Positions 1 through 64,000 of a stretch of 64,000 bases of DNA are shown here, in pieces. The stretch is taken from contig NZ_VSSB01000002.1 in NCBI RefSeq assembly GCF_008122505.1, positions 992,001 through 1,056,000 of the forward strand, read 5' to 3'. A program made the translations under genes and the position numbers. The stretch comes from Agromyces mariniharenae (lineage in GTDB: Bacteria > Actinomycetota > Actinomycetes > Actinomycetales > Microbacteriaceae). Every line of letters starts with the position of its first letter. Position 1 is the stretch's first letter. Under the pieces are notes generated by a model. The model was not told the origin of the DNA, ran no database searches, and saw only the letters and a list, made by a program, of their open reading frames with translations.

Positions 1-1426
1 CGCGCTGGCTGCCGGGCCCGCCCGGCCGGCCGGAGGCACCCTCGTTCGAGCGCTCGCCGCCGTTGCCGCCGGGCGCTCCCCTGCCCCGGTCGCCACCGCC
101 CGCCCGGCCGCCGCCGGGCGCCGCGCGGACCGCCCGCGTGACCTCGGCGAGCTCCATGCCGAGCATGCGCGCGAGCTCGCGCGTGTACCCCGGACGGAGC
201 GCCGGGTCGCGGATCTCCGCGACGACCGGCGCTGCCGCTCGCAGCGCCGACACGCGGCCCTCGACGGTCTCGAGGTCGTAGCGCGAGAGCGTATGCCGGA
301 GCACGAACTCGAACATGGGCGTCTTCGTCTCGACGAGCGCGCGGACCGCCGCGTCGCCGCGCGCGAGCCGCAGGTCGCACGGGTCGAGCCCGTCGGGCGC
401 GACGGCCACATAGGTCTGCGCGGCGAACCGCTGCTCCTCGGCGAAGGCCCGCATGGCGGCCTGCTGACCTGCCGCGTCGCCGTCGAACGTGAACACGACC
501 TCGCCGACGCCCGAGTCGTCGCCGAGCACGCGGCGCAGCACCTTGATGTGGTCGACGCCGAACGACGTGCCCGACGTGGCGATGGCCGTGGTGACGCCCG
601 CGAGGTGGCAGGCCATGACATCGGTGTAGCCCTCGACGAGCACCACGCGGCGGGTCTTCGCGATGTCGCGCTTCGCGAGGTCGAGCCCGTAGAGCACCTG
701 CGCCTTGTGGTAGATCGCGGTCTCGGGGGTGTTCAGGTACTTCGGCCCCTGGTCGTCGTCGAGCAGGCGCCGGGCGCCGAAGCCGACCGTCTGGCCCGTC
801 ACGTCTCGGATCGGCCAGATCAGGCGTCCGCGGAACCGGTCGTACACGCCCCGGTCGCCCTGGGAGACGAGTCCGGCGGCGGCGAGCTCCTCGGTGCTGA
901 AGCCGCGGCCCTTCAGGTGGTTCGTGAGCGCGTCCCAGCTCTTCGGCGCGAAGCCGACCCCGAAGTGGCGGGCCGCCTCGGCGTCGAAGCCGCGCTCGCC
1001 GAGGAAGCGGCGTCCGGGCTCGGCCTCGGGCGACGAGAGACGCTCGACGAAGAACTCCCACGCCGCCTGGTTCGCGGCGAGCAGCCGGGCCCGATTGCCG
1101 TGGTCGGTCGCGGGTCCGCCGTCTTCGTAGTGGAGCTCGTAGCCGATCCGTCCGGCGAGCCGTTCGACGGCCTCGGCGAACGTGACGTGGTCCATGCGCT
1201 GCAGGAACGTGTAGACGTCGCCCGACTCGCCGCATCCGAAGCAGTGGTAGTACCCGAGCTGCGGTCGCACGTGGAAGCTCGGGCTGCGTTCGTCGTGGAA
1301 CGGGCAGAGGCCCTTCAGCGAGCCGACGCCCGCCGACTTGAGGCTCACGTGCTCGCCGACGATGTCGGCGATGTTCGTGCGGGCCTTCACCTCATCGACA
1401 TCGCTCTGTCGAATGCGGCCCGCCAT
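1..1426 (-). CDS. dnaG: DNA primase DnaG (3' end outside window)
   Basis: Primase that synthesises RNA primers for DnaB/Pol III at the replication fork. Reading from ATG at 1426, the protein begins MAGRIRQSDVDEVKART. It has a CHC2 zinc finger (C41, H44, C62, C65), then the primase core and a Toprim domain with the motifs VEGYTDVMACH (coding near 600-650) and FTFDGDAAGQQA. About 475 residues are present and the frame is still open at base 1. The missing part is the C-terminal linker and helicase-binding domain. The last visible residues are Gly/Pro/Arg-rich, consistent with that linker. An in-frame ATG at 1435 is an alternative start. It lies downstream of dgt on the same strand, 50 bases away. 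Confidence 0.96.
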   Translation of the reverse strand, partial: MAGRIRQSDVDEVKARTNIADIVGEHVSLKSAGVGSLKGLCPFHDERSPSFHVRPQLGYYHCFGCGESGDVYTFLQRMDHVTFAEAVERLAGRIGYELHYEDGGPATDHGNRARLLAANQAAWEFFVERLSSPEAEPGRRFLGERGFDAEAARHFGVGFAPKSWDALTNHLKGRGFSTEELAAAGLVSQGDRGVYDRFRGRLIWPIRDVTGQTVGFGARRLLDDDQGPKYLNTPETAIYHKAQVLYGLDLAKRDIAKTRRVVLVEGYTDVMACHLAGVTTAIATSGTSFGVDHIKVLRRVLGDDSGVGEVVFTFDGDAAGQQAAMRAFAEEQRFAAQTYVAVAPDGLDPCDLRLARGDAAVRALVETKTPMFEFVLRHTLSRYDLETVEGRVSALRAAAPVVAEIRDPALRPGYTRELARMLGMELAEVTRAVRAAPGGGRAGGGDRGRGAPGGNGGERSNEGASGRPGGPGSQR

Positions 1427-1475
1427 GGCTCTCATCCTATTCCGCGCGACGGATGCCGCGGCTGGTCGCCGATGG

Positions 1476-2729
1476 CTACTGGCACAGCCGCTCGTACCAG
1501 GCGAGTGCGGACTGGTCGGTGAGGCTCGCGACCTGGTCGACGACGGCCCGCTTGCGGGCCGCGTCGTCGGATGCGGCGTTCCAGTCGGCGGCGAAACCCG
1601 GGTCGAGGTGCTCGTCGCCCGAGGCGAAGAGCACGTCGGCGAGCGACGTGAGCACCTGTCGCTGCTGCGCGTAGATGGGCTGCCGCGTGTTCTTCGACAT
1701 CACGAACGCTGCGACGATGCCCTTCAGCACCGCGATCTCAGCCTGGATCTCGCGCGGCACGACCACGTCGGCGTCGAACCGGATCAGGCTCGCGAGCGGG
1801 AACGCCGACCGCGTCGCGTCGGTGGCGGCGTGCGCGAACCGCCCGATGAGCTGGCTCGTGAGGTTCTTCAGCCGGCCCTGCTCGCGCCGGCTGCCGCTCC
1901 ACGACTCGAGCCATCCGTCGAGCGAGTCGAGCCGGTCGAAGGCGGCGATCAGCTCGTCGTGCGGGATGGCACCGCCGATCCAGTCGTGCATCGAGGACAC
2001 GAGTGCGTCGTGGTCGACGCGGGCGCCGAGCGCTTCGACGTCGACGTAGCCGTTCACGATCGCGTCCTCGAAGTCGTGCACCGAGTACGCGATGTCGTCG
2101 GACAGGTCCATGACCTGCGCCTCGATGCAGAGCCGGCGCTCGGGCGCACCGGCGCGCATCCACTGGAACACCTCGAGGTCGTCGCGGTAGAACCCGAACT
2201 TCGCGCGCCCGCTCGGGTCGGCGACCGACGTCGCCTCGGGCCACGGGTACTTGCAGCTCGCGTCGAGGCTCGCGCGGGTGAGGTTGAGTCCGTAGCTGCG
2301 ACCGTCGTCGCCGAAGACCTTGGGCTCGAGGCGGGTCAGGATGCGCAGGGTCTGCGCGTTGCCCTCGAACCCGCCGATCTCGGCCGCCCACGTGTTGAGG
2401 GCCTTCTCGCCGTTGTGCCCGAACGGCGGGTGGCCGAGGTCGTGCGCGAGGCACGCGGTGTCGACGACGTCGGGATCGAGCCCGAGGCTGGCCGCGAGCT
2501 CGCGCCCGACCTGGGCGACCTCGAGCGAGTGCGTGAGCCGGTTGCGCGCGAAGTCGAGGCCGGCGGTGGGGCTCAGCACCTGCGTCTTCGCGGCGAGGCG
2601 GCGCAGCGAGCTCGAGTGGAGCAGGCGGGCGCGGTCGCGCGCGAAGTCGCTGCGCCGGCTCGTGTGCTCCTCGGGCAGCCAGCGCTCGGTGTCGGCGTCG
2701 TCGTAGCCGCCGAAGAGTCGCTCGCGCAC
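1476..2729 (-). CDS. dgt: deoxyguanosinetriphosphate triphosphohydrolase-like protein
   Basis: HD-superfamily dNTP triphosphohydrolase, which cleaves dNTPs to nucleoside and triphosphate. Seen: the N-terminal RSDFARDRARLLHSSSLRRL block, the metal-binding motif ACLAHDLGHPPFGHNGE, and SDDIAYSVHDFED. About 417 aa, normal for the actinobacterial family. The GTG at 2729 lies one base beyond the dusB stop. An alternative ATG at 2780 overlaps dusB by 50 bases and has an AGGAG box, so the start is unsettled; the extra residues are low-complexity and I prefer 2729. It sits between dusB and dnaG on the same strand, a common actinobacterial arrangement. Confidence 0.93.
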   Translation of the reverse strand: MRERLFGGYDDADTERWLPEEHTSRRSDFARDRARLLHSSSLRRLAAKTQVLSPTAGLDFARNRLTHSLEVAQVGRELAASLGLDPDVVDTACLAHDLGHPPFGHNGEKALNTWAAEIGGFEGNAQTLRILTRLEPKVFGDDGRSYGLNLTRASLDASCKYPWPEATSVADPSGRAKFGFYRDDLEVFQWMRAGAPERRLCIEAQVMDLSDDIAYSVHDFEDAIVNGYVDVEALGARVDHDALVSSMHDWIGGAIPHDELIAAFDRLDSLDGWLESWSGSRREQGRLKNLTSQLIGRFAHAATDATRSAFPLASLIRFDADVVVPREIQAEIAVLKGIVAAFVMSKNTRQPIYAQQRQVLTSLADVLFASGDEHLDPGFAADWNAASDDAARKRAVVDQVASLTDQSALAWYERLCQ

Positions 2730-2730
2730 G

Positions 2731-3888
2731 TCAGCCGCCGCTCGTGTCGAGCTCGGCGTCGACCAGCGTGACGCGGTCATGCCCGGCGAGCTCCTGCGAC
2801 GTGAGCCAGCCGTCGGGCAGCGACGGGTTCTTCGGCGTGCCGGCGCGCCCGCGCGGGCCCTCGGCGCCCTCGCCCGGGTACGGCATCGACCAGTCGAGGG
2901 TGCCGAGCAGGTCGTCGAGCTGGGCGAGCGACTCGACCGTGGCGAGCTTCGCGCGCAGCTCACCGCCGACCGGGTAGCCCTTGAAGTACCAGGCGACGTG
3001 CTTGCGGATGTCGCGGCAGCCGCGCTCCTCGCTGTCGAAGAACTCGGTCAGCAGCTCGGCGTGGCGACGGAACGTGCGCGCGACATCGCCCAGGCTCGGC
3101 TCCGCCTTGCGATCCTCGCCGCGGAACGCCGCCGCGAGGTCGCCGAACAGCCACGGACGCCCGAGGCAGCCGCGCCCGACGACGACGCCGTCGCATCCGG
3201 TCTCGGCGACCATGCGCAGGGCGTCTTGGGCCGACCAGATGTCGCCGTTGCCGAGCACCGGCACGCTCGTGACGGTCTGCTTGAGCTTCGCGATGGCCGA
3301 CCAGTCGGCCTCGCCCGAGTAGAACTCGGCCGCGGTGCGCGCGTGCAGGGCGATGGATGCCACGCCGGCGCCCTCGGCGATGCGCCCGGCCTCGAGGTAG
3401 GTGAGGTGCTCGGCGTCGATGCCCTTCCGCATCTTGACCGTGAGCGGGACCTCGCCGGCCGCCTTCACTGCGCCCTCGACGATGTCGCGGAAGAGCCCGC
3501 TCTTCCAGGGCAGCGCCGCTCCCCCGCCCTTGCGGGTGACCTTCGGCACGGGGCATCCGAAGTTCAGGTCGATGTGGTCGGCCCGATCTTCGGCGACGAG
3601 CATGGTGACCGCCTCGGACACGGTCTTCGGGTCGACGCCGTAGAGCTGGATGGATCGCGGCGTCTCGGACTCGTGATGCGTGATCAGCCGCATCGACTCG
3701 GGCGTGCGCTCGACGAGCGCGCGCGACGTGATCATCTCGCTGACGTAGAGCCCCGCGCCGAACTCGCGGCAGAGCCGCCGGAACGCGGTGTTCGTGATGC
3801 CGGCCATGGGGGCGAGCACGACGGGCACGTCGAGGGCGAGGTCGCCGATCGCGAGCGGACCGGCCGGGAGCGTGGTGGAAGCGGACAT
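2731..3888 (-). CDS. dusB: tRNA-dihydrouridine synthase (DusB/Nifr3 family)
   Basis: FMN-dependent reductase that converts specific tRNA uridines to dihydrouridine, in the cytoplasm. 385 aa. The N-terminus has the TIM-barrel FMN motif VVLAPMAGITNTAFRRLCRE. The catalytic cysteine is in LNFGCPVPKVTRKGGG (about residue 105), and VKMRKGID and GNGDIW blocks follow. The ATG at 3888 is the natural start because the barrel begins about 20 residues later; the longer open frame upstream has no family similarity. The stop is adjacent to or overlapping the dgt start, so the two are probably co-transcribed. Confidence 0.95.
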   Translation of the reverse strand: MSASTTLPAGPLAIGDLALDVPVVLAPMAGITNTAFRRLCREFGAGLYVSEMITSRALVERTPESMRLITHHESETPRSIQLYGVDPKTVSEAVTMLVAEDRADHIDLNFGCPVPKVTRKGGGAALPWKSGLFRDIVEGAVKAAGEVPLTVKMRKGIDAEHLTYLEAGRIAEGAGVASIALHARTAAEFYSGEADWSAIAKLKQTVTSVPVLGNGDIWSAQDALRMVAETGCDGVVVGRGCLGRPWLFGDLAAAFRGEDRKAEPSLGDVARTFRRHAELLTEFFDSEERGCRDIRKHVAWYFKGYPVGGELRAKLATVESLAQLDDLLGTLDWSMPYPGEGAEGPRGRAGTPKNPSLPDGWLTSQELAGHDRVTLVDAELDTSGG

Positions 3889-3981
3889 CACCCTCGATTC
3901 TCCCAGAGAACAGGGGCCCGTCGCCCGGTGCCCCGGCCGCGCGCCTAGGATGCACCTGCAGGACGACGTGTGGAGGACGAG

Positions 3982-4482
3982 ATGGGCGACGGCGGACAGG
4001 CGACAGGCGATGGGCTGACCGGTTCCGACCGGGTGCGGGCGGATGCCGCGGCGCGCGGCCTCGACGTCGAGATCATCGAGCGCCCGGCAGCACGCAGCCT
4101 CGAGGAGGCCGCGGAGCTCATGGGCATCACGCCCGCCGACATCGTGAAGTCGCTCGTCGTGAAGCGCAGCGACGATACGTACGTGTTCGCACTCGTGCCG
4201 GGCGGTCGCAAGATCTCGTGGCCGAAGCTGCGGGCGCTCCTCGGCGTGAACAAGCTCCAGCTGCCGGATGCCTCGCTTGCACTCGCGGCGACCGGCTACG
4301 AGCGCGGCACCATCACGCCGCTGGGCTCGACCATCGCGTGGCCCGTCGTCATCGACGAGACGATCCCCGGACGACGCGTGTCGATGGGCGCCGGCGAGCA
4401 CGGCCGCAGCCTGTTCGTCGACGCCGACCGGCTCGTCGAGGCCCTCGACGCGACCGTCGCCGACATCAGCGAACCCGAGTAG
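3982..4482 (+). CDS. YbaK/EbsC-family aminoacyl-tRNA deacylase
   Basis: Probable trans-editing factor that hydrolyses mischarged aminoacyl-tRNA (Cys-tRNAPro or similar). 166 aa. Seen: the helix AAELMGITPADIVKSLVVK, the strand YVFALVPGGRKISWPKL, then a GTITPLGSTIAWPVVIDET loop and SMGAGEHGRSLFVDADRL near the C-terminus, all typical of the YbaK fold. ATG at 3982 is chosen because GGAGG lies 5 bases upstream. The GTG at 3970 would place the ribosome site inside the gene. A TAGGAT box at 3946-3951 could be the -10. It is divergent from dusB. The exact amino acid specificity cannot be read from sequence. Confidence 0.9.
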   Translation: MGDGGQATGDGLTGSDRVRADAAARGLDVEIIERPAARSLEEAAELMGITPADIVKSLVVKRSDDTYVFALVPGGRKISWPKLRALLGVNKLQLPDASLALAATGYERGTITPLGSTIAWPVVIDETIPGRRVSMGAGEHGRSLFVDADRLVEALDATVADISEPE

Positions 4483-4488
4483 CCTCCC

Positions 4489-4532
4489 GGTGGTCGAGGA
4501 GCGCCGGCCGCAGGCCGACGCGTATCGAGACC
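4489..4532. repeat. REP-like palindromic repeat, single unit
   Basis: 44-base unit beginning GGTGGTCGAG and ending CGCGTATCGAGACC, with an internal stem CGGCC/GGCCG around a 3-base loop. The same unit recurs at 7857-7900, 7908-7951, 12201-12243 and 12255-12298. Here it lies between the convergent 3' ends of the deacylase gene and the 41-aa gene, and may act as a bidirectional terminator. Confidence 0.85.
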
Positions 4533-4658
4533 CTACTCCGCGATCGCCGAGGCGGACTCAGCGCCCGCCTCGCCGAACCCCGGCACGTAGCAGACGTCGC
4601 CCTCGCAGACGACGCCCTCGCCACCGAGCATGGCGAACGGCGTCGGCTCCGCGGTCAC
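4533..4658 (-). CDS. 41-aa di-cysteine protein coupled to the DsbA-family gene
   Basis: Small open frame, GTG start at 4658, overlapping the upstream thioredoxin-like gene by four bases (GTGA), so translation is very likely coupled. The protein is MTAEPTPFAMLGGEGVVCEG followed by DVCYVPGFGE and an Ala/Ser/Glu-rich tail. It contains one CEGDVC pair (CX4C) and no membrane segment or signal peptide. I do not recognise a named family. The tight coupling and the cysteine pair suggest a partner or substrate of the FrnE-like oxidoreductase, which is inference. It is too short for most gene callers. Confidence 0.65.
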   Translation of the reverse strand: MTAEPTPFAMLGGEGVVCEGDVCYVPGFGEAGAESASAIAE

Positions 4659-5320
4659 GCCGCGGCTCCGTCTCGCTCGCCGGCGACCTGCGTGAGCACC
4701 TGGGAGAACACCTCGGCGGGCTGAGCGCCCGATACGCCGTACTTGCCCTCGAACACGAAGAACGGCACGCCGCGGATCCCGTAGGCGCCCGCCTGTGCGA
4801 TGTCGGCCTGCACCGCGGCACCGTAGCGGCCCGACTCGAGCGCCTCGCGCGCGGCATCCGCGTCGAGCCCGACCTCGGCGGCCAGCTCGACGAGCTCGTC
4901 CGTGCGGCCGACGTGTCGTCCCTCGGTGAAGTAGGCGCGGAACAGTCGCTCCGACAGCTCGAGCTGCCTGCCCTGCTCCTTCGCGAAGTGCAGCAGCTCG
5001 TGCGCCTTCAGCGTCTTGGTGTGCTGCAGCGCGTCGTAGTCGTAGTCGAGGCCGGCCTGGGCGGCGACGCCGGTGACGCGGTCGATCATCATGCGGGCCT
5101 GCTCCATCGGGATGCCCTTGTGCCCGGCGAGGAAGTCGACCTCCGACCCCTCGAAGTCGACGGGCGTGTCGGGGGCGAGCTCGAACGAGTGGTACTCGAT
5201 CTCGACCTCCGGCGCGTCGTCGCCGAGCGCGGCCAGGCCGCCCTCGAGGTGGCGCTTGCCGATGTAGCACCACGGGCAGGCGATGTCGGACCAGATGTCG
5301 ATCTTGATGGGGGACGTCAC
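4655..5320 (-). CDS. DsbA-family oxidoreductase (FrnE type)
   Basis: Cytoplasmic thioredoxin-fold thiol-disulfide oxidoreductase of the FrnE subfamily. 221 aa from GTG at 5320. Seen: the active site SDIACPWCYIGKRH (CPWC near residue 13), the long helical insertion, and the cis-proline loop GIRGVPFFVFEGKYGVSGAQ near the C-terminus. No signal peptide, as expected for FrnE. Its stop overlaps the start of a 41-aa di-cysteine protein by four bases. The adjacent gene on the upstream side is uppS, 192 bases away beyond two palindromes. Confidence 0.92.
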   Translation of the reverse strand: MTSPIKIDIWSDIACPWCYIGKRHLEGGLAALGDDAPEVEIEYHSFELAPDTPVDFEGSEVDFLAGHKGIPMEQARMMIDRVTGVAAQAGLDYDYDALQHTKTLKAHELLHFAKEQGRQLELSERLFRAYFTEGRHVGRTDELVELAAEVGLDADAAREALESGRYGAAVQADIAQAGAYGIRGVPFFVFEGKYGVSGAQPAEVFSQVLTQVAGERDGAAA

Positions 5321-5331
5321 GATGAGGCCCA

Positions 5332-5351
5332 ACGGATGCCCCGGCATCCGT
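5332..5351. repeat. inverted pair of GGATGCC heptamers
   Basis: ACGGATGCC followed after two bases by GGCATCCGT, giving a 9-base perfect inverted repeat just upstream of the FrnE-type gene. It is one of two places in the window where the over-represented heptamer occurs as a back-to-back pair; the other is the terminator hairpin at 9901-9936. Confidence 0.8.
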
Positions 5352-5412
5352 ATTCCCGTGCATGCAACTCCTGAACTCCACCCTCGATTCGCGAGTCGAA
5401 GGACGGATTCGT

Positions 5413-5440
5413 CGACACGCCGAGCCGGCTCGGCGTGTCG
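5413..5440. terminator. 28-base perfect palindrome, probable uppS terminator
   Basis: CGACACGCCGAGCC is followed directly by its exact reverse complement, 14+14 bases, 72 bases beyond the uppS stop. There is no clear T-tract, which is usual for actinobacterial terminators. The 13-mer GTCGACACGCCGA spanning its left arm recurs in the compound inverted repeat at 22787-22857. Confidence 0.7.
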
Positions 5441-5512
5441 CTGCAGAACGTCCGTCGACTCACGGGCCCGCCAGGCGGCCGCGCATGGGTCGCGGCATCC
5501 GCTCGCTCGCCC

Positions 5513-6316
5513 TCACGCCGTCGGCGCGTCGATCGCACCGCCGAAGCGGCGATTACGACCCGCGTAGAGTTCGATCGCCTGCCAGAGGTCGACGCGCGAG
5601 AAGTCGGGCCAGAGCGTGTCGAGGAACACCATCTCGGCGTACGCGGACTGCCAGAGGAGGAAGTTCGAGGTGCGCTGCTCCCCCGAGCTGCGCACGAACA
5701 GGTCGACGTCGGGCATGCCGGGCACGTAGAGGCGCTTGGCGATGAGCTTCTCCGAGACGGCCGACGCGCGGAGGCGTCCAGCCGCGACGTCGTCGGCGAT
5801 CGACTGCACCGCATCGACGAGCTCGTTGCGCCCGCCGTAGTTCACGCACATCGTGAACTGCAGTCCCGTGTTGCCGGCGGTGAGCCGCTCGGCGTACTGC
5901 AGCTCGTCGATCACCGACTTCCAGAGCCGCGGCTTGCGCCCCGCCCAGCGGATCCGCACGTTCCACTCGTTGAGCTGGTCGCGGCGCCGGTGCAGCACGT
6001 CGCGGTTGTAGCCCATGAGGAAGCGCACCTCGTCGGGCGAGCGCTTCCAGTTCTCGGTCGAGAACGCGTACACCGAGAGGTGCTTCACCCCGATCTGGAC
6101 GGCGCCGGCGACGACGTCGAGCAGCACCTCCTCGCCGGCCTTGTGCCCCTCGATTCGAGTGAGGCCCTGCTTGTTCGCCCAGCGGCCGTTGCCGTCCATC
6201 ACGATCGCGACGTGGTTCGGCACGGCGCCCTTCGGCAGGTTCGGCGGATACAGGCCCGTCCAGTCGAGCGGCCGATAGGGCACGGCGTCCTTGTGGGTGT
6301 AGGGCTTGGGCGTCAC
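5513..6316 (-). CDS. uppS: isoprenyl diphosphate synthase (UppS family)
   Basis: cis-Prenyltransferase making the polyprenyl diphosphate carrier lipid for cell-wall synthesis. 267 aa. Seen: [16 protein letters not shown] with the catalytic Asp, [31 protein letters not shown], and the C-terminal dimer/substrate motif [19 protein letters not shown] with AYAEMVF. Start GTG 6316 overlaps the recO stop by four bases (GTGA). The pairing with recO is standard in actinobacteria. Chain length (C50 or C55) cannot be read from sequence. Confidence 0.95.
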
Positions 6317-7080
6317 GTGGGGGTCGCTTCCCTGGGGGTCGGTGCGGTGGGGGTCGTCTCCCGGGAGACGTGCGGCAGCGAACGCAGCCCGCGCTCGAGG
6401 TGCCACTGGGTGTAGGCGGCGACGATGCCGCTCGCCTGGTTGCGATCGGATGCCGCGGCCGACTCGGCGTGCTCCCAGTCGCCCGCGAGCAACGAGCCGA
6501 GGAGCGCGACCGTCGACCGCGCGATGCGCGGCGTGCCGGGGGGCGCGCAGTCGTCGCACACCACGCCGCCGAGCTGCACGACGACAGCGGTGTGCTCGCC
6601 GGTGCGGCCGCAGCGCGCGCAGTCCTGGAAGCTCGGCGCCCAGCCTGCGAGGGCGAGCGCCCGCAGCAGGTAGGAGTCGAGCGTGAGGCTCGGACCGTGC
6701 TCGGCGCGTGCGAGCGATCGCAGCGCGCCGACGAGCAGCAGGTACTGCTGCAGCGAGCCCTCGGCCTCGGTGAGCTTGTCTGCGGCCTCGACCATGGCGT
6801 TCGCGGCCGTGTACGACGCGTAGTCCTGCGTGATCTCGGCGCCGTAGGAGCCGAGGGACTCCGCCTGTGTCACGACGTCGAGCGTGCGGCCCTCGTAGAG
6901 CTGCAGGTCGGCGACCATGAACGGCTCGAGCCGCGCGCCGAACTTCGAGCCCGTGCGCCGGACGCCCTTGGCGACCGCGCGCACCTTGCCGTGGCGCCTC
7001 GTCAGCAGCGTGAGGATGCGGTCGGCCTCGCCCAGCTTGTGGGTGCGCAGCACGACGGCTTCATCTCGGTAGACGGGCAC
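6313..7080 (-). CDS. recO: DNA repair protein RecO
   Basis: Recombination mediator that loads RecA onto SSB-coated single-stranded DNA with RecR. 255 aa. The N-terminal OB fold starts [21 protein letters not shown] helical middle region with [16 protein letters not shown] is followed by a C-terminal zinc site CARCG and CDDC (about residues 160 and 182). GTG start at 7080. The last four bases overlap uppS, and the two form one transcription unit. Followed on the other strand by a TRIC-like gene. Confidence 0.94.
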
Positions 7081-7183
7081 CCTTCATCATCCCACGGCCT
7101 GCAGACCCGACGGCCGAGCCCCGCGGATGCCGCGACCTCGCGCTCGGGCGTCACGGACGCGCAGCAGGTGGTTCACTGGTGCC

Positions 7184-7843
7184 GTGTCCTCCGCGCTCTT
7201 CACCATCCCCCTGTGGCTCGACCTCACCGCCGTCGCGATCGGCGCCATCCAGGGCGCCATGTTCTCGGCCCGGCTCACCGAACGCCGCATCGACCTGCTC
7301 GGCATCGCGCTCATCGGCGTGATCGTGGGCCTCGGCGGCGGCCTCATGCGCGACATCCTGCTGAACCAGCTGCCGGCCGCGATCTCCGACAACTGGTACC
7401 TGCCGGTCGCAACCGCCGCCGCCCTGCTCGGGATGCTGCTGCTGCGCCTCTTCACGCGGCTGAACGGGCTCATCATCGCGCTCGACGCCGTGACGATCGG
7501 CCTGTTCGGCGCGATCGGCACCTCGAAGGCGCTCGCCTACGGCGTCCCCGTGGTGCCCGCCGTGTTCGTCGGCGTGCTCTCGGCGGTCGGCGGCTCGATC
7601 CTGCGCGACGTGACGCTGAACCTCCCCATCGCGCTCATGCACGTGGGCTCGCTCTACGCGATCGCGGCGACGGCCGGCACGGTCCTGCTCGTCGTGCTCG
7701 TCGCGTTCGGCGTGAACATCGTGATCGCCGGCACGGCGTGCGTGATCGTCACGACGCTCATCCGGCTCGGCTCGGTGCGGTTCGGGTGGAGCCTCCCCGA
7801 GCAGCGGGCGCTCGGCAGCTGGCGGGTGTGGCGCCGGGCGTGA
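7184..7843 (+). CDS. TRIC/UPF0126-type membrane channel protein
   Basis: Prokaryotic trimeric intracellular cation channel family (UPF0126, YadS-like). 219 aa, about seven hydrophobic segments in two repeated halves. Each half has a Gly-rich helix and a conserved polar turn: GVIVGLGGGLMRDILLN in the first and GVLSAVGGSILRDVTLN in the second, the diagnostic duplicated motif. GTG at 7184 is chosen because the first membrane segment begins about 10 residues later. The longer frame from 7127 adds a basic leader that looks non-native. It faces leuA convergently across a repeat pair. Confidence 0.9.
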   Translation: MSSALFTIPLWLDLTAVAIGAIQGAMFSARLTERRIDLLGIALIGVIVGLGGGLMRDILLNQLPAAISDNWYLPVATAAALLGMLLLRLFTRLNGLIIALDAVTIGLFGAIGTSKALAYGVPVVPAVFVGVLSAVGGSILRDVTLNLPIALMHVGSLYAIAATAGTVLLVVLVAFGVNIVIAGTACVIVTTLIRLGSVRFGWSLPEQRALGSWRVWRRA

Positions 7844-7856
7844 GCGTGCCCGCCTC

Positions 7857-7951
7857 GGTGGTCGAGTAGCGCCCATCGGAGGCGGACGCGTATCGAGACC
7901 GGGCATGGGTCTCGATACGCGTCGCGCTGCGCGCGGCGCTACTCGACCACC
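7857..7951. repeat. convergent pair of REP-like repeats
   Basis: Two 44-base units in inverted orientation (7857-7900 and 7908-7951) separated by seven bases. Outer arms are GGTGGTCGAGTAGCGC and inner arms CGCGTATCGAGACC. The internal stems differ between units. The pair lies between convergent gene ends (TRIC-like gene and leuA) and could fold into one long hairpin, so a bidirectional terminator role is plausible. Confidence 0.9.
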
Positions 7952-7964
7952 GGGGCCCGTTGAA

Positions 7965-9755
<1,791 letters not shown>

Positions 9756-9785
9756 CTACTCGGGGGTTTCAGCCGACGACGAACT

Positions 9786-9824
9786 CCGCAGCGAGGGAGG
9801 CCTGTGAACTAGGACTCGCTGCGG
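9786..9824 (-). promoter_or_regulatory. leuA leader stem-loop (attenuator candidate)
   Basis: CCGCAGCGAG and CTCGCTGCGG form a perfect 10-base stem with a 19-base loop. The 5' arm overlaps the last codons of the leucine leader peptide and the 3' arm lies about 45 bases before the leuA start. A ribosome stalled at the leucine run would leave the 5' arm free, whereas one at the stop codon would cover it. This layout supports ribosome-mediated attenuation. Confidence 0.75.
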
Positions 9825-9853
9825 CAGCTAAGGAGGAGCAGGCCGCGAAGCAC
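9809..9853 (-). CDS. leucine leader peptide of leuA
   Basis: 14-codon frame starting GTG at 9853: MLRGLLLLSCRSES then TAG. Five of the 14 residues are leucine, four of them consecutive (CTG CTC CTC CTT). An in-frame stop lies three codons upstream, so GTG is the only sensible start. A TAGCCT box ends exactly six bases before the GTG, implying a leaderless transcript. The stop lies in the arm of the downstream hairpin. Leader peptides of this kind upstream of leuA are known in actinobacteria; this one is read directly from sequence. Confidence 0.85.
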   Translation of the reverse strand: MLRGLLLLSCRSES

Positions 9854-9890
9854 GACCTCAGGCTAACACCTGCCTCGTGCAGGTGCGCAA
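9854..9890 (-). promoter_or_regulatory. leuA leader promoter with palindromic spacer
   Basis: On the minus strand, TAGCCT (9860-9865) lies six bases before the leader GTG. A perfect inverted repeat CACCTGC-N5-GCAGGTG (9867-9885) fills the space immediately upstream. TTGCGC sits 19 bases above the -10 as a weak -35. The palindrome could be an operator for an additional regulator. Confidence 0.6.
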
Positions 9891-9900
9891 CCATGACGAC

Positions 9901-9936
9901 ACGGGCGGATGCCGCGTGGCTGCGGCATCCGCCCGT
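9901..9936 (-). terminator. hairpin terminator of the ABC exporter genes
   Basis: 15-base perfect stem ACGGGCGGATGCCGC with a GTGGCT loop and its complement, 20 bases after the permease stop. Each arm contains one GGATGCC heptamer. No T-tract. Confidence 0.8.
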
Positions 9937-9956
9937 TCACGTGGTCGGCTCTGGCT

Positions 9957-11354
9957 CTACTCGACCGCGAGCGCGACGACGGGCGCGACCAGCATCGCGC
10001 GGCGTGCGGGCGCGATCGAGGCGGCCAGCGTGAGGAGTCCCGCGGCCACGAGGAGCACGCCGAACATCGCCCACGGGATGCCGGGGAGCACGATGGTGCC
10101 CTCGCCCTGCGCGCCGCCGAGCAGCGACTGGGCCCCCGCCCAGCCGTAGGCGAACCCGAGCACGATGCCGGTGACCGTGGCCGCGAGCGTGAGCGCGGCG
10201 CTCTCGGCGACGATCATCCAGCGCAGCTGGCGTCGCTCGAAGCCGAGCGCCCGCAGCAGCCCGAGCTCGCGCGTGCGCTGCATGACGCTCAGCGACAGCG
10301 TGTTCACCATGCCGATCGCGGCGATGAGCGCACTGAAGCCGATGAGCACCGTGAACACCGCCACGGTCACGTCGAGCATCTGGTCGACGCCCTGGTACAC
10401 CTCGGGCTGGGCGCGCTGCGCGGCGCGGATGAGCTCGCGGTACGACTCCATGGTCACGGCGAACGTCGTGACGAGGGTCACGCCGATGACGAGGCCGATC
10501 GTCATGCGCGAGCTGCGCTCGGGGTGGCGCACGGCATTCTCGGCCGCGAGTCGGGCCGCGGGCGACGTGCCGAGCGCGCGGCCGACGAGCCGCAGCACGG
10601 GCGGCATGACCACGTGCGCGCCGAGCACGATGCCGGTGAACGAGAGGATGCCGCCGGCCATCGCCACGAGCACGCCGTAGGGCTCGGTGAGCCCCCACAG
10701 GATGCCCGCCACGAGGAGCCCGAGGCCGAGCACGACGAGCACGATCGCGGCGATGTTGCGGACCCGATGGCGGGCGAGCTCCTCGCGGTCCTGCTCGTGG
10801 GAGTCCCCGATCGCCTGGATCGGGCGCACGCGCAGCACGCGTCGCGAACCCACCCAGGCCGAGAGCCACGTCGTGATCACCACCGCGACGGCGGGCAGCA
10901 CGACGGCCGGATTGAGGTAGTCGTAGTCGGTCGCGGGCATGAGGTCGGTCGCCACCGCGACCTCCTCGAGCAGCATCGCGGCGCCCGTGCCCGCGCCGAC
11001 GCCGATGACGGCGCCGACGAGCCCGACGAGCAGGCCCTCCTTCGCGATCTGCCCGCGCTGGGCGCGGGCGCTCGACCCGATGAGCCGGAGCAGCGCGATG
11101 AGCCGCGTGCGCCCGGCCACGACCGTGGCGACCGTGTTCGCCGTCACGATCGCGCTCACGTAGACCGCGATGACGATGAACACGGTCGCGACGATCCCCA
11201 GGATGATCCGGACCGTGCCGCTCTCGCCGGTCACGTCGTCGGCCGCGATCGCCGCGCCGAGCAGTCCCGTCACGTGCAGGAGCATCACGCCGAAGGTGCC
11301 CGCGAGCGCCGCCACGAGCAGCGTCGGCCATTGGTCCCTGATCCGGGTGCGCAT
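9957..11354 (-). CDS. ABC transporter permease, FtsX/MacB-like fold
   Basis: Membrane component of an ABC exporter. 465 aa with two FtsX-like modules. The first has a signal-anchor helix ([19 protein letters not shown]) and a three-helix block ending in the coupling segment [12 protein letters not shown]. The second has [22 protein letters not shown] and the terminal block with [20 protein letters not shown], the usual helix contacting the ATPase. The large extracytoplasmic MacB domain is missing, so this is the short actinobacterial type. ATG 11354 overlaps the ATPase stop by one base. The substrate is unknown. Confidence 0.92.
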
Positions 11355-12115
11355 CAGGCCGCGACCTCCATCGACAGCATGAACGCCGAGATCTCCTCGG
11401 CCGACGAGCGCGTGGCATCGCGCACGATGCGACCGTCGGCGAGGAACAGGATGCGATCGGCGTGGCTGGCCGCCACCGGGTCGTGCGTGACCATGGCGAT
11501 CGACTGCCCATACCTCGCGCTCGCCGTCGCGAGCAGGCCGAGCACCTCGCGCCCCGTGCGCGAGTCGAGGTTGCCCGTCGGCTCGTCGGCGAAGACGAGG
11601 TCGGGACGCGTCGCGAGGGCGCGCGCGATGGCGACGCGCTGCTGCTGTCCGCCCGAGAGCTCGTGCGGACGGTGGCGCAGGCGGGCGCCGAGCCCGAGGG
11701 TGTCGATGAGCTCGTCGATCCACGCCTGCTCGTCGCGGCTCGGGCGGCGACCGTCGAGCTCGAACGGAAGCAGCACGTTGCCGCGCACGTCGAGGGTCGG
11801 CACGAGGTTGAACGACTGGAACACGAAGCCGATACGGCGCCGGCGCAGCACCGTGAGCGCCGAGTCGGAGAGCTCGGTGATGTCGGTGTCGCCGAGCCAG
11901 ACGCGGCCGGCCGTCGGCGAGTCGAGCCCCGCCATGATGTGCATGAGCGTCGACTTTCCCGAGCCCGACGGGCCCATGATGGCGGTGAACTCGCCGCGGC
12001 GGAGTCCGAGCGAGACGTCGTCGAGGGCGGTGACGGTTCCGGCGCCGTGTCCGTAGCGCTTGCCGAGGCCCGTCACGCGGGCGATGAGACCGAGGTCGGA
12101 GGGTTGGATCTGCAT
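11354..12115 (-). CDS. ABC transporter ATP-binding protein, MacB/LolD type
   Basis: ATPase of the exporter, 253 aa. Walker [11 protein letters not shown]-loop [10 protein letters not shown], signature [15 protein letters not shown], Walker [15 protein letters not shown], and H-loop MVTHDP are all present and intact, and the TGNLDS block is typical of the MacB/LolD/FtsE group. It is translationally joined to the permease. It is followed upstream by a two-component pair on the same strand (197 bases away, across a repeat pair), which often regulates such exporters; that link is inferred. Confidence 0.95.
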
Positions 12116-12200
12116 GCCTCCGACGCTACGGACCGAGGTGCCAGCGGGTCATCGGGCGGTCGGATGGTCGTGGGTCATCCTCTGGGATGACTCCCCACCC

Positions 12201-12298
12201 GGTCGTCGAGTAGCGCCGCGCGCAGCGCGACGCGTATCGAGACGCAGCGTGTTCGGTCTCGATACGCGTCGGCCTCCGGCCGGCGCTACTCGACCACC
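12201..12298. repeat. convergent pair of REP-like repeats
   Basis: Units 12201-12243 and 12255-12298 in inverted orientation separated by 11 bases. Arms match the other copies. The internal stems are CGCGC/GCGCG in the left unit and CGGCC/GGCCG in the right, so the stem sequence varies while pairing is kept. The pair lies between the response regulator stop and the ABC ATPase start. Confidence 0.9.
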
Positions 12299-12311
12299 GA
12301 GGCGGCTGTCG

Positions 12312-12983
12312 TTACTCGACCATCGGGAGGTCGTGCTCGTAGGCGAACACCACGAGCTGCACGCGGTCGCGCAGGCCGAGCTTCGCGAGGACACGGCTCA
12401 CGTGCGTCTTGACCGTCGCCTCCGAGAGGTACTCGGATGCCGCGATCTCGGCGTTCGAGAGGCCCCGGGCCGCGAGCGCGAAGATCTCCCGCTCGCGCGG
12501 CGTGAGCTCCGACCATGCGGCCGGCGCCGGGCGTCGTCCGCTCCCCCGGCCGACGTGCGCGAACAGCTCGCGCGTTGCACTCGCCGCGATCACCTGGTTG
12601 CCCCGGTGCACCGTGCGGATCGCGGCGAGCAGGAACTCGGGATCGGCGTCCTTCAGCACGAATCCGCTCGCGCCGGCGCGGATGGCCCGGGCGGCGTTCT
12701 CGTCGAGGTCGAACGTCGTGAGCACGAGGATGCGCGGCGGCGTGCGCCCGTCGCGGTCGGCATCGGCGAGGATCCGCTCGGTGGCCGCGATGCCGTCGAG
12801 CAGCGGCATCCGCACGTCCATGAGCATGACGTCGGGCTGTGCTCGCGCGGCGAGCTCGATCGCGGCGACCCCGTCGCCGGCCTCCCCCGCGACCGCGAGG
12901 TCGGGCTGCGACTCGACGAGCATGCGGACGCCGGCGCGGAACAGCGCCTGGTCGTCGACGAGGGCCACGCGGACGCCGCTCAT
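12312..12983 (-). CDS. NarL/LuxR-family response regulator
   Basis: Two-component response regulator, 223 aa. Receiver domain VRVALVDDQALFRAGVRMLV, phosphoacceptor Asp in VMLMDVRMPLLDG (about residue 54), VLTTFD and FVLKD switch residues. C-terminal LuxR helix-turn-helix LTPREREIFALAARGLSNAE with LSEATVKTHVSRVLAKLGLRDR. ATG 12983 overlaps the kinase stop by four bases. The last codons (MVE stop) resemble the start of the neighbouring repeat family. Likely target: the downstream ABC exporter (inference). Confidence 0.95.
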   Translation of the reverse strand: MSGVRVALVDDQALFRAGVRMLVESQPDLAVAGEAGDGVAAIELAARAQPDVMLMDVRMPLLDGIAATERILADADRDGRTPPRILVLTTFDLDENAARAIRAGASGFVLKDADPEFLLAAIRTVHRGNQVIAASATRELFAHVGRGSGRRPAPAAWSELTPREREIFALAARGLSNAEIAASEYLSEATVKTHVSRVLAKLGLRDRVQLVVFAYEHDLPMVE

Positions 12984-14179
12984 GCCGCCCTCCCCGTCAC
13001 GGCAGGGATGCGCGCGCGCACGCGGAACATCCCGTCCGCACCGGCATCGGCGGTGAGGGAGCCGCCGGCGAGCTGTGCGCGCTCGCGCATGCCCGGGATG
13101 CCGTGGCGGATGCCGTGCGACTCGACGGCGGTCGCGGCATCCGCTCGCATCGCGTTGACCACTTCGAGGTCGACGCCGCCCTCGTCCCAGCGCAGGCCGA
13201 GGTCGACCGGAGCCGTGACGTCCCCGTGCCGGAGGGCGTTCGTGAGCCCCTCCTGGGCGATGCGGTAGACGGCGATCTGGTGTCCGGTGCCGAGCGGGAG
13301 GCGGTCGCCCGTCTCGGTGAAGCGCACGTCGAGCCCGGCGTCGCGGACGCGTTCGAGCAGGCCGTCCAGGTCGTCGAGCACGGGCTGCGGGGTGTCCGCC
13401 TCGTCGTGGCGGAGCTCGGCGAGCAGCACGCGCACGTCGCCGAGGGCGCCGCGCGCGACCCCCGCGATGGTGTCGAGCGCCCCGACGGCCGCCTCGGGCC
13501 GGGTGCGCGCCGCGAAGCGCGCCCCGTCGGCCTGGGCGATGACGACGGCGAGCGAGTGGGCGACGACGTCGTGCATGTCGCGCGCGATGCGATTCCGCTC
13601 CTGCTCGACCGCGTAGCGGTACTCGACGAGGACGCGCTCGCGGTTCGCGAGGTCCTCGCGGCGTCGCACCTCGCGGGAGTCGCGCACCGACCGCGCGAGG
13701 AGGCCGGCCGTCCAGGCGAGCACGAGCACGGCGATCGAGGCGACGAAGAGGAAGCCGAGCATGAAGGTCGCACCGAATGCGTCGCCCGGCGTGCCGAGGA
13801 CCGCGGCGCCGCCGAACAGCGGCTTCAGGACACCGAGGTAGACCGTCGCGATGATCGCGCCGGCGCCGGCGCTCGCGAGGCCCGCCCACTTCACGACGCT
13901 GCCGCCGTGCGCAGCCGTCGAGTAGAGCACGCCGAGCACGGCCGCGTCGTAGAGCTGCAGGTCGCGCAACGCGAGCATCTGCATGATCGCCGCCGCCCAG
14001 GCGATGCCGAGCGACCAGGCCGGCGAGAGTCGGCGCACCGCGAGCGCGCCGACGAACCCGATGAGGACGATGACGTCGACGGCGTTGCCGAGCAGCGCGA
14101 ACGGAAGGCAGAGCAGTCCGAACACGACGGCGAGGACGATGTCGGTCGTCAGCCTGCCGCGGCTCAGGGAGGTGTGCAC
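12980..14179 (-). CDS. sensor histidine kinase, DesK/HisKA_3 type
   Basis: 399 aa membrane sensor kinase. About five N-terminal hydrophobic segments (residues 10-160) with no recognisable extracellular domain, a short coiled linker, the HisKA_3 box ERNRIARDMHDVVAHSLAVV with the phospho-His, then a degenerate HATPase domain with TNALRHG and GIPGMRERAQLAGGSL. Organisation like membrane-state or antibiotic-sensing kinases of the DesK/LiaS/BceS-like group in actinobacteria. GTG start with a TACGGT box six bases upstream, so a leaderless mRNA is expected. Confidence 0.94.
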   Translation of the reverse strand: MHTSLSRGRLTTDIVLAVVFGLLCLPFALLGNAVDVIVLIGFVGALAVRRLSPAWSLGIAWAAAIMQMLALRDLQLYDAAVLGVLYSTAAHGGSVVKWAGLASAGAGAIIATVYLGVLKPLFGGAAVLGTPGDAFGATFMLGFLFVASIAVLVLAWTAGLLARSVRDSREVRRREDLANRERVLVEYRYAVEQERNRIARDMHDVVAHSLAVVIAQADGARFAARTRPEAAVGALDTIAGVARGALGDVRVLLAELRHDEADTPQPVLDDLDGLLERVRDAGLDVRFTETGDRLPLGTGHQIAVYRIAQEGLTNALRHGDVTAPVDLGLRWDEGGVDLEVVNAMRADAATAVESHGIRHGIPGMRERAQLAGGSLTADAGADGMFRVRARIPAVTGRAA

Positions 14180-14191
14180 CGAACCACCGTA
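14180..14191 (-). promoter_or_regulatory. leaderless promoter of the histidine kinase gene
   Basis: TACGGT (14186-14191, minus strand) followed by exactly six bases and the GTG start codon. Same spacing as at 9853, 35891, 58993 and 60351. Confidence 0.6.
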
Positions 14192-14270
14192 CGCGCTCCC
14201 TCGGAGGCCCTCCGGCGCCCCGGCGCGGAATCATCCTCGAGTCGTACGCGCCGCCGTGGTGCGCGACGGG

Positions 14271-15164
14271 TCAGAACCCGAGCCGCCCCAACTGCTTGGG
14301 GTCGCGCTGCCAGTCCTTGGCGACCTTCACGTGCAGCGCGAGGAACACCCTGCGCCCGAGCAGCCGCTCGATCTGCGTGCGTGCGGTCGCGCCGACCTCC
14401 TTGAGCCGGGCGCCGCCCTTGCCGATGATGATGCCCTTCTGGCTGTCGCGCTCGACGTAGAGGTTCGCGTACACCTCGACGAGGTCCTTGTCCTCGCGCT
14501 CGATGAGGTCGTCGACCGTCACCGCGATCGAGTGCGGCAGCTCGTCGGAAACGCCCTCGAGCGCGGCCTCGCGCACGTACTCCGCGATGCGTTCGGTGAC
14601 GTCCTCGTCGGTGAGGGTCTCGGCCGGGTAGAGCGGATGCTCCGCCTCGGGCATGAGCGCGAGCAGCTCGTCGACGAGCACCTCGAGCTGCTCGCCCTTG
14701 GGCGCGGAGACCGGCACGATGGCCGCCCACTCGCGCAGCTCGGACACGGCGAGCAGCTGCTCGGCCACCTTGGCCTTCGACGTGGCATCCGTCTTGGTGA
14801 CGATCGCCACCTTCTTCGCGTTCGGGTACTGGTCGAGCTGCTCGTTGATGAAGCGGTCGCCGGGGCCGATCGGCTCGTTCGCGGGCACGCAGAACGCGAT
14901 GACGTCGACGTCGCCGAGCGTCGACTGCACGAGCGAGTTGAGGCGCTCGCCGAGGAGCGTGCGCGGCCGATGCAGGCCCGGGGTGTCGACGAGGATGAGC
15001 TGGCCGTGCGGACGGTGCACGATGCCGCGGATGGCCCGCCGGGTGGTCTGCGGCTTCGAGCTCGTGATCGCCACCTTCTCGCCGACGAGCGCGTTGGTGA
15101 GCGTCGACTTGCCCACGTTGGGGCGCCCGACGATCGAGACGAATCCGGCCCGGTACTCAGCCAC
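14271..15164 (-). CDS. era: GTPase Era
   Basis: Ribosome-assembly GTPase that binds the 16S rRNA 3' end. 297 aa. G1 GRPNVGKST, G2 region TRRAI, G3 DTPGLHRP, G4 TKTD, G5 VSAPKG, and a C-terminal KH domain with GIIIGKGGARLKEVG. GTG start at 15164 lies inside the 3' end of the CBS-domain gene (8-base overlap). It belongs to the block rsmE-HIT-phoH-ybeY-CBS-era, typical for actinobacteria. Confidence 0.97.
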   Translation of the reverse strand: MAEYRAGFVSIVGRPNVGKSTLTNALVGEKVAITSSKPQTTRRAIRGIVHRPHGQLILVDTPGLHRPRTLLGERLNSLVQSTLGDVDVIAFCVPANEPIGPGDRFINEQLDQYPNAKKVAIVTKTDATSKAKVAEQLLAVSELREWAAIVPVSAPKGEQLEVLVDELLALMPEAEHPLYPAETLTDEDVTERIAEYVREAALEGVSDELPHSIAVTVDDLIEREDKDLVEVYANLYVERDSQKGIIIGKGGARLKEVGATARTQIERLLGRRVFLALHVKVAKDWQRDPKQLGRLGF

Positions 15165-16473
15165 GGTGGTTCCTTCCTTCGAACTCCCCGGTCTCGAACG
15201 CGGCCTGCGCGTCGATGAGCGCCTGGTCGCGCTCGACGAGGATCGTCGCGATGCGCTTGCGTCGGCCCTCGGTGCGCTCGGCCTCGAGGACGAGCCCCGA
15301 GACGGTCACGCGCTCGCCGGTCTGCGGGAGCCGGCCGAGCTCCTTCGCGAGCAGGCCGCCCGCGCTGTCGACGTCCTCGTCCTCGAGGTCGAGGCCGAAG
15401 AGCTCGCCGAGCTCGTCGATGGGCAGGCGGGCGTTCACGCGGTAGCGGCCGTCGCCCAGCTCCTCGACCTGCGCCGCCTCCCGGTCGTACTCGTCGGAGA
15501 TGTCGCCGACGAGCTCCTCGATGAGGTCTTCGAGGGTCACCAGGCCGGCGATTCCGCCGTACTCGTCGACGACCATCGCGAGGTGGTTGGATTCGAGCTG
15601 CATTTTGCGCAGGAGCGCGTCGGCCTTCATCGAGTCGGGCACGAACACGGCGGGTCGCACGAGCTCGCCGACGGTGAGGCCCTCGGCATCGAGCGGGCGC
15701 TCGAACCCGAGCCGCGCGAGGTCGCGGAGGTACAGGATGCCCGTGACGTCGTCGGCGTCGCGCGCGATCACGGGGATGCGCGAGTAGCCGGCCTTCAGGA
15801 ACAGGGCCATCGCCTGCGGCAGGTGCGCGGTCGAGTCGATCGTGACCATGTCGGTGCGGGGCACCATGACCTCGCGCACGACCGTGTCGTTGAACTCGAA
15901 GATCGAATGGATGAGCTCGCGATCGCCCGGTTCGAGCACCTCGAGCTCGGCGGCCTCGTCGACCATGCTGAGCAGCTGTTCCTCGCTCGAGACGCCCGCG
16001 AACCGCAGGCGCCCGGGCGTCACCCGGTTGCCGAGCGACACGAGCGCGTTCGCCAGGGGCCCGAGGAGCACGCGCAGGAAGTGCACGACGGGCGCGGTGA
16101 GTCGCAGCACGGTCGCGGCGTGCGCGCGGCCGACGCTGCGGGGGCTCGCGCCCACGAGCACGAACGAGACGGCGGTCATGATGAGCGCCGAGTAGAGCAG
16201 CACGAGCCACACGTTGTCGAGGAACGACGTGAACGCGAGCGTCACGAGCACCGCGGCGGTCGTCTCCGAGATGATGCGCACGAAGTTGACGGCGTTGACG
16301 TGCGCGCCCGGGTCGTCGGCGATCGCGAGGAGCGAACGACGGACGCGGGAGCCCAACGCGAGGTCCGTGACATCCGCTCGGCTCGAGACGCCGAGGGCGG
16401 AGTCGACCGCGGCCATGAGGCCGCCGAAGGCGACGAGCACGAAGGCGGCGCCGAGGAAGAGCCAGGGCTGCAT
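15157..16473 (-). CDS. CNNM/CorC-type membrane protein with CBS pair
   Basis: 438 aa. N-terminal DUF21/CNNM membrane domain with about four helices (residues 1-140), a paired CBS domain (FEFNDTVVREVMVPRTDMV to VDEYGGIAGLVTLEDLIEEL), and a C-terminal CorC_HlyC domain (YRVNARLPIDELGELFGL). Family members act in Mg2+/Co2+ homeostasis; the old 'hemolysin' label is not supported. Starts three bases after the ybeY stop and overlaps era, so it is part of one operon. ATG at 16473. Confidence 0.93.
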   Translation of the reverse strand: MQPWLFLGAAFVLVAFGGLMAAVDSALGVSSRADVTDLALGSRVRRSLLAIADDPGAHVNAVNFVRIISETTAAVLVTLAFTSFLDNVWLVLLYSALIMTAVSFVLVGASPRSVGRAHAATVLRLTAPVVHFLRVLLGPLANALVSLGNRVTPGRLRFAGVSSEEQLLSMVDEAAELEVLEPGDRELIHSIFEFNDTVVREVMVPRTDMVTIDSTAHLPQAMALFLKAGYSRIPVIARDADDVTGILYLRDLARLGFERPLDAEGLTVGELVRPAVFVPDSMKADALLRKMQLESNHLAMVVDEYGGIAGLVTLEDLIEELVGDISDEYDREAAQVEELGDGRYRVNARLPIDELGELFGLDLEDEDVDSAGGLLAKELGRLPQTGERVTVSGLVLEAERTEGRRKRIATILVERDQALIDAQAAFETGEFEGRNHRG

Positions 16474-16475
16474 GG

Positions 16476-16937
16476 TCAGCGGCGTCGCTCCTGCATCGCG
16501 AAGCCCACGAGGATGTCGCGCTGGATGCCGAACATCTCCTTCTCTTCTGCCGGCTCGGCGTGGTCGAAGCCGAGCAGGTGCAGGATGCCGTGCGTCGTGA
16601 GCAGCAGCAGCTCGTCCATGAGCGGATGCCCCGCCGACTTCGCCTGGGTCTCGGCGACCTGCGGGCACAGCACGACGTCGCCGAGGAGGCCGGGCGGCGC
16701 AGGCTGGTCCTCGGTGCCCGGGCGGAGCTCGTCCATCGGGAAGCTCAGCACGTCGGTGGGCCCGGGCTCGTCCATCCACTGCACGTGGAGCTGCTCCATC
16801 GCGCCCTCGTCGACGAGCACGATCGCGAGCTCGGCGTCGGGGTGCACGTGCATGGCGTCGAGCGCGTAGACCGCGAGCCGCTGCAGCGCGGCCTCGTCGA
16901 CCTCGATCGCCGACTCGTTGTTGACCTCGATGCTCAC
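16476..16937 (-). CDS. ybeY: endoribonuclease YbeY (rRNA maturation)
   Basis: Zinc-dependent RNase for 16S rRNA 3' maturation and ribosome quality control. 153 aa. The signature [11 protein letters not shown] carries the three zinc-binding histidines, and [17 protein letters not shown] is the conserved substrate-loop region. GTG 16937 is preferred over GTG 16952 because GGAGG lies seven bases upstream of it. It is preceded by phoH, 39 bases away, the standard partner in bacteria. Confidence 0.95.
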
Positions 16938-16976
16938 CGGCCGCCCCTCCACTCGCTCACGCCTCGTCCCACCGGC

Positions 16977-18080
16977 TCACGCCTTGCCCTTCCGCGGGAG
17001 GTGGTCGCGCGGCGCGTGGCCGCGGCGCTCCGCCCGGTTGGCGAACTCGCGGGCCTGCTCGCGCTCGAACCTGTTGGCCTGCTGACGCTGGTCGTACTCG
17101 GTGTACGCGTCGACGATGCGACCGACGAGGCTGTGCCGCACGACGTCGTCGCTCGTGAGCCGGGAGAAGTGGATGTCGTCGACGTGGTCGAGGATGCGGG
17201 TCACGAGCCGCAGGCCGCTGGCGCCGCCCGGCAGGTCGATCTGCGTGATGTCGCCGGTGACGACCATCTTCGAGCCGAACCCGAGTCGCGTGAGGAACAT
17301 CTTCATCTGCTCGGGCGTCGTGTTCTGCGCCTCGTCGAGCACGACGAACGAGTCGTTCAGCGTGCGGCCGCGCATGTACGCGAGCGGGGCGACCTCGACG
17401 GTGCCCGAGGCGAGCAGCTTCGGCACGACCTCGGGATCCATCATCTCGTTGAGCGCGTCGTAGAGCGGGCGCAGGTACGGGTCGATCTTGTCGGTGAGCG
17501 TGCCGGGCAGGAAGCCGAGCCGCTCCCCCGCTTCGACGGCAGGCCGGGTCAGGATGATGCGGCTGACCTCCTTGCGCTGCAGCGCCTGCACGGCCTTCGC
17601 CATGGCGAGGTAGGTCTTGCCGGTGCCGGCGGGGCCGATGCCGAACACGATGGTGTTCTCGTCGATCGCGTCGACGTACTCGCGCTGGCCCTCGGTCTTG
17701 GGCCGGATGGTGCGTCCGCGCGCGGACACGATGACCTGTCCGAGCAGCTCGGACGGCCGGGAGTTGGGATCGGCATCGAGCATTCGGGCCGAGCTCCTCA
17801 CTTCGGTGGGTGTCGGATCCTGGCCGGCTCGCACGAGCTCCAGGAGTTCTTCGATCAGGCGGCGCACGCGGGTGCGCTCGTCGGCGTCGCCGCGGATGGC
17901 GATCTCGTTGCCGCGCACGTGCACCTCGACGCCGGGGTACTCGCGCTGGATCGACGTGAGCAGCCGGTCCTGCGGGCCGAGCAGCCGCACCATGGCGATG
18001 CCGTCGATGCGGAGACGTTCCTCGTCGTCGCGAGCGGGCCGCGGGGCGGCACCGTCGGGACCCTCAAGGTCAGCCGGCAA
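16977..18080 (-). CDS. PhoH-like ATPase
   Basis: RNA-associated P-loop ATPase of the PhoH/YbeZ family, the usual partner of YbeY. 367 aa. A short KH-like N-terminal segment (YPGVEVHVRGNEIAIRGD), Walker A FGIGPAGTGKTYLAM (about residue 150), RPAVEAGERLGFLPG, Walker B SFVVLDEAQNTT and sensor MVVTGDITQIDLP. The start is TTG at 18080, inside the HIT gene, supported by GAGGAGG six bases upstream. TTG is rare but this is a strong ribosome site. Co-transcribed with the HIT gene and ybeY. Confidence 0.94.
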   Translation of the reverse strand: MPADLEGPDGAAPRPARDDEERLRIDGIAMVRLLGPQDRLLTSIQREYPGVEVHVRGNEIAIRGDADERTRVRRLIEELLELVRAGQDPTPTEVRSSARMLDADPNSRPSELLGQVIVSARGRTIRPKTEGQREYVDAIDENTIVFGIGPAGTGKTYLAMAKAVQALQRKEVSRIILTRPAVEAGERLGFLPGTLTDKIDPYLRPLYDALNEMMDPEVVPKLLASGTVEVAPLAYMRGRTLNDSFVVLDEAQNTTPEQMKMFLTRLGFGSKMVVTGDITQIDLPGGASGLRLVTRILDHVDDIHFSRLTSDDVVRHSLVGRIVDAYTEYDQRQQANRFEREQAREFANRAERRGHAPRDHLPRKGKA

Positions 18081-18429
18081 GCGATCCCTCCTCGAGGCCG
18101 CCCGCGAGGACGTGGGCGTGCACGTGGAAGACGGTCTGCCCGGCGTTGCCGCCCGTGTTGAACACGAGTCGGAAGTCGCCGTCGGCGAGCTCGTCGGCGA
18201 CGCCGCGCGCCACGGCCACGAGCTCGGCGAGCAGCGCCGGGTCGCCCGCGGCGAGCTCGACGACGTCGCGGTAGCCGCCCTGCTCCTTCGTGGTCACGAC
18301 GACGTGCACGGGCGCCTTGGGCGCGATGTCGTGGAACGCGATCACGCGGTCGGTCTCGGCCACGATCTGCGCGGGGATCTCACGCGCCGCGATCCGCTCG
18401 AAGAGGGTCGGCTCAGCGTGTTCGGTCAT
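18070..18429 (-). CDS. HIT-family hydrolase (HINT-like)
   Basis: Histidine-triad nucleotide hydrolase, 119 aa. The triad motif is QTVFHVHAHVLAGG near residue 100, with AFHDIAPKAPVHVVVTTKEQ in the first half. Acts on nucleoside phosphoramidates; the physiological substrate is unclear. The last 11 bases overlap the phoH TTG start and supply its ribosome-binding site, an obvious translational coupling. Confidence 0.94.
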   Translation of the reverse strand: MTEHAEPTLFERIAAREIPAQIVAETDRVIAFHDIAPKAPVHVVVTTKEQGGYRDVVELAAGDPALLAELVAVARGVADELADGDFRLVFNTGGNAGQTVFHVHAHVLAGGLEEGSLAG

Positions 18430-18453
18430 CTCACCATCGTAGCGACGGATGAC

Positions 18454-19188
18454 TCACCACCGCCCGAGGGTTGCGTTCAGCACGGCGATCGCGGCGGGCC
18501 CCGCGGTCGAGGTGCGCAGCACGGAAGCCCCGAGCCGCACGGGTTCCGCCCCGGCCGCCACGAGGCGCTCGAGCTCGGCCGGCGCGATCCCGCCCTCGGG
18601 GCCGACGACCAGCGCGAGGTCGCGGCCGTCGGGCCGGAGCTCGGTGAGCGCGATCGTCGCGGTCGGCTCGAGCAGCAGCATCCGACTGCCGCCGAGCGCG
18701 GCCGGCAGGGCGGCCGTCGCGGTCACGGATGCCACGGGCGGCAGCCAGGCGCGGATCGACTGCTTCACGGCCTCGCGCACGATCGACGCCCAGCGCAGGC
18801 GCCCCTTCTCGGCCTTCGGGCCCTCCCAGCGGGACACCGACCGGCTCGCCTGCCACGGCACGACCGCGTCCACGCCGAGCTCCGTCGCGGCCTGCACGGC
18901 GAGCTCGTCGCGGTCGCCCTTCGCGAGGGCCTGCACGAGGATGAGGCGCGGCGACGCGGCGGGCTCGACGACGACCTCGTCGACCTCGAGGGCGAGCTCG
19001 CGCGGCCCGGTCGACGCGACCACGCCGTGCACGAGCGTGCCGCGGCCGTCGCCGATCGCGATGCGCTCCCCCGGTCGCACCCGCGACACCGTCACCGCGT
19101 GGCGCGCCTCGTCGCCCGCGAGCTCGACCACCGCGCCGGGCGCGACGGCGGCGAGGTCGAGCGACTCGTCGAGGTAGAGGTGGCTCAT
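18454..19188 (-). CDS. rsmE: 16S rRNA m3U1498 methyltransferase RsmE
   Basis: SPOUT-class methyltransferase of 16S rRNA. 244 aa. N-terminal PUA-like part MSHLYLDESL with GDEARHAVTVSRVRPGE, then the SPOUT knot: ALAKGDRDELAVQAATELGV, SVSRWEGPKAEKGRLRWASI and the SAM-binding loop LVVGPEGGIAPAELE with LRTSTAGPAA at the end. Located between dnaJ and the HIT gene as in other actinobacteria. Confidence 0.94.
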   Translation of the reverse strand: MSHLYLDESLDLAAVAPGAVVELAGDEARHAVTVSRVRPGERIAIGDGRGTLVHGVVASTGPRELALEVDEVVVEPAASPRLILVQALAKGDRDELAVQAATELGVDAVVPWQASRSVSRWEGPKAEKGRLRWASIVREAVKQSIRAWLPPVASVTATAALPAALGGSRMLLLEPTATIALTELRPDGRDLALVVGPEGGIAPAELERLVAAGAEPVRLGASVLRTSTAGPAAIAVLNATLGRW

Positions 19189-19243
19189 CGCGGCATCCGT
19201 GCCTTCTTCTCGTTCGTGCGCTCGTCGGAGGATCGTCGAGGGA

Positions 19244-20344
19244 TCAGCCCAGGAACCGGTCGCGCAGTCGCGCGAAGAGGCCCTGCTGGAAGTGCGTGAG
19301 CTCGGGCTTCGGCGCCTTCTTCGATGCGGCGAACTGCTGGATGAGGTCGCGCTCCTTCGACGAGAGCTTCGACGGCGTGAGCACCTGTACGCCGATGCGG
19401 AGGTCGCCGCGGCCCGTGCCGCGGAGCTTCGTGACGCCGCGATCCTTGACGGTGATGACCTCGCCGCTCTGCAGGCCCGAGCGGAGCTCGACGTGGACGT
19501 CGCCGTCGAGCGCGGGAATCGTGGTCGTCGTGCCGAGGATCGCGTCGGTCATCGCGACCTCGAGCGTGCACAGCAGGTCGTCGCCGTTGCGGCTGAACAC
19601 GTCGTGGTTCTTCACCTTGATCTCGAGGTAGAGGTCGCCGTTCGGGCCGCCCGCCGGACCGGCCTCGCCCGAGCCCGGCATCTGCAGCCGCACGCCCGTG
19701 TCGACGCCCGCTGGGATGTCGACCGGCACCGTGCGACGTGCGCGCACGCGCCCCTGGCCCTGGCAGGTGACGCACGGCGTGGCGATGATCGTGCCGTAGC
19801 CGCGGCACGTGCCGCACGGGCTCGAGGTCATGACGTTGCCGAGCAGCGAGCGCACCGAGCGCTGGATCGAGCCCGTGCCATGGCAGATGTCGCAGGTGAC
19901 CGGGGCGGTGCCCGGCTGGCAGCACGAGCCGTGGCAGGTCTCGCACGTGACGGCCGTGTCCACCTCGATGTCGCGGTGCGTGCCGAAGATCACCTCGTCG
20001 AGGCCCACCTCGACGCGGATGAGCGCGTCCTGGCCGCGCTCGCGCCGGGAGCGGGGTCCGCGGGTCTGCTGCCCGGCGCCGAAGAAGGTCTCGAAGATGT
20101 CGCCGAACCCGCCGAACCCCTGGTCGCCGAACCCGCCGCCGCGGCCGCCCAGGTCGTACTGCTGGCGCTGTTTCGGGTCGGAGAGCACGTCGTACGCGTG
20201 CGTGACCTGCTTGAAGCGCTCGGATGCCTCGGCGCCCGGGTTGACGTCGGGGTGGAGTTCGCGTGCGAGGCGTCGATAGGCCTTCTTGATCTCGTCGGGG
20301 GTGGCGTCGCGTGCGACGCCGAGGACCTCGTAGTGGTCTGCCAC
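19244..20344 (-). CDS. dnaJ: chaperone DnaJ (DnaJ2 type)
   Basis: Hsp40 co-chaperone of DnaK. 366 aa. J domain with HPD (ELHPDVNPG, about residue 31), a Gly/Phe-rich linker, four zinc-finger repeats ([32 protein letters not shown]) and the C-terminal substrate domains. This is the second actinobacterial DnaJ, linked to hrcA rather than to dnaK. The first zinc motif has Ser-Cys where Gly-x-Gly is usual. GTG start 20344, 55 bases after the hrcA stop; regulated through the CIRCE operator upstream of hrcA. Confidence 0.96.
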
Positions 20345-20399
20345 GGAGGGCGTGTCCTTTCGATTGCCGGATGCCGAGCGGGTGGGTCGGCAGCGGGAG

Positions 20400-21422
20400 T
20401 CAACTCTCGCCGAGGGTGCGGGAGAGGTAGCGGGCGACGGCTCGCACGGCCGCCATGCTGGTGGTGTAGTCCATGCGCGTGGGGCCCACGACGCCGAGGC
20501 GCGACACGTCGCGGCCGGGGATCTCGAACGCGCTCGAGACGATGGAGGTCTCGCCGAGGCCGAACGAGGCGTTCTCGCGACCGATGCGCACGGCCACGGC
20601 GTGCTCGTCGCCCGACATCTCTCCGAAGAGCTTCAGCAGCACGACCTGCTCCTCGATCGCCTCGATCACGTCGAGGATCGACCCGGCGAAGTCCTGCTCG
20701 GTGCGCACGAGGTTCGCGGCGCCGGCCACGACGAGCCGGTCGCTGCGCTGGGCCCGCGCCTGCTCGGCGAGGGTCAGGGCGAGGGTGTGCAGGACGAGCG
20801 CGTGACGGCGGTCGGTGCCGGGGATCTCGCCCGACAGCGCCACCGCGGCATCCGCCATCGTGCGACCGCCGGCGATCTCGTTGAGTCGCACGCGCAGCCC
20901 GGCGAGCGTCTCCTCGTCGACGGGCTGCTCGAGCTCGACGAGCCGCTGCTCGACCTGGCCCGAGTCCGCGATGAGGATGCACAGCACGCGCGCGGGCGCC
21001 AGCGAGACGAGCTCGACGTGGCGCACGCGGGCGCTGCCGAAGCTCGGGTACTGCACGACGGCGAGCTGCTTGGTCAGCGACGCGATGAGCCGCACGGTGC
21101 GCGCGAGGAGCTCGTCGAGGTCGCTCGACTCGCCGAGGAAGGTCTCGATCGCCTGTCGCTGCGCCCGCGTGAGCGGCCGGACGTCGGTGAGCTGGTCGAC
21201 GAAGACGCGGTAGCCCTTGTCGGTCGGGATGCGACCCGACGACGTGTGCGGCGCCGCGATGAGCTCCTCCTCCTCGAGGAGGGCCATGTCGTTGCGGATC
21301 GTCGCCGCGGAGACGCCGAACGCATGGCGTTCGACGATGGTCTTCGAGCCCACCGGCTCGCGCGACGCGACGTAGTCCTGCACGATGGCGCGGAGCACCT
21401 CGAGACCGCGTTCGGAGACCAT
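20400..21422 (-). CDS. hrcA: heat-inducible transcription repressor HrcA
   Basis: Repressor of class I heat-shock genes. 340 aa. N-terminal winged helix: [37 protein letters not shown] and [17 protein letters not shown], then the GAF-like dimer domain ending [24 protein letters not shown] 21422 is chosen over GTG 21440 because the conserved start of the family lies there and a GAGG box precedes it. A CIRCE element 22 bases upstream implies autoregulation. Confidence 0.95.
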
Positions 21423-21443
21423 GTTCCTCGCTTCCCTCACCGC

Positions 21444-21470
21444 TTAGCACTCGTTCTTCCTGAGTGCCAA
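21444..21470 (-). promoter_or_regulatory. CIRCE operator
   Basis: TTAGCACTC, nine bases, GAGTGCCAA. This matches the CIRCE consensus (TTAGCACTC-N9-GAGTGCTAA) with a single mismatch. It lies directly upstream of hrcA-dnaJ and is the HrcA binding site. Confidence 0.92.
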
Positions 21471-21499
21471 TCCTATCGCGACATGCCGCGACCCGGCCG

Positions 21500-21528
21500 T
21501 TGCCACCCGACGACCTCGGCGATACCGT
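21500..21528 (+). promoter_or_regulatory. sigma-70-type promoter for the first DUF4870 gene
   Basis: TTGCCA, 17-base spacer, TACCGT, giving a start point about 75 bases before the ATG at 21612. Confidence 0.6.
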
Positions 21529-21611
21529 AGCCGTACCCCGCGAGTCACCCCGGCTGCGATCCACCCTGCTCGCAGCCCGCGGTTCACCCCAGAACCCCCG
21601 AAAGGCACGCA

Positions 21612-22025
21612 ATGACCGACCCCAACTCGCAGACCCCCGACCCGAACGTCCCGCCGCCCCCGCCGCAGCAGCCGGCCTCGTCGTCCCCCACCGGCGTCGT
21701 GCCGCTCACGCCCGAGCAGGACGTGCAGTGGGGCTCGTTCGCCCACCTGGGCGGCGTCCTCGGCGTCCTGCCCTCGCTCATCATCTGGCTGGTCTTCAAG
21801 GACCGCGGCTCGTTCACGAACACCGAGGCGAAGGAGGCGCTGAACTTCCAGATCACGCTGCTCTTCGGCTACGTGATCTCGTGGATCCTCGTCGTCGTGT
21901 TCATCGGCGCCATCCTGGTCTGGGCGGTGTGGATCCTCGGCGTGGTGTTCTCGATCATCGCCTTCCTGCAGGCGAAGGACGGCAAGCACTACCGCTACCC
22001 CTTCGCGATCCGCCTCATCAAGTAG
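21612..22025 (+). CDS. DUF4870 membrane protein
   Basis: 137 aa. A proline-rich cytoplasmic N-terminus (residues 1-35) is followed by three hydrophobic segments: VLGVLPSLIIWLVFK, TLLFGYVISWILVVVFIGAI and WILGVVFSIIAFLQA. The SFTNTEAKEALNFQIT block between the first and second is diagnostic for DUF4870. GAAAGG is the ribosome site. Function unknown; members are small envelope proteins. A second copy follows at 22146. Confidence 0.85.
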   Translation: MTDPNSQTPDPNVPPPPPQQPASSSPTGVVPLTPEQDVQWGSFAHLGGVLGVLPSLIIWLVFKDRGSFTNTEAKEALNFQITLLFGYVISWILVVVFIGAILVWAVWILGVVFSIIAFLQAKDGKHYRYPFAIRLIK

Positions 22026-22046
22026 CGCGCAGGCGTCGCACCGTTG

Positions 22047-22082
22047 CGCCCGCCGCAGGAGTGCCTACTCCCGCGGCGGGCG
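22047..22082 (+). terminator. hairpin between the two DUF4870 genes
   Basis: CGCCCGCCGC and GCGGCGGGCG form a 10-base stem continued by GGAGT/ACTCC, 22 bases after the first stop codon. Confidence 0.75.
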
Positions 22083-22145
22083 TCGCTGTGCCAGCATGAG
22101 AATCGACCGAGTCTCGCTCAGAGGCCCCGAAGAAGGAGTCCGCGC

Positions 22146-22616
22146 ATGTCCGACACGCCCCAGCCTCCCCCGCCGCCCCAGAGCCCTCCGCCACCGCCGC
22201 CGCCCTCGCAGGGTCCGCCGCCGCCTCCGGGCCAGCCGCCCCAGGGTCCGCCGCCGCCGCAGGAGCCGTACGGGGGTCAGGCTCCGCAGCAGCTCAGCCC
22301 GGCCGACGAGAAGCTGTGGGCGACGCTCATCAACGTGGGCGGCATCTTCTTCTACTTCGTGCCGGCGCTCATCGGCTACCTCGTCCTCAAGGACAAGGGC
22401 CCCTTCGTGCGGCACCACACCGCGACCGCGCTGAACTTCCAGATCACGATCGCGATCGCGCTCGTCGTGAGCTACATCCTGATCTTCCTCTTCATCGGCA
22501 TCCTGCTCGTGATCGCCATCGAGATCGTGAAGATCGTGTTCAGCATCATCGCGGCCATCAAGGCCAACCAGGGCCAGCTCTACACCTACCCGCTCTCGAT
22601 CAAGTTCGTGAGCTGA
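22146..22616 (+). CDS. DUF4870 membrane protein, proline-rich paralog
   Basis: 156 aa. The first 45 residues are almost entirely Pro, Gln and Gly. The DUF4870 core follows: LWATLINVGGIFFYFVPALI, then KDKGPFVRHHTATALNFQIT and two further membrane helices. ATG 22146 is set by GAAGGAG seven bases upstream; the longer open frame from 22044 runs through the terminator and is rejected. It is a paralog of the preceding gene but with its own spacer, so probably separately transcribed. Confidence 0.85.
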   Translation: MSDTPQPPPPPQSPPPPPPPSQGPPPPPGQPPQGPPPPQEPYGGQAPQQLSPADEKLWATLINVGGIFFYFVPALIGYLVLKDKGPFVRHHTATALNFQITIAIALVVSYILIFLFIGILLVIAIEIVKIVFSIIAAIKANQGQLYTYPLSIKFVS

Positions 22617-22650
22617 CGCCGGCCGGCGCCGGTCGCCGGACTCGTCGCGC

Positions 22651-22694
22651 GGAGGCCCGCCCGCGGTGCGCACAGCACCGTCGGGCGGGCTTCC
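22651..22694. terminator. long hairpin terminator
   Basis: GGAGGCCCGCCCG and CGGGCGGGCTTCC form a 13-pair stem with one G-U pair. Above it, CGGTGC/GCACCG makes a second 6-base stem. It lies 34 bases past the DUF4870 stop and could serve both strands. Confidence 0.8.
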
Positions 22695-22786
22695 GCGTTC
22701 CGGCGACGGCTCGCGACCGGCGCTCCGTCCGAGCCGATCCGTCGGCAGTCCGCTCCCGCCCGGAAAGCGCGTTCGTTCGACGAGCT

Positions 22787-22857
22787 TGCAGGAAGAAGTC
22801 GGACCCTCACGGCGTGTCTGCGGTCGACACGCCGACCACCCGTTGGTTCTTCCTGCA
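22787..22857. repeat. compound inverted repeat between convergent genes
   Basis: Outer arms TGCAGGAAGAA and TTCTTCCTGCA (11 bases, perfect). Nested inside are CGGCGTGTC (22810-22818) and GACACGCCG (22826-22834). It ends 31 bases from the hemW stop and is probably its terminator. The inner arm shares the 13-mer GTCGACACGCCGA with the palindrome at 5413-5440. Confidence 0.75.
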
Positions 22858-22887
22858 TTCGCGATGGCAGTCACGCGCGCGACGCGC

Positions 22888-24114
22888 TCAGGCGTCGAGC
22901 AGCCGCCGGACCACCGCGTCCGCCAGCAGCCGTCCTCGCCGGGTGAGCGTCAGCCGCCCGCCGAGGGCGGCTCTCGCGTCCACGAGGTCGTCGGCGATGA
23001 GCCCGGCGACCGCGTGGCGCCCGCCCGCGTGCAGCGACGGGACGTCGATGCCCTCCCGGATCCGCGTGAGCAGCAGGACGCGCTCGGTCTCCCGCGTCGG
23101 CTCGTCGAGCACCTCGCGCCCCACCGCCGGCGAGAACCCGGCCGTCACCCGCTCGGCGTACGCGGCCGGATGCTTCGCGTTCCACCACCGCACGCCACCG
23201 ACGTGGCTGTGCGCACCGGGCCCGACGCCCCACCAGTCGTCACCCCGCCAGTAGCCCAGGTTGTGGCGCGACCGGTACTCGGGCGTGGTCGCCCAGTTGC
23301 TCACCTCGTACCACGCATACCCGGCGGCGCCGAGCATGTCGTCGACGAGCTCGTACATGTCCGCCTCGAGGTCGTCGTCGGGCTGGGCGAGCTCGCCGCG
23401 ACGGATCTGCCGCGCGAGCTTCGTGCCCTGCTCCACGATGAGCGCGTAGGCGCTGACGTGGTCGGGACGCTGGGCCACGACCGCCTCGACACTGCGTCGC
23501 CAGTCGGCCAGGGACTCCCCCGGCGTGCCGTAGATGAGGTCGAGGCTCACGTCGAGCCCGGCGTCGCGGGCCCAGCCCACGACGAGCGGGATGCGATCGG
23601 GATCGTGCGTGCGGTCGAGCGCCGCGAGCACGTGCGGCACGGCGGACTGCATGCCGAACGACACGCGCGTGAAGCCGCCGTCGGCGAGCCGGCGCAGGTC
23701 GTCGGGTCCCACGGAGTCGGGATTCGCCTCGGTCGTCACCTCGGCGCCGTCGACGAGGCCGAACTCGTCGCGCACCGCCGCGAGCATGCGCACGAGGTCG
23801 TCGGCGGGCAGCAGCGTGGGCGTGCCGCCGCCGAAGAAGACCGTCGAGGCGGCTCGAGCGGGCACGCCGGATGCCGCGAGCACGCGTCGCGACATCCGGA
23901 CCTCGCCGATCGCGTGGTCGGCGTAGTCCGCCTGGCGCGCACCGCGGAGCTCGTCGGACGTGTACGTGTTGAAGTCGCAGTACCCGCAGCGGACCCGGCA
24001 GAACGGGACGTGCAGGTACACGCCGAACGCCCGGTCCGCGGCGCCCTCAGCGGCCGATGCCGGCAGCAGGCCGTCGAGGGGCGCCGGCTCGCCGAGCGGA
24101 AGCGCCGATCCCAC
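22888..24114 (-). CDS. hemW: radical SAM heme chaperone HemW
   Basis: HemN-like protein that binds heme and delivers it to haem proteins, not a true coproporphyrinogen oxidase. 408 aa. Radical SAM cluster motif FCRVRCGYCDF (CX3CX2C), the glycine motif VFFGGGTPTLLPADDL, LDLIYGTPGESLADWRRSVE, and the HemW heme motif RHNLGYWRGDDWWGVGPGAHS. GTG 24114 lies two bases after the upstream stop; TTG 24120 is also possible. Normally next to lepA, dnaJ and hrcA in actinobacteria; here three extra genes and an island separate it from lepA. Confidence 0.93.
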   Translation of the reverse strand: MGSALPLGEPAPLDGLLPASAAEGAADRAFGVYLHVPFCRVRCGYCDFNTYTSDELRGARQADYADHAIGEVRMSRRVLAASGVPARAASTVFFGGGTPTLLPADDLVRMLAAVRDEFGLVDGAEVTTEANPDSVGPDDLRRLADGGFTRVSFGMQSAVPHVLAALDRTHDPDRIPLVVGWARDAGLDVSLDLIYGTPGESLADWRRSVEAVVAQRPDHVSAYALIVEQGTKLARQIRRGELAQPDDDLEADMYELVDDMLGAAGYAWYEVSNWATTPEYRSRHNLGYWRGDDWWGVGPGAHSHVGGVRWWNAKHPAAYAERVTAGFSPAVGREVLDEPTRETERVLLLTRIREGIDVPSLHAGGRHAVAGLIADDLVDARAALGGRLTLTRRGRLLADAVVRRLLDA

Positions 24115-24116
24115 GA

Positions 24117-24767
24117 TCAACTCGGGAAGGCGGGATGCAGCGCGCGCAGTTCGCGCGTCGTGAGCTCCCGGCGCTTGCGCCGCCGCCGGCCGGAGCCGAG
24201 CCGCCGCACGCCGCCGCGGCCGCCGAGGAGCGACCGGATCGTGAGCCACACGCCGTCGTCGTCGCGGTGCTCGAGGATGAACGACTCCTCGCCGCTCTCG
24301 GGGCCGTCGGCGGTCGTGCCGTACGCGAAGCCGATGCGCTGCGGCTCGTCGATCACGTAGACGACGAGCACGGGGGTGTCGCGGTGTCCGATACGCCGGC
24401 GCCGCCGGAGCGTGGCGGTCATGCCCGCCGTGATGTAGGGGGTGCCGTCGGCGCCGAACCGGTCCTCGGTGCGCGGAGCCGGCTGCTCCGCGAGCGGGGC
24501 GCCTTCGGCGTCGTACACGATGCCCGGGTACTGCGCGCCCGTGCCCTCGGAGATGTCGACGACCTCGAACCCCGCACCGCGCTGGATGCCCCACGTCATG
24601 AGCGCCTCGGCGGCGCGCGCGAACCGGTCGGCGCCGCTTCCGAGCCGCACGGAGTCCTCCGCAGGGCGGTACCCGGCCGGCGGGTAGCGCAGGAGATCGG
24701 GCGCCAGGGTCGCGCCGATCGCGCCGTACGTGACCGACTGGTCGGTGAAGGTGCTGCGTCGGGTCAT
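24117..24767 (-). CDS. DUF1990 family protein
   Basis: 216 aa. Typical DUF1990 features: SVTYGAIGATLAPDLLRYPP near the N-terminus, LMTWGIQRGAGFEVVDIS, RIGFAYGTTADGPESGEESFILEH and VWLTIRSL near the end, a single domain of about 170 residues. A very basic stretch with RRRRKRR follows near the C-terminus. Function not established; the domain is predicted to be START-like. Stop is adjacent to the hemW start, so it is likely in one transcript with hemW. Confidence 0.85.
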   Translation of the reverse strand: MTRRSTFTDQSVTYGAIGATLAPDLLRYPPAGYRPAEDSVRLGSGADRFARAAEALMTWGIQRGAGFEVVDISEGTGAQYPGIVYDAEGAPLAEQPAPRTEDRFGADGTPYITAGMTATLRRRRRIGHRDTPVLVVYVIDEPQRIGFAYGTTADGPESGEESFILEHRDDDGVWLTIRSLLGGRGGVRRLGSGRRRRKRRELTTRELRALHPAFPS

Positions 24768-24809
24768 CCGTCGATTCTACGGAACGCGCCTGGGGCTACG
24801 CCGACGCAG

Positions 24810-26003
24810 TCAGCCGGCCGTGAGCGTCGCGACGACCGCTGCAGCCGAAGCCTCGGTGACCGCCTCGAGATCCCCGTCGTCCACGGAGTCGTAGGAACCG
24901 TTGACGATGAGCAGGCTCCCCTGGACGCTGAGATGGACAGCGCACTCGGTCTCGTAGGCGCACGCGAGGGACGCGGCATCCGCACCGGGGACGTCGAGTG
25001 GACGGACATCCACACCCGACATCGCCGCGTCCGACACCTCACGCCACGCCCACGCGCCCCCCGGGAGCACGGTGACGGTGAGCATCCGCAGTTCGCCATC
25101 GGGCGCGTCGTAGATGTCTGCCTGACGCCAGACGCAGGTCCGGAACGCCGCACGCTGCCACGCCACCGAGAAGATCACGCCGGGCCCGGCGTACGACGGC
25201 TCCGGGAGGCCGAGCGACGGAGATCCGCTGGCGCCCCTGAGGTCACCGGCATCGAGTCGCAGGCAGTCATCCCACGCAGGCAGGACGTCCCCGAGGTCAC
25301 CCCGTGCTCCCGCCTGCACCGTGGAGAGCGCCTCGGTGATCGTCGCTCCGATCTGCAGGGCCGCCGTCGACGCGTCGCCGGTCGCGGCGTCGGCCGGAAC
25401 GGAGACCTCGAACTCGACCCAGTGGCCGCCCGGGGTGAGGTCGGCGGAACATCCCACGACCTCGTCCGTCCAGCAGCGAAGGTCCGAGTCGGGACCGAAG
25501 GCCGCCGTGCCGCCGGGGTACGGGTAGGCGACCACGAACGCCCGATAGTCCTCGACGCCGTTCGGAAGGACATCGACGTGCAGGCGCGCGGCCGGTGTGC
25601 CGTCGACCTGCCACTCGCACGTGACGACGCCGGCCTGCAGCTGCGCGGCCGACCCGTCGGAAAGCGGATGCTCCACCGCGACACCGCCCTCACCGAGCAC
25701 GGTCTCCCGGACCGCTGCCGGCACCAGCTCGTCGCACGCGATAGGGATGAGCGCCGCCGGCCGCGAGAGCGGGGGCTCGGTGGGAGGTTGCGTCGGCTCC
25801 GCCATCGGAGTCTGGCTGGGTCGCGGAACCGTCGTGGTCTGCACGTCGCCTGACGGCGTGGCACATGCCGACAGCAGCATGATCAGGAGGAGCGCGAACG
25901 GGAGCGGGGCGCGTGACGGCACTCTCCGACCCTGGAGTTCCGAACTGCCGAGCGATCGCGGTCTGGATCGGCGCCTCGAACCGCTCGCCGGTGGCGTCGT
26001 CAT
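24810..26003 (-). CDS. predicted lipoprotein, paralog of the next gene
   Basis: 397 aa. An N-terminal basic region, a hydrophobic core and lipobox LLSACATPS (Cys near residue 47), a Pro/Thr-rich linker, then two related halves of about 160 residues. Each half has a C-x(n)-C-W pattern, a strand LHVDVLPNG or LTVTVLPGG and conserved Trp and Gly-Gly-His/Ala. ATG 26003 overlaps the upstream stop by four bases; GTG 25922 would give a shorter signal sequence. No domain recognised. It is probably an exported, lipid-anchored protein of unknown role. Confidence 0.8.
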   Translation of the reverse strand: MTTPPASGSRRRSRPRSLGSSELQGRRVPSRAPLPFALLLIMLLSACATPSGDVQTTTVPRPSQTPMAEPTQPPTEPPLSRPAALIPIACDELVPAAVRETVLGEGGVAVEHPLSDGSAAQLQAGVVTCEWQVDGTPAARLHVDVLPNGVEDYRAFVVAYPYPGGTAAFGPDSDLRCWTDEVVGCSADLTPGGHWVEFEVSVPADAATGDASTAALQIGATITEALSTVQAGARGDLGDVLPAWDDCLRLDAGDLRGASGSPSLGLPEPSYAGPGVIFSVAWQRAAFRTCVWRQADIYDAPDGELRMLTVTVLPGGAWAWREVSDAAMSGVDVRPLDVPGADAASLACAYETECAVHLSVQGSLLIVNGSYDSVDDGDLEAVTEASAAAVVATLTAG

Positions 26004-27346
26004 CGAGGAAGATTCGCGATCAGGAACCGGGCCGCCGCGAGGACGTCCGCCTCCGCGTCGCGCCCAGAGTTGGTGGGCGTGACGGTGGAGACGGTCACCA
26101 GGGTTCCGCGGACCGATGCCTGGATGGAGCAGTGGCCGTACGCGTGGAAGCAGGTCCGCACGGCGGCCTCTGCGCCCGTGATGGCCACCAGTTCGGCGTC
26201 ACCGGTCGGGTACTTCGCTGCGAACGTCGCAGGCTCCGGTACGGCCCAACCGCCGCCCGGGAGGATGCCGATCGACACGCCCGGCAAGCTGTTCCCCGCG
26301 CTCGACCCGCTCCAGCTGCAGATGCCGAAACCCGCTCGCCGGAATGCGGCCTCGGTCAACGTGAGTCCGAATACGTCGGCCACGGGGGCCCCGAGGTTCG
26401 GCGAGGCGACCGCGCCGCGCAGCCCTGCACTGTCGAATCGGTCGCAACTCGGTGCACTGCCGAGGTCCTCCCGCGTGCGCGCCGGACCGGCGGCGTCCAA
26501 CGCCGCCTCGATCGACGCGCCGAGCTCTGCAGCCAGCCCGTACGGCGCCTCGTCACCGTTCGCGTTGGCTCCCCCGAAGTTGAACTCGACCCAGTGGCCG
26601 GCAGCGGTGAACCCGCCCCTGCAGCTCCACACGCTAGTCGGGGTCCTCGGCGTGCAGTCCAGTCGCGAATCGGGTCCGAGCGCGTCGGACCCGTAGGTGC
26701 CGAACAACGTCGAGAAGGCGCGGAAATCGTCGACCGCATCGGGGAGGAGATGGAGTTCGAGGGACGCCGTCTCCCCGGCACTGAACCAGACGCAGTGCCG
26801 GACGCCGGCCTGCCATTCGGCGGCGACGCCGTCATCCCTCGCCGGCCGCCCGATGTCCTCGTACAGGGTGCCGCCGTCGCCCATCACCCGCATGCGCAGG
26901 TCCTCCGAGACGAGGCCCTCGCAGCCGATCGGAACCAGTGCCTCGGGTTTCGGTCCGACCTCGAACGCGGGAGCGGCGTCGGGATCATCGGAAGCCGGCT
27001 TCGGCGTGACCGCGACCGGCTTCTCCGTCGGCGACGCGGTCTCCAGGCCCCTCGGCGTCGTCGTCCCTCCGGACTTCGCTTCGCTCGCCGACCCCGCAGC
27101 GGTCTCACTGCCGACGGACGAGGCGTCAGCCTCGGCGGACGACAAGCCGGAGACGAGCGCGATGCCGCCGGCGACCAGCGCCACGACGACGATCCCTGCC
27201 CCCGCGGCGAGGATTCGTCCACGGCGTCCCGACGAGACCAGCCGGGACAACGGCGCGCGACGCGCCCGCACGGAATCGGCCCCCTCCGTCGGGATGGCCG
27301 GCGTGATCGCGGGATCTCGCTCGGGTTCGGACAGGGTAGGCGTCAT
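26000..27346 (-). CDS. membrane-anchored surface protein, paralog of the lipoprotein
   Basis: 448 aa. A cytoplasmic N-terminus of about 40 residues, one membrane segment ILAAGAGIVVVALVAGGIAL, a Ser/Thr/Glu/Lys-rich stalk, and an ectodomain of two related halves with paired cysteines (VRHCVWF, LDCTPR, WSCRGG; CSWSG, RTCFHAYGHC). The halves align with those of the downstream lipoprotein. ATG 27346 is set by GAGGAG six bases upstream. No known family recognised. The gene pair lies directly downstream of the native lepA 3' end once the island is removed. Confidence 0.8.
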   Translation of the reverse strand: MTPTLSEPERDPAITPAIPTEGADSVRARRAPLSRLVSSGRRGRILAAGAGIVVVALVAGGIALVSGLSSAEADASSVGSETAAGSASEAKSGGTTTPRGLETASPTEKPVAVTPKPASDDPDAAPAFEVGPKPEALVPIGCEGLVSEDLRMRVMGDGGTLYEDIGRPARDDGVAAEWQAGVRHCVWFSAGETASLELHLLPDAVDDFRAFSTLFGTYGSDALGPDSRLDCTPRTPTSVWSCRGGFTAAGHWVEFNFGGANANGDEAPYGLAAELGASIEAALDAAGPARTREDLGSAPSCDRFDSAGLRGAVASPNLGAPVADVFGLTLTEAAFRRAGFGICSWSGSSAGNSLPGVSIGILPGGGWAVPEPATFAAKYPTGDAELVAITGAEAAVRTCFHAYGHCSIQASVRGTLVTVSTVTPTNSGRDAEADVLAAARFLIANLPR

Positions 27347-27421
27347 CTGCGACTCCTCGTCGATGGCCACGGCCAGGCGAGGACTCGCTGCGTCCGGCGC
27401 TCCCCCATGGTGCGCAGCAGC

Positions 27422-27427
27422 AGCCTA
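27422..27427 (-). promoter_or_regulatory. -10 box upstream of the surface-protein pair
   Basis: TAGGCT on the minus strand, about 76 bases before the ATG at 27346, in the 130-base stretch between the lepA tail remnant and the surface-protein gene. No convincing -35. Confidence 0.4.
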
Positions 27428-27476
27428 TTGGGCTGACGGTGCGCGCGACATCACGATTCGGACGCGAACGGAAGAC

Positions 27477-27521
27477 CTACTTCTTCTTGGCGTCCTTCGA
27501 CTCGGTCTCCCCCGAGAGCGC
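27477..27521 (-). pseudogene. displaced native 3' end of lepA (left attachment site)
   Basis: Minus-strand 45 bases encode ALSGETESKDAKKK and a TAG stop. This aligns codon for codon with the present end of lepA (36764-36808, [14 protein letters not shown]). Bases 27501-27521 match 36788-36808 at 20 of 21 positions, and this is the likely crossover region. The segment contains the imperfect symmetry CTCGG/CCGAG. It marks the left border of the island and preserves the host's original lepA tail. Confidence 0.85.
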
Positions 27522-27590
27522 TAACCGAGCAAGAACGGCCGCCCGGCCCTCTTCTTTCTCGACAACGCCTCCGAGAAGGGACATTCCACA

Positions 27591-29087
27591 ATGACGAAGC
27601 CTATCCGCGCGGTCCTCTACGTCCGCATTTCAGCCTCCGACGACGACTCGACCTCGATCGCCCGACAGGAGGCTGACCTCCGCGAGATCGCCGCCCGCGA
27701 GGGTTGGGACGTTATCGAGCCGCCTCTCGTCGACGACGGGATCTCGGGCCGGAAGGCCCGCGCGAACGCCACCGAAGCGCTCCGGATGATCGCCGACGGC
27801 GAGGCCGACGTCCTGGCGGTGTGGAAGTTCGATCGCTGGACGCGACAGGGCCTCTCCGCTGTCGGCGTCCTCGCCGACACTCTGAAGGACGCCCCCGGAT
27901 CGCTCTTCGTCTCCCTTCGCGACGGCCTCCGCTCCGATCAGCCCGCCTTCGGGATCATCGCCTCGGTCCTCGCAGAGGTCGCGAAGATGGAGGCCGAGAA
28001 CACGTCCGCCCGCGTGCGGAGCTCGATCTCTCACCTGAAGACAGTCGGCCGCTTTCATGGCGGCGTCGTCCCCTTCGGTTACGACGCGATCCCCAACCCC
28101 GACGGACCGGGCCGCGTGCTCGTCCTGAACGCGGCGGAGGCCGCGATCGTCCGCGAGATCGCCGAGCGTCTCTGTCGTGGTGAGTCGACGACGAAGCTCG
28201 CGCTCGACCTCACGGCTCGCGGCGTGCCGACCGTCCGTAGCGACTACCGCCGCGCCCTGAAGACCGGGCGACCCGCGGAGGGCCTCGACCGCGGCCACTG
28301 GCTCGGCGGGACGATCCAGAAGACGTGGACGTCGGCTCACCTTCTCGGCTACGTGCTCCACCGCGGCGAATACGTCCGCGGCGAGGACGGCCTCCGCCTC
28401 CGAGTCTGGCCCGCCGTGATCGACTTCGAGACTCGCGAGCGAGTCCTCGCCCGTCTGCGGAATCCGGGCACGACCGAGGGGAAGCGGTCCCGCCGCAAGC
28501 GGGCGGCGCGCCTCCTCTCGGGCCTCGCCTTCTGCGCGGGCTGCGGCGCGCGAATGCACATCGGCATGTCGAGGGGCGTCCCGATGTACGCCTGCCCGAA
28601 TGATCTCGACCGGCGCTGCGAGCGTCCGCGCATGACCGCCGCGAATGCCGAGCGGATCGTCGTCGAGCGCTTCCTCGCGATCGTCGGATCTCACCCCGAG
28701 CTGGAGATCGTCCAGCTCGTCGGCGACCCCGGCGTCTCCGAGGAGCTCGCCGAGATCGAGGCGGGCCTCCGAGAGGCTTCGACCGAGCTCCTCCGGGATG
28801 ATGCCGACTCTGCCGCGCTCTTCGCTCGCATCGGGGCTCTGAAGGCTCGTCGTGCCGAGCTCAGCTCGGCGTCGGCCGAGATCCGGGAGGTCGGACGGCC
28901 GACCGGCCGAACCTACGCGGAGGCATGGGACGCCGCCGAGCTCGACGAGCGTCGCCGTCTCCTCGGCTCGGCGATGGATCACGTCGCGATCCGCAAGCTC
29001 CGCCCGGAGGAGCCTCGGAAGGGCCTCCACCGCGACCGCGTCGCGATCGTCTGGGCTGACGAGCTCGCGGAGGTCGAAGCCGCCTGA
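27591..29087 (+). CDS. large serine integrase
   Basis: Site-specific serine recombinase, 498 aa. Catalytic N-terminal resolvase domain: VLYVRISASDDDSTSIARQE (Ser near residue 20) and VWKFDRWTRQG. Then a recombinase domain (FHGGVVPFGYD, the block around WTSAHLLGYVLHRGEY), a zinc ribbon with CAGCG and, later, two further cysteines (CPN, RRCERP), and a coiled coil near residues 380-430. Starts 70 bases inside the left border with AAGGGA as ribosome site. It most probably catalyses integration into lepA. A degenerate hairpin-array unit (27545) lies in its leader. Confidence 0.95.
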   Translation: MTKPIRAVLYVRISASDDDSTSIARQEADLREIAAREGWDVIEPPLVDDGISGRKARANATEALRMIADGEADVLAVWKFDRWTRQGLSAVGVLADTLKDAPGSLFVSLRDGLRSDQPAFGIIASVLAEVAKMEAENTSARVRSSISHLKTVGRFHGGVVPFGYDAIPNPDGPGRVLVLNAAEAAIVREIAERLCRGESTTKLALDLTARGVPTVRSDYRRALKTGRPAEGLDRGHWLGGTIQKTWTSAHLLGYVLHRGEYVRGEDGLRLRVWPAVIDFETRERVLARLRNPGTTEGKRSRRKRAARLLSGLAFCAGCGARMHIGMSRGVPMYACPNDLDRRCERPRMTAANAERIVVERFLAIVGSHPELEIVQLVGDPGVSEELAEIEAGLREASTELLRDDADSAALFARIGALKARRAELSSASAEIREVGRPTGRTYAEAWDAAELDERRRLLGSAMDHVAIRKLRPEEPRKGLHRDRVAIVWADELAEVEAA

Positions 29088-29163
29088 CGCCTCCCCCCGA
29101 AGGTCGCTCCAGCCGCGTTTGCACGACGCGCCGGGGCGGCCTTCGGCGTGTGTAAACACCGCT

Positions 29164-29423
29164 GGCCCTCTTCTACTTCGAGGGCCCGTGACGGGCGTAC
29201 CGGCGAGCTGGCCCTCTTCTCTTTCGAGGGCCGTGACGCCCTGCAACACTCCCGGCCCTCTTCTATCTCGTGGCCCCTCGCCGTTCGGCGTAACCCTGGC
29301 CCTCTACTCTTTCGAGGGCCCGTGACGTGTGTCCCACCTTCCCGGCCCTCTCTTCTTTCGTGGGGTTGTGACGAAGTCTGAGCAGCCGAGGCCCTCCCGG
29401 CCCTCTACTATCTCGACCCCTCT
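29164..29423. repeat. array of six small hairpin repeats
   Basis: Six copies of GGCCCTC-N9-GAGGGCC, or decayed versions, start at 29164, 29210, 29254, 29298, 29344 and 29399, mostly at 44-46 base intervals. The nine-base loop is pyrimidine-rich (TTCTACTTC, TTCTCTTTC, TTCTATCTC). Most are followed by GTGACG. The first, second and fourth keep a perfect 7-base stem; the others have lost the right arm. A seventh degenerate copy lies at 27545 ahead of the integrase. The unit lies between the integrase and capsid genes; function unknown (iteron, structured RNA or binding-site array). Confidence 0.85.
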
Positions 29424-29976
29424 CTCGCGCCTCTCCGGCGCACCCCTGACCCCCGAGCCGCCCCGTTCCTGCGCGAGCGCCTCGGCCCGCGGCGATGACG
29501 CTGCACCGCGAGCCGCCCGGTCGTCCTTTCTCGGGCACGCTCGCACCCCCGCGAGCTCGGCTGATTATCGGCGGCCGATCTCGCGCCCGCGACGCCTCCG
29601 GGTTGGTTCCCCGGCGCGTCGCGCGGCGATCCTCCGTATGGCTTCCGGAGGCTCTCGCCGAACGGCGGCCCTCCCGTCTGCGCTCCTGTCGCGATGGAGG
29701 GGGTCGCCTCCTTCAGCTTCCGGACGGGCGTCCCCTGCGCCCGGTCCTACCCCTTCTTGCGCCGTGAGTCGCGAGGGGATCCCGTCCGGTCGGCGCTCCC
29801 GCGCCACCCCTTCGGCGACGCCGAGCTCGTCCGCGTGCAGGCCACGCGACGCGGCTCGATCGCGCCACCCCTACCCCTTCGGACTCCGGCCGCCGAGCAG
29901 GCCTCGACGGATCCAGCGTCCCGCGAAGCCGCGAGGGGCTCCTTCCCAACCCAACCCCTAACCCAAGGAGCAACCC
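29424..29976. other. non-coding stretch before the capsid gene
   Basis: About 550 bases in which I see no convincing gene on either strand. Open frames exist but are Arg/Pro/Ser-rich and lack ribosome sites. CCCCTTC occurs repeatedly (near 29752, 29810, 29875) and CGCGAGGGG twice (near 29770, 29930). Directly before the capsid start there is an AACCC-rich run and AAGGAG at the correct distance. Possibly a long leader or packaging/replication region. Confidence 0.5.
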
Positions 29977-30867
29977 ATGCCCAACAACATCCTTACTGCC
30001 GATCAGGTCGCCGAGATCGGCGCGAAGCTCGTCGGCGGCGACCTCGGAATCTCGAAGCTCTTCAGCCGGGACGTCGAAGCCGACTTCGGCGGCGGCACCG
30101 GCGACACGATCCGCGTCCGCATCCCCGGCGCTGTCCCGTCGCGTGAGCGCGCCGCGAACGACGTCAGCACGGCCCTCGCGGTCGACACGATCTCGGAGCA
30201 GAGCGTCCCGGTCACCCTCGACACGCTCGCCTACTCGAACGTCGCGCTCTCCGTGGCAGACACCGAGCTGAACATGATGGACTTCGGCAAGCAGGTGATC
30301 TACCCGCAGACCCGCGCGATCACTCGTAAGGTCGAGTCGGAGGCCGCCGCCGCGCTGGTCGCGACCCCGGCGACCGCCCTCACCTACGCCAGCGCGACTC
30401 CGGCGAAGCTCTTCACCGCGATCCGGAAGACCCTCCGCGACCGTGGCGTCGACGCCGAGTCGAAGATCGTCGCGGTCGTCGGTAGCTCGGTGTACGCGGA
30501 CCTCCTCGACGGCCCGGCGGGTACGTGGGACGCGACCGGCTCGACCGTCCGCGGGATCGAGATCCACGAGTCGAGCCGCATCGCGGCCGATAACGTGATC
30601 GCCTTCACCCGCGAGGCCTTCTCCCTCGTGGTCCGCGCTCCCGAGCCCCCGGCGGGCGCGCCCTACGCGGCATCGATCCGCGCCGAGGGTGACTCGCCCT
30701 TCGCGCTGACGCACATTCAGGCCTTCGACGTCGCGACCGGCTCCGACCGCTCGATCGTCGAGGCGCTCGTCGCCGTCGTCCCGATGCCTCAGGCGAAGGA
30801 CAACGAAGACGGAACCGTGACCCTCGTCCCGCATGGCAACGCTGTGCGCGTGGACACCGCGGCCTAG
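29977..30867 (+). CDS. P22-type phage major capsid protein
   Basis: 296 aa. Similar in layout to the P22 coat family: the N-terminus MPNNILTADQVAEIGAKLVG, GDTIRVRIPG, TISEQSVPVTLDTLAYSNVA with MMDFGKQVIYPQTRAITRKV, then a helical dimer of the HK97 fold and a long C-terminal beta part. Ribosome site AAGGAG seven bases upstream. No scaffold, portal or protease gene follows, so it is either the sole structural protein or relies on a helper phage. The family assignment is by remembered motif pattern, not by search. It is the clearest viral hallmark in the island. Confidence 0.85.
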   Translation: MPNNILTADQVAEIGAKLVGGDLGISKLFSRDVEADFGGGTGDTIRVRIPGAVPSRERAANDVSTALAVDTISEQSVPVTLDTLAYSNVALSVADTELNMMDFGKQVIYPQTRAITRKVESEAAAALVATPATALTYASATPAKLFTAIRKTLRDRGVDAESKIVAVVGSSVYADLLDGPAGTWDATGSTVRGIEIHESSRIAADNVIAFTREAFSLVVRAPEPPAGAPYAASIRAEGDSPFALTHIQAFDVATGSDRSIVEALVAVVPMPQAKDNEDGTVTLVPHGNAVRVDTAA

Positions 30868-30971
30868 GCCTAACGGCCCTCTCGGCGGGTCGCCCCTCTT
30901 CCCTCTCGGGCGGAGCGGGCGGCCCGCCTCTCTCTGTCCCTCTCCCCGTGACGTTTCTCTAGGAGGCCCTC

Positions 30972-31136
30972 ATGCCCGCGCCCGTCGTGATCTCCTGCGG
31001 CTTCTGCCGCTTCCCGTTCACCGCCGCGAACGCCTACGCCGTCGCCTGCGGCGCTACGTGCCGCCGACGCCTCTTCCGCGCCCGCGAGCGCGCCGCCCGC
31101 CTCGCTCTCGCGGCGGCCTTCTTCGACCGCGTGTAA
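30972..31136 (+). CDS. 54-aa zinc-ribbon-like protein
   Basis: Short frame with an excellent ribosome site (AGGAGG five bases upstream). MPAPVVISCGFCRFPFTAAN is followed by AYAVACGATCRRRLFRARER and a basic/alanine helix ending FFDRV. Four cysteines as CGFC and CGATC suggest one zinc knuckle. Follows the capsid gene by 104 bases containing a GTGACG motif. Its stop codon lies in the start of the 180-base direct repeat. No named family; possible small regulator or capsid-associated protein (guess). Confidence 0.7.
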   Translation: MPAPVVISCGFCRFPFTAANAYAVACGATCRRRLFRARERAARLALAAAFFDRV

Positions 31137-31310
31137 ACGCCCTGGCCTCCCTCGGAGTGACGAACGGTGACGATCGGTGACGGAACCGTCACCGCCCAAC
31201 TTCCGCGTCATTCCGGGCCTCGCGGCCTCTCGGCGGCCCAGCAGTGACGAAACGCCACGAATCCCCTTAGTAGCCCTAGATGGGTCTTCTCAGTGGTCTA
31301 GTCGCGTGCC
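31131..31310. repeat. long direct repeat, copy A
   Basis: 180 bases beginning GTGTAAACGCCCTGGCC and ending GTCTAGTCGCGTGCC. About 88 percent identical by eye to copy B (35405-35584). It contains two direct GGTGACG motifs and the palindrome CGGTGACGG-AA-CCGTCACCG. The first 17 bases also resemble the head of the hairpin array (29150, GTGTAAACACC). A non-coding control or replication region is likely. Confidence 0.85.
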
Positions 31311-31389
31311 GGCTCGGGCCCGCCGCCCCCTAAATCTCCGACGGCCTCGCGTCGTCGGCTCCCTCGCGCCGGGATTGATCCCCCGCGCG

Positions 31390-31461
31390 CGTCTGTGTGG
31401 ATGGGAGGCCCCGTCACGCTTCAGCGTGGCGGGGTTCACCGCACAGACGACACCCCATCCC
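31390..31461 (+). promoter_or_regulatory. structured leader upstream of the HNH-like gene
   Basis: CCCCGTCACGCT (31409-31420) pairs with AGCGTGGCGGGG (31423-31434) around a tiny loop, with one G-U pair. CGTCTGTG (31390-31397) pairs with CACAGACG (31443-31450) around this hairpin. GGATGGG (31399-31405) can pair with CCCATCC (31455-31461), but this would cross the outer stem, so the two are either a pseudoknot or alternative folds. Ends 21 bases before the ATG. Confidence 0.6.
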
Positions 31462-31481
31462 ACACCCCCTCTGGAGCCCTC

Positions 31482-32228
31482 ATGCCCGCAACCTCGCCCA
31501 CCCCCGACCGCGCCGCTCGCGCCCGCGCCCGACGCGCCGCCGACCTCGCCGACCGTGAGGCGGCCACCCTCGACGTTCTGGAGTGGATCCTCCCGGCCTA
31601 CGCCGCCCATAGGATCCGCCGGATCGCCTTCTCGGCGCTCTGGAAGGACCTACAGACGGTCCCCGGCATCCTCGGCCGGGACGGCCTGTATCGCCTCCTG
31701 TCGACTCTCGACGGCGCTCGCCTCGACGGCGACCTGATCGTCCGGATCGCCGATCACGAGCGTACCGCCCGCCGCTCGCTCGTCCTCCGCCGCCGCCTTA
31801 CCGCGTGGGAAGATCAGCGCCCCTACCTCCGGGACTTCCGCTTCCGCGGCGGTCACCCTCCCCGCCCGATCTCGTATCGCGCCGCTCACGCCCGCGTCCG
31901 CGCCGAGCGCGGCCCTGCATCCGCTCAGTGGTGCGACGGCTGCGGCGAGCGGGCCGAAGAGTGGGCCTACACCGGCTCGTCCCTCGACGAGCAGGTCGGC
32001 CCGCCGTACCGCGGCGCGGAGGACTTCGCCCTCTGGAGCCCCTACCCCGCCGACTACGCGCCGATGTGCCGCCGCTGTCATCACGAGCTCGACGCTTCCG
32101 GCGTCCTCTGGGGCGACGCCCCGCTCCCTCCGCGCCGCCCGGTCGGTCCGGTCGTCGACTTCGCCGAGCTCCCCGCTGACGCGCCCGCATGGCTGCGCGC
32201 CATGGCCCCGGAGGCCGCCGACCGATGA
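31482..32228 (+). CDS. HNH-like zinc protein of the island
   Basis: 248 aa. A helical, winged-helix-like N-terminal half (about residues 25-110, VLEWILPAYAAHRIRRIAF to ADHERTARRS) precedes a zinc-site-like C-terminal half: WCDGCGERAEEWAYTGS, then SPYPADYAPMCRRCHHELD. The CxxC/CxxCH arrangement with an upstream Tyr/Asp block is like phage HNH endonucleases, but the catalytic first His is not evident. Start ATG 31482 is set by the alignment of the short A/R-rich start and a GGAG box. It may be a nuclease or replication/regulatory protein. First gene of an overlapping run that continues to 32861. Confidence 0.65.
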   Translation: MPATSPTPDRAARARARRAADLADREAATLDVLEWILPAYAAHRIRRIAFSALWKDLQTVPGILGRDGLYRLLSTLDGARLDGDLIVRIADHERTARRSLVLRRRLTAWEDQRPYLRDFRFRGGHPPRPISYRAAHARVRAERGPASAQWCDGCGERAEEWAYTGSSLDEQVGPPYRGAEDFALWSPYPADYAPMCRRCHHELDASGVLWGDAPLPPRRPVGPVVDFAELPADAPAWLRAMAPEAADR

Positions 32229-32323
32229 CCGAATTCCTCGCCCGCGTCGAGGCGACGCTCGACGCCTACCTCGCCGCCCACCCTCGCCCGTTCCCTCCCG
32301 TTACCGAAAGGCCCGCCCGATGA
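32225..32323 (+). CDS. 32-aa coupled protein
   Basis: Starts ATGA inside the HNH-like stop and ends inside the next start (CGATGA). Sequence begins MTEFLARVEATLDAYLAAHP and continues with proline-rich residues to TERPAR. Coupling on both sides is the main support. A predicted amphipathic helix (residues 2-18) and no known family. Too short for gene callers. Confidence 0.55.
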   Translation: MTEFLARVEATLDAYLAAHPRPFPPVTERPAR

Positions 32324-32637
32324 CTCTCCGCCTGTCCGCCCTCGTGAAGGCTGCTGCCGACGCGCCGACCCTCCCGAGGTCGGTCGACGCGCTCGACGCC
32401 GACACCCGCGCCCGCCTCGACGCCTTCGCTGCCCGTGAGTCCCTCACCATCGACGCCGCCCGAACCGAGCTCCGCGCCGCCGCCCGAGTCGAGGAGGCCG
32501 TCTCGACTTCGCTCCGGCGTCGCCGTCTCGGCCTCGTCGGCGAGCTGTCGATCGAGCCAGAGCTCGACGCCGCGACGGATGCTGTCGTCGCCTCGGTCCT
32601 CGACGCTCGTACCGCCGCGAACGGGGTCCGCGCGTGA
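32320..32637 (+). CDS. hypothetical island protein, 105 aa
   Basis: Overlaps its neighbours on both sides by four bases. Alanine- and arginine-rich, nearly all helical, with repeated acidic/basic heptads (LDADTRARLDAFAARESLTI, LRAAARVEEAVSTSLRRRRL). No cysteine, membrane segment or recognised motif. Coding status rests on the overlap pattern, ribosome site (AAAGG) and codon bias. Role unknown. Confidence 0.6.
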   Translation: MTLRLSALVKAAADAPTLPRSVDALDADTRARLDAFAARESLTIDAARTELRAAARVEEAVSTSLRRRRLGLVGELSIEPELDAATDAVVASVLDARTAANGVRA

Positions 32638-32861
32638 GCAACAACCGCAAGCGCCAGATGCTCCGGACCGCTGGAGCTGACCGCCTCCGCGAGAGCCTCT
32701 CGTCCGGCGTCCCGCCGTCCGCTGACGCTGCCGTCCCGTCGTCCCGAGAGGCCCGTCGGGCCGCCGAGCGGGAAGCCCGCCGGGACGCTCGTCGGGACGC
32801 CGCGTCGTCCGCTGTCCCGTCCCTCGCGGACCTCGCGGCCCGTCTCGACGGCGACCGCTGA
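32634..32861 (+). CDS. hypothetical island protein, 75 aa, basic
   Basis: Starts GTG (GTGA overlap with the previous gene). Begins MSNNRKRQMLRTAGADRLRE and has the highly charged helix SREARRAAEREARRDARRDA, then a short SLADLAARLDGDR tail. Very basic middle and likely coiled coil or nucleic-acid binding. No family recognised. Confidence 0.6.
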   Translation: MSNNRKRQMLRTAGADRLRESLSSGVPPSADAAVPSSREARRAAEREARRDARRDAASSAVPSLADLAARLDGDR

Positions 32862-32909
32862 CCCGTCCCGTCCCGCTGTCCCACCGCCCCACCCCGAAAG
32901 GACCCTCCG

Positions 32910-33422
32910 ATGACCCTCGATCTCTCCGCCGTCCCGCCGTCCCAGCGCGTCCATGTCGGGCGCCGGGCAAAGCAGCTCCTCGCCTATGCTGACCCGCAGA
33001 CCGCGAGGCGTGCGCCCGCGAAGCTCCGACACAACCTGACCCGCGACGCCTTCCTCGGCCTGACCGTCGCTGAGCGCGAGGCCCATATCCGCGCCCGCGT
33101 TCCGGCCATGGCGCTCGCCGAGCTCGCCGAGCGCCGCGACCGCCGCGCCGCCGAGCAGGCCGCCGCCGCAGAGCCGCCCGCCGCGCCTCGCGGCCCTCGG
33201 AAGTTCCGTCCCGGTGCGCTCTTCGCGATCTCCGACGCCTCTGGCGAGTGGGCCCCGATCGCCGTCGTCCGGCGCGAGGAGTCCGCGGCCCACGCTGCGA
33301 AGGCCGAGGCTCGTCGTCGCCGTCGCGCGTGGCTCGCGGAGCGTCGCGCGGCCTGGCCTAAACTCCGAGCTCGTCGACGACCGCCTCTAGCGCCTTCCAC
33401 TCCCGACGGAATGCCCAGATGA
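32910..33422 (+). CDS. hypothetical island protein, 170 aa
   Basis: Ribosome site AAAGGA nine bases upstream of ATG. N-terminal part LDLSAVPPSQRVHVGRRAKQ with RHNLTRDAFLGLTVAEREAH, an Arg/Ala-rich helix, and a short beta-like segment FRPGALFAISDASGEWAPIA followed by a basic Arg-rich tail. It overlaps the convergent 66-aa gene by about 65 bases, so the last part of one of the two frames may be non-native. No family recognised. Confidence 0.6.
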   Translation: MTLDLSAVPPSQRVHVGRRAKQLLAYADPQTARRAPAKLRHNLTRDAFLGLTVAEREAHIRARVPAMALAELAERRDRRAAEQAAAAEPPAAPRGPRKFRPGALFAISDASGEWAPIAVVRREESAAHAAKAEARRRRRAWLAERRAAWPKLRARRRPPLAPSTPDGMPR

Positions 33423-33558
33423 TCGCGACGAGCTCGGGGCCCGGCGCTCCGGCCTCCTGCGCGGCGAGCAGCGTCGCGTAGCAGGCGTGCGCGCTCGACT
33501 CGTGGAGCGTCTCGCCCGGCGCGTCCACGATCGCCCGGCGGATCTCCTCCGGCGTCAT
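33358..33558 (-). CDS. hypothetical island protein, 66 aa
   Basis: ATG 33558 overlaps the upstream 140-aa gene's stop by four bases. MTPEEIRRAIVDAPGETLHE, then SSAHACYATLLAAQEAGAPG and IIWAFRREWKALEAVVDELG. Probably an all-helical small protein. Convergent and overlapping with the 170-aa gene. The longer open frame extending to 33957 lies out of frame within the 140-aa gene and is rejected. Confidence 0.55.
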   Translation of the reverse strand: MTPEEIRRAIVDAPGETLHESSAHACYATLLAAQEAGAPGPELVAIIWAFRREWKALEAVVDELGV

Positions 33559-33977
33559 TTCCTGCCGAGGCCGGGCAGGCCGCCCCTGAGTGCCCGGATG
33601 CTTCGGCGGGGCTTGCGCTTGCCTTTCGCCTTCTGGCCCTCCTTGCACCATCGCCCATCGGCGCGCTGGTGAGCGTAGAGCTCCCCGTCTCCGCTCACGC
33701 CGACGACGAGTCCACACGCGGGGCACGCCTGATGCTCGGCAGGCTTCTTCGGCCGATCCTTCTTCGTCGGCGGAGGTACGGCGGAAGTCTCCTTCGGCGT
33801 CTCGGCCGCCTTCTTCTCGCGCGGCGGCGTGGGGGCCTTGCTCCCGCCGGGAGAGCTCGCCGTCTTCGTGAACGAACAGCGGAGGCCTCCCCGGCCGGTG
33901 TGCTCGTCGACGTAGCCCTCGGCTAGCACCCGGACACGCGCGCCGCACACCGGGCATGCGATGGTGATCGGCGGCAC
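33555..33977 (-). CDS. duplicated zinc-ribbon protein, 140 aa
   Basis: Two copies of a CPxCG module separated by a Lys/Pro-rich linker. First: CPVCGARVRVLAEGYVDEHT with GRGGLRC. Second: CPACGLVVGVSGDGELYAHQ with ADGRWC. Each holds three cysteines and a histidine for one zinc. C-terminus basic with RKPRRS and a Gly/Arg tail. Small zinc proteins of this kind in phages often bind DNA or RNA, but the specific function here is unknown. Operon with the 66-aa gene on the minus strand, which is opposite to the capsid block. Confidence 0.65.
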   Translation of the reverse strand: MPPITIACPVCGARVRVLAEGYVDEHTGRGGLRCSFTKTASSPGGSKAPTPPREKKAAETPKETSAVPPPTKKDRPKKPAEHQACPACGLVVGVSGDGELYAHQRADGRWCKEGQKAKGKRKPRRSIRALRGGLPGLGRK

Positions 33978-33981
33978 CTGA

Positions 33982-34242
33982 TTACCCGTTCTCGATCGCG
34001 ACGAACAGCGCGAGGACAGCTATCGCGGTGCTGATTACAGAGAGCACAGTCCCGACGACCGACAGCCAGAATGAGTTGCGTGCGAGTCGGTTCGCCGCGA
34101 CGGTAGCGCGATCCCGCGAGCGACGGTCGAGCTCGTCGAGGTAGTAGTTCACTCCGACCTGAGTCGACTTCGCTACGTGATCGTGCTCGGCGACGAGCTC
34201 GTCGTCTGTCATTCCGCGGAGTCTCTCGATCGAGTAGCCCAT
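33982..34242 (-). CDS. small membrane protein with C-terminal anchor, 86 aa
   Basis: Begins MGYSIERLRGMTDDELVAEH, with a polar helical part including VNYYLDELDRRSRDRATVAA, then NSFWLSVVGTVLSVISTAIA and VLALFVAI, a hydrophobic segment near residues 58-83, and a short tail ENG. Similar tail-anchored proteins occur in actinobacteria and phages. Start 34242 is preferred because the upstream extension is Arg-rich and out of character; GAGGG lies close to the ATG. Confidence 0.65.
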   Translation of the reverse strand: MGYSIERLRGMTDDELVAEHDHVAKSTQVGVNYYLDELDRRSRDRATVAANRLARNSFWLSVVGTVLSVISTAIAVLALFVAIENG

Positions 34243-34277
34243 TCCCTCACGATATCGGCGGTGTCTGACGCCGGAGG

Positions 34278-34303
34278 GGTGGGGAGGTACCCCCCTCCCC
34301 ACC
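34278..34303 (-). terminator. hairpin after the 253-aa gene
   Basis: GGTGGGGAGG and CCTCCCCACC form a 10-base stem with a TACCCC loop. It lies about 157 bases beyond the stop of the 253-aa gene and before the 86-aa gene, both on the minus strand. The rest of the 217-base interval shows nothing clear. Confidence 0.6.
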
Positions 34304-34459
34304 GCGGCCTTCCCTGTCGGAGAGGCATAGCGCCTTCCAACCGGTACGTATCGCTTCCGTTTGTGGGCGCGTGAGCACAGGCCGCCTCGTCGGCGCTCCG
34401 TCGTGGCCCCAAGCCCGCTGATCGCGCCTCGCACCCGGGTCGATAAAGCGTGCCGGCCT

Positions 34460-35221
34460 CTAGCTGACTTCGGGGATCGGCTCCTTCGGCCCGGTGTAGT
34501 CGTGAAGGTCAGCGGGGGTCGTCACCTTGTGGAAGCGTGCCGCTGACTGCCCGGCGGGCACGAGGCCAACTCGATAACCCCTCTTGGCCACCCCCACCCA
34601 ATCGAAATCCCTGAGCTCGCCCTCCCAGACTTCAACTTTTCGCCACTTCGGCTTCCGCGAGGTCCACACTTCGAGAGTGAAGGTGAGCCGCTGAACGACG
34701 GGCTTTTCCCAACGACTCCAAAACAGAAACCGCTTGTCGATACTGGACTTCGGAAGCACGATGAACGGCGTTCCCGGCCCGCGACGCGCCTCAAGAGACG
34801 GACGGCGCGGCCCCGATCCGAGCTCAGTCTCCGTATCGAGCTCCCAGTTCAGCTCCCAGATCTCGTGCGCGTCCGGAATCGGAAGGCCCGGATAATCAAC
34901 TCTTACCCGAAGCCCCCGAATCACGACCGCCCGCGCACCGGTGTTCGCGATGGTTACCGGGATAGCGAGATCCGGGACGATCCAGCCTGAACCGGATGGT
35001 CCGCCGTCATTTCGAAAGCGGGAAACGGAGAGGCTCGCGATTCCCGGTGCCCAGATCAACTTTCCGCGGGAGAAATGAGTCCGCCACATGGCGATGCCTG
35101 AAATGACCGCGGCGAACACGGCCACTACGAAGGCGGCCACGGCGAGGGGGTCGATTTCGCTCGATCCCCGTTCCCCATCAGCAGGCCGCAGAACGACTGT
35201 CAGCACTTCGTAGAGATACAT
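34460..35221 (-). CDS. membrane-anchored hypothetical protein, 253 aa
   Basis: ATG 35221 with GGGAGG five bases upstream. One hydrophobic segment (LAVAAFVVAVFAAVISGIAM, about residues 26-45), then a beta-rich domain: IVPDLAIPVTIANTGARAVV, IRGLRVRVDY, and later SRWEKPVVQRLTFTLEVWTS, typical of an immunoglobulin-like fold. It has visibly different codon use from host genes (more A/T in the third position). Proteins of this kind are often found in prophage moron or defence loci, but the actual function is unknown. The longer frame to 35476 extends into the direct repeat and is rejected. Confidence 0.7.
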   Translation of the reverse strand: MYLYEVLTVVLRPADGERGSSEIDPLAVAAFVVAVFAAVISGIAMWRTHFSRGKLIWAPGIASLSVSRFRNDGGPSGSGWIVPDLAIPVTIANTGARAVVIRGLRVRVDYPGLPIPDAHEIWELNWELDTETELGSGPRRPSLEARRGPGTPFIVLPKSSIDKRFLFWSRWEKPVVQRLTFTLEVWTSRKPKWRKVEVWEGELRDFDWVGVAKRGYRVGLVPAGQSAARFHKVTTPADLHDYTGPKEPIPEVS

Positions 35222-35404
35222 CTCGCCTCCCTGTCGAGATGCTAGCGGCGAACGCCGTGCTGATCTCTCACCCGAACAGATCGCCGCCTCATCAATTCTG
35301 TGCGGATTGTTGGTTGCCTTTCGGCCTCTGGGTCCTCCCATGAGGCGGTCCGGGGTCTTTCGCCTTCTACGGGGCGCTGAGCGCTTCGCGGCAGAAGCTG
35401 GAGC

Positions 35405-35584
35405 GTGTAAACGCCCTGGCCTCCCCCTGAGTGACGAAGGGTGGCGATCGGTGACGGAACCGTCACCGCCCAACATCCGCGTCGTTCCGGGCCTCGTGGA
35501 CCCGTGGCGGCGTACCAGTGACGAAACGCCCCGAATCCCCCTAGTAGCCCCTAGATGGGTCTTCTCAGTGGTCTCGTCGCGTGC
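35405..35584. repeat. long direct repeat, copy B
   Basis: Matches copy A (31131-31310) over 180 bases, including the GTGTAAACGCCCTGGCC head, CGGTGACGG-AA-CCGTCACCG, and the TGGGTCTTCTCAGTGGTCT tail. One of the GGTGACG motifs is changed to GGTGGCG. It lies in a 407-base non-coding stretch between the divergent 253-aa and 77-aa genes (35222-35628). The segment between copies holds the HNH-like block and all minus-strand genes. Confidence 0.85.
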
Positions 35585-35628
35585 GGTGCCGTCCCGCCGA
35601 CGTCGGCGGCCGGTGCGATGCTCGCCCC

Positions 35629-35862
35629 GTGAGCAACACCCGCCCGCCGCTCGCCTCCGTCGCGATCCGGTTCACGACCGCCGACGGCCGCGAGCTCGTG
35701 CTCGACTTCGACGCCCGCCCGAGCTCGCCGATTCACGTCGCTCGCGGCGAGCTCGATCTCGTCGACGCGGGGACGCGCGAAACGCTCCTCGTCGGCGTCT
35801 GGCGGGCGCTCGCATGGGAGGCGCACGCCCGCGAGTCGGCTACCGACCGCGGCGACGGCTAG
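35629..35862 (+). CDS. hypothetical island protein, 77 aa
   Basis: GTG 35629. Sequence MSNTRPPLASVAIRFTTADG, then RELVLDFDARPSSPIHVARG and a helical C-terminus (TLLVGVWRALAWEAHARES). Mixed alpha/beta with no cysteine. No family recognised. Located just after direct repeat B, as the HNH-like gene lies after repeat A. Start choice is uncertain; the earlier frame from 35581 lies in the repeat tail. Confidence 0.55.
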   Translation: MSNTRPPLASVAIRFTTADGRELVLDFDARPSSPIHVARGELDLVDAGTRETLLVGVWRALAWEAHARESATDRGDG

Positions 35863-35878
35863 CTAAGGACGTGTCGGG

Positions 35879-35890
35879 TACGGTTGCCGA
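35879..35890 (+). promoter_or_regulatory. leaderless promoter box
   Basis: TACGGT followed by six bases and the GTG at 35891. Confidence 0.5.
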
Positions 35891-36208
35891 GTGGCAAGAG
35901 ACGCGCAACCGGCACCGTCCATCCGCGACGCATTCATCGCACTGCTCTTCGTCGGCGTCGCCATGTGGGCTCAATTCGTAGCGTGGTCAGTCTTCGACGA
36001 GGCTGGCGGCGACTGGATGCATTTCGTCGGCGGCGGCGGGCGGAGTCCGGCCGTCCCGATGTGGGTCATCTTCGGAATGGACTGGGCACTGACCCTCTTC
36101 AGCGCCGCCGTCGTCGTCGCATACGTCTGGTCGGTCGTGCGATATGTACGCGAGACCCGGCTACGCGACGACGCTCGCGAGGCTGCGCCCGTTTCCCCTG
36201 TCGACTAG
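35891..36208 (+). CDS. two-helix membrane protein, 105 aa
   Basis: MARDAQPAPSIRDAFIALLF; first membrane helix residues 13-33, a loop with Gly-rich GDWMHFVGGGGRSPAVPMW, then a second helix (VIFGMDWALTLFSAAVVVAY, about residues 59-82) and a basic C-terminus. GTG start is set by the TACGGT box six bases upstream (leaderless). Its stop lies over the middle lepA-tail copy. No family recognised. Confidence 0.65.
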   Translation: MARDAQPAPSIRDAFIALLFVGVAMWAQFVAWSVFDEAGGDWMHFVGGGGRSPAVPMWVIFGMDWALTLFSAAVVVAYVWSVVRYVRETRLRDDAREAAPVSPVD

Positions 36209-36252
36209 CTATTCTTGCGGGTATCGCGCTTCTCGGTCTCGGCAGAGATTGC
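36205..36252 (-). repeat. middle copy of the lepA 3' end (third attachment site)
   Basis: Minus strand encodes AISAETEKRDTRKNS and TAG, closely related to the present end of lepA ([14 protein letters not shown]). The 20-mer GTATCGCGCTTCTCGGTCTC at 36221-36240 is identical to 36777-36796. The copy lies 556 bases from the right site and brackets only the EF-Tu domain III-like gene, indicating a second, smaller or remnant unit. Confidence 0.8.
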
Positions 36253-36296
36253 GGCGAACGGCCGTGTCAGCGCACTTCTCCACGATGATTGAGGCC

Positions 36297-36698
36297 ATGA
36301 CCGACGCCTGCCCAGCCATCGGCATTCGACTCGCCTTCACGACCACCGAGGCAGGAGGACGGCGCACCCCGTTGCTCGGCGGAAATTCGACCGATGTGCG
36401 GATGCAGTACCGTCCGAACTGGGGACTTCCGGGCTGGCCGGATGGCGACCAGACCGGCGCTCCGGTTCTCGGATTCAGCACGTCCAATATCCGCCCGGGC
36501 GACACAACCGACGCCATCATCATTCCGCTGTTCGCCGACAACGTCCCGCAGTGGTGGGACGTCGCGCCGGACGATGTGCTGCGGATGTACGAAGGATCGC
36601 GTGTCTGCGGAGTCGCCACCGTCCTCTGGGTCGACCGAACCACGCTGAAGCTCAGTGAGGCAGAGGCGGAGCGGCTCCTCAAGCGGCTGAGCGCCTAG
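36297..36698 (+). CDS. EF-Tu domain III-like protein, 133 aa
   Basis: Sequence IGIRLAFTTTEAGGRRTPLL, with MQYRPNWGLP, NIRPGDTTDAIIIPLFADNV, then VLRMYEGSRVCGVATVLWVD. These correspond in order to the EF-Tu C-terminal barrel signature (EGGR-TP, YRP-F, PGD, REG-RTVG-GVV). No GTPase domain is present, so it is a free-standing barrel. Starts ATG 36297 (36285 possible). It lies between the middle and right lepA-tail copies, as the only gene of that interval. Function unknown; it could bind tRNA, EF-Ts or another translation partner. Confidence 0.7.
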   Translation: MTDACPAIGIRLAFTTTEAGGRRTPLLGGNSTDVRMQYRPNWGLPGWPDGDQTGAPVLGFSTSNIRPGDTTDAIIIPLFADNVPQWWDVAPDDVLRMYEGSRVCGVATVLWVDRTTLKLSEAEAERLLKRLSA

Positions 36699-36763
36699 AG
36701 GCCCGAAGGCCTGCTATTTCAAGCAACGCCGCGCGCCGACTTGCCGTCACATCCGTCCACGGA

Positions 36764-36808
36764 CTACTTCTTGTTGGTATCGCGCTTCTCGGTCTCGCCC
36801 GAGAGCGC
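36764..36808 (-). other. right attachment site within lepA
   Basis: The last 15 codons of lepA ([14 protein letters not shown] and stop). The core 36788-36808 matches 27501-27521 with one mismatch; the distal codons differ, as expected if they come from the element. The insertion supplies a new but conserved C-terminus, so LepA stays functional. Confidence 0.85.
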
Positions 36809-38623
36809 GGCGATGAACGCCTCCTGGGGCACCTCCACGCGGCCGACCATCTTCATGCGCTTCTTGCCCTCCTTCTGCTTCTCGAGGAGCTTGCGCTTGC
36901 GGGTGATGTCGCCGCCGTAGCACTTCGCCAGCACGTCCTTGCGCATCGCGCGGATCGACTCGCGGGCGATGATGCGCGCGCCGATCGCCGCCTGGATCGG
37001 CACCTCGAACTGCTGCCGCGGGATGAGCTCGCGCAGGCGACCGGTCATCAGCACGCCGTAGGCGTAGGCCTTGTCGCGGTGCACGATGGCGCTGAACGCG
37101 TCGACCTGCTCGCCCTGGAGCAGGATGTCGACCTTCACGAGGTCGGCGGCCTGCTCGCCCGAGGGCTCGTAGTCGAGGCTCGCGTAGCCGGCCGTCTTGG
37201 ACTTCAGCTGGTCGAAGAAGTCGAACACGATCTCGCCGAGCGGGATGTCGTAGCGGATCTCGACTCGGTCCTCGCCGAGGTACTCCATGCCGAGGAGGCT
37301 GCCGCGACGCGACTGGCAGAGCTCCATGATCGTGCCGACGTAGTCCTTCGGCGCGAGGATGGCCGCCTTCACCATGGGCTCGCGGACCTCGGCGATCTTG
37401 CCGCCGGTCGGGAACTCGCTGGGGTTCGTGACCGTGACGGTCTTCTTGTCTTCGGTGGTCACCTCGTAGACCACCGACGGCGCCGTGTTGATGATGTCGA
37501 GCCCGAACTCGCGACGCAGGCGCTCGGTGACGATCTCGAGGTGCAGGAGGCCGAGGAACCCGGCGCGGAAGCCGAAGCCGAGGGCCACCGACGTCTCGGG
37601 CTCGTAGACGAGCGCGGCATCCGACAGCTTGAGCTTGTCGAGCGCCTCGCGGAGCTCGGGGTAGTCGCTGCCGTCGATCGGGTAGAGCCCCGAGAACACC
37701 ATCGGCAGCGGCTCGGTGTAGCCCGACAGCGGCTCGGTCGCGGACTTGACCGCCGTCGTCACCGTGTCGCCCACCTTCGACTGGCGCACGTCCTTCACGC
37801 CGGTGATGAGGTAGCCGACCTCGCCGACGCCGAGGCCCTTCGTGGGGGTCGGCTCGGGCGCGCTCACGCCGATCTCGAGGATCTCGTGGGTCGCCTTCGT
37901 CGACATCATCTGGATGCGCTCACGCGGGTTGAGCTTGCCGTCGACCATGCGCACGTAGGTGACGACGCCGCGGTAGCTGTCGTAGACGGAGTCGAAGATC
38001 ATCGCGCGGGCCGGGGCATCCGCATCGCCGACCGGCGCCGGGATGCGCTCGACGACGCGGTCGAGCAGGTCCTCGACGCCCATGCCGGTCTTGCCCGAGA
38101 CGCGGAGCACGTCGTCGGGCGACCCGCCGATGAGGTCGGCGAGCTCCTTCGCGTACTTCTCGGGCTCGGCGGCCGGCAGGTCGATCTTGTTGAGCACGGG
38201 GATGATCTCGAGGTCGTTCTCGAGCGCGAGGTAGAGGTTCGCGAGCGTCTGCGCCTCGATGCCCTGCGCGGCATCGACGAGCAGGATCGCGCCCTCGCAC
38301 GCCGCCAGCGAGCGCGAGACCTCGTAGCTGAAGTCGACGTGACCGGGGGTGTCGATCATGTTCAGCGCGTACGACGTGTCGCCGAGCTGCCACGGCATGC
38401 GCACGGCCTGGCTCTTGATGGTGATGCCGCGCTCGCGCTCGATGTCCATGCGGTCGAGGTACTGCGCGCGCATGTCGCGGTCGGACACGATGCCCGTGAT
38501 CTGCAGCATGCGGTCGGCGAGCGTCGACTTGCCGTGGTCGATGTGCGCGATGATGCAGAAGTTGCGGATCAGCGCGGGATCGGTGGCGGCGGGCACCGGC
38601 GGGTCGGAGGCTCTCGGAGACAT
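36764..38623 (-). CDS. lepA: elongation factor 4 (LepA), tail replaced by island
   Basis: Ribosome-associated translational GTPase. 619 aa, of normal length. G1 [11 protein letters not shown]2 [11 protein letters not shown]3 DTPGHVDF, G4 LNKIDLP, plus the LepA-specific C-terminal domain ([48 protein letters not shown]). All residues up to about 604 are native; the last 14 codons appear to come from the integrated element. ATG at 38623. Divergent from the sensor kinase gene. Confidence 0.97.
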
Positions 38624-38775
38624 CCCGACGATTCTCCCATGACTCGGAGCGCCGATCTCCCGCGCTCGACGGCTCGCGCTCCCCGAGGTCGAGCGAACAG
38701 TGCTGCGTCACCGCCCGAGTGGTCCCACTTTCGACGGATGCCGCCCGCAGGCGCCGGGATTACGCTCGAAGCACC

Positions 38776-39999
38776 ATGACCGTGATCGACGTGCCCGACG
38801 CGCGCGTGGCGCCATCCGCCCTGCGCCCGGTGTTCCTGACGCTCCGGCTCGGACTGCACCTGCTCGTCGCGGGCCTCACGCTGTTCGTGGTCGTCCGGGC
38901 GCTGCTCGACGACGCGCCCGCCGAGGTCCCCGTCACCGTCCTCGCGATCGCCTTCCTCGCGTGGTACGCCGCGGGCGTCGCCGCCGCGCACCGGCACTTC
39001 CCGACGTGGGCGCGGGTCGCCTGGCTCGTGGCCCTGCTCGCGCTGTGGGTCGCGATGTCGGCCCTGACGCCGGATGCCGCGTTCCTCGCGTTCCCCCTCT
39101 TCTTCATCGAGCTGCACGTGCTGCCGGCGGCCGTCGCGGTGCCGCTCGTGGTCGTCACGTTCGGGATCTCCGTCTGGGGCGCGGCGACCCACCTGGGGCT
39201 CGCGGTCGGCACGATCCTCGGCCCGCTCATCAGCGCGGGCGTCGCGATCGTGATCGGGCTCGGCTACCGAGCCATGTCCCAGGAGACCCGCGACCGGCAG
39301 GCGCTCATCCTGGACCTGCTCGCCACCCGCGAGGAGCTCGCCGCCGCGAGCCGCGAGGCCGGCACCCTCGCCGAGCGCGAGCGCATCGCCCGCGAGATCC
39401 ACGACACCGTCGCGCAGGGCCTCTCCAGCATCCAGATGCTGCTGCACGCCGCCGAGCGCGACGTCGTCGACGAGCCGACGCGCGAGAAGCTCCGCCTCGC
39501 CCGCGAGACCGCGGCCGAGAACCTGGGCGAGACTCGCCGGTTCATCCGCGAGCTCACCCCGCGCTCGCTCGACGAGCAGACCCTGCCCGCCGCGCTGCGG
39601 CGCCTCACCGACGCGGTGAACGAGCAGGCCGAGCAGTCGGGGTCGGCGACGCGCGTGAGCTTCCGGACGAGCGGCGAGCCCACGCTGCTTCCGATGGCGG
39701 TGGACGCGACGCTCCTGCGAATCGCGCAGGGGGCGCTCGCCAACGTGCTCCGCCACGCCGACGCCGGCCGCGCCGAGCTCACGCTGAGCTACCTGGGCGA
39801 CGAGGTCGCGCTCGACGTCGTCGACGACGGCGTGGGCTTCGACCCGGCGGCCGCGCAACGGGAGGAGGTCGACGGCGTCGCGTTCGGTCTCCGGGCGATG
39901 CGCCAGCGGGCCGAACGCCAGGGCGGGTCGATCGAGCTCGAGTCGGCGCCCGGCGAGGGCACCGCGGTATCGGTGCGCATCCCGGTGGGGGCGGCATGA
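38776..39999 (+). CDS. sensor histidine kinase, NarX/DesK-like
   Basis: 407 aa. Six hydrophobic segments (about residues 20-165), a short linker, HisKA_3 motif [20 protein letters not shown] with the phospho-His, and HATPase with [20 protein letters not shown] and [18 protein letters not shown] 38776 chosen because TACGCT lies nine bases upstream, giving a near-leaderless message; the longer frame from 38719 is less likely. Overlaps its response regulator by four bases (ATGA). Confidence 0.94.
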
Positions 40000-40619
40000 T
40001 CCGGCTGCTGCTCGGCGACGACCATCCGGTGGTCCGGGCGGGCATCCGAGCGATGCTCGAGTCGGAGGCCGACCTCGAGGTGGTCGGCGAGGCGGCGACG
40101 GCCGAGGACGCGGTGCGGCTCGCCGCGGCATCCGACGTCGACCTCGTGCTCATGGACCTGCAGTTCCCCGGCGCGATGCAGGGCGCCGAGGCGACCCGGC
40201 GCATCCGCTCGCACGAGGGCGCGCCGCGCGTGCTCGTGCTCACGAACTACGACACCGACGCCGACATCCTCGGCGCCATCGAGGCGGGCGCGAGCGGCTA
40301 CCTGCTCAAGGACGCCCCGCCCGGCGAGCTCGTCGCCGCCGTCCGCGCCGCGGCGACGGGCGAGTCCGCGCTCGCACCCGCCGTCTCGTCGCGCCTGCGC
40401 GCCTCGCGGGAGGCGGCCGACAGCCTCACCGCTCGCGAGGCGGAGGTGCTCACACTGGTCGCGGAGGGCCGCTCCAACCGCGACATCGGGCGCACGCTCT
40501 TCCTCAGCGAGGCGACCGTGAAGTCGCACCTTGTCCACATCTTCACGAAGCTCGGCGTCGGCTCGCGCACGGCCGCGGTCGCGCGGGCCCGCGAGCTCGG
40601 GGCGATCAGGGCGGGCTGA
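39996..40619 (+). CDS. NarL/LuxR-family response regulator
   Basis: 207 aa. Receiver [20 protein letters not shown], phospho-Asp in [17 protein letters not shown] and YLLKD, and a C-terminal LuxR helix-turn-helix ([40 protein letters not shown]). Start overlaps the kinase stop by four bases. The hydrolase that follows starts three bases after its stop and may be co-transcribed. Target genes unknown. Confidence 0.94.
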
Positions 40620-40622
40620 CGG

Positions 40623-41459
40623 ATGCCGCGCGCCCACGTCGTGCTCGTGCACGGACTCCGCACCTCGGCGACGATGTGGCGGCGTCAGGTGGCGGCCTTC
40701 GCGCATCACGGCATCGACGCGGTCGCGGTGGACCTGCCCGGCCACGGCACGCGCATGGGCGAGCCGTTCTCGGTCGAGGCGGCGATGCGGGTGATCGACG
40801 AGGCGTTCCCGGCGGATTCCGAATCCGACTCAGGCTCCGGGTTCGACTCGGGCTCCGACGCCGTCGCGCCCGGGTCGGGCCGCACGCCGCGGCTGCTCGT
40901 GGGGCTCAGCCTCGGCGGCTACCTCGGAATCGAGTACGCGGCGACGCATCCGGGCCGGATCGACGGCCTCGTCGCCGCGTCGTGCGGCACTCGACCCCGC
41001 GGCGCCGGGCTCGCGGGCTACCGGCGGCTCGCGGACGCCATCGGCCGGCTGCCCGACCGCGGACGGGCGCTCAACGACCTCATGGTGCGCGTCTTCCTCC
41101 CGCGCGAGAGCGTCGCCGACGTGCTCGCGGGCGGCGTGGCGCTCGACGTCATGGAACCGGTGCTCACCGCCGTCGCCGCGCTCGACCCCGAGGACGCGCT
41201 GGCCCGCATCGACGTGCCGGTCTGGCTCGTCAACGGCCGCTTCGATCACTTCCGCATCGAGGAGCGGCGGATGCTGCGGGCCACCCGCGACGGACGCCTC
41301 GTCGTCGTGCCCGGCGCGACCCACCTCGTGAGCCTCGCCCGTCCCGAGGAGTTCACCGCGGCGGTGCTCGGCGCGGTCGCCGAGCTCGAACGGCGCGCGT
41401 CGGTGTCGCGCCGGCGGACGGCGGCGGCCGGGGAGCGTCCCGCGGCGACGGCCGGATGA
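40623..41459 (+). CDS. alpha/beta-fold hydrolase
   Basis: 278 aa. Start strand VVLVHGLRTSATMW (oxyanion hole HG), nucleophile elbow GLSLGGYLG (Ser near residue 100), a helical cap, then DVPVWLVNGRFDHFRIEE and PGATHLVSL with the catalytic His. A serine/aspartate/glycine-rich stretch (about residues 64-82, DSESDSGSGFDSGSD) interrupts the fold before the nucleophile, unusual for this family. The substrate is unknown. Starts three bases after the response regulator. Confidence 0.88.
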   Translation: MPRAHVVLVHGLRTSATMWRRQVAAFAHHGIDAVAVDLPGHGTRMGEPFSVEAAMRVIDEAFPADSESDSGSGFDSGSDAVAPGSGRTPRLLVGLSLGGYLGIEYAATHPGRIDGLVAASCGTRPRGAGLAGYRRLADAIGRLPDRGRALNDLMVRVFLPRESVADVLAGGVALDVMEPVLTAVAALDPEDALARIDVPVWLVNGRFDHFRIEERRMLRATRDGRLVVVPGATHLVSLARPEEFTAAVLGAVAELERRASVSRRRTAAAGERPAATAG

Positions 41460-41529
41460 CGCGCGGACGCCACCACCCCTTGCGGCGAGCGGGCGGTTGG
41501 ACGAGGGTCGTGCACGACGAGGTGATCCC

Positions 41530-42366
41530 ATGCACGAGACGAGGACGTATCCCGAGGGCGTGCCCTCCTGGATCGATATCGAGCAGCCCGACCTCCCGGC
41601 GGCCATGGCGTTCTACGGCGGGCTGTTCGGCTGGAGCTTCGAGTCCGCCGAGGGACCCCACGGCGACACGGCCTACGTCGTGGCCCGGCACGACGGCCGG
41701 GAGGCCGCCGGGCTGGCGGCGCACGTCGTGTCGCCCGATGCCCCGCCTGCCTGGAACATGTACGTCGCCGTGGCCAACGTCGAGGCCGCAGCTCGGCGGA
41801 TCGTCGAGGCCGGCGGCGCGATCACGACGGGGCCGGTCGAGGCGGGGAAGGCCGGCCGAGCAGCCCTGGCGACCGATTCCGCCGGCGCCGCGTTCCGGCT
41901 CTGGCAGGCCGGCACGCGGGCCGGCGTGCAGGCCGTGAACGAGCCCGGGGCGTGGAACTTCGCCTACCTGCAGACGACGGATGCCGCGGAGCCGGCGTTC
42001 TACACGCGCGTGTTCGGCTGGGAGTTCGCCGCCCAGGGCTTCGCGACGCTCATCCGGATGCCGGGATACGGCGACCACCTGGCCGCGACGGTCGATCCCG
42101 GCATCCGCGAACGACAGGCGAGCGTCGCCACGCCGCAGGGGTTCGAGGACGCGATCGCCTGGCTCGACCCGCTGCCCGTCGACGCGCCGTCTCGATGGCA
42201 CATGAGCTTCACGGTGGCGGACCGCGACGACACCGCCGCCATCGCCGAGCGCCTGAGCGGACAGGTGGTGTCGTCGATCGACACCGAGTGGACGCACGAC
42301 GCCGTCATCCGCGACCCGCAGGGCGGCCTGTTCACCGCCAGCCAGTTCGTCCCGCCCGATCGCTGA
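41530..42366 (+). CDS. VOC-family protein, two-domain
   Basis: 278 aa with two vicinal-oxygen-chelate domains. First: PSWIDIEQPDLPAAMAFYGG with LFGWSFESA and AFRLWQAGT. Second: PGAWNFAYLQTTDAAEPAFY with RVFGWEFAAQGF and RDPQGGLFTASQF. Similar to glyoxalase-like proteins associated with antibiotic or redox chemistry, but no catalytic set can be assigned. ATG 41530 with GAGGTG upstream. Confidence 0.88.
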   Translation: MHETRTYPEGVPSWIDIEQPDLPAAMAFYGGLFGWSFESAEGPHGDTAYVVARHDGREAAGLAAHVVSPDAPPAWNMYVAVANVEAAARRIVEAGGAITTGPVEAGKAGRAALATDSAGAAFRLWQAGTRAGVQAVNEPGAWNFAYLQTTDAAEPAFYTRVFGWEFAAQGFATLIRMPGYGDHLAATVDPGIRERQASVATPQGFEDAIAWLDPLPVDAPSRWHMSFTVADRDDTAAIAERLSGQVVSSIDTEWTHDAVIRDPQGGLFTASQFVPPDR

Positions 42367-42395
42367 GGGCCCCGAGGCATCCGGCGCCGCTCGCT

Positions 42396-42425
42396 TTGGT
42401 GCCGTCGTGGGCGAACTGGTATCGT
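42396..42425 (+). promoter_or_regulatory. rpsT promoter
   Basis: TTGGTG, 18-base spacer, TATCGT. Gives a leader of about 100 bases before the GTG at 42532. The rest of the leader shows no obvious S20-binding fold. Confidence 0.5.
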
Positions 42426-42531
42426 TGTCTGTTGGCTTGCGTGTGGGTCCCACCCCGCACGAGACGCCGCGTCGGCCCCTCTACCGCGCGCGGCACATCC
42501 GGTACCCGCACTCGAACGAAAGAACACCCAC

Positions 42532-42792
42532 GTGGCAAACATCAAGTCGCAGATCAAGCGCATCCGCACCAACCGCAAGGCCGAGGAGCGCAACAAGGCC
42601 GTCAAGAGCGAGCTGAAGACCGTCGTCCGCGCCGCCCGCGAGGCGATCGCCGCCGGCGACAAGGAGAAGGCCACCGCCGCTGTGCGCGTCGCGTCGCGCA
42701 AGCTCGACAAGGCCGTCTCCAAGGGCGTGATCCACCAGAACCAGGCCGCGAACCGCAAGTCGGCGATCGCGAAGCAGGCCGCCGCGCTCTGA
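42532..42792 (+). CDS. rpsT: 30S ribosomal protein S20
   Basis: Small-subunit primary binding protein. 86 aa, basic, nearly all helical: [20 protein letters not shown] at the start and [17 protein letters not shown] at the end, as in all S20 proteins. GTG start at 42532. Flanked by a clear terminator and convergent to holA; the neighbours lepA and holA are the standard context. Confidence 0.97.
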
Positions 42793-42806
42793 CGCACCAG
42801 GCTCTT

Positions 42807-42841
42807 GACGAAGGCCCCGCACGTCGTGCGGGGCCTTCGTC
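42807..42841 (+). terminator. rpsT terminator
   Basis: 16-base perfect stem GACGAAGGCCCCGCAC with a GTC loop, 14 bases after the stop. This is the strongest simple hairpin in the host part of the window. Confidence 0.92.
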
Positions 42842-42894
42842 GTTGCCGGGGCGATGCCGGCAGGAGGCCGGCTTGTCGGAGGGGCCTGTGCGGC

Positions 42895-43953
42895 TCAGGC
42901 GAGATCGCGACCGCGCGCGGAGATGACGCCGATGAGGCGTTCGAGCGCGAACACGGGATCGCGCTCGGCGCCCTTCACCGCGGCATCCGCTGCCGCCAAT
43001 GAGCTGATGGCGCGCTGGAGGCCCTCGTCGGTCCAGCCGGCGAGGTCGCGACGGGCCCGGTCGACCTGCCACGGCGCCAGGCCGAGCGAGGACGCGACCT
43101 GGGGTCCGCCGCCGCGCACGCCCGAGACGCGCGCCATCGTGCGCACCTTCATCGCGAACGCGGCCACGATCGGCACGGGGTCGGCGCCGCTGTCGAGCGC
43201 GTGTCGGAGGGCGATCAGCGCCTCGCCGTGACGGCCGGCGATGGCGGCGTCGGCGACCGCGAACGCGTTCGTCTCGACGCGGCCGCCGTAGTAGCGCGCC
43301 ACGACCTGCTCGGTGATCTCGCCCGGGGCATCCGCGATCAGCTGCCGGCACGCGGCCGACAGCTCGCCGAGGTCGTCGCTGAACGCGGCGACGAGCGACC
43401 GGAGGGCCCGCGCGTTGATGCTGCGCCCGGCCGCGCGGAACTCGGCCACGACGAAGTCCTGCTTCTCGGTCTCGCGCCTCAGCTCGGCGCACACGATCTC
43501 GATGCCGCCGCCGGTGCCGGCCCGGATGGCGTCGAGGAGCTTCTTGCCGCGCTGCCCGCCGGCGTGGCGGAGCACGAGGGTCGTGGACTCCGCGGTCTGC
43601 TCGAGGTAGTCGAGCGCGTCGAGGAGGAAATCGTCGCTCGCGCGTTCGACGGCGCCGACGCGGATGAGGCGCGGCTCGCCGAAGAGCGACGGGCTCGCGA
43701 GCGTGAGGAGTTCTCCGCGGCGGTAGCCGTCGGCCTCGAGGTCGCTCACCTCGAGCGACGGATCCTCGGAGCGCAGGAAGTCGCGGAGCATGCCGCCGGC
43801 GCGCTCGGCGAGCACCCCCTCGGGACCGGAGATGAGCACCACCGGAGCGGGCCGCACCTCGTTCCATGCGAGCTGCGGAATGGCGACCCTGGTGCGCGCC
43901 GCCGCGCCGGATCGCGCCGCGCCCGACCTCGCCGTACCTGATCGTGCCGCCAC
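42895..43953 (-). CDS. holA: DNA polymerase III delta subunit
   Basis: Clamp-loader wrench subunit. 352 aa. APVVLISGPEGVLAERAGGM, then DFLLDALDYLEQTAESTTLV and QVVARYYGGRVETNAFAVAD in the middle, and a C-terminal helical collar (DPVPIVAAFAMKVRTMARVS). The GTG at 43953 has GGGAGG four bases upstream. An Ala/Arg/Ser/Gly repeat (ARSGTARSGAARSGAA) precedes the conserved part and is unusual. Stands downstream of comEC on the same strand. Confidence 0.92.
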   Translation of the reverse strand: MAARSGTARSGAARSGAAARTRVAIPQLAWNEVRPAPVVLISGPEGVLAERAGGMLRDFLRSEDPSLEVSDLEADGYRRGELLTLASPSLFGEPRLIRVGAVERASDDFLLDALDYLEQTAESTTLVLRHAGGQRGKKLLDAIRAGTGGGIEIVCAELRRETEKQDFVVAEFRAAGRSINARALRSLVAAFSDDLGELSAACRQLIADAPGEITEQVVARYYGGRVETNAFAVADAAIAGRHGEALIALRHALDSGADPVPIVAAFAMKVRTMARVSGVRGGGPQVASSLGLAPWQVDRARRDLAGWTDEGLQRAISSLAAADAAVKGAERDPVFALERLIGVISARGRDLA

Positions 43954-43976
43954 CGCACCTCCCGTTCCGCTCAAGT

Positions 43977-46307
43977 CTACGAGCGGGCACCGACGCCGCT
44001 GCGCTCGCACCAGAGGCCGAACTCGCCGTCGCCGTCGGCGGTGAGCGTGCAGGTTCCCGAGCGATCGGTGCGCACGACCGTCGTCCGCGACGCCGCGAGC
44101 AGCTCGAGCAGCTGCGCCGTCGGATGCCCGTACCCGTTGTCGGCACCGACGCCGATGAGCCCGACCGTGGCGGCGAGCTCCTGGTAGATGCGCTCGCTCT
44201 GGTCTGCGGAGCCGTGATGCGCGACCTTCACGACGTCGGCGCGGCCCAACTCGGTCGACCGCAGCAGTCCCGCCTGCGCTTCCTCGCCGAGGTCGCCGAG
44301 GAAGACGGCGCGGTAGCCGGATGCCTCGAGGTCGAGCACGACGCTGGCATCGTTGCCCGGCGCAGCATCGGGTCTCGGCCACGCGATCCGCCACGACGCG
44401 TCGCCGAGCGTGCCGCGATCGCCGGCGACGACCTCAACGGATTCGGCGCCGGCGTCGCCGAGCGGCCCGAGGACGCGGTCGGAGCGGTCCCCGTCGAGCG
44501 GACCGTGCAGCACGGTGTCGACGCGGCCGATCACTGCCTCGGCACCGCCGGCATGGTCGGCGTCCCAGTGGGTGATGACGAGCAGGTCGATCCGGGAGAT
44601 GCCCAGCAGTCCGAGGCAGCGGTCGAGGGCGGCGGGATCGGGCCCCGTGTCGATGAGGGCGGTCGCCTCGTCGACACGCACGAGCATCGCGTCGCCCTGC
44701 CCCACCTCGCAGGCCGCGAGGTCCCAGTCGCCGGGCCGCGTCGCGCCGACCACGAGCGGTCCGCCGGCGGAGATCCCGACGGGCACCGCCAGGACGACCG
44801 CGAGCACCACGCCGGCCCAGGCCCTCGTGCGGGATCTGGTGGCGAAGACGAGCACCAAGACGAGGGCAGTGCACGCCGCGAGCAGGAGCGCCCCCGGGGC
44901 ATCCGGCAGCCACACCAGCCGCCCGCCCGGGAGCGAGGACGCGCCGTGGGCGACGAGCGCGATCCACGTGGCCGGCAGCCAGGCCACCTGCACGAGGGCG
45001 GCGCCCACGGCGGGCAGTACGGGGAGCACGAGGCAGGCGACGAGCCCCACGACGGTACCGACCGGGGCGGCAGGAGCCGCCAGCAGGTTCGCAGGCACCC
45101 CGTAGAGCGCGATGGCCGGGTCGAGCAGCACGAGGATCGGCTGGCAGGCGAGCTGTGCTGCGAGCGGCACCGCCAGCCCGACGGCGAGCGGCACGGGCAT
45201 CACCCGCGCGAGGCGTCCGGCGAGCGGGCCGGCCAGCAGGATCAACCCCGCGGTGGCCGCCGCCGAGAGGGCGAACCCGTAGTCGCGGGCGAGCCATGGA
45301 TCGAAGGCGAGAAGGCCGATGACGGCGACCGCGAGGGCGGCGACTCCCCCGCCCGGACGCCCGGACGCGATGGCGACGAGGACCGCCACGGCCATCGCGC
45401 CGGCGCGAACGACGCTCGGCTGCGGTGTGACGAGCACGATGAACCCCGCCAGGGCGATCAGCGCCGCAGCCACACGCACCGACCGGCGGGCGCCGCACAG
45501 CGCCGCGAGCCCGAACGCGGCCGCGGTGACGATCGCGCAGTTCGCGCCCGACACGGCCGTCAGGTGGCTCAACGAGCTCGCGCGCATCGCCTCGTCGAGC
45601 TCGGCGCCGACGGCGGTCGTGTCGCCGATGGAGAGGCCGGGCACGAGAGCGGCGCCGTCGCCGTCGAGGCCGGTCGCGGCATCCGCGAGATCGGCGCGTG
45701 GGACCACTGCCCACGCGAGCCAGGCCGGCGGCGGGCCCTGGATCACGGCCTCGCCCTCGGGCCGGAGGCGGAAGGCGCTCTGCTCGGCGCCCGGGAGCGC
45801 AGCGACGCGAGCGGTCATGGCGATGCGGACGCCCAGGGAGAGCTCACGCGCCGGCGGGTCGAGCGTGGTCGTGACGGGGACCGGCGTCACCGTCCGTCCG
45901 TCGACCGCCACCACCTGCGCGTCGACCCGCAGCGACGGTGGCTCGCCGGCCTGCGCCCACATGGCGCGCATCGGCCGAGGCGCCGCGACCACCTCGATCA
46001 CCACGTTCGCGCTCGTGTGCGCCGCGGCGATCGCCGTGAGCGGCGAGTCCGCCCGCCGATCGAGCTGGACGGCTGCCGATGAGGCGGCGAGCCCCGCTGC
46101 GGCGAGCACGACCAACCCGATCGCCGCGACCATGATGACCCGCCGGCACCGGCGCCCGACGACGACCGTGGCGAGCAGCGCGGCGGCGGCGGCCCAGATC
46201 GATCCCGCGACGATCGCTGGATCGAGACCGGCATCGGATGCCGCGACGGCGCACCAGGCGGTGACCCACGTCGCAACCGCGGGCAGCAGCAGGCGGAGGT
46301 CGCCCAC
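43977..46307 (-). CDS. comEC: ComEC/Rec2-like DNA-uptake channel
   Basis: 776 aa. N-terminal membrane helices and OB-like part, the ComEC channel domain (LSHLTAVSGANCAIVTAAAF is its signature, about residue 242), about ten helices, and a C-terminal metallo-beta-lactamase-like nuclease with ITHWDADHAGG, LDLEASGYRAVFLGDLG and VKVAHHGSADQS. Predicted to carry single-stranded DNA across the membrane and degrade the other strand. GTG start directly follows the comEA stop. The type IV pilus genes needed for uptake are not in the window. Confidence 0.95.
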   Translation of the reverse strand: MGDLRLLLPAVATWVTAWCAVAASDAGLDPAIVAGSIWAAAAALLATVVVGRRCRRVIMVAAIGLVVLAAAGLAASSAAVQLDRRADSPLTAIAAAHTSANVVIEVVAAPRPMRAMWAQAGEPPSLRVDAQVVAVDGRTVTPVPVTTTLDPPARELSLGVRIAMTARVAALPGAEQSAFRLRPEGEAVIQGPPPAWLAWAVVPRADLADAATGLDGDGAALVPGLSIGDTTAVGAELDEAMRASSLSHLTAVSGANCAIVTAAAFGLAALCGARRSVRVAAALIALAGFIVLVTPQPSVVRAGAMAVAVLVAIASGRPGGGVAALAVAVIGLLAFDPWLARDYGFALSAAATAGLILLAGPLAGRLARVMPVPLAVGLAVPLAAQLACQPILVLLDPAIALYGVPANLLAAPAAPVGTVVGLVACLVLPVLPAVGAALVQVAWLPATWIALVAHGASSLPGGRLVWLPDAPGALLLAACTALVLVLVFATRSRTRAWAGVVLAVVLAVPVGISAGGPLVVGATRPGDWDLAACEVGQGDAMLVRVDEATALIDTGPDPAALDRCLGLLGISRIDLLVITHWDADHAGGAEAVIGRVDTVLHGPLDGDRSDRVLGPLGDAGAESVEVVAGDRGTLGDASWRIAWPRPDAAPGNDASVVLDLEASGYRAVFLGDLGEEAQAGLLRSTELGRADVVKVAHHGSADQSERIYQELAATVGLIGVGADNGYGHPTAQLLELLAASRTTVVRTDRSGTCTLTADGDGEFGLWCERSGVGARS

Positions 46308-46997
46308 TCAGGGTGCGACCCGGTCGGCGAGTCCCGAGAAGACCGCGTCGCCGATGCCGGCCACCTCGAGCAGCTGGTCGACGCTCGTGAACGGCCCGTT
46401 CGCCTCGCGCCAGTCGATGATGCGCTGCGCGAGCGCCGGACCGATGCGCGGCAGCGTGTCGAGCGCGGCCAGGTCGGCCGTGTTGAGGTGCACCTTGCCG
46501 TCGCCGGCACCCTGCACGGAAACGCCGGTGACGCCGACGCCGGCGGCGCCCGACCCCGGAGGCGGCGCCTGCCCCATGGCGAGCACGACGAGCTGCTCGC
46601 CGTCGACCACCGGGCGCGCGAGGTTCACGCCCGCCGGATCGGCGTCGGCCGTGAACCCGCCGGCCGCAGCCACGGCGTCGACGACGCGCGCGCCGGGCGC
46701 CAACTCGACGAGGCCGGGCGCGGCGACGGCCCCCAGCACGTGCACGAGCAGCGGCGCGACGTCGGCGCCGGTCGCGACCTCGGCGCCGCCGGCTGAAGCA
46801 CCACGCTCCTCCGACGCCGGGAGGATCGAGCCCTGTGCGCCGCCGCCGCTGGACGCGACCGACAGCAACGCGGCGATCGCCACGGCGGCCACGAACAGCA
46901 CCACGGCCGCGCCCACCGCGATGCGCACGCGCGGCGCCGCCCGTCGCGCTCGCGGGTCGAGCGCGCCGAGCGGATCGTCGCCAGGGGTCGGGGGCAT
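46308..46997 (-). CDS. comEA: ComEA-like DNA-binding protein
   Basis: 229 aa. One membrane anchor (about residues 27-48), a SLBB domain (VHVLGAVAAPGLVELAPGAR) and a C-terminal helix-hairpin-helix pair (VHLNTADLAALDTLPRIGPA; ADLAALDTLPRIGPALAQRI and VAGIGDAVFSGL). Binds double-stranded DNA at the membrane and passes it to ComEC. Adjacent to comEC without spacer, hence one operon. Confidence 0.94.
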   Translation of the reverse strand: MPPTPGDDPLGALDPRARRAAPRVRIAVGAAVVLFVAAVAIAALLSVASSGGGAQGSILPASEERGASAGGAEVATGADVAPLLVHVLGAVAAPGLVELAPGARVVDAVAAAGGFTADADPAGVNLARPVVDGEQLVVLAMGQAPPPGSGAAGVGVTGVSVQGAGDGKVHLNTADLAALDTLPRIGPALAQRIIDWREANGPFTSVDQLLEVAGIGDAVFSGLADRVAP

Positions 46998-47119
46998 ACC
47001 CGCAGGCTAGGCCGCGACGACGCACCGACCAGGCGATGAAGGGAGCGACGCCGACCGCCCAGCCGCCCACGCGGCCTGTCGAGGACGGGTCAGCGACGGG
47101 TCACCGACGCGTCGGGTCC

Positions 47120-49693
<2,574 letters not shown>

Positions 49694-49840
49694 GTGACTC
49701 TCAATCGTGTGTCGCTGCGGTGGGGGGATCCGCACATCTCCGGGCGCGCCGGAACCCGGCACGCACTCGGGAATCCAGCCTACTCACTCGGAGGGCGCCG
49801 TCGCCCGCGTTCGCCACGGGCCGACCGGCGGTCGAGCCGC

Positions 49841-51262
49841 TCAGTCCGTGACGGATGCCGCGCCGAGCACCGCGAGGAGGGCGCGCGCCTTGACGCGCGT
49901 CTCCTCGATCTCCTCCTCGGCCACCGACAGGGCGGTGATGCCGCCGCCCGTGCCGATGCTCGCGCCCGCCGGCGTGAGCACGATCGAGCGGATGACCATC
50001 GCGAGGTCGGCGCTGCCGTCGACGCCGAGGTAGCCGAACGCACCCGAGTACACGCCTCGGGGCCCCTCCTCGAGCTCGTGCAGGATCGTCATGGCGCTCC
50101 GCTTCGGCGCACCGGTCATCGACCCGGCCGGGAACGCCGACTGCACCACGTCGAGCACGGTGAGCGGATGCCGGATGCGAGCGCGCACGGTCGACACGAG
50201 TTGGTGCACGTGGGCGTACTCCTCGACCTCGAGCAGGCTCGGCACGGTGACGGTCCCGAGCTCCGCGATGCGCCCGAGGTCGTTGCGCATGAGATCCACG
50301 ATCATGAGGTTCTCGGCGCGCTCCTTGTCGCTCTCGAGGAGCTCCCGGCGCAGCCGCTCGTCGAGGTCGGGGTCGGTTCCGCGGGGGCGGGTGCCCTTCA
50401 TGGGCTTGGTGGACACGACGCCGTCGCGGTCGACGTGCAGGAACTGCTCGGGCGACGCGCTCAGCAGCGCGACGTCGCCGAACCGCACGTACCCGCCGTG
50501 ATGGGTCGGGCTCGAGGCGCGCAGCGCAAGGTACGCGGCCGCCGGATCGGGCCGCACGTCGACGTCGACGCGGTTCGTGAGGCAGAGCTGGTAGACGTCG
50601 CCGCGCACGATCGCGGCCTGGCACTCGGCGATGAGGTGCGCGTAGTGCTCGGGGTCGTGGCGCCAGCGGACGGCCGGCGGCCGGTCCAGCGGCAGCTTCG
50701 TCGACGCGACGGGCTCCTCCTCCAGCTCCGCCAGCGCGGCGGCGAACTCCTCCGCCCAGGCCTCGCCGTCGGTGCGGAGGCCGTCCGCGTCGTCCTCGAG
50801 CCACACGAGCCGCACCTCCCGGGCGGCGTGGTCGAACACCAGCGCGCGATCGACGAACAGGAACGCGGCATCCGGCGTCTCGGTCGGGGCGATCGGCACG
50901 TCGTTGAGGCTCGCGCCGAGCTCGTAGCCGAACCACCCGAACCAGCCGAGCGGGTCGACGTCGCCGGGTGCGTCGACGCGGTCGGCCAACCGCTCCGCGA
51001 GCACCTCGAACACGGATGCCGCGAGCGTCTCCTGAGCGTCGTCAGGGCCCTGAGGCGTGCTCGTCGTGACGGTGCCCGACACGATGTCGGCCGTGACGAA
51101 CCTGCTGCCCGGATGTGCGGCGGCGAGGATGCTCACGCCCGTCGCGGCATCCGTTCCCCCATCGAGCCAGACGACGTGCGTCCCCTCCGCGAACCGGGCC
51201 CGGAAGACGAGCTCGGGGTCGCGCCACGCCTCGACCGGGCGGATGCGGATGCGACGCGGCAT
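49841..51262 (-). CDS. pabB: aminodeoxychorismate synthase component I (chorismate-binding)
   Basis: 473 aa. Chorismate-using enzyme: N-terminal lobe with WFGWFGYELGASL, then YAHLIAECQAAIVRGDVYQL, SASPEQFL, STKPMKGTRPRGTDP, MIVDLMRNDLGRI, and SAFPAGSMTGAPKRSAMTIL. Assigned as PabB rather than TrpE by the PMKGTRPR and SMTGAPK context and length, but this is not certain. No pabA or pabC adjacent. Divided from leuS by about 150 bases. Confidence 0.85.
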   Translation of the reverse strand: MPRRIRIRPVEAWRDPELVFRARFAEGTHVVWLDGGTDAATGVSILAAAHPGSRFVTADIVSGTVTTSTPQGPDDAQETLAASVFEVLAERLADRVDAPGDVDPLGWFGWFGYELGASLNDVPIAPTETPDAAFLFVDRALVFDHAAREVRLVWLEDDADGLRTDGEAWAEEFAAALAELEEEPVASTKLPLDRPPAVRWRHDPEHYAHLIAECQAAIVRGDVYQLCLTNRVDVDVRPDPAAAYLALRASSPTHHGGYVRFGDVALLSASPEQFLHVDRDGVVSTKPMKGTRPRGTDPDLDERLRRELLESDKERAENLMIVDLMRNDLGRIAELGTVTVPSLLEVEEYAHVHQLVSTVRARIRHPLTVLDVVQSAFPAGSMTGAPKRSAMTILHELEEGPRGVYSGAFGYLGVDGSADLAMVIRSIVLTPAGASIGTGGGITALSVAEEEIEETRVKARALLAVLGAASVTD

Positions 51263-51318
51263 CCTCCCAGCCTACGGCGCGCCGGCACGCGTCATGGCTC
51301 GCGCAACCGCACGAGGAA

Positions 51319-51346
51319 GGGGCGGTGCGGTCGCCCGCACCGCCCC
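51319..51346 (-). terminator. terminator after the M28 peptidase gene
   Basis: GGGGCGGTGCG and CGCACCGCCCC, 11-base stem with a six-base loop, 24 bases beyond the stop. Confidence 0.85.
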
Positions 51347-51369
51347 GCCGGTCGACGGATCGATCGGTC

Positions 51370-52908
51370 CTAGCGGAGTGCCTGGTGTCCCTTGAACGAC
51401 GGGTCGAACTGCCCCACGGCCTTGCCCTTGCCGGTGCCGTTGACCGCGGAGGTCGTCTCGGCGAAGACGAGGGTCGAGTGGGCGACGGCGTCGGACATCA
51501 GGGCGAGCGTGTCGTCATCGAGGTTGTCGATGTCGTCGCACGCGGCGTGGTAGCACGGGTCGTAGGCGACGCCTGCCGTCCCGCCGAAGGTCGCCGCCTG
51601 CTGGGCCGACTTGATGCCCTCGGCGCCCGTGAACAGGCCGCCCGCCGGGATGCCCGCCTCGATGAAGCCGAAGTAGTCGCTGCGGCCGTCGAAGTCGGTC
51701 GGCTCCGTCGGCTCGCCCTGCGAGGCGAAGAAGTCGTTGAAGACCCCCTCGATCGTTCCCGAGCCGTTCGGGCCCGAGACGCCGAGCGCGTTCCCGTCGC
51801 CGTCGTACACGAAGTTGACGGGGTTCGGCGAGCCGATCATGTCGAAGTTGAGGTTGAGGGCCGTGCCCTTGATCTCCTTCGCCGACAGCTGCGAGACGTA
51901 GTGGCTCGACCCGATGAGGCCGTCCTCCTCGCCGCTCCAGAACGCGAACCGCACGCGGTTCTCGGGATCGATGCCGAGTTCGGACATCTGGATCGCCGTC
52001 TCGAGGATGGCCGCGGTCCCGGAACCGTTGTCGTTGATGCCGGGTCCCTCGCCGACGGAATCCAGGTGGCCGCCGACGACGACCGTACGGTCGGTGCGGC
52101 CAGCGGTGTCGGCCCAGATGTTCTGCGTCGTGACCGGCACCACGGTGATCTGCACGCTGAGGCTCAGGTGCAGGTCGGGGGTGTTCACCCACTCCGCGCC
52201 GAGTTCGAACGGCGCGCTGACGACCGGGAGGTTCTCGTCGACGATCGAGCCGAGCGTGCCGCCGAACAGGCCGAACCGGTCGTCACCCGGGACGTCGTTG
52301 CCCTGGTTGAACACGATCACGCCGACGGCTCCCGCGTCGAGGGCATTCTGCGCCTTCACGGCGAAGTCGCACGACCCGCGCTGGATGAGCGCGATGTCGC
52401 CCGCGGGGAAGGTGCCGAAATCGGTCGCCTCGCAGCCGCTGGTGGAGGCCCGGTCGCCGCCGAGGTTGACGTCCACGGCGGTCACGTGCACGTCAACCAG
52501 GTTGCCGCCGCCGGTGAAGTCCATCGGGAAGTAGTCGACGCCGAGCGTGTAGGTGTCGGGGTTCGGCGACACCTGCGACATGGAGGTCCCGGTGAAGTCC
52601 GTGCGCTCGTAGCTGAACGACTGGACCTTCGTCGCATAGCCCGCGCCTTCGAGCTGCTGCTTGACGTAGGCGAGTGAGGCCGCGTGGCCGGGCGTGCCGG
52701 CCGCACGGTTGCCGCCGTTCGCATCAGCGATCGCCTGGAACGCCGCGAGGTGCGACTTCACGCCATCGAGCGTGACCGCGGTGCGCAACGCCGACGTGTC
52801 GGTGACGACAGCGGCCTGGGCGGGGCCGGCGACGGCGAGCGTCGCACAGACGGCTGCCGACGCCGCGATGGCGCCGACACGCAGGGAGTTTCGGGTTCGG
52901 TGATCCAC
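51370..52908 (-). CDS. secreted M28-family aminopeptidase
   Basis: 512 aa. Signal peptide MDHRTRNSLRVGAIAASAAV to AGPAQAA (cleavage near 32), a PA domain (FPAGDIALIQRGSCDFAVKA), and the M28 core with zinc ligands in VVVGGHLDSV, PGINDNGSG, WSGEEDGLIG, NFDMIGSP and CYHAACDD. Predicted extracellular zinc exopeptidase. Four cysteines suggest disulfides. Stands alone with its own terminator. Confidence 0.93.
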   Translation of the reverse strand: MDHRTRNSLRVGAIAASAAVCATLAVAGPAQAAVVTDTSALRTAVTLDGVKSHLAAFQAIADANGGNRAAGTPGHAASLAYVKQQLEGAGYATKVQSFSYERTDFTGTSMSQVSPNPDTYTLGVDYFPMDFTGGGNLVDVHVTAVDVNLGGDRASTSGCEATDFGTFPAGDIALIQRGSCDFAVKAQNALDAGAVGVIVFNQGNDVPGDDRFGLFGGTLGSIVDENLPVVSAPFELGAEWVNTPDLHLSLSVQITVVPVTTQNIWADTAGRTDRTVVVGGHLDSVGEGPGINDNGSGTAAILETAIQMSELGIDPENRVRFAFWSGEEDGLIGSSHYVSQLSAKEIKGTALNLNFDMIGSPNPVNFVYDGDGNALGVSGPNGSGTIEGVFNDFFASQGEPTEPTDFDGRSDYFGFIEAGIPAGGLFTGAEGIKSAQQAATFGGTAGVAYDPCYHAACDDIDNLDDDTLALMSDAVAHSTLVFAETTSAVNGTGKGKAVGQFDPSFKGHQALR

Positions 52909-52995
52909 AGGTGCTCCTTCGGGTTGAGGGAGGTGCTCGGCACGCGTCGAACGGCGCGTGCCGTTGACGGCGACCGTAGCGCACCACCCGAGCGC

Positions 52996-53013
52996 GCGGG
53001 AAGGCTTTCCCGC
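52996..53013 (-). terminator. probable terminator of the cyd operon
   Basis: GCGGGAA-GGCT-TTCCCGC hairpin about 60 bases past the cydC stop. A second stem GGCACGCG/CGCGTGCC at 52939-52962 follows. Confidence 0.6.
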
Positions 53014-53073
53014 CCACCGCGCACGACGCGTGCGCGTGACGCGCGATTCCGCGCGTACGGAGCGATCCGGAGC

Positions 53074-54792
53074 TCAGGTTCCGCTTCGCACGCCGCCGAT
53101 CGCCGCCCCCGCCTCGAGCGTGATCGTGCGGTCGACGAGCCCCTCGGGCGCACCCGTGTGGGAGATGAGCACGACGGTGCGACCCGTGCGGCCTGCGGCA
53201 TCCGCGAGATCACGAAGCAGGGCGTCGGCGCGCGCCGGGTCGACGCTCGCGGTGGGCTCGTCGAGCACGAGCACCGGGAAGTCGGCGAGCATCGCCCGCG
53301 CGAGCGCGATGCGCTGGGCCTGGCCGCCCGAGACGAGCGTCCCGCGCTCCCCCACCCGAGCGTCGAGCCCGCCGCGCTGCTCGACCCACTCGCGCAGGCC
53401 GACGCGGTCGAGCACGTCGAGGAGGTCGGCGTCGGTCGCGGTGTCGCGGGCGAACAGCAGGTTCTGCCGCACGTCCTCGTCGAACAGCCACGGCCGCTGC
53501 TCGACGAGGCCGACGATCCGTCGCACCGCGGCCGACTCGAGCTCGGATGCCTCGACGCCGCCGAGCCGGTACGAGCCCTCGTAGCCGAGGAACCGCACGA
53601 GCACGTGCGCGAGCGTCGTCTTGCCCGCCCCCGACTCGCCGCGCACGAGGACGCGTTCACCGGGCGCGATCGCGAGGTCGAGGCCGTCCAGCGCCGCCGG
53701 GCGTTCGACGGATGCCGCGTCCTCGTCGGACACCTCCGGCCACCGCGCTCGGATGCCACGGAGCTCGACCGCGGGCGCCGGCTCGACCGCGGGTGGCGGG
53801 GCGGGCACCGCCGGCGGCACCGGGATCTCCGCGGGAACCGTGGCCGGCACCGCGTGCGCGACGCGTGCGGCGCTCGTGCGTGCGAGCCGGAGGGCGCTCG
53901 TGGCCAGCGGGATCGCCCCGGCGACCTCGGCGATCGCGAGCGGCACCAGGCAGAGGACGGCGAACGTGGGTCCGTCGATGCGGCCGCCCTCGAGCAGCGG
54001 CGCCGCCGCGGCCAGGCTCGCGGCCACGGCGAACCCGCCGATCGCCGACGTGAGGGCGGATGCCGCACCCGTCGCGGCGGCGCGGGACCTCGTCGCCCGG
54101 GCGAGGCGGGCCCCGATCGCGTCGATCCGGCGCCGTCCGGCCTCGGCGGCGTCGAAGGCGACGAGCACGTCGAGCGCCTGCACGTGCTCGACGATCGCCG
54201 CCTGGAGCTCGCCGCGGAGCGGCGCGAGTGTGCGCTCGGCGCGCACGGCGGCGCGGCGCTGCACGAGCAGCGTCAGGCCGATGCCGACCACGAGGCACGC
54301 GAGCACGGCGACGGCGGACTCGGGGGCGAGCAGCGCGACGCCCGCGATCGCGAGTGCCAGCACGAGCACGGCGCTGACGAGCGGCTGCACCGCTCGGAGC
54401 GCGACGTTCTGCAACTCGTCGACGTCGTCGACGAACCGGGCGAGGAGGTCCCCGCGCCGGCTCGACGCCAGTCCGTCGGGAGCGAGCGGCAGCATCCGCT
54501 CGTAGACGCCCGCGCGGATCGCGGCGAGCTGTCGGAAGGATGCATCGTGCCCGACGAGCCGCTCGAGGTACCGGAACACGGCGCGGCCGAGGGCGAACGC
54601 GCGCACGCCCACCACGGCGAGCGAGAGGTAGAGCACGGGCGGCTGCTCGGCGGCGCGGGCGATGAGCCACGCCGAGCACGCGAGGAGTGCGACGCTCGAC
54701 GCGGCCGAGGCGAGGCCGAGGAGCACGGCGAGGGCGAGTCGTCGCGGGGGCGGCACGGCGCTGCGGAGCACGGCGCGGGTGGGATCAGGCAT
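53074..54792 (-). CDS. cydC: CydC subunit of the CydDC ABC exporter
   Basis: 572 aa ABC exporter half: six membrane helices (about residues 15-300), then a nucleotide-binding domain with Walker A RGESGAGKT, signature LVSGGQAQRIALARAM, Walker B VLVLDEPTASVDP and VLISHT. CydDC exports cysteine/glutathione or handles haem, and is required for cytochrome bd assembly. The ATG at 54792 overlaps the cydD stop by eight bases. A Pro/Val/Ala-rich linker separates the two domains. Confidence 0.92.
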   Translation of the reverse strand: MPDPTRAVLRSAVPPPRRLALAVLLGLASAASSVALLACSAWLIARAAEQPPVLYLSLAVVGVRAFALGRAVFRYLERLVGHDASFRQLAAIRAGVYERMLPLAPDGLASSRRGDLLARFVDDVDELQNVALRAVQPLVSAVLVLALAIAGVALLAPESAVAVLACLVVGIGLTLLVQRRAAVRAERTLAPLRGELQAAIVEHVQALDVLVAFDAAEAGRRRIDAIGARLARATRSRAAATGAASALTSAIGGFAVAASLAAAAPLLEGGRIDGPTFAVLCLVPLAIAEVAGAIPLATSALRLARTSAARVAHAVPATVPAEIPVPPAVPAPPPAVEPAPAVELRGIRARWPEVSDEDAASVERPAALDGLDLAIAPGERVLVRGESGAGKTTLAHVLVRFLGYEGSYRLGGVEASELESAAVRRIVGLVEQRPWLFDEDVRQNLLFARDTATDADLLDVLDRVGLREWVEQRGGLDARVGERGTLVSGGQAQRIALARAMLADFPVLVLDEPTASVDPARADALLRDLADAAGRTGRTVVLISHTGAPEGLVDRTITLEAGAAIGGVRSGT

Positions 54793-56449
54793 GCACCACC
54801 GCCAGGTCGATCGTGCGGTCCGCGGCCTCGGCGAGGGTTGACCGGTGGGTGGTGACGAGCACGACGCGTCCGTCGGCCGCCAGCTCGCGCAGACGCCCGG
54901 CGAGGCGGGCCTCGCGCTCGGGGTCCTGCGCCGAGCCCGGCTCGTCGAGGAGCAGGAGTCGCGCGTCCCGCGCGAGCAATCGGTGGATGGCGCGCGCGGT
55001 GGCGACGCGCTGCGCCTGCCCGCCCGACAGGCCGCCGCCGCTCGGGCCGAGGCGCTGCTCCGGCGGGAGGTCGACGCCGGCGAGGTCGAGGGCGCGGGCG
55101 AGCAGCGCCGGATCGGCGTGCTCGTCGCCCAGCCGCACGTTGTCGGCCACCGTGCCCGCCACGAGCGCCGGGGTCTGGCCCGCCCACGCGATCGATGACC
55201 GGTCGCCGGACGCGAGCGTCCGCCCGTCGAGCCGCACCGCGCCGTCCGCACCGGCGAACCCGAGCAGCGCGGCGAAGATGCTCGACTTGCCCGAGCCGCT
55301 CTCCCCCGTGATCGCGATGACGTCGCCCGGCCGCGCCTGGAGGTCGAACCCGTCGAGCACGACACGGTCGCCCCGCCGCACGCGCAGGTCGCGGATGACG
55401 AGGCCCGCGGCATCCGTGTCAGTGCCGTCGGCGGCCTCAGCCGCCGACACCGCTCGGTCGCCCGCACCTGCGTGTGCACCACGCGCCGCCTGCGCCCCCT
55501 CCGCCGCCGCGAGCACGTCGAACGCGTCGGCCGACGCCGTCACGCCCGCCGACGACGAGTGGAACGCCGCGCCGACGTTCCGCAGCGGCAGGAACACCTC
55601 GGGCGCGAGCACGAGCACGAAGAGCCCGGGCAGCAGCGTCATGTCGCCCCCGACGAGCCGCAGGCCGATCGAGACGGCGACGAGCGCGACCGAGAGGCTC
55701 GCCGCGAGCTCGAGCGTGAACCCCGAGAGGAACGTGATCCGCAGCACCCTCATGGTGCCCCGGCGGTACTCGTCGGTGATGCGGCGAATGCGGGTGGTCT
55801 GCCGCTCGGTGCGGCCGAACACGACGAGCGTCGAGAGCCCGCCGACGACCTCGAGGAATCCGCGGGAGAGGGCCGCGAGGCTGTCCCACTGCCGCCGCTG
55901 CACCGCTGCCGTCGCCATGCCGATGAGCGCCATGAAGATCGGGATGAGCGGCAGCACGATCACGAGGATGAGCCCCGAGAGCGGGTCGGCGAGCCATGCC
56001 GCCACGATGAACGCGGGCGTCGCGATCACGGTGAGCACCAGCTGCGGCAGGTATCGCCCGAAGTACTCGTCGAGCGCGTCGAGCCCCGGGCCGAGCAGCG
56101 TCGCGATGCGCGCCGTCGGGAAGCCCGGCACGCCGCCCGGGCGGTCCTCGATCGCGCGCAGCAGGTCGGCGCGCAGCTCCGCCTTCACGCGCGTGGCGCC
56201 GGCCGAGCCCACCACGTCCCAGAGCCACGCGGCACCGGCACGAGCGGATGCCGCGACGAGCAGCAGGGCGACGAGCGGCCACGCCTGCGGCATCCGCATG
56301 CCGTCGATGAGTCCCGCGACGAGCGACGCGAGCGACCACGCGAACGCGATGACCGCCGCCGCCTGCACGACCGCGAGGGCCGCGCCGGCGACGAGGAACC
56401 ATCGCGCCGCGTGCGAGCGGCGGACGAGTCGGGGATCGAGCGGCTTCAC
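54785..56449 (-). CDS. cydD: CydD subunit of the CydDC ABC exporter
   Basis: 554 aa. Six helices, then a nucleotide-binding domain: Walker A TGESGSGKSS, LSGGQAQRVATARAI, LLLLDEPGSAQDPERE, VTTHR. The Walker B region lacks the usual Thr-Ala-x-Leu-Asp after DEP (GSAQD instead), and the ATPase region is compact. Paired with CydC. Starts four bases after the cydB stop. Confidence 0.92.
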   Translation of the reverse strand: MKPLDPRLVRRSHAARWFLVAGAALAVVQAAAVIAFAWSLASLVAGLIDGMRMPQAWPLVALLLVAASARAGAAWLWDVVGSAGATRVKAELRADLLRAIEDRPGGVPGFPTARIATLLGPGLDALDEYFGRYLPQLVLTVIATPAFIVAAWLADPLSGLILVIVLPLIPIFMALIGMATAAVQRRQWDSLAALSRGFLEVVGGLSTLVVFGRTERQTTRIRRITDEYRRGTMRVLRITFLSGFTLELAASLSVALVAVSIGLRLVGGDMTLLPGLFVLVLAPEVFLPLRNVGAAFHSSSAGVTASADAFDVLAAAEGAQAARGAHAGAGDRAVSAAEAADGTDTDAAGLVIRDLRVRRGDRVVLDGFDLQARPGDVIAITGESGSGKSSIFAALLGFAGADGAVRLDGRTLASGDRSSIAWAGQTPALVAGTVADNVRLGDEHADPALLARALDLAGVDLPPEQRLGPSGGGLSGGQAQRVATARAIHRLLARDARLLLLDEPGSAQDPEREARLAGRLRELAADGRVVLVTTHRSTLAEAADRTIDLAVVHA

Positions 56450-56453
56450 GGGA

Positions 56454-57458
56454 TCAGTGCGCTGCGGCCTCGATGGAGGCGCGCGTCACGCGCTTGCGGA
56501 ACACCCAGTACGTCCAGCCCTGGTAGGCGAGCACGAGCGGCAGGAACACCACGGCCACCCAGCTCATGACCGTGAGCGTGTACGCCGAGCTCGAGGCGTT
56601 CTCGATCGTGAGGCTGTTCGCCGGGTCGTTCGAGGCGGGCATCACGTCGGGGAACAGCGCGGCGAAGAGTGCGAGCACGGCCGTCGCGACCGTGATCGCG
56701 AGCAACGTGAACGCGATGCCCTCGGCTCCGCGCAGGTTCGCGAGCCAGCCGCCGATGAGGGCGACCGCAGCGACACCCGCGAGGATCCAGAACCAGAGGG
56801 TCCCGAACGCGAGGCCCGTCCAGAGCAGGAACAGCGCAGCGACGACGATCGTGAGGACGCCCGCGCGCGTCGCGAGCCGGCGCGCCCGCTCGCGGATCTC
56901 GCCCTCCGTCTTCAGTGAGACGAACACGACCCCGTGGGTGAAGAACAGCAGGAGCGTCGTGAGCCCGCCGAGCAGCGCGTACGGGTTGAGCAGGTCGAAC
57001 AGCGTGCCCGTGTAGTTGTGGTCGGCGTCGAGCGGCACCCCCTGCACGATGTTCGCGAACGCGACGCCCCAGAGCAGCGCGGGCACGGCGGAGCCGACGA
57101 CGATCATGCCGTCGAACCAGCGCTTCCACCTCGACTCGGGCCGCTGGTGCCGGTACTCGAACGACACGCCGCGGGCGATGAGCGCGAGCAGGATGAGCAG
57201 CAGCGCGAGGTAGAACCCCGAGAAGAGGGTCGCGTACCACTCGGGGAACGCCGCGAACAGCGACGCGCCCGCCACGATGACCCAGGTCTCGTTGAGGTCC
57301 CACACGGGGCCGATCGTGTTGATGAGCACGCGGCGATCGGTGTCGTCCCTGCCGAGGAACGGCAGCGACATCCCGACGCCGAAGTCGAACCCGTCGAGCA
57401 CGAAGTAGCCCACGAAGAGGAACGCGACGATCCAGAACCAGAGTTGTGCGAGATCCAT
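56454..57458 (-). CDS. cydB: cytochrome bd oxidase subunit II
   Basis: 334 aa, eight or more membrane helices. Starts MDLAQLWFWIVAFLFVGYFV with LDGFDFGVGM, the usual CydB beginning, and has GPVWDLNETWVIVAGASLFA. Structural partner of CydA in the quinol oxidase. Follows cydA by 12 bases. Confidence 0.95.
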   Translation of the reverse strand: MDLAQLWFWIVAFLFVGYFVLDGFDFGVGMSLPFLGRDDTDRRVLINTIGPVWDLNETWVIVAGASLFAAFPEWYATLFSGFYLALLLILLALIARGVSFEYRHQRPESRWKRWFDGMIVVGSAVPALLWGVAFANIVQGVPLDADHNYTGTLFDLLNPYALLGGLTTLLLFFTHGVVFVSLKTEGEIRERARRLATRAGVLTIVVAALFLLWTGLAFGTLWFWILAGVAAVALIGGWLANLRGAEGIAFTLLAITVATAVLALFAALFPDVMPASNDPANSLTIENASSSAYTLTVMSWVAVVFLPLVLAYQGWTYWVFRKRVTRASIEAAAH

Positions 57459-57470
57459 GTCGGCCCTCTC

Positions 57471-58883
57471 CTAGTACACCGTGGTCGCGGGCTCGACCCG
57501 GCCGGTCTCGGGGTGGGGCTCGCCCACCTCGGGCGGTCCCTTCTTGATGGCGCGGATCACGAGGCGCACCTCGACCACCGCCAGTGCGCCGTAGATCAGC
57601 GTGAACGCGACGAGCGAGATGAGCACGTCGAGCCCGGTGACGTTGGGCGATACCGCCGATTCCGTCCAGAGCAGGCTGAACACGATCCACGGCTGCCGGC
57701 CCATCTCCGTGAAGATCCAGCCGACGATCATCGCGGCGAGCGACAGCGGGAAGCTCCAGATCGCGACCTTCCAGACCCACGCCTGCTTCGGCATGCGCCC
57801 CTTGCGGGTGACCCACAGTCCGACGAGCGCGATGAGCACGTGCAGCATCCCGAGGCCGATCATCCAGCGGAACGACCAGTAGGTGACCCAGATGATCGGG
57901 GCGTAGTCGCCGGGACCGTAGAGCGCCGTGTACTGGGACTGCAGGTCGTTGATGCCCTCGACGCAGCCGTCGAAGCTGTGCGTCGACAGCAGGGAGAGCA
58001 GGTACGGCACCCGGATCGAGAACAGCTCCGACGTGCCGTCGGGCGTGCCGAGGGTGAACAGCGAGAACGAGGCATCCGCACCGCAGACCGTGTCGTAGGT
58101 GGCCTCGGCCGCGGCCATCTTCATCGGCTGCGTCGCCACCATCGCGAGGCTCAACTGGTCGCCGAAGAACGTCGTGAGGATGCCGGCGCCCACCATCGTC
58201 CAGAGGCCGAACTTCAGCGCGGGCCGCATGGTGTCGAGGTGCTGGTTGCGGGCGAGGTGCCAGGCCGCGGCGCTGATCACGAGGCCCGACGACACCATGA
58301 ACGACGCCGCGATGGTGTGCGGGAACGCGGCGAGTGCGACCGGGTTGGTCAGCAGCGCACCGATGTCGACGAGCTCGGCGCGCCCCTTCTCGGCGTTCAT
58401 CTCGTAGCCGACCGGGTTCTGCATGAACGCGTTCGCCGCGATGATGAAGTACGCCGAGAGGATGCTGCCGATCGCGGTCGCCCAGATGGTGGCGAGGTGG
58501 AGCCCCCGCGGCAGCTTGTCCCAGCCGAAGATCCAGAGGCCGATGAACGTCGCCTCGAAGAAGAAGGCGAGCAGGCCCTCGAGCGCGAGCGGGGCGCCGA
58601 ACACGTCGCCCACGAAGCGGGAGTACTCCGACCAGTTCATGCCGAACTGGAACTCCTGCACGATGCCCGTGACCACGCCCATGGCGAAGTTGATGAGGAA
58701 GATCGTGCCGAAGAAGCGCGTGATGCGCAGGTACTCGGCCTTGCCGGTGCGGTACCACGCGGTCTGGAACACCGCGGTGGTGGTCGCGAGTCCGATCGTG
58801 ATCGGGACGAAGAGGAAGTGGTAGACGGTGGTGAGGCCGAACTGCCACCTGGCGAGCAGCAACGGGTCGAGCAGTTCGTTCAC
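57471..58883 (-). CDS. cydA: cytochrome bd oxidase subunit I
   Basis: 470 aa. Quinol:O2 oxidoreductase subunit with three haems. N-terminal WQFGLTTVYHFLFVPITIGL (His near 22 as haem ligand), MNWSEYSRFVGDVFGAPLAL, and the conserved MGRQPWIV block. A short Q loop, as in actinobacteria and Bacillus. GTG start, ribosome site AAAGGGG. Divergent from the BlaI-like gene across twin operators, so cyd expression is probably under that repressor. Confidence 0.96.
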   Translation of the reverse strand: MNELLDPLLLARWQFGLTTVYHFLFVPITIGLATTTAVFQTAWYRTGKAEYLRITRFFGTIFLINFAMGVVTGIVQEFQFGMNWSEYSRFVGDVFGAPLALEGLLAFFFEATFIGLWIFGWDKLPRGLHLATIWATAIGSILSAYFIIAANAFMQNPVGYEMNAEKGRAELVDIGALLTNPVALAAFPHTIAASFMVSSGLVISAAAWHLARNQHLDTMRPALKFGLWTMVGAGILTTFFGDQLSLAMVATQPMKMAAAEATYDTVCGADASFSLFTLGTPDGTSELFSIRVPYLLSLLSTHSFDGCVEGINDLQSQYTALYGPGDYAPIIWVTYWSFRWMIGLGMLHVLIALVGLWVTRKGRMPKQAWVWKVAIWSFPLSLAAMIVGWIFTEMGRQPWIVFSLLWTESAVSPNVTGLDVLISLVAFTLIYGALAVVEVRLVIRAIKKGPPEVGEPHPETGRVEPATTVY

Positions 58884-58924
58884 GGATGCCCCTTTCGGAA
58901 GCGCCGAGTCCCAGGAGGAGATTT

Positions 58925-58962
58925 TCTACACGTCGTAGATATTTCTTCTACGAAGCGTAGAA
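58925..58962. promoter_or_regulatory. twin BlaI-type operators between cydA and blaI
   Basis: TCTACACGTCGTAGA (58925-58939) and TCTACGAAGCGTAGA (58947-58961), both TCTAC-N5-GTAGA, with centres 22 bases apart (two helical turns). The second is extended to TTCTACG-AAG-CGTAGAA. They overlap the probable -35 of the repressor gene and lie in the cydA leader, so one dimer pair could control both directions. Confidence 0.85.
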
Positions 58963-58992
58963 CATTTGGGCCGTCGGCGGTAGTCTGGTGGC

Positions 58993-59364
58993 ATGGCGAG
59001 TCTTGGCGAGTTGGAGCGCTCCGTGATGGAGGTGCTCTGGACGACCGACGGCGCGCTCACCGCGAACGAGCTGCGCGACGCGCTCGCCGTGCGCGACGAG
59101 CCGGGTCGCACGGTGGCCACCACGACCGTGCTCACGGTGCTCTCGCGCCTCGAGCGCAAGGGGTTCGTCGCCCGCACGCGCGACGTGCGACCGCACCGCT
59201 ACCACGCGCTGCTCAGCCGTGAGGAGCACACCGCCGAGCTCATGCACGAGGTGCTCGACAAGGCCTCCGACCGCGACGCGGCCCTCGCCCGGTTCGTGAG
59301 CACCGCCACCGTGGGCGAGGCCGACACGCTGCGCCGCCTGCTCGACGAGCTCGCCCGCCGCTGA
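58993..59364 (+). CDS. BlaI/MecI-family transcriptional repressor
   Basis: 123 aa winged-helix repressor: GELERSVMEVLWTTDGALTA, RTVATTTVLTVLSRLERKGF, and the C-terminal dimer region with LARFVSTATVGEADTLRRLL. TAGTCT lies six bases before the ATG (leaderless). Paired with a membrane metalloprotease of the BlaR1/M56 type that would inactivate it. There is no beta-lactamase gene nearby; the divergent cydABDC operon is the natural target. Confidence 0.9.
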   Translation: MASLGELERSVMEVLWTTDGALTANELRDALAVRDEPGRTVATTTVLTVLSRLERKGFVARTRDVRPHRYHALLSREEHTAELMHEVLDKASDRDAALARFVSTATVGEADTLRRLLDELARR

Positions 59365-59366
59365 CC

Positions 59367-60311
59367 ATGCTCGCCGTCTCGGCGGTGCTCGGGATCCTCG
59401 CCCTCGCACTCGCGTGGCCCGTGCCCGTGGCGCTCTCGCGCGCCGACTGGCCCTCCCGAACGCCCGCCGCGGCCCTCGCCCTCTGGCAGGCCATCGCACT
59501 CGCCGGCGGCCTCTCGATGATCGGATGCCTCCTCGCGTACGGCTCGGCGCCCGCGGGCTCGCTGCCCGCCACCGTGGTCGCGCTCGCGCCCCACCTCCTC
59601 GACGGCCCGCTCCCGGCAGGGTTCGGCGTCGCCGAGCTCGCGGCGCTCACCCTCGCGGGTGCCGTCACGCTGCTGCTCCTGCTCAACCTCGGGCTCGTCG
59701 CCGTGCGCGCCGAGCGCGAGCGCCGGAGGCAGCACCAGCTCATCGACCTGCTCAGCGACCCGCTGCCCGGCGAGCCCCGCACGCGCGTCCTCGCGACGCC
59801 GGTGCCGCTCGCCTACTGCGTGCCGGGCATCCGCACCGCGACCGTGCTCACCGACGGGCTCATCGACGCGCTCTCCCCCGACGAGCTCGGCGCCGTGATC
59901 GTGCACGAGCGCACCCATCTCGAGCAGCTGCACCACCTCGTGCGCCTCGCGTTCCGCGCCTGGCACAGCGCCATCCCGTGGTTCCCCATCGCGAACCGCG
60001 CCGAGCGCTCGGTCGTGACGCTCACCGAGATGCTCGCCGACGACGGCGCGCGTCGCGTCAAGGGCGACGAAGCGCTGCGACGCGCCCTCGAGCGCGTCGG
60101 CAACGCGGGCGAGTCCGCGTCGTTCCCGGATGCCGCGACGGGAGCCGATCCCGACGCGGCGATGCTCGCCGCCCGCCTCGGTCGGCTCAGCTCGGCGCCC
60201 GGCGGGTCCCGCGACGCGCGCGGAGCGCGCGTCGCCGCCCTCGCGGCATCCGTCCTGCTCGTCGCCGTCCCCCTGCTGGGGTATGCCGCGATCCTCGGAA
60301 TCGTCCCGTAG
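59367..60311 (+). CDS. M56-family membrane metallopeptidase
   Basis: 314 aa. About four membrane helices and the zinc motif VIVHERTHLEQLHH (HExxH near residue 180) with a following helix, as in BlaR1/MecR1 protease domains, but without the penicillin-binding sensor domain. It follows the repressor by two bases. Likely releases the repressor in response to an unknown signal. Confidence 0.88.
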   Translation: MLAVSAVLGILALALAWPVPVALSRADWPSRTPAAALALWQAIALAGGLSMIGCLLAYGSAPAGSLPATVVALAPHLLDGPLPAGFGVAELAALTLAGAVTLLLLLNLGLVAVRAERERRRQHQLIDLLSDPLPGEPRTRVLATPVPLAYCVPGIRTATVLTDGLIDALSPDELGAVIVHERTHLEQLHHLVRLAFRAWHSAIPWFPIANRAERSVVTLTEMLADDGARRVKGDEALRRALERVGNAGESASFPDAATGADPDAAMLAARLGRLSSAPGGSRDARGARVAALAASVLLVAVPLLGYAAILGIVP

Positions 60312-60350
60312 GGTGACGCGTCGGAGGGCCGCCGTGGATACGCTCGAACG

Positions 60351-61088
60351 GTGAACGAGCTCCTCGACTGGATCCTCGACACGGTGCAGGCCGTGGACCC
60401 GGTCGTGCGCACGCTGCTCGCGGGGCTCGGCATCATGCTCGAGACGTCGGTGCTCATCGGCCTCGTGGTGCCGGGCGACACCATCGTGCTCGTCGCGTCG
60501 ACGGCGGTAGACGGCGTCGGCGAGTACCTCGCCCTCGCGTTCGCCGTCATCGTGGGCGCGCTCGTCGGCGAGAGCATCGGGTTCGCCCTCGGCCGCTGGT
60601 TCGGGCCGCACATCCACCGCTCCCGGCTCGGACGACGGATCGGCGACGAGAACTGGGCGCGCGCGCAGCGCTACCTCGACCGCCGCGGCGGCCCGGCGGT
60701 CTTCCTCTCCCGCTTCCTTCCCGTGCTGCACTCGCTCGTGCCGCTCACGGTCGGCATGAGCACCATGAGCTACCGCCGGTTCATGGCGTGGACGGTGCCC
60801 GCGTGCGTCATCTGGGCGTTCGCGTACGTCACGGTCGGGTGGCTCGCCGCGGGCAGCTACCGCGAGCTGAGCCGGGAACTGCACTGGGCGGGCTACATCT
60901 TCGTCGCGGTCATCGCGGTGTTCCTCCTCGCGGTCTGGGCGGCGAAGAAGCTCATCATGCGCGTGGAGTCACGGCACATGGAGGCGCCCGCGGCCGAGGG
61001 CGCCACCGAAGGGTCGGTGCCCGTCGGTGCCGACCGCGACGACGAAGGGCCGGACGCCGAAGCATCCGACCCCTCGCCTCGCGGATAG
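60351..61088 (+). CDS. DedA-family membrane protein
   Basis: 245 aa. DedA/SNARE-associated fold: MLETSVLIGLVVPGDTIVLV, GALVGESIGFALGRWFGPHI, FLSRFLPVLHSLVPLTVGMS and further membrane helices, then a charged C-terminal tail. Implicated in lipid flipping or membrane homeostasis. TACGCT six bases before the GTG indicates a leaderless transcript. Confidence 0.92.
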   Translation: MNELLDWILDTVQAVDPVVRTLLAGLGIMLETSVLIGLVVPGDTIVLVASTAVDGVGEYLALAFAVIVGALVGESIGFALGRWFGPHIHRSRLGRRIGDENWARAQRYLDRRGGPAVFLSRFLPVLHSLVPLTVGMSTMSYRRFMAWTVPACVIWAFAYVTVGWLAAGSYRELSRELHWAGYIFVAVIAVFLLAVWAAKKLIMRVESRHMEAPAAEGATEGSVPVGADRDDEGPDAEASDPSPRG

Positions 61089-61107
61089 CACCGCTCGGAC
61101 GACTGCC

Positions 61108-62031
61108 CTAGAACAGCGACTGCTCCGAGAGCCAGTCGCTCGCGATCTGTTCGGCCGACTCCTGCTCGTTGACGCTCAACGCATTGAGCTGCACGAGGTC
61201 CTCGGCGGTCAGCGCCGCGCTCACCGTGTTGATGACGTCGGCGATCTCGTCGGTGACCTTCTCGCTCACGACGGGCACGACGTGCGACGCGAGGAAGAGC
61301 CCCTCGGGGTCCTCGAGCGTCACGAGGTCGTTCGCCGCGATGTTCGGGTCGGCGCTGTAGATGTTCACCATCTGCACCTGATCGTCGACGAGTGCCTTCA
61401 GCGTGAGCGGGCCGCCGCTGTCCTCGATCGGCGTGAAGCCGACCTCGACGCCGTAGACCGACTTCAGCCCGTCGGGTCCGTAGGGACGCGTCGCCAGCTC
61501 GGAGTTGCCGCCGAGGGTGATCGGCGTGGTGACGTTCTTCAGGTCGGCGAGGCTCGTGACGTCGTTCTCCTCCGAGAACGTCTTCGTCACGTTGTACGAG
61601 TCCTGGTCGGTCGCCGGCGACTGGTCGAGCACGCGCAGCCCCTCGGGCAGCGACGTCTCGAGCTCGGCGTAGACGTCGTCGCTCGTGGTCGCCTCGGTGT
61701 CGGGCACGTAGTACTGCAGCAGGTTGCCCGTGTACTCGGGGAAGACGTCGATCGCGCCGCCCTCGATCTCGGGGATGTACACCTCGCGCTGGCCGATGCG
61801 GAACTGCCGGTCGACCGTGTAGCCGTTCTCCTCGAGCGCCTGCGCGTAGATCTCGGCGATGATCTCGTTGGAGTAGTAGTCCTGCGAGCCGACGACGAGC
61901 GTCTCGGACGACGCCTCGCCCGTGGATCCGCCGTCGAGCGGATCGCCCGACGCACACCCTGCCAGGGCCACTGTCGCCCCGACCGCGACCGCTGCGAGCG
62001 CAACGAGCCGGCCTTTTCCTGCGGTGATCAT
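61108..62031 (-). CDS. osmolyte ABC transporter, substrate-binding lipoprotein
   Basis: 307 aa. OpuBC/ProX/OsmF type. Lipobox ATVALAGCASG (Cys near 26), then ETLVVGSQDYYSNEIIAEIY, GAIDVFPEYTGNLLQYY and SADPNIAANDLVTLEDP, the family's ligand-binding pattern. Binds glycine betaine, choline or a related quaternary amine. Overlaps the upstream permease by four bases. Confidence 0.92.
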   Translation of the reverse strand: MITAGKGRLVALAAVAVGATVALAGCASGDPLDGGSTGEASSETLVVGSQDYYSNEIIAEIYAQALEENGYTVDRQFRIGQREVYIPEIEGGAIDVFPEYTGNLLQYYVPDTEATTSDDVYAELETSLPEGLRVLDQSPATDQDSYNVTKTFSEENDVTSLADLKNVTTPITLGGNSELATRPYGPDGLKSVYGVEVGFTPIEDSGGPLTLKALVDDQVQMVNIYSADPNIAANDLVTLEDPEGLFLASHVVPVVSEKVTDEIADVINTVSAALTAEDLVQLNALSVNEQESAEQIASDWLSEQSLF

Positions 62032-62771
62032 GTTCGATTCCCTTCATTGATGGGTTGCCCCAGTGCCGCTCGGGACCGGGCCGGTCGCGAACGGAGCTCG
62101 GTGGACCTCGCGGCCCGCACCCCGGCGGGCACCACGAGTCGCTGGGTGATCGCGAAGCAGCCGTCGACGACGAGCGCGAGGATGATCACCAGGATGGAGC
62201 CGCCGAGCATCTCGGCGTAGTCGCGGGTCTTCAGCCCCTCGAAGATGAAGCGGCCGAGGCCCTCGTCGGCGATGTAGGCCGCCAGGGTCGCCGTCGCGAT
62301 GATCTGCAGCGTGGCCGAGCGGATGCCGCCGACGACGATCGGCATGCCGAGGGGCAGCTCGACCTTGCCCACGATCTGGTCCTCGCGCATGCCCATCGCG
62401 CGCGCCGCGTCGATCGTGCGCCGGTCGACGGACTCGAACCCGGCGTAGGCGCCCGCGAGGAGCGGCGGGATCGCGAGGATGACGAGCGCGATGATCGGCG
62501 CGGCGAGGCCGATGCCCAGCCAGAGCCCGAACAGTGTCAGCGCGCCGAGCGTGGGCAGCGCCCGCAGGCCGCCCGAGACGCCCACGGCCAGGTTCTTGCC
62601 CCGGCCGGTGTGGCCGATCACCCCGCCGAGCGGGAGCGCGATCACGGCGGCGATGACGAGCACGACCGCGGAGATCGCGAGGTGCTGGGCGATGCGGATG
62701 GGGATGCTGCCCGGCCCCGTCCAGTTCGCGGGATCGAGGATCCAGGCGATGCCCTCGAGGAACAGGTTCAT
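62028..62771 (-). CDS. osmolyte ABC transporter permease (OpuB type)
   Basis: 247 aa, about six membrane helices. SGGLRALPTLGALTLFGLWL and the ABC-contact loop SVDRRTIDAARAMGMREDQI with VELPLGMPIVVGGIRSATLQ. A basic C-terminal extension after the last helix. ATG 62771 overlaps the preceding permease stop. Confidence 0.93.
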   Translation of the reverse strand: MNLFLEGIAWILDPANWTGPGSIPIRIAQHLAISAVVLVIAAVIALPLGGVIGHTGRGKNLAVGVSGGLRALPTLGALTLFGLWLGIGLAAPIIALVILAIPPLLAGAYAGFESVDRRTIDAARAMGMREDQIVGKVELPLGMPIVVGGIRSATLQIIATATLAAYIADEGLGRFIFEGLKTRDYAEMLGGSILVIILALVVDGCFAITQRLVVPAGVRAARSTELRSRPARSRAALGQPINEGNRT

Positions 62772-63457
62772 GCGTCGACCCGTCTCGCCACGGACACCGA
62801 CGCCGATGAGCGACGCACCGCCTCGCCCGCCCTGGTCCACGGCATGAGCATTCGGCCGAGGAGCACGGCGGCGCCGTCGAGCGCGAGCGCGAGCACGATG
62901 GTCATCACGATGCCGGTGGCGATCTCGACCTCGATGCCGCGCTGGAAGCCGTCGGTGAAGAGGCTGCCGAGGCTCGGCACGCCGATGACCGCGCCGACGG
63001 TGACGAGGCTCACCGTGCTCACGATCACGACGCGCAGGCCCGACAGGAGCACGGGGCCGGCCAGCGGCAGCTCGACGCCCCAGAACCGGCCGCGTTCGGA
63101 GTAGCCGACGGCGGTGGCCGACTGGCGCACGTCGGGCGCGACCGCGTCGAACGCGTCGGCGGCGGTGCGCACGATCACGGCGATGCCGTAGAGCGTGAGG
63201 GCGATCACGAGGTTCAGCGGCGACCGAAGGCTGAGGCCAGTGATCGGCGGCAGCGCGACGAACAGCGCGAGCGACGGGATGGCGTAGAGCAGGCCGCAGA
63301 GTGAGAGCAGCACGCCCCGCGACCACTGGTAGCGGTGCGCGAGCCACCCGATCGGGACGGAGATCACGAAGCTCAGTATGATCGCGGGCACCGACAATGC
63401 CAGGTGGACGAGCGTGAGCTCGCCGACGAGGTCGAGGTTCGACCAGAGCCAGTTCAC
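62768..63457 (-). CDS. osmolyte ABC transporter permease (second subunit)
   Basis: 229 aa. MNWLWSNLDLVGELTLVHLA, LLYAIPSLALFVALPPITG, the coupling loop AFDAVAPDVRQSATAVGYSE with ELPLAGPVLLSGLRVVIVST. GTG 63457 overlaps the ATPase stop by four bases. Pairs with the other permease to form the pore. Confidence 0.93.
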   Translation of the reverse strand: MNWLWSNLDLVGELTLVHLALSVPAIILSFVISVPIGWLAHRYQWSRGVLLSLCGLLYAIPSLALFVALPPITGLSLRSPLNLVIALTLYGIAVIVRTAADAFDAVAPDVRQSATAVGYSERGRFWGVELPLAGPVLLSGLRVVIVSTVSLVTVGAVIGVPSLGSLFTDGFQRGIEVEIATGIVMTIVLALALDGAAVLLGRMLMPWTRAGEAVRRSSASVSVARRVDA

Positions 63458-64000
63458 GGGGTCAGGACCCCGGCCGGCCGGCCGTCGGCGTCCACGACCA
63501 CGCTGCGGCCATCCACGTCCGTCACGTGCAGCGCCCGCTTGCCGCGGTCCGCGCCCACGAAGTCCGCGACGAACGCGTCGGCGGGGTGCGCGAGGATCTC
63601 GGCGGGCGAGGCGGCCTGCGAGATCCGACCGCCCTGCTGCATGATGATTACCTGGTCGCCGAGGAGGAACGCCTCGTCGATGTCGTGGGTCACGAACACG
63701 ACGGTCTTGCCGAGCTCGCCCTGCAGCCGCAGGAGCTCCTGCTGGAGCTCGGCGCGCACGATGGGGTCGACGGCACCGAACGGCTCGTCCATGAGGAGGA
63801 TGTTGGGATCGACCGCCAGCCCGCGGGCCACGCCGACGCGCTGCTGCTGGCCGCCCGAGAGCTGACTCGGGTAGCGGTCGGCGAGCGAACGGTCGAGCCC
63901 GACCGTGTCGAGCAGCTCGAGGGCCCGCTCGTACGCCTCCTTCTTGCGGGTCCCCCGCAGCAGCGGAACGGTGGCGACGTTGTCGATCACCTTCCGGTGC
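63454..64000 (-). CDS. osmolyte ABC transporter ATP-binding protein (5' end outside window)
   Basis: At least 181 residues. Signature [16 protein letters not shown], Walker B ILLMDEPFGAVDPIVR, H-loop VFVTHDIDEA and a short C-terminal regulatory segment. Walker A lies beyond base 64000. No full CBS pair in the visible part. Partner of the two permeases and the lipoprotein. Confidence 0.93.
   Translation of the reverse strand, partial: HRKVIDNVATVPLLRGTRKKEAYERALELLDTVGLDRSLADRYPSQLSGGQQQRVGVARGLAVDPNILLMDEPFGAVDPIVRAELQQELLRLQGELGKTVVFVTHDIDEAFLLGDQVIIMQQGGRISQAASPAEILAHPADAFVADFVGADRGKRALHVTDVDGRSVVVDADGRPAGVLTP

What the first reader, a model, noticed from the sequence alone, without database searches (positions are those of the whole stretch)
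27477..36808. Small capsid-encoding integrative element inserted in lepA, candidate undescribed satellite
Seen: a 9.3-kb island between lepA-tail copies, with a large serine integrase, one P22-type major capsid protein, and about a dozen small genes, and no recognisable portal, terminase, scaffold, tail, lysis, relaxase or replication initiator. Known: phage satellites may carry a few structural genes and use helper particles. Inference: this is a minimal satellite or capsid island whose coat protein may alter a helper capsid or build its own shell.
Basis: partly seen in the sequence, partly recalled or inferred. Interest (0 to 1): 0.9.

Follow-up and report, generated by a model that had tools for sequence, protein, structure and literature searches.

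The report
Capsid-carrying cos satellite in lepA
A 9-kb DNA parasite sits in a soil bacterium's lepA gene; it carries its own virus-shell protein and a phage DNA-packaging site but little else of a phage, and it belongs to an apparently undescribed family of elements that probably ride in the particles of larger phages.

Summary
Observation confirmed; the satellite reading is supported and extended. The island (27477-36808) lies between lepA-tail copies and holds a large serine integrase, an intact HK97-fold/P22-type major capsid protein (MCP) and small genes, without portal, large terminase, protease, tail or lysis gene. It is not a decayed prophage: 19 such integrase+MCP elements were found, in several actinobacterial families and insertion genes. 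Sixteen of 17 element MCPs on a tree form one supported clade beside phage MCPs, and lack a loop kept by 49 of 49 phage MCPs. Ten measured elements are 8.3-9.5 kb.

Strongest new evidence: the island carries the cos site (cohesive ends) of Azeevirinae/Zetavirus-type phages at 34269-34345. A pattern for it, loosened after inspection, fits 13 of 21 elements (0.075 expected), some directly before a small-terminase gene as in the phages.

Best explanation: an integrative cos satellite packaged by a related 40-48-kb helper, whose own MCP builds or redirects a small capsid. Closest precedent: SaPIbov5/Ccm. Packaging, capsid size and helper are inferred, not shown. New variant of a known kind; no description found in the papers searched.

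The parts
27477..27521 (-). displaced original lepA 3' end: outer att site beside int
   Evidence: blastn match to 12 of 14 same-genus lepA ends (74-91%); best direct repeat with 36764-36808 (score 46, shuffle maximum 31)
27591..29087 (+). large serine integrase, 498 aa
   Evidence: Resolvase, Recombinase, Zn_ribbon_recom; phrog_95 E 2e-80
29162..29424 (+). six copies of CYGGCCCTC spaced 44-55 bp in the integrase-MCP gap; six in L063; three in L058 and two in L062 (these two not beyond shuffles)
   Evidence: chain of 6; most in 20 shuffles 4 (window), 3 (L063)
29977..30867 (+). major capsid protein (HK97 fold, P22-type), 296 aa, AAGGAG upstream
   Evidence: dN/dS 0.14-0.24 among four elements
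30972..31136 (+). 54-aa Cys-rich protein after MCP
   Evidence: matches in 10 other elements or contigs at E up to 0.0052
31129..31325 (.). ~198-bp direct repeat, copy 1
   Evidence: 88% identical to 35403-35599
31482..32228 (+). 248-aa protein, possible HNH fold (weak); ten relatives have a 234-346-aa protein of other sequence here
   Evidence: phrog_4160 E 1e-18 (unknown function); 7 matches, the query included
32225..32323 (+). 32-aa ORF
   Evidence: codon-usage prediction only
32320..32637 (+). 105-aa family protein
   Evidence: L058 1e-15, L062 4e-5, L055 3e-4
32634..32861 (+). 75-aa family protein
   Evidence: L055 4e-16
32910..33422 (+). 170-aa family protein; in L055 and L062 its relative follows a head-tail adaptor gene that this element lacks
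   Evidence: L062 2e-12, L055 1e-5
33358..33558 (-). 66-aa protein, resembles small ORFs of L058, L062, L090 (by eye only)
   Evidence: gene maps
33555..33977 (-). CxxC zinc-ribbon-like protein (weak)
   Evidence: all hits below curated cut-offs
33982..34242 (-). 86-aa ORF with hydrophobic end (accessory)
34269..34345 (+). cos site: G-run/C-run inverted repeat, 11-base CGGAGAGGCAT, junction after 34328, AGCGCC
34460..35221 (-). 253-aa accessory protein in the place where several relatives have TerS after cos
35403..35599 (.). ~198-bp direct repeat, copy 2
35629..35862 (+). 77-aa family protein, homologue near the far end of L058
   Evidence: E 4e-30 (searched as a 93-aa frame)
35891..36208 (+). 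105-aa accessory ORF
   Evidence: no Pfam match
36212..36257 (-). third lepA-tail-like att site (probable scar of tandem or serial insertion)
36285..36698 (+). 137-aa ORF between two att-like sites
   Evidence: no Pfam match
36764..36813 (-). element-supplied lepA 3' end, inner att site

Best explanation
The island is an integrative phage satellite of the cos type. The serine integrase inserts it into the 3' end of lepA and the element supplies a replacement tail, so lepA stays whole (inferred from comparison with same-genus lepA loci). When a related tailed phage (Azeevirinae/Zetavirus type, ~40-48 kb, 11-base 3' cohesive ends) infects, the element is excised and copied (inferred). The helper terminase recognises the element's cos site at 34269-34345 and packages the ~9.3-kb unit (site shown, cutting inferred). 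The element's own HK97-fold MCP, a separate branch beside phage MCPs that lacks a ~10-residue loop, builds the small shell or is mixed into the helper shell so that it suits the unit (inferred from its conservation, the even element size and the Ccm precedent). The helper gives portal, large terminase, protease and tail. This copy also lacks the TerS and head-tail adaptor that some relatives keep, so it should need the helper's.
For: (1) Of 81 MCP loci 19 have a nearby serine integrase and none of the phage core genes screened; 53 have one or more; 9 are fragments or unclear. (2) 16 of 17 element MCPs on the tree, plus two of unknown context, form one clade (98/96), beside a clade of 34 phage MCPs (93/86). 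All 75 added database homologues (some are the same proteins as loci) fall in it and no phage does (quick tree, branch support 69). (3) 49 of 49 phage MCPs keep a loop (11-17 residues there); 16 of 17 element MCPs keep 1-6. (4) dN/dS 0.14-0.24 in six pairs of four elements. (5) cos: exact GGCATAGCG occurs 12 times in 23 loci (432 kb), 9 of them inside elements after G/C runs on the MCP strand; a looser pattern, made after looking, fits 13 of 21 elements, 0.075 expected from shuffles. PMC8758107 (passages) reports 11-base 3' overhangs CGAAGGGGCAT for three cluster AZ phages; the window has CGGAGAGGCAT, 9 of 11 the same, and phage contig L157 has exactly the window's 11-mer between HNH and TerS. 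The site lies between HNH and TerS in 9 of 14 phage or prophage loci examined. (6) cos directly before TerS in L055, L058, L092. (7) Ten element sizes: mean 9.01 kb, SD 0.39. (8) Elements lie in lepA, dprA and other genes.
Against: No excision, induction, particle or transfer data. The host assembly shows no resident helper of this type: one MCP match and one exact cos match. In the genome-wide scan a strict cos pattern hit 2 of 398 family genomes, but the same pattern read backwards also hit 2 (G188, G264), so the number alone is chance level; only the places (this island, and a prophage's HNH-TerS interval) speak for it. This copy lacks TerS, adaptor and the 234-346-aa protein of many relatives, so it could be reduced or inactive; the extra att-like site and the 198-bp repeat show rearrangement. 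cos was not found in L091, L059 (4.2-kb contig) or L097, and in five elements only variants picked by eye. The DNA fold of the inverted repeat beats shuffles in L062 (z -3.05), weakly in the window (z -1.83), not in L058 (-0.16) or prophage L052 (+0.38). L097 lies outside the clade and has the loop; two of 75 homologues inside the clade (P0057, P0073) have residues at the loop place; L051, L064, L091 and L097 are flagged as long branches.
Confidence: 0.8

Rival explanations
1. The MCP works like SaPIbov5 Ccm: it cannot build a shell alone but joins helper capsomers and forces a small capsid. The element remains a cos satellite.
For: Direct precedent: Ccm is a capsid-protein homologue in a cos satellite, occupies pentamers, gives T=4 shells and forms no capsid alone (PMC8569155, abstract and passages). 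Only 3 of 21 elements or contigs carry a recognised scaffold gene, so most would need the helper's assembly factors.
Against: Ccm is 24% identical to its helper CP; this MCP is up to 43% identical to phage MCPs over 95-99% of its length, and 9 of 21 keep an adaptor and 3 a scaffold, which fits a whole shell better (inference).
Confidence: 0.4
2. The satellite does not make small capsids; several copies are packaged as a concatemer in full-size helper capsids and the MCP has another role, such as harming helper assembly.
For: Four units would be about 37 kb against 40-48-kb helpers. [quoted passage not shown]
Against: A capsid gene under purifying selection with a clade-wide loop loss points to a structural role.
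Confidence: 0.15
3. Decayed remnant of a full prophage.
For: Small size, missing genes, att-like scar and direct repeat; the MCP frames of L057 and L063 are split.
Against: Recurring gene set in many hosts and sites, one MCP clade, 0 of 21 with TerL, portal, protease, MuF, major tail or tape measure (one weak tail-terminator hit in L048, E 4e-4), cos kept, low dN/dS.
Confidence: 0.05
4. A defence island or encapsulin-like compartment rather than a transferred satellite.
For: Foldseek also lists encapsulins; some relatives carry restriction-modification-type methylases.
Against: Integrase, cos and, in relatives, TerS, adaptor and scaffold have no place in an encapsulin system; sequence kinship is to phage MCPs.
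Confidence: 0.03

Closest known systems
cos-type SaPIs (SaPIbov5 with Ccm)
   Same: small integrated satellite carrying a phage cos site and a homologue of the helper capsid protein (PMC8569155 abstract and passages, PMC5052747 passages)
   Different: host phylum, serine integrase, MCP closer to phage MCPs, relatives with own TerS, adaptor or scaffold; no SaPI gene was recognised, but SaPI genes were not searched for by name
capsid-forming PICIs (cf-PICI)
   Same: own MCP; tail from the helper
   Different: cf-PICIs also bring protease, portal, connectors, TerS, TerL and HNH (PMC10690885 passage); portal, protease and TerL were not found in any of the 21 elements or contigs here
MiniFlayer / MulchRoom satellites of Streptomyces phages
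   Same: actinobacterial satellites with capsid genes
   Different: they carry TerS, TerL, portal, MCP, scaffold and adaptor and have direct terminal repeats; here no TerL or portal, cos ends, integrated with a serine integrase
Azeevirinae / Zetavirus-type temperate phages (Warda, Zeta1847) and Curtobacterium phage Mysterium
   Same: MCP kinship, cos type, TerS, adaptor, serine integrase
   Different: full 40-48-kb genomes with morphogenesis and replication genes; MCP loop present

Membership tests
phage satellite (general) | lacks genes needed to make a particle alone | tested here: met
   no TerL, portal, protease, major tail or tape measure in the window element, nor in the other 20 elements or contigs
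phage satellite (general) | carries a signal for helper packaging | tested here: met
   helper-type cos sequence in the window and 12 others by pattern; its use was not tested
phage satellite (general) | mobilised by a helper phage | not testable with these tools
   needs an infection experiment
cos-type SaPI / PICI | phage-type cos site plus capsid-protein homologue | tested here: met
   the helper itself is unknown
cos-type SaPI / PICI | PICI-exclusive genes and conserved replication-origin organisation (PMC6092414 abstract) | tested here: inconclusive
   no replication initiator recognised in the window; PICI genes were not searched as such; the repeat array at 29162 is unexplained
cf-PICI | encodes portal, protease and TerL besides MCP | tested here: not met
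   0 of 21
MiniFlayer-type satellite | encodes TerL and portal; direct terminal repeats | tested here: not met
   TerL and portal 0 of 21; terminal repeats not tested
Azeevirinae-type prophage or its remnant | MCP within the phage clade, core genes present or partly present | tested here: not met

The most novel reading that the evidence does not exclude
An old, single-origin family of actinobacterial cos satellites that bring only the shell: their own loop-less MCP alone forms a dedicated small capsid sized for ~9 kb, while portal, large terminase, protease and tails all come from the helper. This would be a packaging strategy between SaPIbov5 (helper shell altered) and cf-PICI (whole head carried).
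Probability: 0.42. Interest if true: 0.86.

Novelty: new variant of a known kind. Interest (0 to 1): 0.78.

Why it matters
It gives Actinomycetota an apparently undescribed family of capsid-carrying satellites, with a diagnostic MCP loop loss and a cos motif by which others, and likely helpers, can be found. It makes testable how little of a head a satellite must carry and how capsid size is set by the coat protein; some relatives carry restriction-modification-type genes that may protect their hosts.

Tried and rejected
Single-sequence MCP scan of viral contigs: no relative. The same query found nothing among plasmids. The wide alignment A1 could not be used on genome contigs, so a closer one, A2, was used. 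The repeat array in viral-contig hit 8 stretches; none held a satellite MCP or integrase match, two had one other weak match each. GTGACG words are enriched near the repeats, but the whole-element count (17) equals the highest of 200 shuffles; not used. Rfam: two matches, both below the gathering score. blastn of the cos area against phage records: only 19-base chance hits. A pattern for the window's cos with its following stretch hit one viral contig, the one already known as L017. The strict cos scan of viral contigs gave 14 stretches, 6 with phage HNH or terminase genes beside the site; the exact-overhang scan gave 5, of which 1 (L157) is a phage and 4 show no phage gene. Prophage remnant and encapsulin readings were rejected as told above.

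Rows dropped before counts: L060 and L089 duplicate L050 and L058; other short first fetches were replaced by longer ones. Two class matches, L085 and L087, were dropped and never examined in wider context, and L008 and L010-L014 were seen only with short flanks (counted as unclear). For the tree, 12 of 81 rows were left out (length under 240 or over 345, or L012-L014). The protein database searches scored only the 7994 and 7997 candidates sharing most words.

Literature: eight searches showed no description of such elements; several listings were capped, only openly licensed PMC papers are held and no preprints, so a description elsewhere is possible. The cf-PICI source paper was not read.

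Full report
WHAT IS THERE. The island lies between lepA-tail copies at 27477-27521 and 36764-36808 (direct-repeat score 46, maximum of 30 shuffles 31). Of 14 other same-genus lepA loci, 12 match the 27477 copy by blastn; its KDAKK ending is shared by 9 of 14, the window's present RDTNKK by none. So the element seems to have replaced the lepA end with its own; the empty join itself was not shown, because the outer flank was not found beside lepA in those loci. The genus is Agromyces: the same-genus genome G592 has a contig of the same length as an A. allii record. A third lepA-like tail at 36212-36257 suggests serial or tandem insertion; the inner unit would be about 8.7 kb, the whole 9.3 kb. 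Genes: serine integrase, MCP, a Cys-rich 54-aa protein, a 248-aa protein with a weak HNH match, and small genes, of which the 54-, 105-, 75-, 170- and 77-aa ones have relatives in other elements.

THE CAPSID PROTEIN. It matches phrog_283 at E 4e-32; Pfam's P22 model stays below its cut-off. AlphaFold2 gives pLDDT 88.4, and Foldseek finds mycobacteriophage Douge, P22 and HK97 capsids. The best phage records are Arthrobacter and Curtobacterium phages at up to 43%. Among the window, L055, L048 and L058 dN/dS is 0.14-0.24, so it is kept as a protein.

A FAMILY, NOT A RUIN. The MCP was searched in 299 family genomes (15 with a match at E 1e-3; 5 of these 15 proved to be elements), then, with an alignment and E 1e-20, in 396 order genomes (10 matches, 7 elements) and 394 class genomes (11 matches, 2 elements: this one and L097); some genomes are in more than one set. 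Genome contigs gave 12 loci and viral contigs 32. Loci were labelled by tblastn with annotated proteins of four phages: of 81, 53 have one or more core morphogenesis genes, 19 have a serine integrase nearby and none, 9 are fragments or unclear. In the tree of 69 MCPs, 16 of 17 elements plus L016 and L059 form one clade (98/96) beside 34 phage MCPs (93/86). L097 is an outlier with the loop and may be a second origin; four element rows are flagged as long branches. Adding 75 database homologues, whose contexts are mostly unknown, puts all 75 inside the element clade and no phage (quick tree, support 69). Phage MCPs, including more distant ones, keep a loop near window residue 186 (49 of 49); elements lack it (16 of 17), as do 73 of 75 homologues. 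That the loop lies in the A-domain is inferred from the order of the fold.

GENE CONTENT. Among 21 elements or contigs (19 elements and the fragments L016 and L059), 3 have a scaffold, 9 a head-tail adaptor and 2 a stopper; none has TerL, portal, protease, MuF, major tail or tape measure. One weak tail-terminator match in L048 (E 4e-4) is against a strict zero. TerS is supported by profile in L055, L058, L016, L061 and weakly L092; L090 has one by eye only, without a PHROG match. Profile scans of 150 of 156 predicted ORFs of 15 elements agree: Pfam's 22 families were all shown, but only the top 25 of 67 PHROG families. Ten of the 21 have a 234-346-aa protein between MCP and the later genes, not shown to be one family. 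Methylase or restriction genes occur in L048, L058, L062. The window has no recognised TerS or adaptor.

SIZE. L048, L050, L058 and L062 split dprA at the same place and L063 nearby. With lepA, the L049/L057 site, L051 (repeat score 39 against a shuffle maximum of 35) and L061 (from its gene map), ten sizes run from 8.3 to 9.5 kb, mean 9.01, SD 0.39. The window is counted at 9287. The other elements were not measured.

THE COS SITE. Comparing ends of phage genomes with elements gave the link. Phage records end in ...GGCAT (GTGAT in Attoomi) and begin AGCG; elements hold the joined form after G and C runs. Window: CGGAGAGGCAT|AGCGCC, junction after 34328, the only GGCATAGCG in 64 kb. Exact GGCATAGCG was found 12 times in 23 loci, 9 of them after G/C runs inside elements on the MCP strand, 3 elsewhere without such runs. 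A looser pattern, made after looking, fits 13 of 21, 0.075 expected from shuffles; five more have variants seen by eye (L061, L016, L090, L063, L051), three have none. It lies between HNH and TerS in 9 of 14 phage or prophage loci examined; one of these also has a chance hit elsewhere (L038). In 398 family genomes a strict pattern hits this island and the HNH-TerS interval of one prophage, but the backward control also hits two genomes, so only the places count. PMC8758107 (passages) reports 11-base 3' overhangs CGAAGGGGCAT in three cluster AZ phages. Eleven-mers of L049 and L057 equal that of Curtobacterium phage Mysterium, L017 equals Zeta1847 and L032, L064 equals four phage or prophage contigs; L057 is itself from Curtobacterium luteum. 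Phage contig L157 has exactly the window's 11-mer at its cos position; four other hits of that scan show no phage gene. Contig L032 shares the TACGTATCGC stretch after the junction with the window and L017. The inverted repeat folds better than shuffles in only one of four sites tested, weakly in the window.

HOW IT MOST LIKELY WORKS. Seen in sequence: the att pattern, gene content, MCP conservation, cos site. Inferred: induction by a helper, replication, cutting at cos by the helper's terminase, small capsid, helper tail. A 9-kb unit is about a fifth of a 40-48-kb helper, so a cos unit would fill a normal head poorly; a satellite-specific MCP is the natural remedy. The nearest tested case is SaPIbov5, where the capsid homologue Ccm takes the pentamers and gives T=4 shells but makes no shell alone (PMC8569155, abstract and passages; PMC5052747, passages). 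Here the MCP is closer to the phage proteins and some relatives bring scaffold and adaptor, so an own shell is at least as likely.

LIMITS. No experiment; the helper is unknown and none of this type was found in the host assembly; this copy may be reduced or inactive. Not-in-print rests on eight searches of a partial library, with capped listings. PMC9862828 (abstract and first part of its results) took Curtobacterium prophages with MCP plus TerL and so would leave such elements out; PMC10023795 (passages) only supposes that smaller actinobacterial elements, under 15 kb, may be satellites.

Noticed in passing
window 29162-29424; L063 9289-9516; L058 9436-9524: Array of CYGGCCCTC about every 45 bp in the non-coding integrase-MCP gap (beyond shuffles in the window and L063), with one more GGCCCTCT before int at 27545; could be replication iterons or regulator sites.
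   Followed up: partly
window 31129-31325 and 35403-35599: 198-bp direct repeat, 88% identical, framing 4.1 kb that holds several small and accessory genes and cos; no blastn match in the other 22 loci compared.
   Followed up: partly
window 36212-36764: ORF of 137 aa caught between two lepA-tail-like att sites, as if a second insertion had mostly been lost.
   Followed up: partly
L048, L050, L058, L062, L063: Five elements sit inside dprA and split it, four at the same position, so these hosts may have lost DprA function.
   Followed up: partly
L050 12631 and 13731 (in the reversed orientation): Two cos-like sites 1.1 kb apart in one element.
   Followed up: no
L055, L061, L062, L063, L090-L093, L016, L059: A 234-346-aa protein between the MCP and the later genes; seven were scanned and none gave a PHROG match at E 0.01; absent from the window.
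   Followed up: partly
L093 13797-14714: Protein that looks by eye like a TIR/SEFIR-type defence protein, soon after cos where others have TerS.
   Followed up: no
L097 (G921): Integrase plus MCP without other recognised phage genes but with a distant, loop-bearing MCP and no cos found: perhaps an independent origin of the same design.
   Followed up: no
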